In this document: in pieces, positions 1 to 41,308 of the stretch
Position numbering within the stretch: the first letter of the stretch is position 1
How the letters are laid out: each line of letters begins with the position of its first letter
Assembly (NCBI GenBank): GCA_003221295.1
Contig: QHRA01000175.1
Location: forward strand, 1-41,308
Source: Verrucomicrobiota bacterium
Lineage (GTDB): Bacteria > Verrucomicrobiota > Verrucomicrobiia > Chthoniobacterales > UBA10450
Direction of reading: 5' to 3'
DNA: 41,308 nt
Program-made: the position numbers and the translations under genes
Notes under the pieces: model-generated
Database searches by the model: none
Seen by the model: the letters and a program-made list of their open reading frames with translations, nothing else
Told to the model about the DNA's origin: nothing

Positions 1-1
1 T

Positions 2-235
2 AAGGCGAAAATGGATCTGATTGTTAGTCGGGTTAATGGCAGCTTTGGCGGTCTGCGCGGTAGAACTGTCATCGAGCTGGAGGACGGGACGGCGTGGAAG
101 CAAGCAAATGCCGAAGATCGTTTCCGCGGCTCGCCCGTTGATCACCCCGGCGCTGCCGTGATCCACGGCATTTTTGGTTACAAAATGCGCGTTGAAGGCG
201 TGCCGGAGTTTTACGTCGATCCGGTCAGGAAGTAA
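2..235 (+). CDS. C-terminal end of an uncharacterised protein (probably truncated by the window start; frame open upstream of the ATG at 11)
   Basis: Frame open from base 2 to TAA at 233-235; no family recognised. Confidence 0.45.
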   Translation, partial: KAKMDLIVSRVNGSFGGLRGRTVIELEDGTAWKQANAEDRFRGSPVDHPGAAVIHGIFGYKMRVEGVPEFYVDPVRK

Positions 236-262
236 TTGGTCGCAAGGTTACAGGACAGATGG

Positions 263-281
263 CATCGGCTTCGAGCCGATG
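263..281. repeat. Short perfect hairpin between convergent genes
   Basis: CATCGGCT-TCG-AGCCGATG. Confidence 0.6.
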
Positions 282-291
282 TTTAGTGAGA

Positions 292-373
292 TGGTAGTCT
301 GGCTTCCGGGCCGGAGAGCCTACAGCTCGGAGAGAGGCAACCGTTCCTTGGGCGACCGGCGATCGCGGCTACA
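292..373. repeat. Degenerate composite palindromic repeat next to the lysC stop
   Basis: gtagtctggcttccgggccggagagcctaca plus terminal gaccggcgatcgcggctaca, resembling the CCGCGGCTACA arm at 4891-4915. Confidence 0.5.
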
Positions 374-376
374 ACT

Positions 377-1615
377 TCAGATTGCGGTCGCCACTGGTCC
401 TAGTCGCGCTAGACCGAACGCTTCGTGCGTTAGTCGTGCTGCTTGGTCGGCTTCGGCTTCGTTAATGACGACTGCGATTTTTATTTCGGAAGTCGAGATC
501 AACTGAATATTAATTCCGCCGCGGCCGAGACAGTCGAAGAATTTCGCGGCTACGCCCGAGTGCGAACGCATTCCGATGCCGACCACGCTTAGCTTGGCGA
601 CGCCGCTTTTGGCGATCAACTGCGCTGCTTTAAGTTCCGCAACGATCGGCGTGAGTAGTTTTTTCGCCAGATCGAGGTCGTTTTCGTGGATCGTGAACGA
701 GATGTCGGTCGTTCCATGTTCAGAAACGCTTTGCACAATCATATCGACGACAATGTTCGCTTCCGAAATTGTCGAGAAAATCCGGGCGGCGATCCCGGGT
801 TTGTCGCGAACATCGTCGACGGTAAGCTTTGCCTGTTTGCGGTCGACACTGACTCCACGCACAACCACATCTTCCATGTTGGCCATCTCCTCTTTCGCCA
901 GCGTTCCAGCCGCGTCGTGGAAGCTGGAACGGACCTCAAATGGAACAGAGAATTTTTTCGCGAATTCGACGGCGCGCGACTGCATCACTTTGGAACCCGC
1001 ACCTGCCATTTCCAGCAACTCGTCGTAGGAAATTTCGTCGATTTTTTTTGCGTCACCGATCAGGTGCGGATCGCAGGTAAATACGCCGTCCACATCAGTG
1101 AAAATCTGGCAGGCGTCGGCATTCAGTGCGCCAGCCAGCGCGATGGCAGTCAAATCCGAGCCCCCGCGACCAAGTGTCGTCGTTTCGCCCTCGTTCGTTT
1201 GCCCCTGAAATCCGGCAACGACGACGATGTAATCCTCGTTCAAAAGATAATGGATTTGCCGCGGACTGATGTTCGCGATTTTCGCTTTTGTGTGCGTGCG
1301 GTCGGTCAGGATGCCTGCTTCCGAGCCGGTCAGGGAAACGGCGCGACCACCGAACGCGTTGACTGCCATCGCGACCAGCGCACTGGCGGCGCATTCGCCG
1401 GTGGCGAGCAAAAGATCGAGTTCGCGTGGGGTCGGTTGCGGCGAAACTTCGCGCGCCAACTTGATTAAATTGTCGGTCACGCCAGCCATTGCTGAAACGA
1501 CTGCGACGACGCGGCAACCTTCGCGCTGCGTTTCCAGAATGCGTCGCGCTACGTTACAAATTCTGGCGGCGTCGCCGACCGATGTGCCGCCGTATTTTTG
1601 AACGATCAGGCGCAT
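377..1615 (-). CDS. lysC: Aspartate kinase with C-terminal ACT domains
   Basis: N-terminus MRLIVQKYGGTSVGDAARI; TTLGRGGSDLTAIALA; FTDVDGVFTCDP; ACT-like C-terminus. Confidence 0.96.
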   Translation of the reverse strand: MRLIVQKYGGTSVGDAARICNVARRILETQREGCRVVAVVSAMAGVTDNLIKLAREVSPQPTPRELDLLLATGECAASALVAMAVNAFGGRAVSLTGSEAGILTDRTHTKAKIANISPRQIHYLLNEDYIVVVAGFQGQTNEGETTTLGRGGSDLTAIALAGALNADACQIFTDVDGVFTCDPHLIGDAKKIDEISYDELLEMAGAGSKVMQSRAVEFAKKFSVPFEVRSSFHDAAGTLAKEEMANMEDVVVRGVSVDRKQAKLTVDDVRDKPGIAARIFSTISEANIVVDMIVQSVSEHGTTDISFTIHENDLDLAKKLLTPIVAELKAAQLIAKSGVAKLSVVGIGMRSHSGVAAKFFDCLGRGGINIQLISTSEIKIAVVINEAEADQAARLTHEAFGLARLGPVATAI

Positions 1616-1688
1616 CGTGAAATCGCGGTGTTTGATAAAAGCTGGAGCGGCACGCCAGACGAGGCTTTGCGATGTGGTCGGCTTTCTG

Positions 1689-2771
1689 TCAACTGCGCGT
1701 GATCGCTTCGCGCACGGCCTCGATGTTTGGCGCTACCGGCGCCGCCTGGGAAAATTTAGCTGACACGATCTCGGGATCCTTCAAACCGTGGCCGGTGCAA
1801 GTGCAAACAACAGTCAAGTCCTTCGGCATCAGGTCGCGCCGTTTTTCCCGTGCCAATTTTAACAATCCGGCAATTGGAGCGGCGCTCGCCGGCTCAACGA
1901 AGATTCCTTCTGTTTGTGCGAGCCATGATTGCGCTTCCAGAATTTCGCGGTCCGTCACGATCTCAACTGCGCCGCCTGAGTCATCGATTGCGCGCTGCGC
2001 TGCTTCCCAGCTCGCGGGATTTCCGATGCGAATGGCGGACGCAACCGTTTCAGGTTTTTCGATCACGCGACGATGAAACACCGGCGCGGCGTGTTCAGCT
2101 TGAATTCCAATCATGCGCGGGAGCCCACGCGATTTGCCAAGCTTCTTGTATTCGGAATATCCAGCGGCGTAGGCGGTAAGATTTCCGGCGTTCCCGAGTG
2201 GAAGAACGTGGATATCCGGTGCGTCTCCAAGTTCATCGACGATCTCAAACGCAGCAGTTTTCTGTCCAGCGATCCGGTCGGGGTTAATTGAATTCACGAT
2301 AGCGAACTCGCCCTGGTCTCCGAGTTCGCGAACGATTCGGAGCGCGTCATCGAAATTACCGTCGATGGAGACGACGCGCGCGCCGTGGGCAATTGCTTGC
2401 ACCATTTTGCCGCTGGCAATTTTCCCGGCCGGCAAAATCACGGCGCAACGAATTCCTGCGCGCGCCGCGTAGGCCGCGGCGGAGGCGGACGTGTTTCCGG
2501 TCGATGCGCAAATTAGAGCCTGAGCTCCGCGTTCGAGCGCTTTAGAAACGGCAACAGTCATGCCGCGGTCCTTGAAGGAGCCAGTCGGATTCAAGCCTTC
2601 GTATTTAACGAAAACGCGGGCGCCAATCCGGTCCGAAAGCTTTGGGGTTTCGATTAGCGGAGTCGAGCCTTCGCCGAGCGTAACGACTGGCGTCGCTTGG
2701 CTGACCGGCAGATATTCGCGATAGCGGGCAATTACTCCCCTACCCCAGGACTTTTTCGATTCGTTTTGCAT
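1689..2771 (-). CDS. thrC: Threonine synthase
   Basis: PLP motif FVKYEGLNPTGSFKDRGM; ICASTGNTSASAAAYAARAG; next to lysC. Confidence 0.95.
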   Translation of the reverse strand: MQNESKKSWGRGVIARYREYLPVSQATPVVTLGEGSTPLIETPKLSDRIGARVFVKYEGLNPTGSFKDRGMTVAVSKALERGAQALICASTGNTSASAAAYAARAGIRCAVILPAGKIASGKMVQAIAHGARVVSIDGNFDDALRIVRELGDQGEFAIVNSINPDRIAGQKTAAFEIVDELGDAPDIHVLPLGNAGNLTAYAAGYSEYKKLGKSRGLPRMIGIQAEHAAPVFHRRVIEKPETVASAIRIGNPASWEAAQRAIDDSGGAVEIVTDREILEAQSWLAQTEGIFVEPASAAPIAGLLKLAREKRRDLMPKDLTVVCTCTGHGLKDPEIVSAKFSQAAPVAPNIEAVREAITRS

Positions 2772-2839
2772 CTGCGACAGCGTAACTTGCCGAAATGCGT
2801 TGCAAAAAGCACGTGCTCGTTTTCGTTTAAAGTTGGTCT

Positions 2840-5800
2840 ATGCCTGAACTGAGCAAGGAAGAGAAACTGCGACTCTTAACTATTCTGCTTGAGAGCAGGC
2901 ATGGTGACCTGCGCGAGCAAAATCTCAATCGCCAGGGCAAAGGTCACTTTCACGTTTCTGGGATGGGCCACGAAGCGCTCGCTGCCATTTCCATTCAAAT
3001 GCAGGAGAATGATTACATTGTTCCCTTCTACCGCGATCGCGCACTGGTACTCGGTCGTGGAGTCAGCTCGCGACAGCTGGCCATTGATTATTTCGCGAAG
3101 GCCAAAGGCGAAAGCCACGGACGGCAAATGCCGTCGCATTACAGCTGCGCAGAAAAACACATCTGGAGTGTGCCGACCCCAACTGGTTCACAACTTCTGC
3201 CGGCGTGCGGGATAGCGTGGGGAATCAAACTGGATGGGAAAAATGCTGTTGTGGTCGCAACCGTTGGCGATGCTGCAACTCGGCAAGGCGATTTTTACGA
3301 AGCTATTTGTTTCGCGAAAGAAAAGAAATTGCCGCTCTTGTTCGTCGTCGAGGACAACGGTTACGGCATCAGTAGTCCCACCCGCAAAATCAATCCCCGT
3401 GCGCTCGATGTGGTGCAGCCGAATGATTGGCGCGAACTCGACGGCGCCAACGTTGGAGAAACGTATGAGGAAGCCGCGAAAGCTTTCGCGCACATTCGCG
3501 CCGGAAAAGGACCGGTTTTTTTCTGGGCGATGATGGAACGGCTGTCCAGTCACACCAGCTCCGACGACCAGAAGCTTTATCGCAGTGCGGAAGAGCTGAA
3601 AAGATGTGCCGAATGCGATCCGCTAAAGAAATGGAAGGAACAATTGATTGCGGAAGGACTGATCAGCGAATCCGATTACGCCAATCTCGACAACGAAATC
3701 AAAGAACGGATTCGCCGCGAATTTTCGGATGCGGAAAAAGAGCAGGACCCGTCAGCTGACGAACTCTTCAACGAGGTCACAGGAAAATTCCCAGAATTGA
3801 ACGACGAAGTTTTGCCGTCAGGAAAATATCGCATTGGCGATACCATTAACAAAACGTTGCGGCTCGGTCTCGAGCGCGACAAACGTCGAATCATTTTTGG
3901 GGAAGACATTGAAGACCCGAAAGGCGGCGTCTTTCGGCTGACGCAGAAACTTTCGACCGAATTCCCGGATCAGGTTTTCAATTCGCCGCTGGCGGAGTCG
4001 ACCATTCTTGGTGTCGCGTGTGGCCTTGGTTCTTACGGCAAGCGCCCCGTTTTCGAATTACAGTTCATCGACTTCATCGGGCCCGGTTGGAACCAACTGG
4101 TGACCAACATCTGCTGTCTGCGCTGGCGTTCATTTGGCCAGTGGAAATGTCCGATGGTGATTTATGCGCCTTACGGTGCGTATCTGCCGGGCGGAAGTCT
4201 ATGGCACAGCCAGGCAAACGAAGCAGCGCTGGCGCATTATCCGGGCCTTTCGGTGGTGATTCCATCCACGCCGGAAGATGCCGCAGGATTGTTGTGGACC
4301 GCGATGCACTGCGAGGATCCGGTCCTTTTTTTGATTCCAAAACACATGTTCTGGGCGGAACGCGAAAGCGCGGAAGCGATTCGCGCGGTCCCGCTTGGGA
4401 AAGCACGCAAACGCCAGGCTGGATCGAACGTGACGCTGATTACCTGGGGCAACACGGTGGAGAAGGCGCTCGAAGCAATTCAACAAATCGAAAATGAAGC
4501 GAGTATCGAATTGATTGATCTGCGTTCGATTTCCCCATGGGACCGCGAGACAGTCGAGGAATCGGTGCGAAAAACTGGACGGGTTATCATTATCCAGGAA
4601 GACACCGAAAACTGTAGTGTGGGGCAGATGATCATCGCGCATCTGATGTCGCAAACCGATCTTTGGAGCAAGATAGTTAGTCCCCCAATTCTCGTTAGCA
4701 AAGGCAACGTCATGATTGGTTACAACCCGATTTACGAGTACGCCGCGTTGCCTGATATTCAGAGAATCGTGGCTGCCATTCGAAAATCGATTTCGACAAA
4801 GGAACTGCGCGCTGTAGGGGCAGCCGTGTCGGCTGCAGAATCGGACGACGGCGGGCGACGCGCCCGCCCCTACAGCGGCCGAGAGCCGCAGCCGCGGCCG
4901 GCGACCGCGGCTACAAATACGCAAAGCATCACCGTGCCAATCATGGGCGAAGGAATTCGCTCGGCCAAAGTCGTGGCATTGCTGAAGAAGCCGGGAGATC
5001 CCATTGAATTGGACGACGCACTTTGCGAAGTTGAAACCGACAAAGCGGTTTATCCGATTGAATCGTCGTTCGCTGGAACAATGGGCCAATGGAAAGTCGA
5101 AGTCGGCGCCACGGTGGAGATCGGTCAGGAACTGGGAACTATTTTAACGGAATCTGCTGATCAAGTCGAGGCGACGCCGAGGGAATCTGTAGCCGCGGTC
5201 GCTGGCCGCGGCCTGACTCCGGAAAAGCCGCGGCCAGCGACCGCGGCTACAACAAGAGATCCTGCGCTTTCCCCGACCATCACCCGCAAACTCAGCCGCG
5301 TCATTCCCGCCAACCTGCAAATCGACGCGCGCTGGGATGCTATTCGCAAGGTGCGCGACGTGGCGAAAAAGAAAAACGACCGCAACGCGCCCTCGCCATC
5401 GGTTATGATGGCGTGGGCGGTTGTGCGCGCGATGGAAAAACATGCGCCGTTTCGTCGTTTGGTTTTGGAGGATGAGACAATTGTCGAAAACGAAAATTTC
5501 GACCTCGGTATTGCGGTAGCGATCGAAGGCGATCGCCTTGCCACCGCCGTCATCACGGAAGCGAACCGAAAAAGTTGGGCTGAATTCGCCGAGATTTATC
5601 GCAAGACTGTCGATGAGACTCGCGCCGGACGCGTTGATGCGATGAATGCCCCTGTTGTCATCAGCAGTCTCGGCGCCTTTGGCGTGCGGGCGGCAGCACC
5701 GATCGTCGTGCCACCTTCAGTCGGGACGCTCTTCATCGGCTCAGCTCATCGTGAAATGTTGCGCAACGGAAGGAAAAACGAAACGGCGGAGGTGATCACG

Positions 5801-5926
5801 CTTTCCCTCACCTTCGATCATCGGGTCGTGAACGGTGCTGGTGCTGCCAATTTCGCGCACGAAATCAAAGAGCAAATCGAGCAGTTCAAGATTCCGGCGG
5901 CGGAAACGCGCGCCGCCAAATCGTAG
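2840..5926 (+). CDS. Fused 2-oxoacid dehydrogenase: E1alpha - E1beta - lipoyl domain - E2 acyltransferase (branched-chain or pyruvate type)
   Basis: One ORF: E1alpha TPP region (VATVGDAATRQGDFYEAICFA...VVEDNGYGIS), E1beta (FGEDIEDPKGGVFRLTQKL...NSPLAESTILGVACGLG), lipoyl motif (VETDKAVYPIES), E2 catalytic motif (LTFDHRVVNGAGAANF). Confidence 0.92.
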   Translation: MPELSKEEKLRLLTILLESRHGDLREQNLNRQGKGHFHVSGMGHEALAAISIQMQENDYIVPFYRDRALVLGRGVSSRQLAIDYFAKAKGESHGRQMPSHYSCAEKHIWSVPTPTGSQLLPACGIAWGIKLDGKNAVVVATVGDAATRQGDFYEAICFAKEKKLPLLFVVEDNGYGISSPTRKINPRALDVVQPNDWRELDGANVGETYEEAAKAFAHIRAGKGPVFFWAMMERLSSHTSSDDQKLYRSAEELKRCAECDPLKKWKEQLIAEGLISESDYANLDNEIKERIRREFSDAEKEQDPSADELFNEVTGKFPELNDEVLPSGKYRIGDTINKTLRLGLERDKRRIIFGEDIEDPKGGVFRLTQKLSTEFPDQVFNSPLAESTILGVACGLGSYGKRPVFELQFIDFIGPGWNQLVTNICCLRWRSFGQWKCPMVIYAPYGAYLPGGSLWHSQANEAALAHYPGLSVVIPSTPEDAAGLLWTAMHCEDPVLFLIPKHMFWAERESAEAIRAVPLGKARKRQAGSNVTLITWGNTVEKALEAIQQIENEASIELIDLRSISPWDRETVEESVRKTGRVIIIQEDTENCSVGQMIIAHLMSQTDLWSKIVSPPILVSKGNVMIGYNPIYEYAALPDIQRIVAAIRKSISTKELRAVGAAVSAAESDDGGRRARPYSGREPQPRPATAATNTQSITVPIMGEGIRSAKVVALLKKPGDPIELDDALCEVETDKAVYPIESSFAGTMGQWKVEVGATVEIGQELGTILTESADQVEATPRESVAAVAGRGLTPEKPRPATAATTRDPALSPTITRKLSRVIPANLQIDARWDAIRKVRDVAKKKNDRNAPSPSVMMAWAVVRAMEKHAPFRRLVLEDETIVENENFDLGIAVAIEGDRLATAVITEANRKSWAEFAEIYRKTVDETRAGRVDAMNAPVVISSLGAFGVRAAAPIVVPPSVGTLFIGSAHREMLRNGRKNETAEVITLSLTFDHRVVNGAGAANFAHEIKEQIEQFKIPAAETRAAKS
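4813..4874. repeat. Palindromic element, three-way-junction type, in frame inside the E1-E2 fusion gene
   Basis: Outer stem TGTAGGGGC/GCCCCTACA; inner hairpins GCAGCCG-tgt-CGGCTGC and GCGGGCG-acg-CGCCCGC. Confidence 0.85.
4891..4915. repeat. Solo arm of the TGTAGCCGCGG palindrome family, in frame inside the E1-E2 fusion gene
   Basis: GCCGCGGCCGGCGACCGCGGCTACA; exact reverse complement of the arm at 26921-26945. Confidence 0.85.
5188..5251. repeat. TGTAGCCGCGG palindrome, full copy, in frame inside the E1-E2 fusion gene
   Basis: Perfect 25-bp arms TGTAGCCGCGGTCGCTGGCCGCGGC (5188-5212) and GCCGCGGCCAGCGACCGCGGCTACA (5227-5251), 14-nt loop. Confidence 0.95.
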
Positions 5927-5976
5927 CGAAGACGATTCTGTATTCGAGAAAAGATTTATTTTTGTGCGGCTTCCGC

Positions 5977-6741
5977 TTACAGCGCCCAATTTGGCTTCCG
6001 CTTCTCGTTGAAGGCGGTAATGCCTTCACGCGCTTCGGTCGATCCACGCGCCTGCATATGATGCTTCAATGCTCGCTCGAGATCGTCTTTTACTGAGGTC
6101 GACCAAAGCTCTTCAATCATCCGTTTCGTCTGCAGGACCGCATTTGGCGCGCCTTGCAAAACAGAATCAGCGAACTTCAGCGCTTCATTCATTACCTCCT
6201 TCGCGGGCACGACACGATTCACTAAGCCCATTTCGAGAGCGCGTTTTGCATCAATCAGTTCCCCACCCAAAAGCAATTCGCGCATATCGCGTTCGCGCAG
6301 TTGCCGGCGTAGGAAGGTCATGACCAACCCAGCGACGAGCCCGCGCCGCGTTTCCGGATAACCAATCTTCGTTCCTTCCGCGGCAACAACGTAGTCACAG
6401 GCCGACATAATGCCGGCGCCACCGGCAACCGCGGCTCCATGGACGGCCGCGATGGTTACTGGACGCGCCTCGTTGAGCGCGCCAAGCACGTGCGCAACCA
6501 AATCTGCAGTCGCGTGCGCCTTGGTTTGATTCTGCGCTTCCTTCAAATCCAAACCAGTACAGAATGCCGCTCCCGCGCCACTCAAAATAAGAATGCGCTC
6601 CCTTATCTCGTCCGAGGCAAGTTTGATCGACGCGATCAGCTCGGTCAGCAGCTGGATCGATAACGCGTTACGGCGTTCGGGGCGGTTCAGAGTTACGACG
6701 GTGATCTGCGGTGTTTTCTTTTCGACAAGAACGACAGGCAT
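5977..6741 (-). CDS. Enoyl-CoA hydratase/isomerase family protein (candidate methylglutaconyl-CoA hydratase)
   Basis: TLNRPERRNALS, GAGAAFCTGLDLKE, AAVHGAAVAGGAGIMSACDYVVA; start trimmed to the ATG at 6741 (MPVVLVEKK). Confidence 0.85.
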   Translation of the reverse strand: MPVVLVEKKTPQITVVTLNRPERRNALSIQLLTELIASIKLASDEIRERILILSGAGAAFCTGLDLKEAQNQTKAHATADLVAHVLGALNEARPVTIAAVHGAAVAGGAGIMSACDYVVAAEGTKIGYPETRRGLVAGLVMTFLRRQLRERDMRELLLGGELIDAKRALEMGLVNRVVPAKEVMNEALKFADSVLQGAPNAVLQTKRMIEELWSTSVKDDLERALKHHMQARGSTEAREGITAFNEKRKPNWAL

Positions 6742-6811
6742 GGGACGCTTTTCCTGGTTGCAGCGCGGCAAACGTCGCACTTTCGACTTAATCTGCTAGT
6801 AACTTTCCGCG

Positions 6812-7696
6812 ATGGAATCCATCAAGCTCATCGAGTGTCCACGAGACGCGTGGCAGGGTCTCCCCGGTCAGATTCCGACCGAGCGAAAGGCGGAATATTT
6901 GCGCGGCCTGGTGGCGGCAGGCTTCCGACATATTGATGCAGTAAGTTTCGTCTCGCCGAAAGCTGTGCCGCAGATGGCTGACAGTGAGAAGGTTCTCGAG
7001 CAACTTGGGCCGCTCGAGGAGGTTGAGATCATCGGCATTGTTGTGAACGAAAGAGGCGCGGAGCGCGCGATCGCGACCGGGGCGGTAAGCACGCTGGGCT
7101 ATCCGTGTTCAATCTCGAAGACGTTTCTGCGCAGAAACCAAAATCAATCGCCGGAGCAGAACGAAGAGCTGTTGAAGAAAATTCGCAAGCAGGCAGACGA
7201 AGCTGGTCTGGCAATGGTTGCCTACATTTCAATGGCTTTTGGGAATCCTTATGGCGATCCATGGAGCGAAGACAAAGTCGCGCAGGCCGCCGAAACCATC
7301 GTGGGTCTTGGTATTCGTTCCGTCTCAATCGCCGACACGGTGGGAGCAGCGGATCCGGCGCTGGTTCATCGCGTGGTGGCGGCGGTCGTGCGCGAATGTC
7401 CTGAATGTGAAATGGGCATCCATATGCATAGCACGCGCGCAGAAGCAGTGACGAAAGTGCTGGCTGCGTACGACGCTGGATGCCGGCGTTTCGATTCCGC
7501 CATTGGCGGGCTTGGCGGTTGCCCCTTCGCGCAAGATAAATTGGTCGGGAATATCCCGACGGAAGAAGTCTTGCGTGCATTGCAACAGCGCGGCCTGACA
7601 CTCCCGGTAAATGGGCGATTCACCAAAGTCGTGGCGCTGAATGCCGCCATCAGCGGCGAATTTTCAACTAACGAAATATCGGGCAATCAAACTTGA
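6812..7696 (+). CDS. Hydroxymethylglutaryl-CoA lyase
   Basis: IKLIECPRDAWQGLPGQIPTERKAEYLRGLVAAGF; DTVGAADPALVHRVV; GIHMHSTR; GGLGGCPFA signature. Confidence 0.92.
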   Translation: MESIKLIECPRDAWQGLPGQIPTERKAEYLRGLVAAGFRHIDAVSFVSPKAVPQMADSEKVLEQLGPLEEVEIIGIVVNERGAERAIATGAVSTLGYPCSISKTFLRRNQNQSPEQNEELLKKIRKQADEAGLAMVAYISMAFGNPYGDPWSEDKVAQAAETIVGLGIRSVSIADTVGAADPALVHRVVAAVVRECPECEMGIHMHSTRAEAVTKVLAAYDAGCRRFDSAIGGLGGCPFAQDKLVGNIPTEEVLRALQQRGLTLPVNGRFTKVVALNAAISGEFSTNEISGNQT

Positions 7697-9306
7697 ATCA
7701 CGCCGGTGTGGAAGCGCCCTTTCGCGGGCGGACGGCTAACATAGGAGAGAAGGCGGATGAGGACGTCACGCGTTTCATGAGGTTGGATGATGGCATCGAT
7801 CCAGCCCCGCGCCGCGCCATAACGAATGTCGGTTTGCTCTTCGTAGCTTGCCTTCACTTTGGCGCGCAATTCTTCGAGCTCCTCCGGCGCGGCTTTTTTA
7901 TCTCCGCGTTCTTTCGCGCGAGCGAGAATGGAAAAAACAGTATCGCTGGCCTGCGCCGCACCCATCACGGCGTAGCGTGCGTTTGGCCAAGCAAGGATAA
8001 AACGCGGGTCGTAAGCTTTGCCGCAGAGCGCGTAATTCCCGGCACCAAACGAGCCACCGACCACGATCGTGATTTTCGGCACGATTGAATTACTGACCGC
8101 ATTTACCAACTTCGCCCCGCTGCGGATGATTCCACTTTGTTCCGCAGCTTTTCCGACCATGAATCCGGTCACATCCTGGAAAAAAAGAATCGGGAGCCCG
8201 ACCTGATTACAATCCATGACAAAGCGTGCGGCTTTGTCGGCGCTGTCCGAATAAATGACGCCACCCATTTGGATCCCTTCCGTCTTGGTGCGCACTTGCA
8301 GACGCTGGCTGGCGACGATGCCGACCGCACGACCGCCGATTCGCGCATAAGCTGTTACCAAAGTCTTGCCGTAATCAGCTTTGTATTCATCGAGCGAATC
8401 GGCGTCGATGATAGTGGCAAGTAAATCGCGCGCATCATAATTCTTGTGACCATCCAGGCTGATTAAATCGTAGACGGCATCACCTGGTTTCGCGGCGTCC
8501 TTGACGCCGGGCATTGCACATTTCTCGTTAGCCTCCGGCAGCAACTTCAGCAACGAACGCACTTTTTCCAGACACGTTTCATCGTTCTTTTCGAAAAAAT
8601 CGACCGTACCACTGATCTCGGAATGCATTTTCGCGCCGCCGAGTTCTTCCTGATCGACGATTTGCCCAATGGCGGCTTTGACCAGCGAAGGGCCGGCAAG
8701 GTAAAGCCCGCTGCCCTCGGTCATTAAAATCTTGTCGCACAACACCGGCAAATAAGCTCCGCCGGCCACACAATTGCCCATGATGGCGGCGAACTGCGGA
8801 ATGCCAGCCGCGGAAATGACCGAATTATTTCGAAAGATGCGCCCGAAATCGTCCTCATCTGGAAAGATTTCGTCCTGCATCGGCAGAAATACGCCGGCGG
8901 AATCGACCAGATAGATCAGTGGCAAATTGTTTTCGAATGCGATCCGTTGCGCGCGAATTAATTTCTTTGCCGTCTGCGGGAAGAATGCCCCAGCTTTCAC
9001 GGTAGCGTCATTGGCGACGATCATGCACGGCACGTTGGCAACGTTGCCAATGCCGACGACGGCACCGGCAGCCGGGACCCGTCCCCACTGCTCGTACATT
9101 TTGTAGGCGGCCCAAAGTCCGATCTCGAAAAAGTGCGCGTCGGTATCGAGCAAACGTGCGATGCGCTCGCGCGCGACCAGACGTCCGAGCTTATGCTGGC
9201 GTTCCTGGCCAGCTTTGCCACCGCCTTCGCGCAACTGCTCTTCTTCCGCGCGAATTTTGCCGCAGCGGTCACGTATCGTTTCGGCTCTGGCGGTTCGTGA
9301 GGACAT
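7687..9306 (-). CDS. Acyl-CoA carboxylase carboxyltransferase (beta) subunit, probable methylcrotonyl-CoA carboxylase beta
   Basis: GKAGQERQHKLGRLVARERIARLLD; NVPCMIVANDATVKAGAFFPQTAKK; MAGVKDAAKP/GGSFGAGNYALCGKAYDPRF; in HMG-CoA lyase/enoyl-CoA hydratase context. Confidence 0.9.
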   Translation of the reverse strand: MSSRTARAETIRDRCGKIRAEEEQLREGGGKAGQERQHKLGRLVARERIARLLDTDAHFFEIGLWAAYKMYEQWGRVPAAGAVVGIGNVANVPCMIVANDATVKAGAFFPQTAKKLIRAQRIAFENNLPLIYLVDSAGVFLPMQDEIFPDEDDFGRIFRNNSVISAAGIPQFAAIMGNCVAGGAYLPVLCDKILMTEGSGLYLAGPSLVKAAIGQIVDQEELGGAKMHSEISGTVDFFEKNDETCLEKVRSLLKLLPEANEKCAMPGVKDAAKPGDAVYDLISLDGHKNYDARDLLATIIDADSLDEYKADYGKTLVTAYARIGGRAVGIVASQRLQVRTKTEGIQMGGVIYSDSADKAARFVMDCNQVGLPILFFQDVTGFMVGKAAEQSGIIRSGAKLVNAVSNSIVPKITIVVGGSFGAGNYALCGKAYDPRFILAWPNARYAVMGAAQASDTVFSILARAKERGDKKAAPEELEELRAKVKASYEEQTDIRYGAARGWIDAIIQPHETRDVLIRLLSYVSRPPAKGRFHTGVIQV

Positions 9307-9339
9307 GCGATGGACGCTTTAATCCGGCGCAGGCGTTAC

Positions 9340-9480
9340 TTCAAGCGCGAGGGCTCGCCGAGCTCGCCCCTCCATTAGGCCATCTCAAAAGTTACGAGCG
9401 CTTCGCACCATGGAGGGCGGAGGCTCCGCGACGCCTACGCAACGCAAGCTCGCGAGAACTCGGCCCTCTGCGAAATATGA
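9340..9480. repeat. Imperfect inverted repeat upstream of the acyl-CoA carboxylase gene
   Basis: GAGCTCGCCCCTCCAT ... ATGGAGGGCGGAGGCTC arms within a GC-rich non-coding gap. Confidence 0.55.
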
Positions 9481-9486
9481 AGCCCC

Positions 9487-9789
9487 TTAGTACGCGTCCG
9501 AATCGGAATGATAACCGGAGTCGCCGCGGATGCTGCTTAAGCGCTTGCGACTGCCACGCTCGGAATCGGCCCGATTGAGACAGCCTGCGGCTACTTTTAG
9601 GAGAAAGGGAATGGCCGCGAGCGTGCCCACGGACATCAGGGCGATGGCGGTGGCTTGTCGCGCAGGGCGTTTGATCCGATCCGCCACGAGCAAACCGACG
9701 CCGAGTCCGATCGCGGTGCGAGTGAGCGCGAGAAGCGGATCGACCGGTAGATCGTTGGGTGGTTTCGGAATGGATATCGTTAGCGGCAT
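9487..9789 (-). CDS. Small putative membrane protein of unknown function
   Basis: 100-codon ORF with hydrophobic stretches (TAIGLGVGLLVAD; IALMSVGTLAAIPFLLKVAA). Confidence 0.5.
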   Translation of the reverse strand: MPLTISIPKPPNDLPVDPLLALTRTAIGLGVGLLVADRIKRPARQATAIALMSVGTLAAIPFLLKVAAGCLNRADSERGSRKRLSSIRGDSGYHSDSDAY

Positions 9790-9878
9790 TCGCGTATTCC
9801 TATACGTCGCGGGAGCGAAAAATAAATGGGAAATTGTTGCAAGCGTGTAAAAAACGACCGACGAACGTCAAAGCGGAC

Positions 9879-10931
9879 ATGGAAATTTATGCATTGATTC
9901 TCGCCGGCGGCAGCGGCGAGAGGTTCTGGCCGCTGAGCCGGCGTGCCTTACCAAAGCAATTGCTGCGCCTGGTCTCGAGTCGCTCGCTGCTGGAGGAAAC
10001 GGTGGCGCGCTTGGACGGATTGATCCCCCCTGCTCGCATTGTTATTCTAACGAACGTCGACCAGGAAAAGGGCGTACGTGAATCGCTCAAAAATTTTCCG
10101 AGATGCAATATCATTGCCGAACCGTCAAAACGTGATACTGCCGCGGCCGTCGCGCTCGGCGTAGCCTGGGTCGCCGCGCGCAATCACACCGCCGCAATGG
10201 TTATCCTGCCGGCCGATCACGTGATTAAAGAGACAGCGGCATTTCAGAAAATTATTCGCGATGCGGTAGAAGCTGCGGAAAAAAAGAGTGCGCTGATCAC
10301 GATCGGGATCCGACCGGCTTCAGCTCATCCCGGTTTTGGTTACATTGAAATGGGCGAACCAATTCCAGGCAAACCAGGTCTCTTCCGGGTCGTCCGCTTC
10401 CGCGAGAAACCAAATGTCGACCTGGCCGAATCTTTTATTCGCAAAGGAAATTTTCGCTGGAATGCCGGCATGTTTGTTTGGACGGTGCCGACAATTCTCA
10501 CCGAGTTTAACAGGCACGCTCCGGAATTTGGACGATTCATCTCTATGATGAGCTCCCCCGGCGCTTTCGAGAAGAGCTGGGGCGAGAAATTCTCGAAGCT
10601 TCCGAGAACGTCGTTCGATTACGCAGTGATGGAACACGCCGATCGGGTGCTTGTGCTGGAAGCGGAATTCGATTGGGACGATGTCGGCGGCTGGCCGGCA
10701 GTGGCGCGGTATTTCCCAAGAGACAGCCGGGGCAATGTTGCCAACTGCGGTCTCACCGTGCTCGAGGCCGGCGATAACATTGTCTTTGACGATGCTGGCA
10801 ATAACGTCGCTCTTCTCGGTGTAAACAATCTAATTGTCGTTAGGACGCGCGATGCGGTGCTGGTTTGCCATCGGCATCACGCTGAGAAAATCAAGAATCT
10901 GGTCGCAAAATTACCGGAGGCATTGCAGTGA
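9879..10931 (+). CDS. manC: Mannose-1-phosphate guanylyltransferase (nucleotidyltransferase family)
   Basis: MEIYALILAGGSGERFWPLSRRALPKQLL; ILPADHVI; RFREKPNVDLAESFI; WNAGMFVW; start trimmed to the ATG at 9879. Confidence 0.9.
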   Translation: MEIYALILAGGSGERFWPLSRRALPKQLLRLVSSRSLLEETVARLDGLIPPARIVILTNVDQEKGVRESLKNFPRCNIIAEPSKRDTAAAVALGVAWVAARNHTAAMVILPADHVIKETAAFQKIIRDAVEAAEKKSALITIGIRPASAHPGFGYIEMGEPIPGKPGLFRVVRFREKPNVDLAESFIRKGNFRWNAGMFVWTVPTILTEFNRHAPEFGRFISMMSSPGAFEKSWGEKFSKLPRTSFDYAVMEHADRVLVLEAEFDWDDVGGWPAVARYFPRDSRGNVANCGLTVLEAGDNIVFDDAGNNVALLGVNNLIVVRTRDAVLVCHRHHAEKIKNLVAKLPEALQ

Positions 10932-11344
10932 ACCAAATTCTGGGCCTCGATCTCGGAGCGGCGCGCACCGGCGTCGCCCTCTCCGACGAATTGCGCATGC
11001 TGGCGCATCCATTGGAGACGATCGAGAGCGGTTCGACGGAGACGGTAGCGCGGCGAGTTCAGAAGATCGTAGCGGAACGGAAAGTGGATTGCGTGGTCGT
11101 CGGATTGCCGAAGCAAATGAATGGTGCGCTCGGTCTTGCGGCGGAAAATGCACAACACTTCGTCGAAAAATTGCGGCCGCTCATTTCGTGTGAAGTCGTA
11201 ACTTGGGATGAACGGCTTTCGACCGTCGCGGCCGAACGGGCGTTACGAGACGCAGGAAAGAAAACGCGCGAGACGCGCGGCATTCGGGACCAGGTCGCGG
11301 CACAAATCATCCTGCAAAGTTATCTCGACCGGCTACATGCGTGA
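10928..11344 (+). CDS. yqgF: YqgF/RuvX family putative pre-16S rRNA nuclease
   Basis: LGLDLGAARTGVALSDE; VVVGLPKQMNGALG; WDERLSTVAAERAL; GTG start overlapping the upstream stop. Confidence 0.93.
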   Translation: MNQILGLDLGAARTGVALSDELRMLAHPLETIESGSTETVARRVQKIVAERKVDCVVVGLPKQMNGALGLAAENAQHFVEKLRPLISCEVVTWDERLSTVAAERALRDAGKKTRETRGIRDQVAAQIILQSYLDRLHA

Positions 11345-12086
11345 ATCGCGCCGGCTCAAGTTGGTTATCGGCTACGACGGGCGGGATTTCGCCGGCTGGC
11401 AAAGCCAAAAACACGGCAACACCGTTCAGGATCGCCTCGAAGAAGCATTCGAACGGGTTTGCGGGACTCGCCTGGCCGTGACCGGCTCGGGACGGACCGA
11501 CGCCGGAGTGCACGCGCTCGGGCAGTGCGCACATGTGGATGTTCCAGCGGCGCACTTCGCCGCCGAACGCTGGCTCAAAGCCCTAAACGGCGTGCTGCCG
11601 CCAGTGATTCGGATTTTGCAGGCGCGATTTGTCGCGAAAAGCTTTCACGCTCGATTTTCTGCGAAGGGTAAAGCTTACCGTTACCGGATCATAAATGGCA
11701 CGGTCCGGCCGCCGCTGGAGATCGGCAGGGCATGGCATATCGCCTCTCCGCTTGATCGGGAGTTGCTTGGGCGAGCGGCCAAATTCTTCGTTGGCCGGCA
11801 TGATTTCGCCGCCTTTGCCGCAAATCGCGGAAAAAAGGAACGAAGCACCGTGCGCACGATGGAATACGTCCGGGTCACTGGCCGGCGCGATCTGTTCGAG
11901 ATCGAATTTTCGGCGGACGGATTTCTCTACAAGATGGTGCGATTGATCGTGGGCGCGATGGCCCGCTGCGCGCTCGGGAAAGAGAGTCTCCAATCAATAG
12001 AATTGCGGTTGGAACGGCCTTTACGGACATCTGCCCGTTTTGTTGCTCCGGCAGCAGGCCTCTATCTGGTTCGCGTTCGCTACTAA
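11337..12086 (+). CDS. truA: tRNA pseudouridine synthase A
   Basis: LVIGYDGRDFAGWQSQKHGNTVQDRLEEAF; VTGSGRTDAGVHALGQCAH; start at the ATG at 11337 overlapping the yqgF stop. Confidence 0.95.
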   Translation: MRESRRLKLVIGYDGRDFAGWQSQKHGNTVQDRLEEAFERVCGTRLAVTGSGRTDAGVHALGQCAHVDVPAAHFAAERWLKALNGVLPPVIRILQARFVAKSFHARFSAKGKAYRYRIINGTVRPPLEIGRAWHIASPLDRELLGRAAKFFVGRHDFAAFAANRGKKERSTVRTMEYVRVTGRRDLFEIEFSADGFLYKMVRLIVGAMARCALGKESLQSIELRLERPLRTSARFVAPAAGLYLVRVRY

Positions 12087-12359
12087 CCCGCTGAAGATCA
12101 GGTGCAAGCGCCTTCCTGAGGGTGTCTCGCTTGGGAAGCCTACCTGCTTCGTAATCGTGACGCCCCATGCTGATATGGAGCTCTCTGCCGAAAACGCCTC
12201 GCTCCCGGTGTCCGGCGAGCTTGGTCGCACCGCCGGTGAAGTTATCGAATCAGGGCGGATAAAGTCGTGCCTAACTTGGATTTGCAGGCAGTAGGCGAGT
12301 TAACAATTGAGTGTTGCAGGTGCAACAATGCAATGTTCACTGCCTTCTCGGGCTCTGGT

Positions 12360-12590
12360 TCACTCCTGGCGATCATCGCGGCCGAGCTGGTTCTCTAAAA
12401 TCTTGCCGAGCAAGAGAAGAGCAACGCCACAAAACATTCCCTTGGCGAAAAAGTAAGTCGGGATTCCAGCCGCGATAATATTTCTCGGAACGATCGGTTT
12501 ATCTTTGTCCTCTCTCACGGCTGCGAATGAGCAGAGGATGAAAATAAGGAGAGTAATTAACGGATTAAAAATCCTCAGATAGGTGCGCAT
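12360..12590 (-). CDS. Small putative membrane protein of unknown function
   Basis: 76-codon ORF with two hydrophobic segments; no family recognised. Confidence 0.4.
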   Translation of the reverse strand: MRTYLRIFNPLITLLIFILCSFAAVREDKDKPIVPRNIIAAGIPTYFFAKGMFCGVALLLLGKILENQLGRDDRQE

Positions 12591-12656
12591 GAGATGACAA
12601 AATGCCGAACCAATTCGCGAAATGCGAGCAAAAGTCCGAGCGGACTGGCCGGTTTT

Positions 12657-14597
12657 CTATTTCAACCGCGGCAGGAGTCGCTCCAGAATACTTGCAACCG
12701 ATTCTTCCACGCTTTGCTGATTTGTTTGCACCACAATTTCGGGATCGACGGGCGATTCATACGGTGCATCGATGCCGGTGAACTCTCGAATCTGCCCCGC
12801 CCGCGCTTTCTTATAGAGATTTTTCGGATCGCGCTCTTCACAAACTTCCAGCGGCGCATCCACAAATACCTCGATAAATTCTGCGTTACCTTCCATCGCA
12901 ATGGCACGAGCCCGCTGCCGATCCGCCCGGTAAGGTGAGATGAAAGCGGTGATGACGACATTGCCGGCGTCTGCCATCAGCTTTGCCACCTCGCTCACGC
13001 GCCGAATGTTTTCGACCCGGTCTTCCGGCGCAAACCCGAGATTGGAATTCAAGCCATGCCGCACATTATCACCGTCCAGGACATAGGGATGCATTGCCCG
13101 GATAAAAAGTTCTCGTTCGAGCGCTTGCGCGATCGTGGATTTGCCAGAGCCGGAAAGCCCTGTTAGCCAGACGACGGCACCACGATGTCCATGTTGTGCG
13201 GCGCGCGCTTGCGCGGTGATTTTTCCTTCGCTCCAGAAGATATTCTTGCTTTTGATCGCGCTGCGATCGGTGTAAACGCCGCCGTGAATAATCCCGCCGC
13301 CGCAGATCATCCCGTCATCCACCAGAACAAAGCGACCAAGTGGTGGAAGCCGATCGTGGTTATCGAGTACAATCGGCGCACGGGTTTGAATGGTTAGACG
13401 CCCAACCTCATTGCGCGCGAGCTGGTCGGCCTTGGTGGGGGTCCGTTCGAGAGACGAAGAATCCATCACCTCATCGAGCGATACAATCTGACATTTCACT
13501 TCCTGAGTCGCCAGGCGCGCAGTGTAAAGATGTGACAAACGCGCCGGCTGACGCGCGATCCAAAAAAGGTCGGCATGAAAACGGTTCGTTTCGATCGGTG
13601 TATCTTTTGAATGCGAGGCGACGTAACCGCGCTCGACGAAAATTTGTTCCTGCAACGTGATTCCAATCGAATCGCCGGCGATCGCCATTCCGCCATTTCC
13701 GCGAGGCGACGTTGCAGCCGTGGAAGCGGGCTGCCAATGTTCGATCGACTGAACAATCGACGTTTTGTTAGCGGGCGAAAAAACTAATTCGTCGCCAACT
13801 TGAAGCGTTCCCGTTTCGATACGGCCGGCGATAATTCTGCGATCGTCGAATTTGTAAACATCCTGCACGCAAAGACGCAGCGCTAGATCGATTGGTGGGG
13901 CAAGTGGCGTCATCGCATCGAGCGCCTCGGCCAAAGTTGGCCCGCGATGCCACTCCATTTTTGTGCTGCGGACAGCGATGTTCTCGCCGAATCGTGCCGA
14001 GGCTGGAATAAAAACGTTGGTCTCCAAATGCAGCGTCTTCAAAAACTCGCGATACTTCTTTTCGATCTCGAGAAAGCGAGACTCGGAATAGTCCGCCAGA
14101 TCCATTTTATTGACCACGACACAGAATTGCCGGACCCCAAGCAAACTCAGTAAATAAGCATGCCGCTTCGATTGCTCCTGCACACCTTCATTGGCAGCAA
14201 TCACAAGGACGGCCGCATCCGCGCTGGAAGCACCGGTGATCATGTTTTTTAAGAACTCCTTGTGACCAGGCGCATCGATGATCATGTAGTTCCGCTTCGC
14301 CGTTTTGAACGGAATCTGTGTTGTATCGATGGTGATGTTTTGCTCTTGTTCTTCGAGCAAGGCATCGAGAAGAAAAGCAAACTCGAATTCCATGTTTTCC
14401 GCAGCGCAGGCGCGTTGCACCTGCTCGAGCTTCCCTTCCGGCAGCGAATTAGTGTCGCTCAGGATGCGACCGATGAGGGTGGACTTGCCATGATCGACGT
14501 GGCCGACAAAGACGACGCGGAGCGTCGCCTCGCCACTGGATGCTGGATGCTGGATGGCGGATGTCCTATCTTTGGTACTTGATTGTCGTTTGCTCAT
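12657..14597 (-). CDS. cysNC: Bifunctional sulfate adenylyltransferase large subunit / adenylylsulfate kinase
   Basis: GTPase motifs ([42 protein letters not shown]) followed by APS kinase ([35 protein letters not shown]); start set at the ATG at 14597. Confidence 0.95.
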
Positions 14598-14628
14598 TTT
14601 CTGATCTGTCGGCGCGCAGCATCGGCAA

Positions 14629-15441
14629 CTAGAGAAACCCCTTTGCCCGTAGCTTCTGCATCGCGTTGCGCTCATGGTGGTCCTGGGCGCGGCCGGCGCG
14701 CTCGCTCGTGCGCGTGGTTTCTAATTCAGCAATGATGGCGTCAATGGTATCGGCGTTGCTCGCGATTGGTTTGGTAATTGCACTGCATCCGAGCGAGCGA
14801 TAGCGCTGGCCATTTTTGGCAAAATACATCTTCGGGATTGGAATGTTTTCGCGCTGGATGTAGCGCCAAATGTCAACCTCAGTCCAATCCAACAGCGGTT
14901 GCACGCGGACGTGTTCGCCGTCCGCAGCGGTGGTGGCGAATTGTCCCCAGAATTCCGGCGGCTGATCTTTGTAGTCCCATTCGAATTGTGCGTTACGCTT
15001 CGAGAAATAACGCTCCTTGGCCCGGGTCGGATCTTCATCGCGTCGGATGCCAGTGATGAGGGCGTCCCATTTGTATTGCGCCATCGCTTGCTGAAGCGCG
15101 ACCGTTTTCAACTCATGCGTCACCGTCACTGGGTCGTGTGTTTCGTAGCCGATGCCGCGGGCGCGGGCTTCTTCATTAATCTTTACGATCAGGTTCAATT
15201 TGTAATGCGCGGTCGCCCATTCACGGAACTCGAGCATCTCCGGGAACTCATAAGTGGTATCGATGTGCAAAACCGGAAATGGCACCCGGCCGAAAAAGGC
15301 TTTGGACGCTAACCAGATTAAGACATTTGAGTCTTTGCCCATCGACCACGGCATCGCGATATTTTTAAAGGCATGGTAGGCTTCGCGAAAAATAAAGACG
15401 CTCTGGTTTTCCAGCCGGTCGAGATGGGTGCGAGTCATCAT
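14629..15441 (-). CDS. cysD: Sulfate adenylyltransferase subunit 2
   Basis: [56 protein letters not shown]; adjacent to cysNC. Confidence 0.96.
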
Positions 15442-15630
15442 TATTAAAGTTTTTGAGGAGGCGTTCTATACAATCGAAAAATCTAATTGCAAAGGACGTG
15501 GAGCTCCACCGATGTAGCAGATTTTATGCGCTCCTCGGTCCTTTGTGCCGGTAAGGATGGCAAGGTGAAGTTTTTGCCTTGAGCTCGGTCATTATCTTGC
15601 ATGCCGACCCGCTCAAGTTAGTGTTGGGCT

Positions 15631-16233
15631 GTGCCGCAAACTGCCGCCTACGATTCAAAAATTGAGGGCAACGTCATCTTCACGCAGCTCGACGCTGCCA
15701 TGAACTGGATGCGCAAGAATTCGCTCTGGCCCATGCCGATGGGCCTAGCCTGTTGCGCAATTGAACTGATGGCGACCGCCGCCTCGCGATTTGATATTGC
15801 ACGTTTCGGTTCCGAAGTAATGCGATTCTCGCCGCGGCAATGCGATGTTATGATTGTCGCCGGCACCGTCACTTACAAAATGGCGCTGGCCGTAAAACGC
15901 ATTTGGGAGCAAATGCCAGAACCGAAATGGTGCATCGCGATGGGGGCGTGCGCATCGAGCGGCGGGATGTATCGCAGCTATGCCGTGCTGCAAGGCATTG
16001 ATCAACTTATCCCGGTAGACGTTTACGTTTCGGGATGCCCTCCTCGGCCGGAAGCGCTGCTGGAAGGATTGATCCGCTTGCAGAAAAAAATTGAGGGCGA
16101 ACAGGCGTTCTTGAATCAGAAGCCAAAACTCGCCCACGAGCTTATTCCCGAAATTGAGAAGCGAACTCACCCGACGCCTTCCATCCGCGGCGGCGTTAGG
16201 GGCGCTGCGCCCTCCACGAGTTCGGTCGCATGA
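15631..16233 (+). CDS. nuoB: NADH-quinone oxidoreductase subunit B
   Basis: [85 protein letters not shown] start. Confidence 0.97.
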
Positions 16234-16302
16234 ATTTTATTCCTATTCGTATTCTTGCTCCTATTCCTACTCTATCAAGAAAAGGAATAAGATTAGGAAT
16301 AG
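16234..16302. repeat. A/T-rich imperfect inverted repeat in the nuoB-nuoC gap
   Basis: CCTATTCCTACTCTATC...aaGGAATAAGATTAGGAATAGG. Confidence 0.65.
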
Positions 16303-16893
16303 GTGGCTGAGATGACCGGACAGGAGCTGCTTAAATCAATCAGCCCTCTCCTCGTCGCGAAAATTCAGAGCCGGATTGAATTTCGTCACGAGACAACCTT
16401 CAGCATTCAGCCGGAAGACTTGCGCGAAGTGGCCAAGTTTTGCCGGGACGAACTTTCGTTTGATTACTTAATCGATGTTTCCAGTGTCGATAATTTCGGT
16501 GACGAACCGCGATTCGAGGTCGTCTACGAGCTTTACTCAATGACGCTCGCGGTTCATCTGCGGCTCAAACTCGCGGTCAGCGAAGAAGTCTGCGCGGTCG
16601 ATACGGTATCGGACATTTGGCCAACGGCCGATTGGCACGAGCGCGAAATTTACGACATGATGGGCATCCGCTTCAACAACCACCCGGATCTGCGCCGTAT
16701 TCTAATGTGGGACGGGTATCCATTCTTTCCGCTGCGAAAGGATTTTCCGCTCGAGGGTTTGCCCAGTGAGATGCCCGACGTCGCGTTCACCTCTGCCGCA
16801 CCGATGGAAGGCGGACCCTTTGTTACTCAACCGTCGACCGCGACGGCAAAAGATCGCGAGCCGCGCGCCAAGCGGCCCGATCTGAACCAATAG
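16303..16893 (+). CDS. nuoC: NADH-quinone oxidoreductase subunit C
   Basis: DYLIDVSSVDNFGDEPRFEVVYELYSM; WPTADWHEREIYDMMGIRFNNHPDLRRILMWDGYPFFPLRKDFPLEG. Confidence 0.96.
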   Translation: MAEMTGQELLKSISPLLVAKIQSRIEFRHETTFSIQPEDLREVAKFCRDELSFDYLIDVSSVDNFGDEPRFEVVYELYSMTLAVHLRLKLAVSEEVCAVDTVSDIWPTADWHEREIYDMMGIRFNNHPDLRRILMWDGYPFFPLRKDFPLEGLPSEMPDVAFTSAAPMEGGPFVTQPSTATAKDREPRAKRPDLNQ

Positions 16894-16900
16894 TTGGACC

Positions 16901-17425
16901 TTGCGGCGTTATCTCGCGGTTGCGCTCGCTGGAATGTTGATTGCGGCCGCCGCCGCCTTTTTGTTTCAAGCGCGGCAGAAACCAGCGGCAAATGCGCCGA
17001 CCAATGCCGACAGGATATTGGTCGAAAAAGGCGCGCGCCGATTAACGCTATTTTGTGCTGGGCGAAAACTAAAAGAGTATCGGGTCGCGCTCGGTTTTTC
17101 TCCGGTTGGGCCGAAGCAACGCGAAGGCGATGGGCGGACACCGGAAGGAAAATACGCAATTGATTTTCACAAGTCCGACAGCGCCTTCCATCGCGCCTTG
17201 CATATTTCCTATCCGGATGCGACCGACAGCGCACGAGCGGCAGAGGCGGGTGTGGCGCCGGGCGGAGATATCATGATTCACGGTTTACCGAATGGCTTCA
17301 GCGCATTGGGACCAGCCCATCACTTGCGCGATTGGACGGCGGGCTGCATTGCCGTGACTGATTCCGAGATCGACGAGATTTGGGGATCAGTCGCCGATGG
17401 GACACCGATCGAAATTAGGCCTTAA
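16901..17425 (+). CDS. L,D-transpeptidase (YkuD-family) with N-terminal signal/membrane segment
   Basis: RYLAVALAGMLIAAAAAFLF signal; GPKQREGDGRTPEGKY; MIHGLPNG; DWTAGCIAVTDSEIDEIW; TTG start. Confidence 0.88.
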   Translation: MRRYLAVALAGMLIAAAAAFLFQARQKPAANAPTNADRILVEKGARRLTLFCAGRKLKEYRVALGFSPVGPKQREGDGRTPEGKYAIDFHKSDSAFHRALHISYPDATDSARAAEAGVAPGGDIMIHGLPNGFSALGPAHHLRDWTAGCIAVTDSEIDEIWGSVADGTPIEIRP

Positions 17426-17460
17426 TCGGAACGGAGGGCACGTGTCCCCGTAGGTGCGGG

Positions 17461-18228
17461 CTACAGGTTTGGCAATGCTTCCCCAAGAACGCGGAAAAAA
17501 TCCTTTGCTGCCTTGCAGCCAGTCTCCAATACTTCGCCGTGGCTAAGCGTCGTTGGCGGAAGTCTAGTGGCTAAGTTTGTAATGCAAGAAAATCCCGCAA
17601 CCTCCATATCGAGAGCGCGGGCTTGAATTACCTCGAGCACCGTCGACATCCCGACCGCATCGGCGCCGAGGTTTTCCAGCATTCGGACCTCAGCCGCGGT
17701 TTCGTATTGCGGGCCAACGACGGCGGCGTAAACGCCCTGATGCAAAAACACGCCGATCTTCTGCGCCCCACCGCCAAATTGTTTCTGCAATCGCGGTGAA
17801 TAAGCGTTCCTCAGATCGAGAAATTCTGGCCGACCAATCAGGGGCGAAGTTCCGGTGAGGTTTAGATGATCGTTGATCATCATCCAATCGCCCGGTTTGA
17901 ATTTTTGATTCAGCGCCCCGGCGGCGTTTGTAACCACAAGCTTCTCAATTCCGGCGTGCGCGAGCATGCGCACATTCGCCGTCACCTCGCCCGCCGAATA
18001 GCCTTCGTACAAATGGACGCGGCCCTGCGCGAAAATCACACGCACACCAGAGATTTCGCAGAGCGAAAATTTTCCTGCGTGGCCGGGGACGCGCGGTTCG
18101 GGCAGTTCAGAAAGCTCAGCGTACTCAATCGATTCGATCGGGTCTTGAACGATCGCATCCAGGCCCGACCCGAGAATGATCGCAATTTCTGTCTTCCAAT
18201 CTCGTAGCCGCTGCCGCGCGTCACTCAT
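17461..18228 (-). CDS. Purine nucleoside phosphorylase
   Basis: AIILGSGLDAI; PEPRVPGHAGKF; GRVHLYEGYSAGEVTANVRMLAHAGIEKLVVTNAAGALN; GPQYETAAEVRML; GMSTVLEVIQAR. Confidence 0.93.
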   Translation of the reverse strand: MSDARQRLRDWKTEIAIILGSGLDAIVQDPIESIEYAELSELPEPRVPGHAGKFSLCEISGVRVIFAQGRVHLYEGYSAGEVTANVRMLAHAGIEKLVVTNAAGALNQKFKPGDWMMINDHLNLTGTSPLIGRPEFLDLRNAYSPRLQKQFGGGAQKIGVFLHQGVYAAVVGPQYETAAEVRMLENLGADAVGMSTVLEVIQARALDMEVAGFSCITNLATRLPPTTLSHGEVLETGCKAAKDFFRVLGEALPNL

Positions 18229-18339
18229 TGAAGGGTCGAACAGGCCCTTCCTATGGCGACTCGACGTTAGAATTTAGGCGACGAGGCCGCATGTTAGTCA
18301 GCATCGCGCGACGGAGCGCCTCATCCACCCGGATCGCGC

Positions 18340-19977
18340 TCACGCGGCCGAGACCGGTGGCGCGGTCGCCGGCTTCCGCGTTGTCACCATTACATCGGGC
18401 CGGAGCGAATCGTCACGCGGCGTGGGCGATTTCGTTTCCTGCTTGGGATAGGCGATGCGGCTGTGGAGCATCATCATGAGAGTGAATCGGAAACGCTCCG
18501 CAATCACGCGCACGTCGCGCAAAGTCAGATCGCATTCATCGAGCTGATGATCGCTGATACGCTGGTCGATGATATCGTTAACCAGTTGTTCGATCTTCGC
18601 CGGCGTCGGTTTTTCCAGACTACGTGACGCGCTTTCCACTGCATCAGCCAAACTGACGATTGCGCTTTCTTTTGTTTGCGGCTTCGGGCCGCTGTAGCGG
18701 AAGCTTTCCTCGCGCACTTCCGGAATATCGTCCTGGCGCATCTTCATGATTTTGCCGCCAGCACGCGCATCCTCATGCATTTGCTGGGCGCGTTTGTAAA
18801 AATAGTAGACCAGTGAAGTCCCGTGATGTTCCTGAATAATGTCGATGATGCGCTGATTGAGTTTGTGTTTGAGCGCGAGATCTACCCCTTCTTTCACGTG
18901 CGCGATGATGATTAAGGCACTCATTGTCGGCGCCAGATCCTCGTGCGGGTTGCGCTCGAAACTCATGTTTTCGGTGAAATAGTCGGGCTTCACTAGTTTC
19001 CCGACATCGTGAAAATAAGCGCAGACACGACAGAGGGTGGCGTTGGCCCCGATCGCTTCGGCCGCGGCTTCGGCCAGGTTCGCGACCACCAAGCTGTGAT
19101 GGTAAGTGCCCGGCGCTTCGATGGTCATGCGACGCAAAAGCGGGTGGTTTAAGTCCGAGGCTTCCAGCCACGAAATATCGGTAGTAATTTGGAACAACGG
19201 CTCGAACATCGGGATAACGCCGCCGACGATCGTGGCGGTGACAATTCCATTGCCGATCGCAAACGCACTTTGCAATCCGATCATCGGCCAATCATTTGCC
19301 GTGGGCGGAAAGAGATTGATCGGGCCGATGAAACCGAAGGTGAGCGACAAAATCCAAATCGCGATGCCGACACCCAGACCGGCACGGACCAGTTTGCTAC
19401 GGCGACGCACTTGCAGCGTCAGGTAAACAGCGGTGAATCCACTGATCATTCCGGTAACGAGCAAGGGCGCATCAATTTTTCCAAAAAGAACGCTGCTCCA
19501 GAGACTGACGAAAACTGCGGCATATAATCCGTGATTGCGGCCGAGCAGCACGCTTAGCAAGAGCGGTGCAAGTGCAAAGGGAGTGAGCAATTCCGCCATG
19601 TCGGTTTGCAATCGAAGGACACCGCTGCTGCAAACGACGTAGATAAATTTTGTGAGCGCCAACTGCAGGAGCATCACTCCGAAGACGAGGAGAATGCGCG
19701 AGTTTTGCGAAAAAGTGCGCGGCTGATTGATCCAGAGCATCATCAGCGCGATCAGGAAAAAGAGCAGTGCGATGACAAAATTCTTTGTTGGCTCAGGCTG
19801 GTTGCCGCTGAAGATGAGCAAGGCCAGCCCGGCGATGAAGGCGGTGAAAAGGACCCCTTTCATGCCCCAGGAATACTCCAGCCCTCGTAACACTTCGTGA
19901 CGGGCACGACGGCGTCGCAATTTTCCCGAAGCCAAGCCGCGGCGGACCAGTTCGTTACGTTTGAAAAAATCGATCAT
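18340..19977 (-). CDS. 7TM-HD family membrane HD-domain phosphohydrolase (PgpH-like catalytic half)
   Basis: Multiple TM segments, then HD domain: LNHPLLRRMTIEAPGTYHHSLVVANLAEAAAEAIGAN...YFHDVGKLVKPDYFTENM; ...SALIIIAHVKEG; ...IIQEHHGTSLVYYFY. Confidence 0.9.
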   Translation of the reverse strand: MIDFFKRNELVRRGLASGKLRRRRARHEVLRGLEYSWGMKGVLFTAFIAGLALLIFSGNQPEPTKNFVIALLFFLIALMMLWINQPRTFSQNSRILLVFGVMLLQLALTKFIYVVCSSGVLRLQTDMAELLTPFALAPLLLSVLLGRNHGLYAAVFVSLWSSVLFGKIDAPLLVTGMISGFTAVYLTLQVRRRSKLVRAGLGVGIAIWILSLTFGFIGPINLFPPTANDWPMIGLQSAFAIGNGIVTATIVGGVIPMFEPLFQITTDISWLEASDLNHPLLRRMTIEAPGTYHHSLVVANLAEAAAEAIGANATLCRVCAYFHDVGKLVKPDYFTENMSFERNPHEDLAPTMSALIIIAHVKEGVDLALKHKLNQRIIDIIQEHHGTSLVYYFYKRAQQMHEDARAGGKIMKMRQDDIPEVREESFRYSGPKPQTKESAIVSLADAVESASRSLEKPTPAKIEQLVNDIIDQRISDHQLDECDLTLRDVRVIAERFRFTLMMMLHSRIAYPKQETKSPTPRDDSLRPDVMVTTRKPATAPPVSAA

Positions 19978-20945
19978 TACTTGCGCCCCGAGGGCGTCCG
20001 ATGCTGCTGATAGGCATTAATAATGGCACGAACCAGGGGGTGACGCACGACATCCCGCTCGGTAAAATAGCTCATTGCGATGCCGGGCACGGCCTTAAGG
20101 GCTTGCAAGGCCTCCACCAGGCCGGAGCGTTTATTCGCGGGCAGATCAATTTGGGTAACGTCCCCGGTAACGACGCACTTGGAATTCATGCCGATACGCG
20201 TGAGCAACATGAACATCTGCTCGGTGGTGGCATTTTGTGCCTCATCGAGAATGACAAACGCATTGTTGAGGGTGCGACCGCGCATATAGGCGAGCGGCGC
20301 TACTTCAATGACTTCGCGGGAAAGTGCGCGCTCCAATTCCTCCGCCTCCATCATGTCATGCAAAGCATCATAGAGCGGCCGCAAATAAGGCGTGATTTTT
20401 TCCTGCAAATCTCCCGGCAAAAATCCAAGGGCTTCCCCAGCTTCCACCGCTGGGCGAGCCAAAATGATTCGCGACACCTGTTCCTTCTTTAGCGCTGCCA
20501 CCGCCATCGCAACTGCAAGATAAGTTTTGCCGGTCCCGGCCGGGCCGATGGCGAAGACGACATCGTATTTCTCGATCGCCTCGACATAATTTTTCTGGCC
20601 AACCGTGCGCGCAATGACCGGCGCCTTGCGCGACGAGGTCACGATCCGGGCGGAGATGGCATCCGATAAATTATCGGCGCGTTCTTCACTCACGGAATTA
20701 AGGGCGTAATTGAATTCATGTTTTTGAATATCGACACCGCGTTTACGCGCTTCTTCCAGTTGATCGAAGACGCGCTGGGCGCGATCTAGTTTCTCCGGCT
20801 CACCTTCCATTTTTACCCATCCTTCGCGCGTCGTCACTCGCACGCCGAGGGAATCTTCCAGGTTTTTCAGGAGCTTGATATCGTTGGCATAGAGGGACTG
20901 CAATGCCCGCGCGCTTTCAAACTCCAACGTTCGAGTTTCTGTCAT
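19977..20945 (-). CDS. phoH: PhoH-like ATPase
   Basis: Walker A AIGPAGTGKTYLAVAMAV; RPAVEAGEALGFLPGDLQEKITPYLRPLYD; FVILDEAQNATTEQMFMLLTRIG. Confidence 0.95.
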   Translation of the reverse strand: MTETRTLEFESARALQSLYANDIKLLKNLEDSLGVRVTTREGWVKMEGEPEKLDRAQRVFDQLEEARKRGVDIQKHEFNYALNSVSEERADNLSDAISARIVTSSRKAPVIARTVGQKNYVEAIEKYDVVFAIGPAGTGKTYLAVAMAVAALKKEQVSRIILARPAVEAGEALGFLPGDLQEKITPYLRPLYDALHDMMEAEELERALSREVIEVAPLAYMRGRTLNNAFVILDEAQNATTEQMFMLLTRIGMNSKCVVTGDVTQIDLPANKRSGLVEALQALKAVPGIAMSYFTERDVVRHPLVRAIINAYQQHRTPSGRK

Positions 20946-20952
20946 GTCATAT

Positions 20953-21004
20953 CAAGGAAGGGCGATCTTCAGATCGCCCACGGCCTTGCGACCGCCGTTC
21001 CTTG
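20953..21004. repeat. Nested palindrome immediately upstream of the phoH start
   Basis: Outer CAAGGAA/TTCCTTG enclosing perfect GGGCGATCT-tc-AGATCGCCC. Confidence 0.75.
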
Positions 21005-21027
21005 CGCTTCGTGACACCAACATTCTG

Positions 21028-21468
21028 TTACCGAAATCCGTAAACCAGCGCCCAATGCGTGCGTTCCTCCGGCGACTCTTCGATCGAGACGATGATAAAA
21101 TAGCTATCGGTGGAGGTTGGGACGACATGGGCCGCGGCAAAAGGCCCTTTTTGCCAGCTATCTGGTTGCTCGATTATTTTTCCTTCCTTGTCGTAAATAT
21201 GCACCGAAATCCTTGCGTGGCGCACTTCTGTGCCCATCCAAAACCAATATTCGTTTCCTTTGAACAGCTGCTGGCGCACGGCCTTTTTTTCGCCCGCCGC
21301 AAGATCCCCACCCCAATAGTCTTCGCGCACTTGAAACCCTTCCCGGACGTAAGGCTCAGCGGCCTGTAGCGCGAAGGATTGGGCATCGTCAACCGACGCG
21401 GTCGCAGCCGCGCCGAGAATGAGCGGGACGATCACTAAAACGAATATGACCTGGCGGCGCGGATTCAT
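21028..21468 (-). CDS. Secreted protein of unknown function
   Basis: Signal-peptide-like N-terminus MNPRRQVIFVLVIVPLILGAAATASV; 2-bp gap to the upstream ORF. Confidence 0.7.
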   Translation of the reverse strand: MNPRRQVIFVLVIVPLILGAAATASVDDAQSFALQAAEPYVREGFQVREDYWGGDLAAGEKKAVRQQLFKGNEYWFWMGTEVRHARISVHIYDKEGKIIEQPDSWQKGPFAAAHVVPTSTDSYFIIVSIEESPEERTHWALVYGFR

Positions 21469-21470
21469 CC

Positions 21471-22265
21471 CTAACGCGTCACGATCTCGCCATCGAGGCG
21501 CGTCGTGATTTCGTTGATCTTCTTTACCGCCTCCGGTGAAATCGGTTTGTTCCCAGAATTAATCAACGGTCGCACTTCCACTAACGCGCGTTTAATACTT
21601 TCCACCACGGGCACGCTGTATTCCGGCATGGCGGTTAATCGATCGCCGAAGTACCTGAGCAGGTCCGGTTGATGCAAAAGCTCTGCGCCTTCCTGCGTAA
21701 AATGCTTGCTCACCACCGCGGTCAAAATCTGCGTGCCGCGCAACCAGCCGCCAAGGCTGACCAACTGCGAGAGCTTTTGGTCCTGCAGCTCGTTCATCGC
21801 CCCCTGGACGCTACTTTGCGTGCGATCCAGCTCCTGGCGCACGCTTTCCCATTTGCGTTTGTCAGCCGCTTCCGTGATTGCTTTCGCGTGTGGGGTGATG
21901 GAAGCGCCCACTCCAATCCCCTTGGCTAGCGAAAGCACGCGTTGCCCGATGTCTTTAACCGCGGGCGCATCCTGCGCCTGGACCGCGATAAAGCCGTCCG
22001 CGATCACGTTACCAAGAAGCAGCGCGGTCCTCGGTCGCTCGCTGAAATTGGTCCCTTTTTCCGTCCGAACGTATTCTTTCCAGTTTACCGGGCCCAGTTT
22101 GTTGAGCGCGCCGAAGACTTCATTCGGCAAGGGCACCACCACATCTTCCACTTTCTTATACTGCTTTACATCGATATGCTGCGGCGCTTGCGCGGCCTGC
22201 GCGCTGAACCCAATCACTGCGAGTGTAAACCCCGCCCACTTGTTAATTTTAAGTACTGAAATCAT
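21471..22265 (-). CDS. Secreted protein of unknown function
   Basis: Signal-peptide-like N-terminus MISVLKINKWAGFTLAVIGFSAQAAQA; 264 codons, helix-rich composition. Confidence 0.75.
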   Translation of the reverse strand: MISVLKINKWAGFTLAVIGFSAQAAQAPQHIDVKQYKKVEDVVVPLPNEVFGALNKLGPVNWKEYVRTEKGTNFSERPRTALLLGNVIADGFIAVQAQDAPAVKDIGQRVLSLAKGIGVGASITPHAKAITEAADKRKWESVRQELDRTQSSVQGAMNELQDQKLSQLVSLGGWLRGTQILTAVVSKHFTQEGAELLHQPDLLRYFGDRLTAMPEYSVPVVESIKRALVEVRPLINSGNKPISPEAVKKINEITTRLDGEIVTR

Positions 22266-22405
22266 CGGCTGCTTCGACTGTTGATTTCGACCCGGTATTC
22301 AGGATTAATGCAACTCTAAATGGAAGTAAGTTTTGCTCAACTCCACTCTTTGACTTCCTTTAATCGCATCAACCCTATCGCGCGGCGGCATCCACTCTCC
22401 GATTT

Positions 22406-23398
22406 GTGAATCCAGAACGACTCCAACAAATCCTCGAGCGGGCCGGCAAACAACGCCTGCTCGTCATCGGCGACTTGATGCTGGACGAGTTCGTTTGGGG
22501 CAAGGTTGGTCGCATTTCGCCCGAGGCGCCCGTGCCGGTGGTAGAAGTCTCCGGCGAATCGTTTTATCCCGGGGGCGCCGCCAACGTCGCCCGCAATTTG
22601 CGCGAGTTTACTGCGCATGTCGGCGTCGTTGGAATGATCGGTCGCGACCGCGGCGGAGAACAGCTCCGGCAGTTATTGGCTGACCAAAAAATCGATACTT
22701 CCGCCTGCTCGATCTCGCCGGATTTTCCCACCATCGTCAAAACCCGGATTATTGCACGGCAGCAGCAAGTCGTCCGGGTTGATCGTGAAAAAGTTCTGGC
22801 CCCGGATGAAACGCAGATCGGGTCGATTGTCGCGAACGTAAAAAAAATGTTGCCGGAAATCGACGGCATCATCTTCGAAGATTACGGCAAAGGATTTCTC
22901 GCAGAAAAACTCGTTTCGGAAATCATTGCTCCGGCGCGAGAGAGAAAGAAGGTAGTCGCAGCCGATCCGAACCCGCGTCACAGTATTCCGTGGCGCGGCT
23001 TGTCGGTGGTAAAACCGAATCGCAGTGAAGCGTTTCACGCCGCCGGGATTCCGCTGCAAGAGTCAGACGCGGACGATAATGTTTTGAAAGAAGTCGGGGC
23101 GACTTTGCTGCAAAAATGGCAGACGGAGTTGGTCCTCATCACTCTGGGCGAAGAGGGAATGATGCTTTTCCAGCACGGTCAGAAACCGCATCATGTGCCA
23201 ACCAAGGCTCGACAGGTCTTCGACGTTTCGGGCGCGGGTGATACCGCTATCGCTCTGTTCACGCTCGCGCTTTGCAGTGGCGCCACACCGCTGGAAGCGG
23301 CTGAAATTGCCAATCACGCCAGCGCCGTTGTCGTGGGCAAACTGGGGACGGCAACGGTTTCGCCGGAAGAATTGCGAAAGAATTTCGAAGATGGCTGA
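22406..23398 (+). CDS. D-glycero-beta-D-manno-heptose-7-phosphate kinase (HldE kinase-domain type, PfkB family)
   Basis: LVIGDLMLDEFVWGKVGRISPEAPVPVVEV; GGAANVARNL; FDVSGAGDTAIALFTLAL; GTG start. Confidence 0.92.
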   Translation: MNPERLQQILERAGKQRLLVIGDLMLDEFVWGKVGRISPEAPVPVVEVSGESFYPGGAANVARNLREFTAHVGVVGMIGRDRGGEQLRQLLADQKIDTSACSISPDFPTIVKTRIIARQQQVVRVDREKVLAPDETQIGSIVANVKKMLPEIDGIIFEDYGKGFLAEKLVSEIIAPARERKKVVAADPNPRHSIPWRGLSVVKPNRSEAFHAAGIPLQESDADDNVLKEVGATLLQKWQTELVLITLGEEGMMLFQHGQKPHHVPTKARQVFDVSGAGDTAIALFTLALCSGATPLEAAEIANHASAVVVGKLGTATVSPEELRKNFEDG

Positions 23399-23945
23399 CG
23401 GAAAAACGCCAGCCGTTTTCTTCGATCGCGACGGCACGATCATGCACGATGTCAATTACTGCTCCGATCCAAAGGATGTGCATGTATTCCCTTTCGTGGC
23501 GGGATCGCTGCGAAAATTAAAAGCGCGCGGTTTCAAATTAATCATGATCACGAACCAAAGCGGGATCGGACGAGGTTATTTCACGCGCGAGCAATACAAC
23601 GCGGTGCACGCGGAAGTGCTTCGACAATTGGGCGAACCGTTGATTGATGCGACCTACGTTTGTCCGGACGTCCCCGGTGTGGAATCGAAATGCCGCAAAC
23701 CCGCGCCAGGAATGATCCTGCAAGGCGCGCGCGAGCACGCGGTCGACCTCAGCCGTTCAATTATGATTGGCGATAAAGAGATTGATGTGCATTGCGGGCA
23801 CAACGCTGGAATCAAAGCGATTCGTGCCCAGACCGGTTTTGAAAGTAACACCGCCGATAGTTCGGCCGACTGGATCGCGCAGGATTTCGCGGAGGCGACC
23901 GAGATTATTCTGACGAAGTTTGCAACGCAACAAACAACGCAATGA
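23391..23945 (+). CDS. gmhB: D-glycero-beta-D-manno-heptose 1,7-bisphosphate 7-phosphatase (HAD family)
   Basis: AVFFDRDGTIMHDVNYCSDP; MITNQSGIGRGYFT; CRKPAPGMI; MIGDKEIDVHCGHNAGI; start trimmed to the ATG at 23391, overlapping the kinase stop. Confidence 0.9.
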   Translation: MADGKTPAVFFDRDGTIMHDVNYCSDPKDVHVFPFVAGSLRKLKARGFKLIMITNQSGIGRGYFTREQYNAVHAEVLRQLGEPLIDATYVCPDVPGVESKCRKPAPGMILQGAREHAVDLSRSIMIGDKEIDVHCGHNAGIKAIRAQTGFESNTADSSADWIAQDFAEATEIILTKFATQQTTQ

Positions 23946-23989
23946 GCGGGGTGCGCGTCGATGAGGAACCGCGCAACGCCCGTCCCTCC

Positions 23990-24122
23990 GTCATCCCGAG
24001 CGCAAGCGAGGGACCCCGCCTACACTCCTGGATCACCGAAGCTAACTTGCGTAACCAACACCGGACTCGCGAGGTTCCTCGGTCCGAGCCGGACTGGCGT
24101 TGTCTGCGCGGCTCGGGATGAC
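23990..24122. repeat. GTCATCCCGAGC-type inverted repeat between gmhB and kdsB
   Basis: Termini GTCATCCCGAGC and GCTCGGGATGAC are perfect 12-bp inverted repeats. Confidence 0.8.
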
Positions 24123-24124
24123 AG

Positions 24125-24901
24125 ATGAGCAGGAATGTCGTCATCATTCCCGCGCGCTGGGGTTCGAGCCGATTTCCAGGAAAGCCACTCTATCAAATCG
24201 AGGGAACACCTTTACTTCGGCATGTCTGGGAACGTTGCCGGCGCGCACGAAAAATCGATCACACCATTATCGCGACCGATGATATGCGCATTGCAGAAGC
24301 GGCATTCGCCTGGGGCGCGGAAGTGGCACTCACGTCCCCAAAACATCAGAGCGGAACGGATCGAATCGCCGAAGTTGCGGCACGGGCGAAAAACTTCTCG
24401 ATCATCATCAACGTGCAAGGAGATGAGCCGCTGATTCAGCCCCGGTTAATCGACCGAATGGTCGAGACGCTCTTGAAAAATCGTGAGGTCGGAATCGTTA
24501 CTGCAGCGCACCCGTTCGAAAATTCTCGTGATGCGCTTTCACCGCATCAGGTGAAAGTCGTAATCGATCTCGCCGGTAACGCCCTTTATTTCTCGCGCGC
24601 GCCGGTTCCACCGACCAAGAGTAGCGGGCCCTCCCTGTTTCTCCGTCATCAGGGCATCTACGGCTTCCGCCGCGCGATGCTTTTGCAATTTGTGAAATGG
24701 AAACCAACACCGCTGGAACAGGCTGAATCGCTCGAGCAATTGCGCGCGTTGGAGAATGGTGTAAGGGTTCATGTGCTCGTCACTAAACATGGTTCGCCCG
24801 GCGTCGATACGCCGGCAGATGCCGAAGCGGTAGCCGCTTCGCTGCGCAAAGGCTCGACCTCCGCAGGGCTACGGCTAAAAAAATCGAGGGCCCGCCGATG
24901 A
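24125..24901 (+). CDS. kdsB: 3-deoxy-manno-octulosonate cytidylyltransferase
   Basis: VVIIPARWGSSRFPGKPLYQIEGTPLLRHVWERC; INVQGDEPLIQP; VDTPADAEAV. Confidence 0.95.
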   Translation: MSRNVVIIPARWGSSRFPGKPLYQIEGTPLLRHVWERCRRARKIDHTIIATDDMRIAEAAFAWGAEVALTSPKHQSGTDRIAEVAARAKNFSIIINVQGDEPLIQPRLIDRMVETLLKNREVGIVTAAHPFENSRDALSPHQVKVVIDLAGNALYFSRAPVPPTKSSGPSLFLRHQGIYGFRRAMLLQFVKWKPTPLEQAESLEQLRALENGVRVHVLVTKHGSPGVDTPADAEAVAASLRKGSTSAGLRLKKSRARR

Positions 24902-26496
24902 GATACATATTCGTCACTGGCGGCGTAGTAAGTTCCCTCGGCAAGGGTCTGGCTGCGGCCGCACTCGGCACCTTGCTTGAGCTACGCGGGCTGCGGGTTG
25001 TTTTTCAAAAATTCGATCCTTATCTCAACGTCGACCCGGGAACAATGAGCCCGTTTCAGCATGGCGAAGTTTATGTGTTGAACGACGGCGCAGAAACGGA
25101 TCTCGACCTCGGGCATTACGAGCGTTTCACCAATTGCGTTCTTTCGCGGCACAATAATCTAACCAGCGGCCAGGTTTATGAATCGGTCATCAATCGCGAG
25201 CGGCGCGGCGATTACCTTGGCAAAACGGTGCAGGTCATTCCGCACGTCACTGATCAGATCAAAGCACGTATCCGCGAGCTTTCCGATGAATCAAAATACG
25301 ATGTCGTGATTACGGAAGTGGGAGGAACCACGGGTGACATTGAAGGCTTGCCATTCCTGGAAGCAATCCGGCAATTCATTCTCGAGGTCGGTCCGCAGAA
25401 TGTCGTTAACATTCATGTCACGCTTGTTCCTTATATTAAGGCGGCGCGGGAATTAAAAACCAAGCCGACCCAGCAAAGCATCGCAAAGTTGCGCGAGATC
25501 GGTCTGCAACCGCAGGTCTTGATGTGCCGGACCGAGCACGCGCTGGACGTGGAGTTGCGCCAGAAGCTTTCGATGTTTTGCAACGTCGCACCGGAAGCTG
25601 TGATCGAAGTGCGTGATGTCGCACACACTATTTACGAGGCGCCGCTGATGTTTCACGCCGAAGGACTCGATGCGCTTGTTTGTAAATTGCTCGGTCTACA
25701 AACGCCGGAGCCTGATCTGAGCAACTGGCGCAAGTTTGTCGAGCGCGTGGTCTCGCCCAAAAAACGGGTGAAGATCGCGGTCGTAGGCAAATACATCGAT
25801 TTGCAGGACGCCTACAAATCCATCTACGAATCGTTAACCCATGCCGCCGCCAGCCAGGATTGCGGGATCGATCTGAAATTGATCGATGCGGAGCGGCTCC
25901 AGGATGGAGTGGATGGCCAGCTCAAAGATGTAGCCGGCGTGCTCATTCCCGGCGGCTTTGGCGACCGCGGGGTGGAAGGAAAAATTAAAGCGGCGCGTTT
26001 CGCCCGCGAAAATAAGCTGCCCTATCTTGGCCTTTGCCTCGGCATGCAGGTGGCTACGATCGAGTTCGCGCGCAATGTCTGCGGCATCGCCAGCGCTAAT
26101 AGCGCCGAGTTCGATCAGACCTCTTCCGATCCGGTGATTTGTTTGCTCGATGAGCAACGCGAGGTGACCAACAAAGGCGCCAGCATGCGGCTTGGAACGT
26201 GGCCGACAAAGATTCAACCCGGTACCCTCGCGGAGAAGATTTATGGAAGCGACGAAGTGCTCGAGCGCCATCGGCATCGTTACGAGTTCAACATGAAATA
26301 TCGTGAGCAAATGCGCGAGAAAGGCTTCGAAATTTCCGGCACTTCCCCCGATGGCTCGCTCGCCGAGTTGGTTGAGTTACGCGATCACCCCTATTTTTTG
26401 GCCTGCCAATATCACCCCGAATTTCAGAGCAAACCGAACAAGCCGCACCCGTTGTTCAAAGCGTTTATCCAGGCTGCATTGGCGCATCAGGGCTAG
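24898..26496 (+). CDS. pyrG: CTP synthase
   Basis: [31 protein letters not shown]; class I amidotransferase domain [23 protein letters not shown] overlap with kdsB. Confidence 0.98.
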
Positions 26497-26678
26497 GTCC
26501 GAGCCGGACTCGCATTAATCTTCGCAGCCGGGGCGACGGCAGTGTGCGCCTTTGAGCGCTGGTGCAGCCTCAACTTCTGCCAGGTGCGGTCATCCTGAGC
26601 GCAGCGAAGGACCGCACAAAGCTCGTTAACGACCTGGAACATTGTGAGCTCCTCGCCGTCTGCGCGGCTCGGGATGAC
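26496..26678. repeat. GTCATCCTGAGC-type repeat downstream of pyrG (same family as 23990-24122)
   Basis: Shares GTCTGCGCGGCTCGGGATGAC and GGTCCGAGCCGGACT with the kdsB upstream repeat. Confidence 0.75.
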
Positions 26679-26707
26679 GGATGGATGTGCGCGGCGCGAT
26701 CCAATAA

Positions 26708-27760
26708 TTAGGGAGCGGTCCCGGTCGATGCGCGTTCTAATCGGTCGTTAATCGCCGCGCCAATCCCCTCCTCCGGAACACGTTCGGCCACAATGAGATC
26801 GAGATCTTGCGCGTCCAGTTCGCGCAGCATTCCAAAGAAATTCGCCGCGGCTTCGCGTAGATCGCTTCGCTCACTTAAGTAACGTATCACCGTGAACCCT
26901 ATGAACTTGGCCGGTGCGCTTGTAGCCGCGGTCGCCGGCCGCGGCTTCGGTTTCGAACTCTGATAACTTACGGGGCCGCGGCCAGCGACCGCGGCTACAG
27001 ACGGAAAGCAAAGCGCACCGATTCGTTTGCCGGCTGGTGGCGAGAAATTCTTCAAATCATCAACCACGATCAATTTCGTTCGGGGCGCGTAGTGTGTCGG
27101 CAATTGCCCGGGCGCGCTAACAGGGGCCGATGATGTTTGTTCACGAACTTCAGCAAATGGACGAAGCATCTCGTTCGTGATCGGCCCGCGCCGCAATACC
27201 TCAATCACGCCATTTGTAATTTGAATAATGGTCGATTCGATTCCGTGCTCCGTCGCACCGCCATCAACAATCAGCGGAATACGGCCGCTTAACTCATCGA
27301 ACACGTGTTGCGCCGTTGTTGGGCTGATACGCCCGAACCGATTCGCGCTCGGCGCCGCCAGCGGGCGATTCAGCGTCCTGACCACTTCGCGGAAAACCCG
27401 ATGCGCGCTCATTCGCACCGCCACCGTTTGCAAACCCGCCGTGACAATGTCCGGAACAATTTCGTGCTTCGGAAAAATAATCGTCAACGGCCCGGGCCAG
27501 AATTTTTCCATTAACTTGTGTGCGGCTTGCGATCCAATAATCGCGATCTCGTCCAGCGCCTCCTGATTTGGCAAATGTACAATCAGCGGGTCAAAGCGCG
27601 GACGTTCTTTTGCCTCGAAAATTTTGGCGACCGCATCTGGATTGAGAGCGTCGGCCGCCAGTCCGTAAACCGTCTCAGTCGGGAGAGCGACCACTTCGCC
27701 GTCCCGCAAAAGCCTGATCGCTTTCGCGCACTCATGCGCGGAAACGATTTCCGTTTTCAC
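26708..27760 (-). CDS. L-threonylcarbamoyladenylate synthase (Sua5/YrdC with C-terminal Sua5 domain)
   Basis: [70 protein letters not shown] linker. Confidence 0.93.
26921..26999. repeat. TGTAGCCGCGG palindrome, full copy, in frame inside the Sua5/YrdC gene
   Basis: Arms 26921-26945 and 26975-26999 complementary over 25 bp with one mismatch, 29-nt loop. Confidence 0.95.
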
Positions 27761-28251
27761 TTCGGCAGTTTCGCCGCCAGCACGGCTTCAGTCTGTTTTT
27801 TGCGAAAAGCCTGAAGATTTTGGCGAATCTTCTTGTCGGAAATCGCGAGAATCGCTGCCGCCAAAAGCGCCGCGTTCTTCGCACCCGCAGATCCAATCGC
27901 GAGTGTGCCAACGGGAATGCCTCCCGGCATTTGCGCCGTCGAAAGGAGCGAGTCTAAACCATGCAAGGCGGACGACTGAATCGGGACCCCGAGCACAGGT
28001 AGCCAAGTATGAGCCGAGATGACGCCAGCGAGATGCGCCGCGCCTCCGGCCGCTGCGATCATCACGCGAATGCCGCGATCAGCCGCTTCACGCGCAAACT
28101 TGGCGGTGGCGTCGGGAGTGCGATGAGCAGACAGAACGTGTGCCTGGTTTGCAATCCCAAGCTCATCGAGCGTTTTCACGCAAAGGGACATCGTTTCCCA
28201 ATCTGAGGAGCTGCCCATGATTACAGCGACGAGCGGTGGCGTTTTCGGCAT
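27757..28251 (-). CDS. purE: 5-(carboxyamino)imidazole ribonucleotide mutase
   Basis: [59 protein letters not shown]; 4-bp overlap with the Sua5 gene. Confidence 0.96.
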
Positions 28252-28329
28252 GGGCCAATCTTAACGATGTTGCGATTGCCGCAACGCGATTTGCGATGTC
28301 ACCAGTGTGCTTTGCGATTATCGTGCTGT

Positions 28330-28842
28330 GTGAACGCGGGCGACAATGGCATTGCCCTGATCGGCTTCATGGGCGCGGGAAAATCAGCGGTTGGGCGTGA
28401 ACTGTCGCGCCGCACTGGCTGGCCTCGACATGATACCGACGAAATGATTCGCGCCCAGTTCGGCATTTCGATTCCGGATATTTTCGCGCGCCACGGCGAG
28501 CTGGCGTTTCGCGATGCCGAAACGACACTGCTCAAAACTTTGCAACCCGGACTGGGAGGGATCGTCGTAACCGGAGGAGGAATTGTTTTGCGCGAAGAAA
28601 ATGTGCGCCTTTTGCGCCGGATGGGCCGCATCATTTGGCTCGATGCCGATGAAGAAATTCTGTGGCAACGTGCTTCACGTCACAGTACCCGTCCTCTGCT
28701 CCAAACCCCGGACCCGCGGGCGCGATTTGCCGAGTTGCTGCGGGAACGACTACCACTCTATCAGACGGCGACGGATTATCGCATCAACACCTCAAGCAGC
28801 AGCATCGCGGAAGTGACGGACGAGATTATCGCGCTACTCTAG
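28330..28842 (+). CDS. aroK: Shikimate kinase
   Basis: IALIGFMGAGKSAVGRELSRRTGWPRHDTDEMI; VVTGGGIVLREENVRLL; R..STRPLL; GTG start at 28330 favoured. Confidence 0.9.
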   Translation: MNAGDNGIALIGFMGAGKSAVGRELSRRTGWPRHDTDEMIRAQFGISIPDIFARHGELAFRDAETTLLKTLQPGLGGIVVTGGGIVLREENVRLLRRMGRIIWLDADEEILWQRASRHSTRPLLQTPDPRARFAELLRERLPLYQTATDYRINTSSSSIAEVTDEIIALL

Positions 28843-28917
28843 CGTTGATCCGATGCAACTGCCCAGGATTTCCGAAATATCTCGCTCCACCGAGTTATTT
28901 GGGAGTGAGCCTCTCCT

Positions 28918-30009
28918 ATGAAGATAGAGAACGGGTCAGCTGATACGCGTGCCCAAGTTGTCGCACTGGCGCGCGAGCTCGGATTTGATCTTTGTCACTT
29001 CGCGAAAGCAGAAACGCCGGAGCACGCCGCGGAATTTCGAGATTGGCTTGATCGGGGCGATGCCGGTGAAATGAATTATCTCGCGCGTAACTCGGCGCGG
29101 CGGTGCGATCCGCGGCAGATATTACCGGATGTGAAAACGGTGATCGTTCTCGCGCTCAATTATTTTCAGGGAAGGGAATCTGCAGCGGCAGGCATGTCGC
29201 CTGCAAAGGGTGCGACCGGCCCGGCCGCCACCACAGGGCGCATTGCGCGTTACGCCTGGGGGGACGATTACCACGGATTGATCGAAAAGAAACTGGCGGT
29301 GATCGATCAATTTCTGCGCGAATGCGGCGGTAGACAGAAATGTTATGTGGACACCGGGCCGATGCTGGAGCGCGATCACGCCGCGAGTGCCGGCATCGGC
29401 TGGCATGGCAAAAGCACGATGTTGTTGAACCGCGAACTCGGGACCTGGTTTTTTCTCGCGGAGATTTTGACCACGCTGGAGTTTGCGTCGGACACCGCGC
29501 AAAAAAATTACTGCGGACGTTGCACTCGCTGCATCGATGCCTGTCCGACCGGCGCGATCACCGCGCCGCATCAGGTAGATGCGCGGCGTTGCATTTCCTA
29601 CCTGACGATCGAATTAAAAGGTTCGATCCCGATCGAATTGAGGCCGCTGATCGGCGATCGCATCTACGGTTGCGACGATTGCCTGGATGCCTGTCCTTGG
29701 AACCGTTTCGCCAAGGTCTCGCGCGAAACGGCCTTCGCGATGCGGCCCGAGGTCGCGGCGATGAAGTTGCGCGATTATCTAGGGCTTGATGACGACAAAT
29801 TTCGCCGGCTCTTTCGCAATTCGCCAACCAAGCGCACGAAACGGCGCGGGTTACTGCGAAACGTTTGCGTGGCGTTGGGAAACGTCGGAACGATCGATGA
29901 TTTGCCAGCATTGGAGCGGGCAGCGGTCGATGCGGAGCCACTAATTGCGGAGCACGCGCAATGGGCGATCGAGCGAATCAAGGAGCGCGCGTTTGCAGTG
30001 AATTGCTGA
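28918..30009 (+). CDS. queG: Epoxyqueuosine reductase
   Basis: Two 4Fe-4S motifs: CGRCTRCIDACPTGAI and CDDCLDACPWNRFA; GWHGKSTMLLN; RYAWGDDYHGLIEKKL. Confidence 0.94.
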   Translation: MKIENGSADTRAQVVALARELGFDLCHFAKAETPEHAAEFRDWLDRGDAGEMNYLARNSARRCDPRQILPDVKTVIVLALNYFQGRESAAAGMSPAKGATGPAATTGRIARYAWGDDYHGLIEKKLAVIDQFLRECGGRQKCYVDTGPMLERDHAASAGIGWHGKSTMLLNRELGTWFFLAEILTTLEFASDTAQKNYCGRCTRCIDACPTGAITAPHQVDARRCISYLTIELKGSIPIELRPLIGDRIYGCDDCLDACPWNRFAKVSRETAFAMRPEVAAMKLRDYLGLDDDKFRRLFRNSPTKRTKRRGLLRNVCVALGNVGTIDDLPALERAAVDAEPLIAEHAQWAIERIKERAFAVNC

Positions 30010-30086
30010 ATCTGTAATCATTACCAGCCGCGTCTAACGGGTATGTGCCTGAACCATTTAATCTTTAAATAGTCAAGGAGCGTCTA

Positions 30087-31490
30087 TTGCAGCCCGCAAT
30101 GCACCAGCAGGTAACGAGCCCATCCCCCGCGAAGCCGACCGGGGCAGGCGCGCCCACACCGGCCGTCTCGCCGAGGCGGCGGAAATCACAGCGCCGACGT
30201 TACATCCTCATCGGAATTGGCGCGTTGATTTTGCTTGGGATCGTCGGCGCGGTCATCGTAAGTAAGCGCGAGAAGCCGATTCCAGTGACAACGGAGAAGG
30301 CGGCGAAGCGAACGATCCTGCAGCTGGTTTCGGCGACTGGTAAAGTTCAACCGGAAACGGAAGTGAAAATTTCGCCGGAAGTGGCGGGTGAAATTATCGA
30401 GCTCCCGGTGATTGATGGGGCGCAAGTGAATAAGGGCGACCTGCTCGTCAAGGTCAGACCCGATTCCTACAAGGCCCTGCTGGAGCAACAGGAGGCGGCG
30501 ATCAGCGCGGCCAGGGCGACGAATCTTCAACAAAAGGCGACGATGATGAAGACGGAGCAGGATCTCAAACGTGCCGATGACATGTACAACAAGAAAACGA
30601 TTTCGATACAGGAGTACAACACCGCGCAGGCCGCTTACGATGTGGCGAAAAATACTGTCGAAAGCTCGCTCCACGAAATCGAACGAGCGCAGGCCGGATC
30701 CAGTCAGGCGCGGGATCAACTTTCCAAAACCACGATCTATTCGCCAATCGATGGCACGGTGACGATCTTAAACAGCAAACTCGGCGAGCGCATCGTCGCC
30801 ACCAATCAGTTCGCCGGCACCGAAGTGATGCGAGTGGCCGACCTTGGCCACATGGAAGCGCGCGTTGATGTGAACGAAAACGATGTTGTGAATGTGAAGG
30901 TCGGCGATAAGGCAAGTGTGAAGGTCGACGCTTATGGCGATCGCAAATTTCACGGCACCGTTTATCAGATCGCGAACACCGGGACGACAACGGGCGCGGG
31001 CACGCAGGAAGAAGTCACAAATTTCCAGGTCAAGATTCGAATCGACGATCACGATGTCCTGTTGAGACCAGGGCTGAGTTGCACGGCCGATATCGAGACC
31101 GACATGGTGAAAGACGTGGTGGCGGTGCCGATGCAGGCGGTAACGATCCGCACCGGCGACAGCAATTTGAGTCCGGAGGAGATCGAAAAGAAAAAACAAA
31201 AAATCGCCCAGCGCGATAAAGGCGACAACAGCGCCGAGCTTGTGAACGAGCGTCAGGAAAAAGTGACCCACAAAGAGGAGCGCGAGAAACTGGCGAAAGT
31301 CGTGTTTTTGAAAAAAGGGAGCAAGGCGCAGTTGGTCAAAGTGACGACCGGAATCGCGGACGACACTTACATGGAGATTAAGAGCGGTATTCAGCCGGGC
31401 GACGAAGTAATTTCGGGAAGTTACAGCGCGATCAGCCGGAAGTTGAAGGAAGGCGCCAAAGTTACCTACGACAAGGAGGCGACGAAATAG
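30087..31490 (+). CDS. HlyD/MacA-type efflux periplasmic adaptor subunit
   Basis: N-terminal TM; ATGKVQPETEVKISPEVAGEIIELPVIDGAQVNKGDLLVKV; coiled-coil hairpin; TIYSPIDGTVTILNSKLGERIV; upstream of ABC ATPase and permeases. Confidence 0.92.
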   Translation: MQPAMHQQVTSPSPAKPTGAGAPTPAVSPRRRKSQRRRYILIGIGALILLGIVGAVIVSKREKPIPVTTEKAAKRTILQLVSATGKVQPETEVKISPEVAGEIIELPVIDGAQVNKGDLLVKVRPDSYKALLEQQEAAISAARATNLQQKATMMKTEQDLKRADDMYNKKTISIQEYNTAQAAYDVAKNTVESSLHEIERAQAGSSQARDQLSKTTIYSPIDGTVTILNSKLGERIVATNQFAGTEVMRVADLGHMEARVDVNENDVVNVKVGDKASVKVDAYGDRKFHGTVYQIANTGTTTGAGTQEEVTNFQVKIRIDDHDVLLRPGLSCTADIETDMVKDVVAVPMQAVTIRTGDSNLSPEEIEKKKQKIAQRDKGDNSAELVNERQEKVTHKEEREKLAKVVFLKKGSKAQLVKVTTGIADDTYMEIKSGIQPGDEVISGSYSAISRKLKEGAKVTYDKEATK

Positions 31491-31502
31491 TCAGAGATGA
31501 AT

Positions 31503-31575
31503 AGTGAGAAGTGAAGGTTGCTCTCTTTCTCTTTTCACTTCTCACCAATCACTTCTTACCTCTCATCGATTGCGA
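31503..31575. repeat. Inverted repeat in the adaptor-ATPase junction of the efflux operon
   Basis: GTGAGAAGTGAA ... TTCACTTCTCAC perfect 12-bp arms. Confidence 0.75.
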
Positions 31576-31578
31576 CAT

Positions 31579-32325
31579 ATGGTGACTTCCACTCGCCCCG
31601 TCGGTCCGCTAGTCATCGACATTGAAAACATCACGAAGGATTACGTGATGGGCGAAGAAACCGTGCACGCGTTGCGCGGGGTGTCGTTGCAGATTCACAA
31701 GAACGAATACATCGCCATCATGGGCCCGAGCGGCAGCGGAAAATCGACCCTCATGAACATGCTTGGTTGCCTCGATACTCCGACTTCAGGACGCTATGAA
31801 TTTAATGGAAAAAATGTGGCGGAAATGAACGATGACGAGCTGGCTGCGATCCGAAATCGCGAGATCGGCTTTGTTTTTCAAACGTTCAATCTCCTGCCGC
31901 GCTCGACTAGTTTACGCAATGTCGAGTTGCCATTGATCTACGCCGGGATCGATCCGGACACGCGTGAGGAAATGGCTACCCATGTCTTGCACGAAGTTGG
32001 CTTGGGCGATCGGATGAATCACAAGCCAAACGAACTATCCGGAGGTCAACGGCAGCGCGTTGCTGTTGCGCGGGCGCTGGTGAACAAGCCTTCCATCATT
32101 TTGGCCGATGAGCCCACTGGGAACCTCGATTCGAAAACGGGCGAAGAAATCATGGCGTTGTTTGAAGATTTGTACCAACGCGGCAACACCATCATCCTGG
32201 TCACGCACGAGCGCGACATCGCGGTGCATGCGCGGCGCACGGTGCATTTGCGCGACGGTTTAATCGAGACCGACCATGCAGGATTTATTCCGGAACTCGA
32301 CCTCGTCGCGCTAGAGCGACCATGA
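31579..32325 (+). CDS. ABC transporter ATP-binding protein (MacB/LolD type)
   Basis: [54 protein letters not shown]; start set at the ATG at 31579 because the upstream extension lies in an inverted repeat. Confidence 0.95.
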
Positions 32326-32350
32326 GGTATCGCCACCGAATTCTGATTTC

Positions 32351-32486
32351 GGGGAGCGCAGGCTGCCAGCCTGCAGTTCGCGGCAGCTTGCCGCGAACAG
32401 TCTTTCCACTTCCCTCGATATTTGCGCCCACAAACATGCATTCGGCAAGGCTGCCGAATGCTACAGGCTGGCAGCCTGTGCTCCCC
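32351..32486. repeat. Three-way-junction palindrome in the ATPase-permease 1 junction
   Basis: Outer arms GGGGAGCGCAGGCTGCCAGCCTG / CAGGCTGGCAGCCTGTGCTCCCC; inner hairpins GTTCGCGGCA-gct-TGCCGCGAAC and ATTCGGCA-aggc-TGCCGAAT. Confidence 0.88.
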
Positions 32487-32497
32487 GGAACCACAGG

Positions 32498-33748
32498 ATG
32501 AGACGTTTTCTCTACGAGCTCAGCGAAGGCTGGAAAATCGCCGCTTCGCAGATGCGCTCGAACTTGACGCGTTCCGCCCTCACCGCGCTCGGTGTCATTA
32601 TCGGCATCGTCGCCGTGACGTTGATGGGCACCGCCATCGGTGGAATCCAGGTCGGCTTCGACAAAAGCATGTCGATCTTCGGCGACGACGTCCTCTATGT
32701 CGGGCAATGGCCGTGGAGAAAAGTCGATGACTGGTGGAACTATCGTGATCGCAAAAAAATCAAGACCGAATATGCGGACGCACTCAATCGCATAATCGCG
32801 ATGACACCGAATTCCAACCTGATGATCGCCATACCGACTTCCAGCGTAATACGCAGCGTCAAGTATGCCGACAGCGAAGTAAGTAATGTTTTGGTTCGCG
32901 GGACGGTATCGGATTATATCATCACCTCCACGTTTGATTTCAAAGAAGGCCGTTTCTTCAACGACTTGGAATCGCGCGGCGGCGCCAATGTTTGCGTGGT
33001 TGGCTATGATGTCGCTGATGCGCTGTTTCCGTCAGCGAGTCCGATCGACAAATCGGTTCTGATTAACGGGCAACCATTCAAAATAGTCGGCGTGATCGCG
33101 CGGCAAGGCTCGTTCCTTGGCCTATTCAGTCTCGATTCCATTGTGGTGATGCCTCTGCCCGCGTTTCAGAAATATTTTACCGCTAAAAGTGAAGCGGACA
33201 TTCTCGTAAAAGTGAAAGACAAGACAAAACTAGCCGAGGCCAAAGATGAGCTGGGTGGTTTGATGCGGCGAGTTCGCGGGTTGCCTCCGGAAAAAAAAGA
33301 CGACTTCAGTATTAACGAGCAGCAGGCGCTAAAGAGCACGCTTGATCCGATCAAGAACTCCATCGCCGTCGCGGGACTTTTCATCACCGGACTTTCGCTT
33401 TTCGTCGGCGCGATCGGCATTATGAATATCACTTTTGTTAGCGTAAAAGAGCGGACGAAAGAGATTGGCACGCGCAAAGCGCTCGGAGCGCGGAGGCGCA
33501 CCATTCTCCTTCAATTCTTAATCGAATCGACCGCTCTCTGCTTGCTAGGCGGAATTATTGGGCTGGGCTTTGCCTTTGCCATGTGTTTCCTCATCGGCAT
33601 CGCTTTCCCATCCTTCCCCACCCAGTTTTCAACCGGATTAGTGGTTATAAGCATGGTTGTGTCGGTCATGACAGGATTGATCTCCGGGTTCGCGCCTGCA
33701 TGGACGGCATCGCGACTCGACCCTGTCACCGCGTTGCGGTATGAATGA
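32498..33748 (+). CDS. MacB-like ABC transporter permease (FtsX domain), copy 1
   Basis: N-terminal MacB periplasmic-core pattern; IGIMNITFVSVKERTKEIGTRKALGARRRTILLQFLIES; ends DPVTALRYE. Confidence 0.93.
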   Translation: MRRFLYELSEGWKIAASQMRSNLTRSALTALGVIIGIVAVTLMGTAIGGIQVGFDKSMSIFGDDVLYVGQWPWRKVDDWWNYRDRKKIKTEYADALNRIIAMTPNSNLMIAIPTSSVIRSVKYADSEVSNVLVRGTVSDYIITSTFDFKEGRFFNDLESRGGANVCVVGYDVADALFPSASPIDKSVLINGQPFKIVGVIARQGSFLGLFSLDSIVVMPLPAFQKYFTAKSEADILVKVKDKTKLAEAKDELGGLMRRVRGLPPEKKDDFSINEQQALKSTLDPIKNSIAVAGLFITGLSLFVGAIGIMNITFVSVKERTKEIGTRKALGARRRTILLQFLIESTALCLLGGIIGLGFAFAMCFLIGIAFPSFPTQFSTGLVVISMVVSVMTGLISGFAPAWTASRLDPVTALRYE

Positions 33749-33825
33749 TGGAGTAATGGAGTGTTGGAGTAGCGGAGTAATGCTGGCAGCAGCACTCCAT
33801 CACTCCCCTACTCCATTACTCCAAT
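33749..33825. repeat. Imperfect palindrome in the permease 1-permease 2 junction
   Basis: TGGAGTAATGGAGT ... ACTCCATTACTCCA perfect 14-bp outer arms, internal GGAGT/ACTCC iterations. Confidence 0.85.
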
Positions 33826-33832
33826 TCTGATC

Positions 33833-35077
33833 ATGCAGTTTAAGGAAATTCTGAAAATGGCGTTGAGTTCGTTAGGCGCGAATAAGTTGCGCGCAGCTCT
33901 AACGATGGTTGGCATAACCATTGGGGTGTTCTCGATCATTCTGGTCATGACCGCGATTGGCGCGTTGCAGAATTCAATCGAGAGCGGGATCAGTTTTCTT
34001 GGATCAAATATCTTTCAGTTCGCGAAATATCCAGTGAACATTGACGCCGGCGGCGGCAACGTTAAGAAAAAATACCAGAACCGGCGCAACATCACCTATC
34101 AGCAGGCGGTGCGTTATTACGAACTGATGCAGGGAAACGCATCGGAGATTTGTCTCAAATGTTTTGGGCGCGAGATCAAGGGCCAGGCCGTCTACAACGG
34201 GGTCAAGACGCCGCCGAGTCTCACCGTTGTCGGGACAAATCGCAGTTTTCTAACCGCCAATGCATTCACGCTCGGTTACGGCCGTAACCTAAACGACGAA
34301 GATGTCGCACTTGCTCGCAATGTCGCCGTCATCGGCAAGGGCATCGAAAAACGTCTGTTTCCGCACGAGTCGCCCCTCGGCAAAGTCCTCCGTATGACTG
34401 GGCATACTTACACCGTTGTTGGCGTCCTGGCGGAAAAGGGCACTTCTTTTGGCGAAAGCCAGGACGATTTTTTTCTGATGCCGATCACGCGGTTTTTCGA
34501 GAATTACGGCGAAGCCAACCGCACCGTGAACATCGCCACCCAGCCGTTTTCAACGGAACTCTACAACCGGACTTTGGATAAAGGAATCAGTGCGATGCGC
34601 ATTGCCCGCGGCCTTAAGGCAGATCAGGATAACGATTTCGAGATTTACACGAATGATTCGCTTAAAAGCGCTTTTCTCAATGTTGCCGGCGTGGTCAGCA
34701 TTGGCGCGTTCGTGATCAGTTTCATCGCCCTGGTGGCTGCCGGTATTGGCATCATGAACATCATGTTGGTGAGCGTGACGGAACGCACGAAAGAGATTGG
34801 CGTCCGTAAATCGATCGGCGCACGCAGTCGCGATATCCTCCGGCAATTTCTGACCGAAGCGGTATTCATTTCCGAGGCTGGGGGGATTCTTGGGATTTTG
34901 TTAGGGGTGTTGGGCGGCGATTTGCTCGCCATGTGGCTGAAGGTTGACGTAATTTTCCCCTATGGCTGGGCCATTGCCGGCCTCATCGTTTGCTCTGCTA
35001 TCGGGATCGGGTTCGGATTTTACCCCGCATATCGTGCTGCGGCGCTCGATCCCATCGAGGCCTTACGCTACGAGTAG
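33833..35077 (+). CDS. MacB-like ABC transporter permease (FtsX domain), copy 2
   Basis: LRAALTMVGITIGVFSIILVMTAIG; IGIMNIMLVSVTERTKEIGVRKSIGARSRDILRQFLTEA; ends DPIEALRYE. Confidence 0.94.
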   Translation: MQFKEILKMALSSLGANKLRAALTMVGITIGVFSIILVMTAIGALQNSIESGISFLGSNIFQFAKYPVNIDAGGGNVKKKYQNRRNITYQQAVRYYELMQGNASEICLKCFGREIKGQAVYNGVKTPPSLTVVGTNRSFLTANAFTLGYGRNLNDEDVALARNVAVIGKGIEKRLFPHESPLGKVLRMTGHTYTVVGVLAEKGTSFGESQDDFFLMPITRFFENYGEANRTVNIATQPFSTELYNRTLDKGISAMRIARGLKADQDNDFEIYTNDSLKSAFLNVAGVVSIGAFVISFIALVAAGIGIMNIMLVSVTERTKEIGVRKSIGARSRDILRQFLTEAVFISEAGGILGILLGVLGGDLLAMWLKVDVIFPYGWAIAGLIVCSAIGIGFGFYPAYRAAALDPIEALRYE

Positions 35078-35162
35078 GTGAGAGTCCCCGCCTGAGGCCG
35101 ATCAGGCTTTCCAGCCACACAACTGGCGCGCGGTGTGTTAAAATGCGCTCTGCCGAGCTCCT

Positions 35163-37208
35163 GTGCCTTCGTCATCCAACAACACCGCCAAACGTAACGT
35201 TCTTCTCATTGAAGAATACGCTGCGCTGTCGGTTGCGATCGAATCGGCATTAACGAAATTCGCGCCGCAACACCAGGTTCACGCCGTACCCTCACTGGCG
35301 GAAGCGCGGAGATTTGCGCTCGAGCACAAGCCGGAACTGATCATCCTCGATTTCGATCCGCCGCTTCCAAGCGCAATCACGTTTTTCGGTGAAATGAAAG
35401 GCGTCTTGCCGGAAACGCGTGTTCTTGCGCTCGTTGCCGATGTTCCGCCTGCTCTCATCGCAGAGCGCGGAGCCAATGGCGCGCTGCAGTTTTTGAAAAA
35501 ACCATTTGAGCTCGTCGAATTCGGCGCCGCCGTGCAAGCGTTGCTCGGTCCCTGGATGGAAACCGGAACACCGCGCGGCGCATTGCGCGATCTCGCTCTT
35601 GACGATGTCACTGTTCTCGCGCTCTCCACTGCGCGGAACATTTTTATTGAAGTGCAAGCGGGTGAAAACCGGACCGGCGAATTGCATCTGCGAAATAACC
35701 AAATCATCCACGCCCGCGCTGGAGACGCCGATGGCAAACGCGCCATTGCGGAAATGCTGGCCTGGACTGATCCGCGTTTCATAGAGAACATCGACTCGGA
35801 GTCAGTGCCACGCACGATTCATGATCCCTGGGCGGCGACATTGATCGAAGCGTTGCGCGAAGCGAAGAACCTCAAGCCCGCGCGGCCGACACCGGCCGAG
35901 CCGCAGTTACCCGCCAAACCTGTAGTTACACCGGCCAGGGTAGGTCCGAAGATTCTGATCATCGACGACACCGAGATGCTGCTGATCTTCGTGGAAGATT
36001 CACTCGCGCTCGCTGATCCAACTCTACAGCTGACAACCGCCGTCACTGGCTTAAATGGCCTTAAGGAAGCGGCTCGCATCATTCCCGATCTCGTCCTGGC
36101 CGATTACGTCCTTCCCGATATCAAAGGCGACGAAGTGTGTCGCCGCATCGGAAGAAACGAGAGAACGGCACATGTGCCGATCATCATGATGTCGGGCCAC
36201 GTTCACGAAATGGCGGCGGCCGCGAGCACGCTGCCAAACGTGGTTGCGACCATTTCCAAACCATTTCGGTCCGACGCGCTAGTTGCGCTGGTGCAGCAAA
36301 CACTGAAGAAAGGCCCACTTAAGGAAAAACCGACATTCCCGAGCGAAAAAGAAATCGCGCGAGCGAAAGCAGCGGACTCTACTATCTCGAAGACGCCGAT
36401 TCTGCCGCAGCCAGAGCAAAAGCCGGTATCGCCGCCAGCAAAGAGCGCTGCGCCCCGGTCAATCGAGGACGGAGTTGCTGCGACGACAGCGTCGCAACTC
36501 GGGTCGAAGACTCGTCCCGGAGAGATCAGAACTGGCTCGCAGGGGCTCGCCCCTCCACTACCACTGGGTGTTCCCTCACCCGTTCCGAAGAAAACCGGGC
36601 CACTGCAAAAATCCGACGGGACCCAGCCACCGCTCGCACCGAATGAAGTGATGCTCGACCTCCCGCTCGATGTCGTCGCGATGCAGGTCGACTTTGCGTT
36701 TCGGATTGGAGCGATTCGGGCACGCCCAGCCTCATCAACGGTGGCTATCGAAATTCCCGCAAACGGCAAAGCGGTGTTACCATTGAAGACTGGTTTTCAA
36801 CTTGGACCCATTGACCTCGACGCTACCGGAAACATCTCCATTGTTCGACTGATCCCTACCTCGCAGCCGTTTCGCGCTGCAGAGATGCGTAGCGTGTTTG
36901 AAATCGATGGCGTCACAGTCGTTCCGGCAAGCGAACGCGAACGACTGCAACTCATATCGACTGCCGCGAGCATGACAATGCAATTATTCGCTCCGCTCGA
37001 GCTCATCTCGGTCGAGCTTGGTCCAAGTCTTGAAATCAAGCAGTTGGTTCTGCGTTGCCGTGCTAGAACCGTCCGCGTCTCGTTAACCACGCGCGGCTCG
37101 CAAACCCATGCTGGCGCCCGGTTCGAAACGACGCGCGTTCGGCTCGATCAGTCCCACTGCATCGACGAGCTCACGCTTACCCCCATTGGAACATGGACTG
37201 GAGGTTAG
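35163..37208 (+). CDS. Response regulator: REC - PATAN/DUF4388-like - REC - low-complexity linker - unrecognised C-terminal domain
   Basis: REC1 (LLIEEYAAL...IILDFD...FLKKPFEL), PATAN-like (TGELHLRNNQIIHARAGDADGKRAIAEMLAWTDPRF), REC2 (ILIIDDTEML...LADYVLPDIKGDEVC...ISKPF); start may be GTG. Confidence 0.82.
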   Translation: MPSSSNNTAKRNVLLIEEYAALSVAIESALTKFAPQHQVHAVPSLAEARRFALEHKPELIILDFDPPLPSAITFFGEMKGVLPETRVLALVADVPPALIAERGANGALQFLKKPFELVEFGAAVQALLGPWMETGTPRGALRDLALDDVTVLALSTARNIFIEVQAGENRTGELHLRNNQIIHARAGDADGKRAIAEMLAWTDPRFIENIDSESVPRTIHDPWAATLIEALREAKNLKPARPTPAEPQLPAKPVVTPARVGPKILIIDDTEMLLIFVEDSLALADPTLQLTTAVTGLNGLKEAARIIPDLVLADYVLPDIKGDEVCRRIGRNERTAHVPIIMMSGHVHEMAAAASTLPNVVATISKPFRSDALVALVQQTLKKGPLKEKPTFPSEKEIARAKAADSTISKTPILPQPEQKPVSPPAKSAAPRSIEDGVAATTASQLGSKTRPGEIRTGSQGLAPPLPLGVPSPVPKKTGPLQKSDGTQPPLAPNEVMLDLPLDVVAMQVDFAFRIGAIRARPASSTVAIEIPANGKAVLPLKTGFQLGPIDLDATGNISIVRLIPTSQPFRAAEMRSVFEIDGVTVVPASERERLQLISTAASMTMQLFAPLELISVELGPSLEIKQLVLRCRARTVRVSLTTRGSQTHAGARFETTRVRLDQSHCIDELTLTPIGTWTGG

Positions 37209-37252
37209 GCTTCCGGGTTGTCGCACCTGTCACGGAGTGGCCGATATTGTCG

Positions 37253-38548
37253 CTAATCCAACCCCAGCGCCTTAAATTTCTCGTCGACGTAGCGTAAATG
37301 GATTTCGAGCGAGCAAAGTTTGTCGATTTCTTTCGCGGTTAACTTTGCCATGATTTGGCGCTCGGCTTTCACGTTTTCGGCCAGAGATTTTTTGCCGCGC
37401 CAGGTTTTCATTGCGGCGCGTTGCACCGCTTCGTAGGCTGTTTTGCGAGCGAGTCCGGCACGAGTAAGCGCGAGCAGGATCGACTGACTGAAATAAAGTC
37501 CCTTCGTCATTTCCAGGTTGCGCGTCATGTTTTCCGGATAAACGCGCAAGCCGCCCACTAGCTCGCACAGCTTCACCAGCATGTAGTCGAGTAACGTGCA
37601 AGAGTCGGGCAGGATAATTCGCTCGGCGCTGGAGTGACTAATGTCGCGTTCGTGCCAGAGCGCGACGTTTTCCAGCGCGACCAGTGCATTCCCGCGGATG
37701 ACGCGAGCGAGGCCGCTCAATCGTTCACCCGTTATCGGGTTGCGTTTGTGCGGCATGGCCGAACTGCCCTTCTGACCCTCGCCAAAGAACTCTTCCACCT
37801 CCAAAACTTCAGTCCGTTGCAAATGGCGGAATTCCGTAGCCCAGCGATCGATCGAAGACGCAACCAAGGCTAGGGTCGTGAGGAATTCGGCGTGACGGTC
37901 GCGCTGCACAATCTGCGTCGAGATCGTTGCTGGACGCAATCCAAGCTTCTGACAAACTTCACGCTCGATCCGCGGATCAAGATGCGCATGGGTTCCAACC
38001 GCGCCGCTCAATTTTCCCACGCGAATACGCTCGCGCGTTTGTGTGAGGCGTTCTTCGGCGCGCCCGAATTCGTCAAACATCAGGGCGAGCTTCAGACCAA
38101 ACGTGATCGGCTCGGCATGAATGCCGTGACTGCGTCCGATCATGGGCGTCCTTTTATATTTGCGCGCCTGTTTGCTGATGATTTTTCGCAGTGCGGCCAG
38201 ATCATCTGAAAGAATCCTGGCCGACTCCGTCATCTGGACCGCGAGGGTGGTATCGAGAATGTCGGAGGAAGTTAATCCCTGGTGGATCCAGCGCGCCGCC
38301 GGACCGACATAGGATGCGACATTTTCGAGAAACGCGATGACATCGTGATTTGTCCGCTTCTCGATCTCGTTGATTTCATCGATCTCGAATTTTCCTTTTT
38401 TGCGAATGACCGCGGCGTCTTCCTTTGGAATCAAACCAAGCCGCGCCATGGCGTCACAGGCGATTTTTTCAATCTCAAGCCAGATTTCGAATTTGCGCTG
38501 GTCCGACCAGATGGCGCGCATTTCCGACCGGGAATAGCGGGCGATCAT
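37253..38548 (-). CDS. purB: Adenylosuccinate lyase
   Basis: RYSRSEMRAIWSDQRKFEIWLEIE; TNHDVIAFLENVA; GLTSSDILDTTLA; signature GSSAMPHKRNPI. Confidence 0.97.
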   Translation of the reverse strand: MIARYSRSEMRAIWSDQRKFEIWLEIEKIACDAMARLGLIPKEDAAVIRKKGKFEIDEINEIEKRTNHDVIAFLENVASYVGPAARWIHQGLTSSDILDTTLAVQMTESARILSDDLAALRKIISKQARKYKRTPMIGRSHGIHAEPITFGLKLALMFDEFGRAEERLTQTRERIRVGKLSGAVGTHAHLDPRIEREVCQKLGLRPATISTQIVQRDRHAEFLTTLALVASSIDRWATEFRHLQRTEVLEVEEFFGEGQKGSSAMPHKRNPITGERLSGLARVIRGNALVALENVALWHERDISHSSAERIILPDSCTLLDYMLVKLCELVGGLRVYPENMTRNLEMTKGLYFSQSILLALTRAGLARKTAYEAVQRAAMKTWRGKKSLAENVKAERQIMAKLTAKEIDKLCSLEIHLRYVDEKFKALGLD

Positions 38549-38583
38549 CGGAGCACCATAAGAGCGCCGCGAAAACCCGAAAA

Positions 38584-38629
38584 GGGAAAAAACAAAAACG
38601 CTCCGGCAGCAAAAGCTACCGGAGCGTTT
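38584..38629 (-). terminator. Intrinsic (Rho-independent) terminator, minus strand, for the small ORF 38649-38870
   Basis: Perfect 11-bp stem AAACGCTCCGG (38596-38606) / CCGGAGCGTTT (38619-38629); minus-strand read continues into TTTTTGTTTTTT. Confidence 0.85.
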
Positions 38630-38648
38630 CGAAATTATTTGGCCGCGT

Positions 38649-38870
38649 TTAGCAAACCTTCGCGCGCAGGAAACGGCCGTGATCTTCTACGCGCACCCGT
38701 CCGCTGCCAAGTAAGTCGGCGACGGTGGCGACGGTTTCGCGGCTGCTTTTGGTGCACGAACTAACGGCGAGGATTAGATCGCCGAGGGAAAGCTTTTGGG
38801 GCCGACGCAAAATCTGAGAGTCTTTGTTCATGACGGACAAAAAGACAGCAAACTGGGTGCCAACGTTCAT
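38649..38870 (-). CDS. Small protein of unknown function (73 aa, or about 60 aa from an internal Met)
   Basis: Short ORF (LSLGDLILAVSSCTKSSRETVATVADLLGSGRVRVEDHG) with a strong terminator directly downstream. Confidence 0.65.
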   Translation of the reverse strand: MNVGTQFAVFLSVMNKDSQILRRPQKLSLGDLILAVSSCTKSSRETVATVADLLGSGRVRVEDHGRFLRAKVC

Positions 38871-39028
38871 AAATAATACATTGCGTGGTATATTCGGGCA
38901 CCCGGGAGCAACTTTTCTGACTGCAACTGACTATATTCTGACACTCGTGTTTAATTTTTGAACACCCTCGCTTAGGTCAATGGCGCCCGAAATGGAAGCT
39001 CGAAGACCGAACAAGGACACATTCGCTT

Positions 39029-39664
39029 CTATAGTTGGGCTCTCTCGTTTGGCCTCGCGGTCAAGCGCATCACCACAAAATACAGGACGCACAACACAAT
39101 GACGCCGGCGGCAATGACGTGGGATTTTGCTTTCAGCGCCGTTGCCAGACCGGCCGGGTCGCGCAGCATCTCGGGCGTGATGGCGGTCTGTCCAAACCAC
39201 GCCAGCACTGCGCACCAAATCGCTGAGCCGACGACTGTCATGATGCTAAAGGTCAAGAAATTCATTCGAATGATGCCTGCCGGAATGGAGATGAGATGGC
39301 GAATCACCGGTAATAGGCGCGCAAAAAAGATCCCACCGGCCTCGTAGCGATGCAGCCAGTGTTCGGCACGGATCAATTTTGATTCGCTGACTGCAAAAAA
39401 ACGCCCCCATTTTACGATCACGATCCGTCCAAGCCATAACGATACCCAGTAAGTGATGGACGCCCCGAGCCATGAACCAAATGTTCCCGCTGCGATCACG
39501 CCCCAGATGTTCAATTTCCCCTGCCCTGCCAGGAATGCGGCCGGCGGAATCACGATTTCGCTCGGCACGGGAAAGATCGAGCTCTCCAATGCCATCAGCG
39601 CAATGATCCCCAGATAACCGCCATGCAGAACCCAATCGAACCAGATTTGAAGCAGATGTTGCAT
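39029..39664 (-). CDS. DedA family membrane protein
   Basis: YLGIIALMALESSIFPVPSEIVIPPAAFLAGQGKLN; GSWLGASITYWVSLWLGR; FFARLLPVIRHLISIPAGIIRMNFL. Confidence 0.92.
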   Translation of the reverse strand: MQHLLQIWFDWVLHGGYLGIIALMALESSIFPVPSEIVIPPAAFLAGQGKLNIWGVIAAGTFGSWLGASITYWVSLWLGRIVIVKWGRFFAVSESKLIRAEHWLHRYEAGGIFFARLLPVIRHLISIPAGIIRMNFLTFSIMTVVGSAIWCAVLAWFGQTAITPEMLRDPAGLATALKAKSHVIAAGVIVLCVLYFVVMRLTARPNERAQL

Positions 39665-39695
39665 GTTGTCATTCCGGGCGAAGTCGAGGAATCTC
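39664..39695. repeat. Solo arm of a GTCATTCCGGGCGAAGTCGAGGAATCTC repeat upstream of dedA
   Basis: GTCATTCCGGGCGAAGTCGAGGAATCTC, same general type as GTCATCC[CT]GAGCGCAGCGA at 23990 and 26589. Confidence 0.6.
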
Positions 39696-39764
39696 TCCGC
39701 GACCGCCCAATGAATCCGCGCTAGTTCAGTCCAAAATCCGCAATCCGCAATCTGAAATTTAAAA

Positions 39765-41308
39765 ATGTCGATCTACCGACGCGTGCTGAAATATTATCGC
39801 GGATTTCTTACGCGGTCGCTTGTCGCACTTGCATTCTCTTTCGCCGCGATCGGATTGAATCTGCTCAAGCCATGGCCGTTTAAGATCATCGTCGACGAAA
39901 TTTTAAAGGATCACGGTGATTTTGTTCAGTTTGGGTTCCGGTGGTGGTTCGGCGGCCACGTCACGACACCAGCGTTTAATGCTGCCGAAGCAATCGCGCT
40001 TCTCTGCCTTGCGATGGTAGTGATCCAGCTTCTTTGGAGCCTGCTGAACCTGGCCAGCAATTACATTTTTGTGAAGATCGGGCTCGAATCTCTTCTGCGT
40101 TTGCGGACCGAGCTCTACGCGCATTTGCAGCGTCTCTCGCTCAAGTTTCATGACACCCGCCGTTCGGCCGATTCCAGTTTTCGCGTCGCTTATGATTCGC
40201 AGTCGATCCAGACCATCTATAACAAAGGCTTCACAAACATCGTTAGCTCTGGCGTTACGCTGTTTGGCACGTTCGCCATCATGCTGCGACTCGACTGGCA
40301 ACTGACGTTGCTTTCCCTTGCCATCGTTCCCTTGCTTTTCGGCACGATCTATTTTTTTGCCAAACGCATTCGCACGCAATCCACCACTATCCAAGAACAG
40401 GAGAGTGCGTTGCTCACGCAGGCGCAGGAAGGACTGAGCTCCATTCGGATGGTGCACGCCTTTGGTCGCGAGGAATTCGAAGTCTCGCAATTTCATCGGC
40501 AGGCGCATGGAAGTCTGCAGGCGAACCTGCGTCTCACCATGACAAATGTGAAAAGTGGTCTCGCGATCAGTACCCTGATCGTGAGCGGGACGGCCGCGAT
40601 GTATTACGTGGGATCGTTGCATGTGATGGCGGGCACTCTCACGCTCGGAGCCCTTCTGGTTTTCGTCGCTTACGTGGTGATGCTTTACCAGCCGCTCGAA
40701 TCCCTGACCTACACTGCGTGGGCGATGGAAGGCGCAACCGCCGGCGCGCGGCGTTGCTTCGAAATCCTTGATCGTCAGGATGACGTCGTGGATTCGCCGA
40801 ACGCCGTGGCGATTGAAAAGACGAAAGGTGCGATCTCTTTCCGGAACGCCAGCTTCGGCTATGATTCGACGCGCGAAATTTTGAGTAACATTAATCTCGA
40901 GATCGCGCCGAATCAGATCGTGGCGCTGGTAGGCGGAACCGGTGCTGGCAAAAGCACGTTGTTGAGTTTGGTGCCCCGATTCTATGATCCAACGGCGGGA
41001 CGGCTGACACTGGATGGTCGCGACATTCGCGAGATCACGAAAAAATCCTTGCGTCAGCAGATCGCGATCGTGTTGCAGGATACGCTCCTGTTTTCAACCA
41101 CGGTGCGTGAGAACATCGCTTACGGACGACCAGACGCGACCGAAAAGGAAATTCGCGAAGCAGCGCGACGGGCACAAGCCGATCAGTTCATTTCCAATTT
41201 GCCGGATGCCTACGAAAGCCAGGTCGGCGAGCGCGGCGGACACCTCAGTGTCGGTCAGCGCCAGCGGATCGGGATCGCACGCGCATTTTTGAAAAATGCG
41301 CCGATTTT
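39765..41308 (+). CDS. ABC exporter, fused transmembrane/ATPase (MsbA-like); 3' end truncated by the window (absent from the supplied ORF track)
   Basis: ATG at 39765 gives MSIYRRVLKYYRGFLTRSLVALAFSF...; Walker A ALVGGTGAGKSTLLSLVPRFYDPTAG; QIAIVLQDTLLFSTTVRENIAYGRP; LSVGQRQRIGIARA; open to the last base. Confidence 0.93.
   Translation, partial: MSIYRRVLKYYRGFLTRSLVALAFSFAAIGLNLLKPWPFKIIVDEILKDHGDFVQFGFRWWFGGHVTTPAFNAAEAIALLCLAMVVIQLLWSLLNLASNYIFVKIGLESLLRLRTELYAHLQRLSLKFHDTRRSADSSFRVAYDSQSIQTIYNKGFTNIVSSGVTLFGTFAIMLRLDWQLTLLSLAIVPLLFGTIYFFAKRIRTQSTTIQEQESALLTQAQEGLSSIRMVHAFGREEFEVSQFHRQAHGSLQANLRLTMTNVKSGLAISTLIVSGTAAMYYVGSLHVMAGTLTLGALLVFVAYVVMLYQPLESLTYTAWAMEGATAGARRCFEILDRQDDVVDSPNAVAIEKTKGAISFRNASFGYDSTREILSNINLEIAPNQIVALVGGTGAGKSTLLSLVPRFYDPTAGRLTLDGRDIREITKKSLRQQIAIVLQDTLLFSTTVRENIAYGRPDATEKEIREAARRAQADQFISNLPDAYESQVGERGGHLSVGQRQRIGIARAFLKNAPI

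Follow-up and report, generated by a model that had tools for sequence, protein, structure and literature searches.

In-frame GTAG-type REPINs in linkers and loops of housekeeping enzymes of uncultured soil Verrucomicrobia

The palindromic elements in the linkers of an E1alpha-E1beta-lipoyl-E2 fusion gene, and related elements in the loops of other housekeeping enzymes, are GTAG-type REP sequences whose inverted pairs are REPINs. They are read in frame as part of the host proteins, and the best explanation, with a probability of roughly 85%, is that REPINs spread by RAYT transposases are tolerated in loops after selection on the peptide that they encode. The window (the whole stretch of 41,308 nucleotides that was analysed) comes from an uncultured soil verrucomicrobium (Chthoniobacterales), and its close relatives are MAGs. 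The features discussed below are collected in Table 1.

Table 1. Position of the host genes and their in-frame elements in the window.
Feature	Position	Strand	Remarks
E1alpha-E1beta-lipoyl-E2(catalytic) 2-oxoacid dehydrogenase fusion	2840..5926	+	1028 codons; from Pfam, PDB relatives and family orthologues
REPIN 1 (TGTAG GGGCAGCC..CGCCCCTACA)	4813..4874	+	linker 1, in frame; encodes VGAAVSAAESDDGGRRARPY (residues 659-678)
Solo GTAG-REP, GCGG family, CTAC end 3'	4891..4915	+	encodes PRPATAAT (residues 684-692)
REPIN 2, left REP (TGTAGCCGCGGTCGCTGGCCGCGGC)	5188..5212	+	inverted-repeat arm, GCGG family
REPIN 2, right REP (GCCGCGGCCAGCGACCGCGGCTACA)	5227..5251	+	encodes PRPATAAT; perfect complement of left arm
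Sua5/YrdC threonylcarbamoyl-AMP synthase	26708..27760	-	Pfam Sua5_yciO_yrdC 17-192, Sua5_C 194-345; like the fusion gene, carries an in-frame REPIN
REPIN in Sua5	26921..26999	-	residues 255-280; GCGG family, frame same as in the fusion

The fusion gene and the element family

The reading frame of the fusion has no internal stop over its whole length. Pfam places E1_dh at residues 23-305, Transket_pyr at 334-502, Transketolase_C at 520-604, Biotin_lipoyl at 696-768 and 2-oxoacid_dh at 821-1016; E1beta starts at residue 334 and ends at about 604 by Pfam, and its PDB relatives extend to residue 651. The E1beta, lipoyl and E2 catalytic domains of the preliminary description were recovered, together with an E1alpha domain (23-305) that it had left unnamed. 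A peripheral subunit-binding domain was not found by Pfam in the fusion. The four domains form a single chain throughout the family (orthologues L039-L068). AlphaFold2 modelling of the fusion with eight close orthologues gave a pLDDT of 40.7, too low to interpret.

The residues encoded by the three elements (659-678, 684-692 and 784-804) fall outside the domains, which locates the elements in both interdomain linkers, and both linkers are largely palindrome-made. The preliminary description, which had placed two palindromes and a solo arm in frame between E1beta and lipoyl and between lipoyl and E2 catalytic domains without breaking the reading frame, was right in coordinates and frame and agrees with the Pfam and PDB domain limits. 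The arms of REPIN 2 are perfect 25-nt inverted repeats with 14 nt between them, as it had also claimed for 5188-5251 and as the inverted-repeat computation confirmed. The arms of REPIN 1 (4810-4836 and 4851-4877) are 81% complementary, and this element is of another stem type (GTAG GGGCAGCC..), outside the 25-nt GCGG family. The predicted RNA hairpins have energies of -39.8 kcal/mol (REPIN 1) and -61.7 kcal/mol (REPIN 2). In the closest relative, G009, the assembly (contigs C75/C109, locus L062) ends at linker 1 (residue 655) and restarts at residue 717, so that REPINs may split assemblies within genes.

The arm pattern matches 5 times in the window, versus 0.00 in dinucleotide shuffles. When searched against its own genome as the preliminary description had proposed, the GCGG arm matched at 71 places with up to 3 mismatches (0 for a reversed-pattern control), so it is dispersed and not unique to this locus. 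Each arm consists of a GTAG tag followed by a hairpin, for example TGTAG CCGCGGTC GCC GGCCGCGG (also with the loop GCT); TGTAG CGGCGGTC TCT GACCGTCG has the same layout. The elements share with the GTAG-tagged REP superfamily the terminal GTAG beside a short stem-loop (stem 5-13 bp), the tens or more of dispersed copies per genome (here 71) and a mostly intergenic position (35/44 REPIN-like dimers in unbiased samples). As in REPINs, two inverted REPs and a spacer form one long hairpin, with perfect or near-perfect arms and GTAG outermost at both ends (head-head), and the genome encodes a RAYT with the same REPs on both sides. The elements are GTAG-type REP sequences, and the inverted pairs are REPINs.

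The RAYT protein P0001 (contig C189; L070 1420-1911) scores 117.1 bits against NCBIfam NF047646 (cut-off 80) and has an HVH motif and YVRDNPV; GCGG-type REPs lie on both sides of its gene (C189:14197-14221 and C189:14815-14839). A second Y1-type tyrosine-transposase candidate (contig C87; L074 199-723) has CGGCGGTC REPs (TGTAGCGGCGGTCTCTGACCGTCG) on both sides. The two genes with their neighbouring repeats show at least two REP families, each adjoining its own transposase gene. What mobilises the REPINs is very probably the RAYT transposases that this genome encodes. The P0001 gene itself carries an in-frame REP (..KMPRTTSTATGAIW..).

Other repeats were seen in the window. A degenerate GTAG REP at 348-374, directly behind the stop codon of an aspartokinase-like gene (377-1615, minus strand), is in the usual extragenic position. 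CGTC-like palindromes (GTCATCCCGAGC..) are intergenic at 23990, 24111, 26589 and 26667; G007, G065 and G058 have palindromes of the same kind in IleRS, where they stand in frame within loops. When this kind was checked for like behaviour, 66/75 were intergenic and no phase was concluded. Further long inverted repeats lie at 32344-32493 (44-nt arms, 82% complementary) and 33749-33823 (37-nt arms, 78%).

Insertion and reading phase

Orthologues of the fusion carry REPINs with the stems CCGCGGTC, CCGGGGTC, CCGCGATC, AGGCGGCC.. or GCGGCTGTCC.. in their linkers, or no REPIN. Within one genus, linker 2 of G000 and G003 shares one REPIN peptide or a close variant of it, and linker 2 of G007 and G002 carries an unrelated REPIN. 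The conserved ancestral linker peptide, which the preliminary description had named as one of two observations that would refute its reading, is contradicted by these differences and by the other families, or none, found in the other orthologues. The palindromes could in principle be such an ancestral linker, given a palindromic look by the codon bias of a GC-rich genome, and E2 linkers are usually Ala/Pro-rich; but the perfect 25-bp arms are common to about 70 other genomic places, and same-genus orthologous linkers lack them or have other ones. These genomic copies and differing orthologues refute the explanation, and its probability is negligible.

Comparing orthologues, as had been proposed, revealed clearer empty sites in three other proteins. 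The YchF site between FACNVAESDL and HV.AVQ holds a REPIN in 13/30 genomes and a solo REP or remnant in 3/30, and is empty in 14/30, two of the empty loops being from the same genus. At IleRS site B a 16-codon REPIN occurs only in the own genome among the aligned sequences, and all other covering genomes are empty except G007, which has a different palindrome; the nearest relative, G009, stood outside this alignment, but a match length of 741 bp for 232 query residues points to the insert being shared. At the Sua5 site, match coordinates alone give a spacer of 15-24 bp for many orthologues of other genera and of 102 bp for the window gene. Among solved structures, the best matches to YchF, IleRS and Sua5 are without the inserted residues, the Sua5 alignment to PDB being broken at residues 235-300. 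The empty sites strengthen the insertion reading, and the in-frame elements are shown to be insertions. Exact junctions or target sites could not be fixed for any of them because the loops diverge fast. A second Sua5 copy, 80% identical, is present at a contig end (G000:C83:5947-6612); that genome has 6% estimated contamination, and the contig is possibly foreign.

In the own genome 14/30 REPINs lie inside predicted genes (397 kb, chosen around REPs), and 34/60 arms sampled in the same way are intergenic, a sample biased towards REP-bearing contigs. Unbiased samples of five relatives (~1.7 Mb) gave 9/44 intragenic REPINs, or 8/43 (19%) after one chance-like palindrome was dropped; genes are here the codon-usage calls of this analysis, made on fragmented MAGs. 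The dropped palindrome (L274; GGTAG start, phase 1, 16/24 matches) is without TGTAG and REP stem and was rejected as a chance match. One sample (G025) had no REPIN in 249 kb and another (G010) had seven, all intergenic; the intragenic frequency is thus uneven across the family. Hosts of REPINs or solo REPs, mostly named from inspection of their translations and not from a family scan, include IleRS (twice), UvrA, a PcrA/UvrD-type helicase, SMC, Rho, YchF, MnmA, MiaA, DnaX, an ATP-dependent DNA ligase, QueG-like proteins and other dehydrogenases.

In the sampled genomes 22 intragenic REPINs start with TGTAG; every one is read in the phase GTA|G.. (phase 0), and none in another. Intergenic REPINs read in silico on both strands are open in the GTA|G phase in 57/74 cases, in TGT|AG. 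in 43/74 (58%) and in the third phase (TAG) in 0/74. If the open phases were equally acceptable, 22/22 in one phase would have P = 4e-6; the 22 include orthologous, non-independent cases, and with about 18 distinct sites P is ~4e-5. Ala, Val, Pro, Thr, Gly and Ser make up 69% of the residues of intragenic inserts. Cys and Trp together would be 9.5% in the unused phase versus 0.2% in real inserts, and Arg 18% versus 7%. Among solo-arm readings, which take in arms of REPINs, all 11 GTAG-first arms use the GTA frame, and the 15 CTAC-end arms read RPATAAT (8) or AAAGDRGY (7), and never the Arg-rich phase. Phase 0 is likewise used by all REPINs counted in orthologous E1-E2 linkers (21/21), YchF (7/7) and IleRS (7/7), sets that are non-independent and partly overlap the 22.

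Such a rule could also stem from the insertion mechanism, through a target motif that favours one codon phase, in place of selection on the peptide. The rule is absolute in the sample, beyond what simple purging need give, and TnpA-REP enzymes are reported to recognise specific sequence determinants (PMC8266576). Against this, the CTAC-end arms are read in either of two phases, with only the Arg-rich one avoided, as peptide filtering predicts, and the same rule holds across several REP families with different stems; a mechanistic origin is considered quite unlikely.

In the most likely mechanism REPINs would spread through RAYT, and one that lands in a gene may have two open phases out of three. 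Reading the tag as xxG|TAG always gives a stop, TGT|AGC would give a Cys/Arg/Trp-rich peptide, and GTA|GCx one rich in Ala, Val, Gly, Pro and Thr, which should act as a flexible linker. An insertion would survive if it leaves the downstream frame intact, lies in a loop or interdomain linker and takes the benign phase; those that shift the frame, bear a stop or encode Cys, Arg and Trp would be purged, as the phase rule suggests. Survival in loops and linkers was observed, and later decay and replacement were seen by comparison. REPINs of different families would reach the surviving loops repeatedly, and linkers and loops of housekeeping enzymes would turn over by gain, replacement and decay. 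Neutrality for the enzymes, purging behind the phase rule and active RAYT mobility are what we infer from these patterns.

Reuse of sites and fate of the inserts

When the loop is left out of the YchF tree, at least four changes between the REP and empty states are needed; well-supported branches force three for the empty state. At IleRS site A some genomes carry REPINs of at least two stem types; G065 and G058 have GTCATCCCGAGC.. palindromes there, G033 and G074 have GGAGGGGCGCTTTCC.. ones, and still others have short TCAGGAAAGCAGGAAA units. In G034 and G076 REPINs occupy a third IleRS site. The unrelated kinds of palindrome at one IleRS loop indicate that different palindromes reach the same tolerant loops.

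These comparisons show that sites are reoccupied, although some cases may be conversion between REP stems and not fresh insertion. Taken further, each site could hold one ancient, inherited REPIN that was later converted to other stems by recombination between copies. The same site is occupied across genera, the right arm in YchF is within one genus of GCGG type in G000, G002 and G007 and of GGGG or GGGATC type in G009 and G008, and E1-E2 linker 2 has one REPIN in G007 and another in G000, all of which conversion would explain. It does not explain the interleaving of empty and REPIN states on the YchF tree, though some of these changes may be losses, nor the unrelated palindromes of the IleRS loops (GTCATCCCGAGC.., GGAGGGGCGCTTTCC..), which REP conversion cannot yield. 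A single ancient REPIN per site is therefore held to be unlikely.

Between close relatives the Ka/Ks of linker 1 is 0.92, 2.42, 0.98 and 1.22, and that of the flanking domains 0.03-0.11; linker 2, where comparable, gave 0.33 and 0.16 (few sites). By these ratios the evolution of linker 1 is shown to be relaxed. E1-E2 linkers that bear a REPIN do not exceed in length those in which no palindrome can be recognised (39.6 vs 42.2 and 39.2 vs 39.7 aa), which points to replacement of the linker by the element instead of simple addition. Ratios and lengths together form the pattern expected of tolerated, decaying inserts under a length constraint.

The alternative is that REPINs have been recruited, their Ala/Pro/Thr-rich peptides, or their mRNA hairpins acting as translational pauses between domains, improving multidomain enzymes and linker insertion being favoured. 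REPINs occur in both linkers of the E1-E2 enzyme in several genera, a single frame is used with the residue composition given above (Ala/Val/Pro/Thr/Gly/Ser 69%), and the domains are separated by hairpins of -40 and -62 kcal/mol. But the Ka/Ks of linker 1 is about 1, arms decay without compensation, linkers without recognisable REPINs have the same length, and REPINs are also inserted in YchF, MiaA, MnmA and IleRS, in loops that are not interdomain linkers of this kind. Recruitment is highly improbable. The preliminary description had proposed a mobile family that is either tolerated or recruited; toleration is supported by the relaxed linker 1 and the many unrelated host proteins, and recruitment was not borne out.

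A bolder extension of toleration is that the REPIN/RAYT system forms a standing supply of linkers, with loops of essential enzymes colonised, emptied and recolonised by different palindrome families, and that the element family itself has evolved an open benign phase to live in genes, next to one phase with a stop and one with a harmful peptide; this is offered tentatively and appears somewhat doubtful.

Comparison with known systems

Knowledge of in-frame REPs and RPEs goes back to about 2000. The kind is thus already known, and the additions made here are the phase rule and the reuse of sites. Selection on REP- or RPE-encoded peptides was previously hard to test. A single genome family that supplies inserts by the dozen, sites left empty within a genus, more than one type of REP and a phase bias that is absolute makes filtering and linker reuse countable. 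It also carries a warning: in these MAGs essential enzymes have loops and linkers that derive from mobile elements, and assemblies may break there.

The nearest relatives are the intragenic GTAG REPs of Di Nocera et al. (2013), which according to that paper (PMC3733652) are commonest in Opitutus terrae (Verrucomicrobia), with linker tolerance suggested. They share with the present elements the GTAG tag, a hairpin of short stem and loop, HH dimers and RAYT, insertion inside housekeeping genes with hosts such as uvrA, ligase, RNA helicases and tRNA-modification genes, dimers that encode 20-30 aa, and a modular or linker-like tolerance. The bacteria are different, and so, apparently, are the stems named here (CCGCGGTC, CCGGGGTC, CGGCGGTC and GGGCAGCC), although these may coincide with one of the 24 families of PMC3733652. 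In addition, the present analysis measured a single reading phase, aligned empty sites and found different families in the same loops; same-site insertion is mentioned in the text of PMC3733652 for Xanthomonas recB only. That text has no frame rule, and its supplementary REP-peptide table, outside the comparison, may already show one. Save for the Xanthomonas recB remark, the portions of the literature consulted gave no earlier description of a restriction to one phase, or of a given loop that holds palindromes of different families in different genera.

The REPINs of Bertels and Rainey (2011; PMC3116915) are similar in that two inverted REPs and a spacer form one long hairpin, dispersed in a genome with a RAYT. 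In Pseudomonas they are described as random in extragenic space (PMC3116915), whereas here 8/43 (19%) are intragenic in the unbiased samples.

The Rickettsia palindromic elements (RPEs; Ogata et al., reviewed in PMC2229807), cited as precedent in the preliminary description, are likewise short palindromes in frame in many unrelated conserved proteins, and orthologues with inserts at the same locus are known (PMC3767692). An RPE insert in guanylate kinase is translated and the enzyme is active (PMC2229807). As in RPEs, the elements are inserted in frame in conserved proteins with empty orthologues (YchF, IleRS, Sua5). According to PMC3733652, RPE-4 and RPE-6 are CGTC repeats without a dedicated transposase, whereas the window elements are tagged GTAG, in all elements of the finding, and have a RAYT; other RPEs are 100-150 bp in length, and the GTAG REPINs 48-80 bp. 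The precedent thus stands as a functional analogue and not as the same family: the window elements work like RPEs without being RPEs.

Follow-up and report, generated by a model that had tools for sequence, protein, structure and literature searches.

Known Arrangements of 2-Oxoacid Dehydrogenases

The 2-oxoacid dehydrogenases of the textbooks are multienzyme complexes whose parts dock through a peripheral subunit-binding domain (PSBD), a domain that in many complexes recruits E3 as well and that the classical branched-chain E2 also has. Branched-chain 2-oxoacid dehydrogenases are known as three-gene bkdA1-bkdA2-bkdB systems (Thermus 1um9, Pseudomonas 1qs0, human BCKDH and a plasmid of Rhizobium sp. 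C104), which share their order of activities and homologous E1alpha and E1beta with the gene described here but consist of separate proteins. In the Rhizobium sp. C104 plasmid set lpdA lies directly behind, whereas no E3 gene was seen next to our gene in any locus whose neighbours were read, these being classed by their opening residues and by likeness to genes of the window.

A known case of E1 and E2 activities in one chain is actinobacterial OdhA, also termed KGD, which is PSBD-free between the two parts and whose E2 C-terminus departs from the canonical knob and carries a conserved Phe, both as in the present protein (PMC10415282). This Phe-containing change at the E2 C-terminus stops trimer-trimer contact in actinobacterial OdhA and AceF, and OdhA assembles from six identical chains, paired as three E1 dimers and joined as two E2 trimers (PMC10415282). 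A second relative is a fused E1alphabeta of about 670 aa from biosynthetic clusters on Streptomyces plasmids, where it lies beside an NRPS/PKS gene; it is likewise a single chain and 40-43% identical to the E1 half studied here. At one of these loci (L136), however, the lipoyl and E2-like domains open the next gene, the NRPS/PKS gene, and are followed by ACP and KS, so that the acyl group probably goes to a carrier protein, to judge from this domain order; the BCDH domain listed in the virginiamycin M paper is a precedent for the Streptomyces arrangement (PMC10006238).

A Single Gene for E1alpha, E1beta, Lipoyl Domain and E2

The stretch of DNA analysed here, termed the window, comprises positions 1 to 41,308 of contig QHRA01000175.1 from a Verrucomicrobiota metagenome-assembled genome (MAG) and holds one gene whose product of 1028 aa has a chain mass of about 113 kDa (Table 1). 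A reading of the sequence without database searches had proposed that this single ORF carries E1alpha, E1beta, one lipoyl domain and the E2 catalytic domain, and Pfam bears this out with the order E1_dh, Transket_pyr, Transketolase_C, Biotin_lipoyl and 2-oxoacid_dh. E1alpha and E1beta, two chains in the usual heterotetramer type, are one chain here. The same domain order upholds the earlier contrast with OdhA/KGD, in which E2 precedes E1, the E1 is of the homodimeric E1o type and not of the E1alpha/E1beta type, the substrate is 2-oxoglutarate, and the lipoyl domain that is built into our protein is absent in cis. Against the curated NCBIfam models of E2 and of the PDH E1 subunits the protein gives partial matches well under the cut-offs, while E1beta and E1alpha sequences in the PDB (Pyrobaculum, Thermus, Geobacillus, Pseudomonas, human) cover the E1 parts and PDB E2 sequences cover the E2 part. 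An AlphaFold2 (AF2) model of the full chain, built from a 37-row alignment, has a mean pLDDT of 81.8 and agrees with Pfam on the lack of a PSBD. Its best structural matches are E1beta chains, with E1beta of the Thermus branched-chain 2-oxoacid dehydrogenase at the top; the same protein is the second-best sequence match in the PDB. One chain here combines two of the three usual working parts and the swinging arm, without the usual docking domain.

Table 1. Positions in the window of the fusion gene, its parts and its neighbours.
Feature	Positions	Strand	Remark
Fusion ORF, E1alpha-E1beta-lipoyl-E2	2840..5926	+	1028 aa; full length kept in relatives
E1alpha region, aa 1-318	2840..3793	+	Pfam E1_dh aa 23-305
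E1beta region, aa 325-652	3812..4795	+	Transket_pyr, Transketolase_C; invariant His456
Linker 1, aa 655-691	4802..4912	+	disordered; length varies among relatives
Dispersed repeat copy, linker 1	4891..4915	+	
Lipoyl domain, aa 693-770	4916..5149	+	Pfam Biotin_lipoyl; ETDKA
Linker 2, aa 773-802	5156..5245	+	expected PSBD place; disordered, PSBD-free
Dispersed repeat copy, linker 2, inverted	5188..5212	-	
Dispersed repeat copy, linker 2	5227..5251	+	
E2 acyltransferase catalytic domain, aa 806-1019	5255..5896	+	Pfam; AF2 and Foldseek; canonical E2 alignment
Enoyl-CoA hydratase family gene, methylglutaconyl-CoA hydratase candidate	5977..6780	-	conserved neighbour
Hydroxymethylglutaryl-CoA lyase-like gene	6812..7696	+	PRK05692, 210.7 bits, cut-off 246
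Acyl-CoA carboxyltransferase, methylcrotonyl-CoA carboxylase beta-like	7687..9306	-	best NCBIfam match mmdA carboxyltransferase model, well under cut-off

All three Pfam domains of the E1 half are present (E1_dh, E-value 1.9e-48; Transket_pyr, aa 334-502, 2.5e-26; Transketolase_C, aa 520-604, 5e-24), and its ThDP/Mg and active-site residues are conserved. The ThDP/Mg region GDA...DN of E1alpha spans aa 143-173, and His238 lies in the SSHTSSDDQKLYR loop of E1alpha; the HTSSDD loop is one that we take to be BCKDH-like. H44, N173, H238 and H456 are invariant in 37/37 aligned homologues, and the Asp of the GDG motif is kept in 29 of these 37 and replaced by Glu in 8.

At the other end, 2-oxoacid_dh matches aa 821-1016 (E 6.8e-34) with the first 26 profile positions missing, and both Pfam and an alignment with canonical E2s show a shortened N-terminal arm. 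Modelled alone, the E2 half reaches a pLDDT of 90.3 and is matched by Foldseek to PDB E2 cores at a TM of about 0.8. Its motif DHRVVNG places His994 at 5819-5821 and Asn998 at 5831-5833, and across the homologues the active-site motif DH(R/K)xxNG keeps its His in 37/37 and its Asn in 37/37. Asn in place of the Asp of DHRxxDG might be taken for lost activity, a reading that we rejected since E2p of A. vinelandii has Asn too (PDB 1dpb/1dpc titles).

The Missing Subunit-Binding Domain

The lipoyl domain (PF00364, aa 696-768, E 9.9e-16) bears in its ETDKA motif a candidate lipoylation site, Lys735 (window 5042-5044), which is invariant in 37/37 aligned homologues. Between this domain and E2 no recognisable subunit-binding domain had been seen by eye, and Pfam, profile-profile comparison and AF2 all agree. 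E3_binding (PF02817) was found neither in the fusion protein nor in any of the 37 homologues at E<=1, while the same search detects it in both other E2s of the window's genome. In profile-profile comparison, the PSBD of a third type of E2 is matched to canonical PSBDs with a probability of 96.9% (E 1.5e-10), and the fused linker reaches under 1%. The AF2 pLDDT falls below 50 across both linkers (657-691 and 773-802), and the stretch that separates the lipoyl domain from a short helix at the start of the E2 domain has no helices. We also considered a degenerate PSBD in the conserved PALSPTITRKL just before E2 and rejected it: the likeness to a PSBD start is by eye only, the profile-profile match over 12 columns scores 2-3% against third-type PSBDs and under 1% against canonical ones, and in the AF2 models the segment continues straight into an E2 strand.

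From this anatomy it can be soundly inferred, as the first reading had suggested, that covalent linkage of E1 to E2 makes PSBD-mediated docking of E1 unnecessary. That said, joining E1 to E2 does not by itself provide a hold for E3.

Distribution of the Fusion

We searched 58 genomes of the window's genus, family and order, 37 of them from its own genus or family, and most of these 37 have the fusion, either complete or truncated where a contig stops. Full-length copies of the window's family (f1) are about 70-92% identical, a strong match is missing in the f1 genomes G002, G004, G005, G032 and G036, and one genome of another family (G039) has the fusion at 55% identity. More broadly, 28/388 genomes drawn from the phylum and 44/384 drawn from the class carry it; the class-level carriers belong to f1, f4, f14, f17, f21, f23, f28, f98, f103 and f106 and are 44-75% identical, the query excepted. 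The same architecture in related genomes, for which the sequence-only reading had proposed a search, is hence present in the window's family and nine other families of the class, with an overall identity range of 44-92%. A contig scan matched only close relatives, all MAGs, and sample names giving depths suggest soil as the source of the closest copies. The plasmid search gave one record covering at least 80% of the query, in which the parts are three separate genes.

The fusion gene is a real, stable and lineage-wide architecture. The window does come from a MAG of 291 contigs with 6% contamination, so that gene decay, or an artefact of sequencing or assembly, had to be considered; yet the full-length architecture recurs in dozens of independent genomes, some of them in one contig (G074, G176, G326), which rules out misassembly, and the invariant catalytic residues speak against decay, leaving this explanation a negligible chance. 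As to whether the architecture is already common and characterised, it is common within one bacterial class, and we found no description of it in the searchable literature (subscription papers lay outside this scope, and absence from it is no proof).

Substrate, Assembly and E3

Assignment of function to the fusion draws on homology and gene context. In leucine catabolism a hydratase, HMG-CoA lyase and MCC catalyse steps that follow the one of branched-chain 2-oxoacid dehydrogenase, and a grouping of hydratase, HMG-CoA lyase-like and MCC-beta-like genes beside the fusion recurs in f1; in G039 the order is hydratase, fusion, carboxyltransferase. Because the gene adjoins leucine-degradation-type genes in the window's family, its product is best read as a branched-chain 2-oxoacid dehydrogenase, and we consider it probable that the fusion is a one-polypeptide E1-E2 of heterotetramer type acting most likely on branched-chain 2-oxoacids, the substrate itself being assigned with moderate confidence. 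A second, unfused E1/E2 set on contig C26 of the same genome could be the branched-chain enzyme instead. At relatives' loci, with the adjoining genes classed in the way described above for E3, leucine-degradation neighbours were not found around the fusion in the genomes read from f14, f17, f21 and f23 or in G423; the genomes tested from f14, f21 and f23, and G423 too, have no close carboxylase orthologue, and in G225 and G211 carboxylase matches reach about 34% only. Since the neighbours differ and this orthologue is missing, the enzyme may in other families provide branched-chain acyl-CoA primers for iso/anteiso fatty acids. A sister clade carrying a lipoyl domain and KAS III instead of E2 fits this role as well, as it would channel that acyl group into the making of fatty acids. 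For the fusion at large, however, a primer role in place of leucine degradation seems rather unlikely, given the leucine-degradation-type neighbours in the window's own family.

As a branched-chain enzyme, the fusion would work in four steps. Its E1alphabeta half would pair with that of a second chain to form two ThDP sites, where ThDP would decarboxylate the 2-oxoacid and then acylate the lipoyl group on Lys735; the lipoyl domain, swinging on both disordered linkers, would reach the E2 half, where a trimeric active site (His994) would pass the acyl group to CoA, and free E3 encoded elsewhere would re-oxidise the dihydrolipoyl arm. Covalent linkage would thereby take over from PSBD-mediated E1 docking. 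The product would feed the neighbouring leucine-degradation genes in the window's family and may supply primers for fatty acids in families that lack such neighbours.

If, as expected, E1 forms dimers and E2 forms trimers, no closed assembly can be smaller than a hexamer of about 0.68 MDa, and by analogy with OdhA a small, hexamer-like assembly is plausible. The same chemistry could also be housed in a classical cubic core of 24 E2 subunits with 12 E1 dimers, of about 2.7 MDa, with E3 held through an unrecognised site, as the common E2 fold and the matching E2 core of Mycobacterium BCKDH (PDB 6zzn), described as cubic, would allow. But the C-terminal sequence of the fusion departs from the canonical knob: it ends in IEQFKIP, and where E2s of PDH and ODH type in this and related genomes mostly have tails of the form (N/D)PxxLL(V/F) or similar, the fusions have E-x-F-x-(I/L)-(P/V), with Phe at position 1016 in 36/37 homologues. 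The shortened N-terminal arm also speaks against such a core, and covalently attached E1 dimers would need to fit the cubic geometry too, so that we regard it as unlikely, even if the non-cubic argument is weakened because the C-terminus of third-type E2s (L054, L113-L115) is short as well. Another arrangement is a mixed complex in which E3, and perhaps lipoyl arms, are borrowed from the PSBD of a PDH or ODH E2, as was proposed for OdhA within a mixed PDH-ODH complex of actinobacteria (PMC10415282). The fusion has no PSBD of its own, its genome codes elsewhere for two normal PSBD-bearing E2s and a canonical PDH operon (contig C234; SucA over cut-off was not found), and in G020 and G022 the E3 gene adjoins a non-fused E2. 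Bona fide E3 genes occur in 8/8 good-quality genomes tested, each with 2-3 normal E2s, and the E3 and separate E2 genes that the sequence-only reading had asked about are thus coded away from the fusion; in the window's MAG (87% complete) the only E3-like flavoprotein scores best as a Si-specific transhydrogenase. Unlike OdhA, however, the fusion has its own lipoyl domain and needs none in trans; E3 presumably acts on it in trans, and the mixed complex is improbable to about the same degree as the cubic core. A more far-reaching picture, to which we give somewhat less than even probability, is of a minimal, self-contained dehydrogenase: a single chain type would build an OdhA-like hexamer that carries lipoyl arms of its own and dispenses with docking of E1 as well as with stable docking of E3. 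It would have converged on OdhA from the other E1 class, as one branch of an E1alphabeta-lipoyl module that exchanged E2 and KAS III as acyl acceptors.

Relationship to KAS III Fusions

In an E1alphabeta tree (midpoint root; one long-branched outgroup row), E1-lipoyl-E2 and E1-lipoyl-KAS III fusions fall cleanly into one clade each, both separate from the PDH E1s, with support of 100/99 for each clade and for their union. The KAS III fusions resemble ours in the sister E1alphabeta and the fused lipoyl domain and differ in ending with 3-oxoacyl-ACP synthase III, not E2. Pfam confirmed this at 14/15 loci, the fifteenth being cut by a contig end; the KAS III fusions belong to family f22 of this class and to further lineages of the phylum. 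The E1alphabeta-lipoyl module thus seems to have been joined to either of two acyl acceptors, and the KAS III fusions suggest direct transfer of acyl groups from a lipoyl arm into fatty-acid synthesis. A PSBD-free fusion found across a class tests whether a giant core with E1 and E3 stably docked is needed at all. It would be a second example, independent of actinobacterial OdhA, and, as a single-gene enzyme needing E3 only, would be easy to express and engineer.

A Dispersed Repeat in the Linkers

Both linkers contain a repeat of 25 bases. Allowing <=2 mismatches, the genome holds 50 copies of it, three of them inside the fusion gene, against 0 for a reversed-pattern control. Among the 21 fusion genes surveyed (the window's included; L025 and L032-L034 lie outside this set), the repeat occurs in linkers only, at L004-L007 and L015, and L022 has one weak copy with 3 mismatches. 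A repeat-encoded linker had been noted at the expected place of the PSBD; the repeat is indeed there, but its role as a replacement of the PSBD does not hold, nor can it have caused the loss, since most relatives have neither repeat nor PSBD. For the same reason it appears as a late decoration of an already PSBD-free linker: the repeat is a recent in-frame insertion into tolerant linkers and not the origin of the architecture.

Relatives of the fused E1 module

The sister clade of the window's E1 module is formed by the E1 parts of single-chain E1alpha-E1beta-lipoyl-KAS III fusions (KAS III, 3-oxoacyl-ACP synthase III), chains of ~1110-1170 aa carried by other lineages of the phylum and by family f22 of the class. 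Our literature search found no description of these fusions, in which direct priming of fatty-acid (or other) synthesis by acyl-lipoyl would be possible. In genus g266, the E1alphabeta proteins (~665 aa, ~50% identical) are followed in gene order by a free-standing lipoyl-domain protein of ~80 aa with ETDKA, and the E2 catalytic domain is absent at the three loci themselves; this arrangement is a split or E2-less version of the fusion. On one of the Streptomyces plasmids (L136), the NRPS/PKS gene opens with lipoyl, E2-like, ACP and KS domains, and its start is a predicted lipoyl-fed loading module.

Coordinates of related loci and repeat copies
Feature	Location	Strand
E1alpha-E1beta-lipoyl-KAS III fusions	L082, L083, L121-L125, L127-L135; example L083:28-3342	-
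E1alphabeta plus separate lipoyl protein, g266 (family f103)	L139:6902-9165; L140:2340-4600; L141:903-3180	-; -; +
Fused E1alphabeta beside NRPS/PKS, Streptomyces plasmids	L136:4965-9698; L137:3914-9944	
E1beta, unfused third complex (C26)	L054:1710-2351	
GC-rich repeat, window	4891-4915; 5188-5212; 5227-5251; 26921-26999	
GC-rich repeat, PDH E2 gene	G000:C234:19425-19449	

Other complexes and the dispersed repeat in the same genome

No SucA (2-oxoglutarate dehydrogenase E1, TIGR00239) was found above cut-off in the window's own genome, which is 87% complete. With ~214 aa instead of the usual ~330 aa, E1beta of the unfused third complex is cut short, either by a frameshift, by decay or by an error in the assembly. 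The GC-rich repeat occurs genome-wide in 50 copies at ≤2 mismatches, frequently arranged as inverted pairs. Because the PDH E2 gene also holds one copy in its linker, interdomain linkers of E2 proteins seem to tolerate the repeat.
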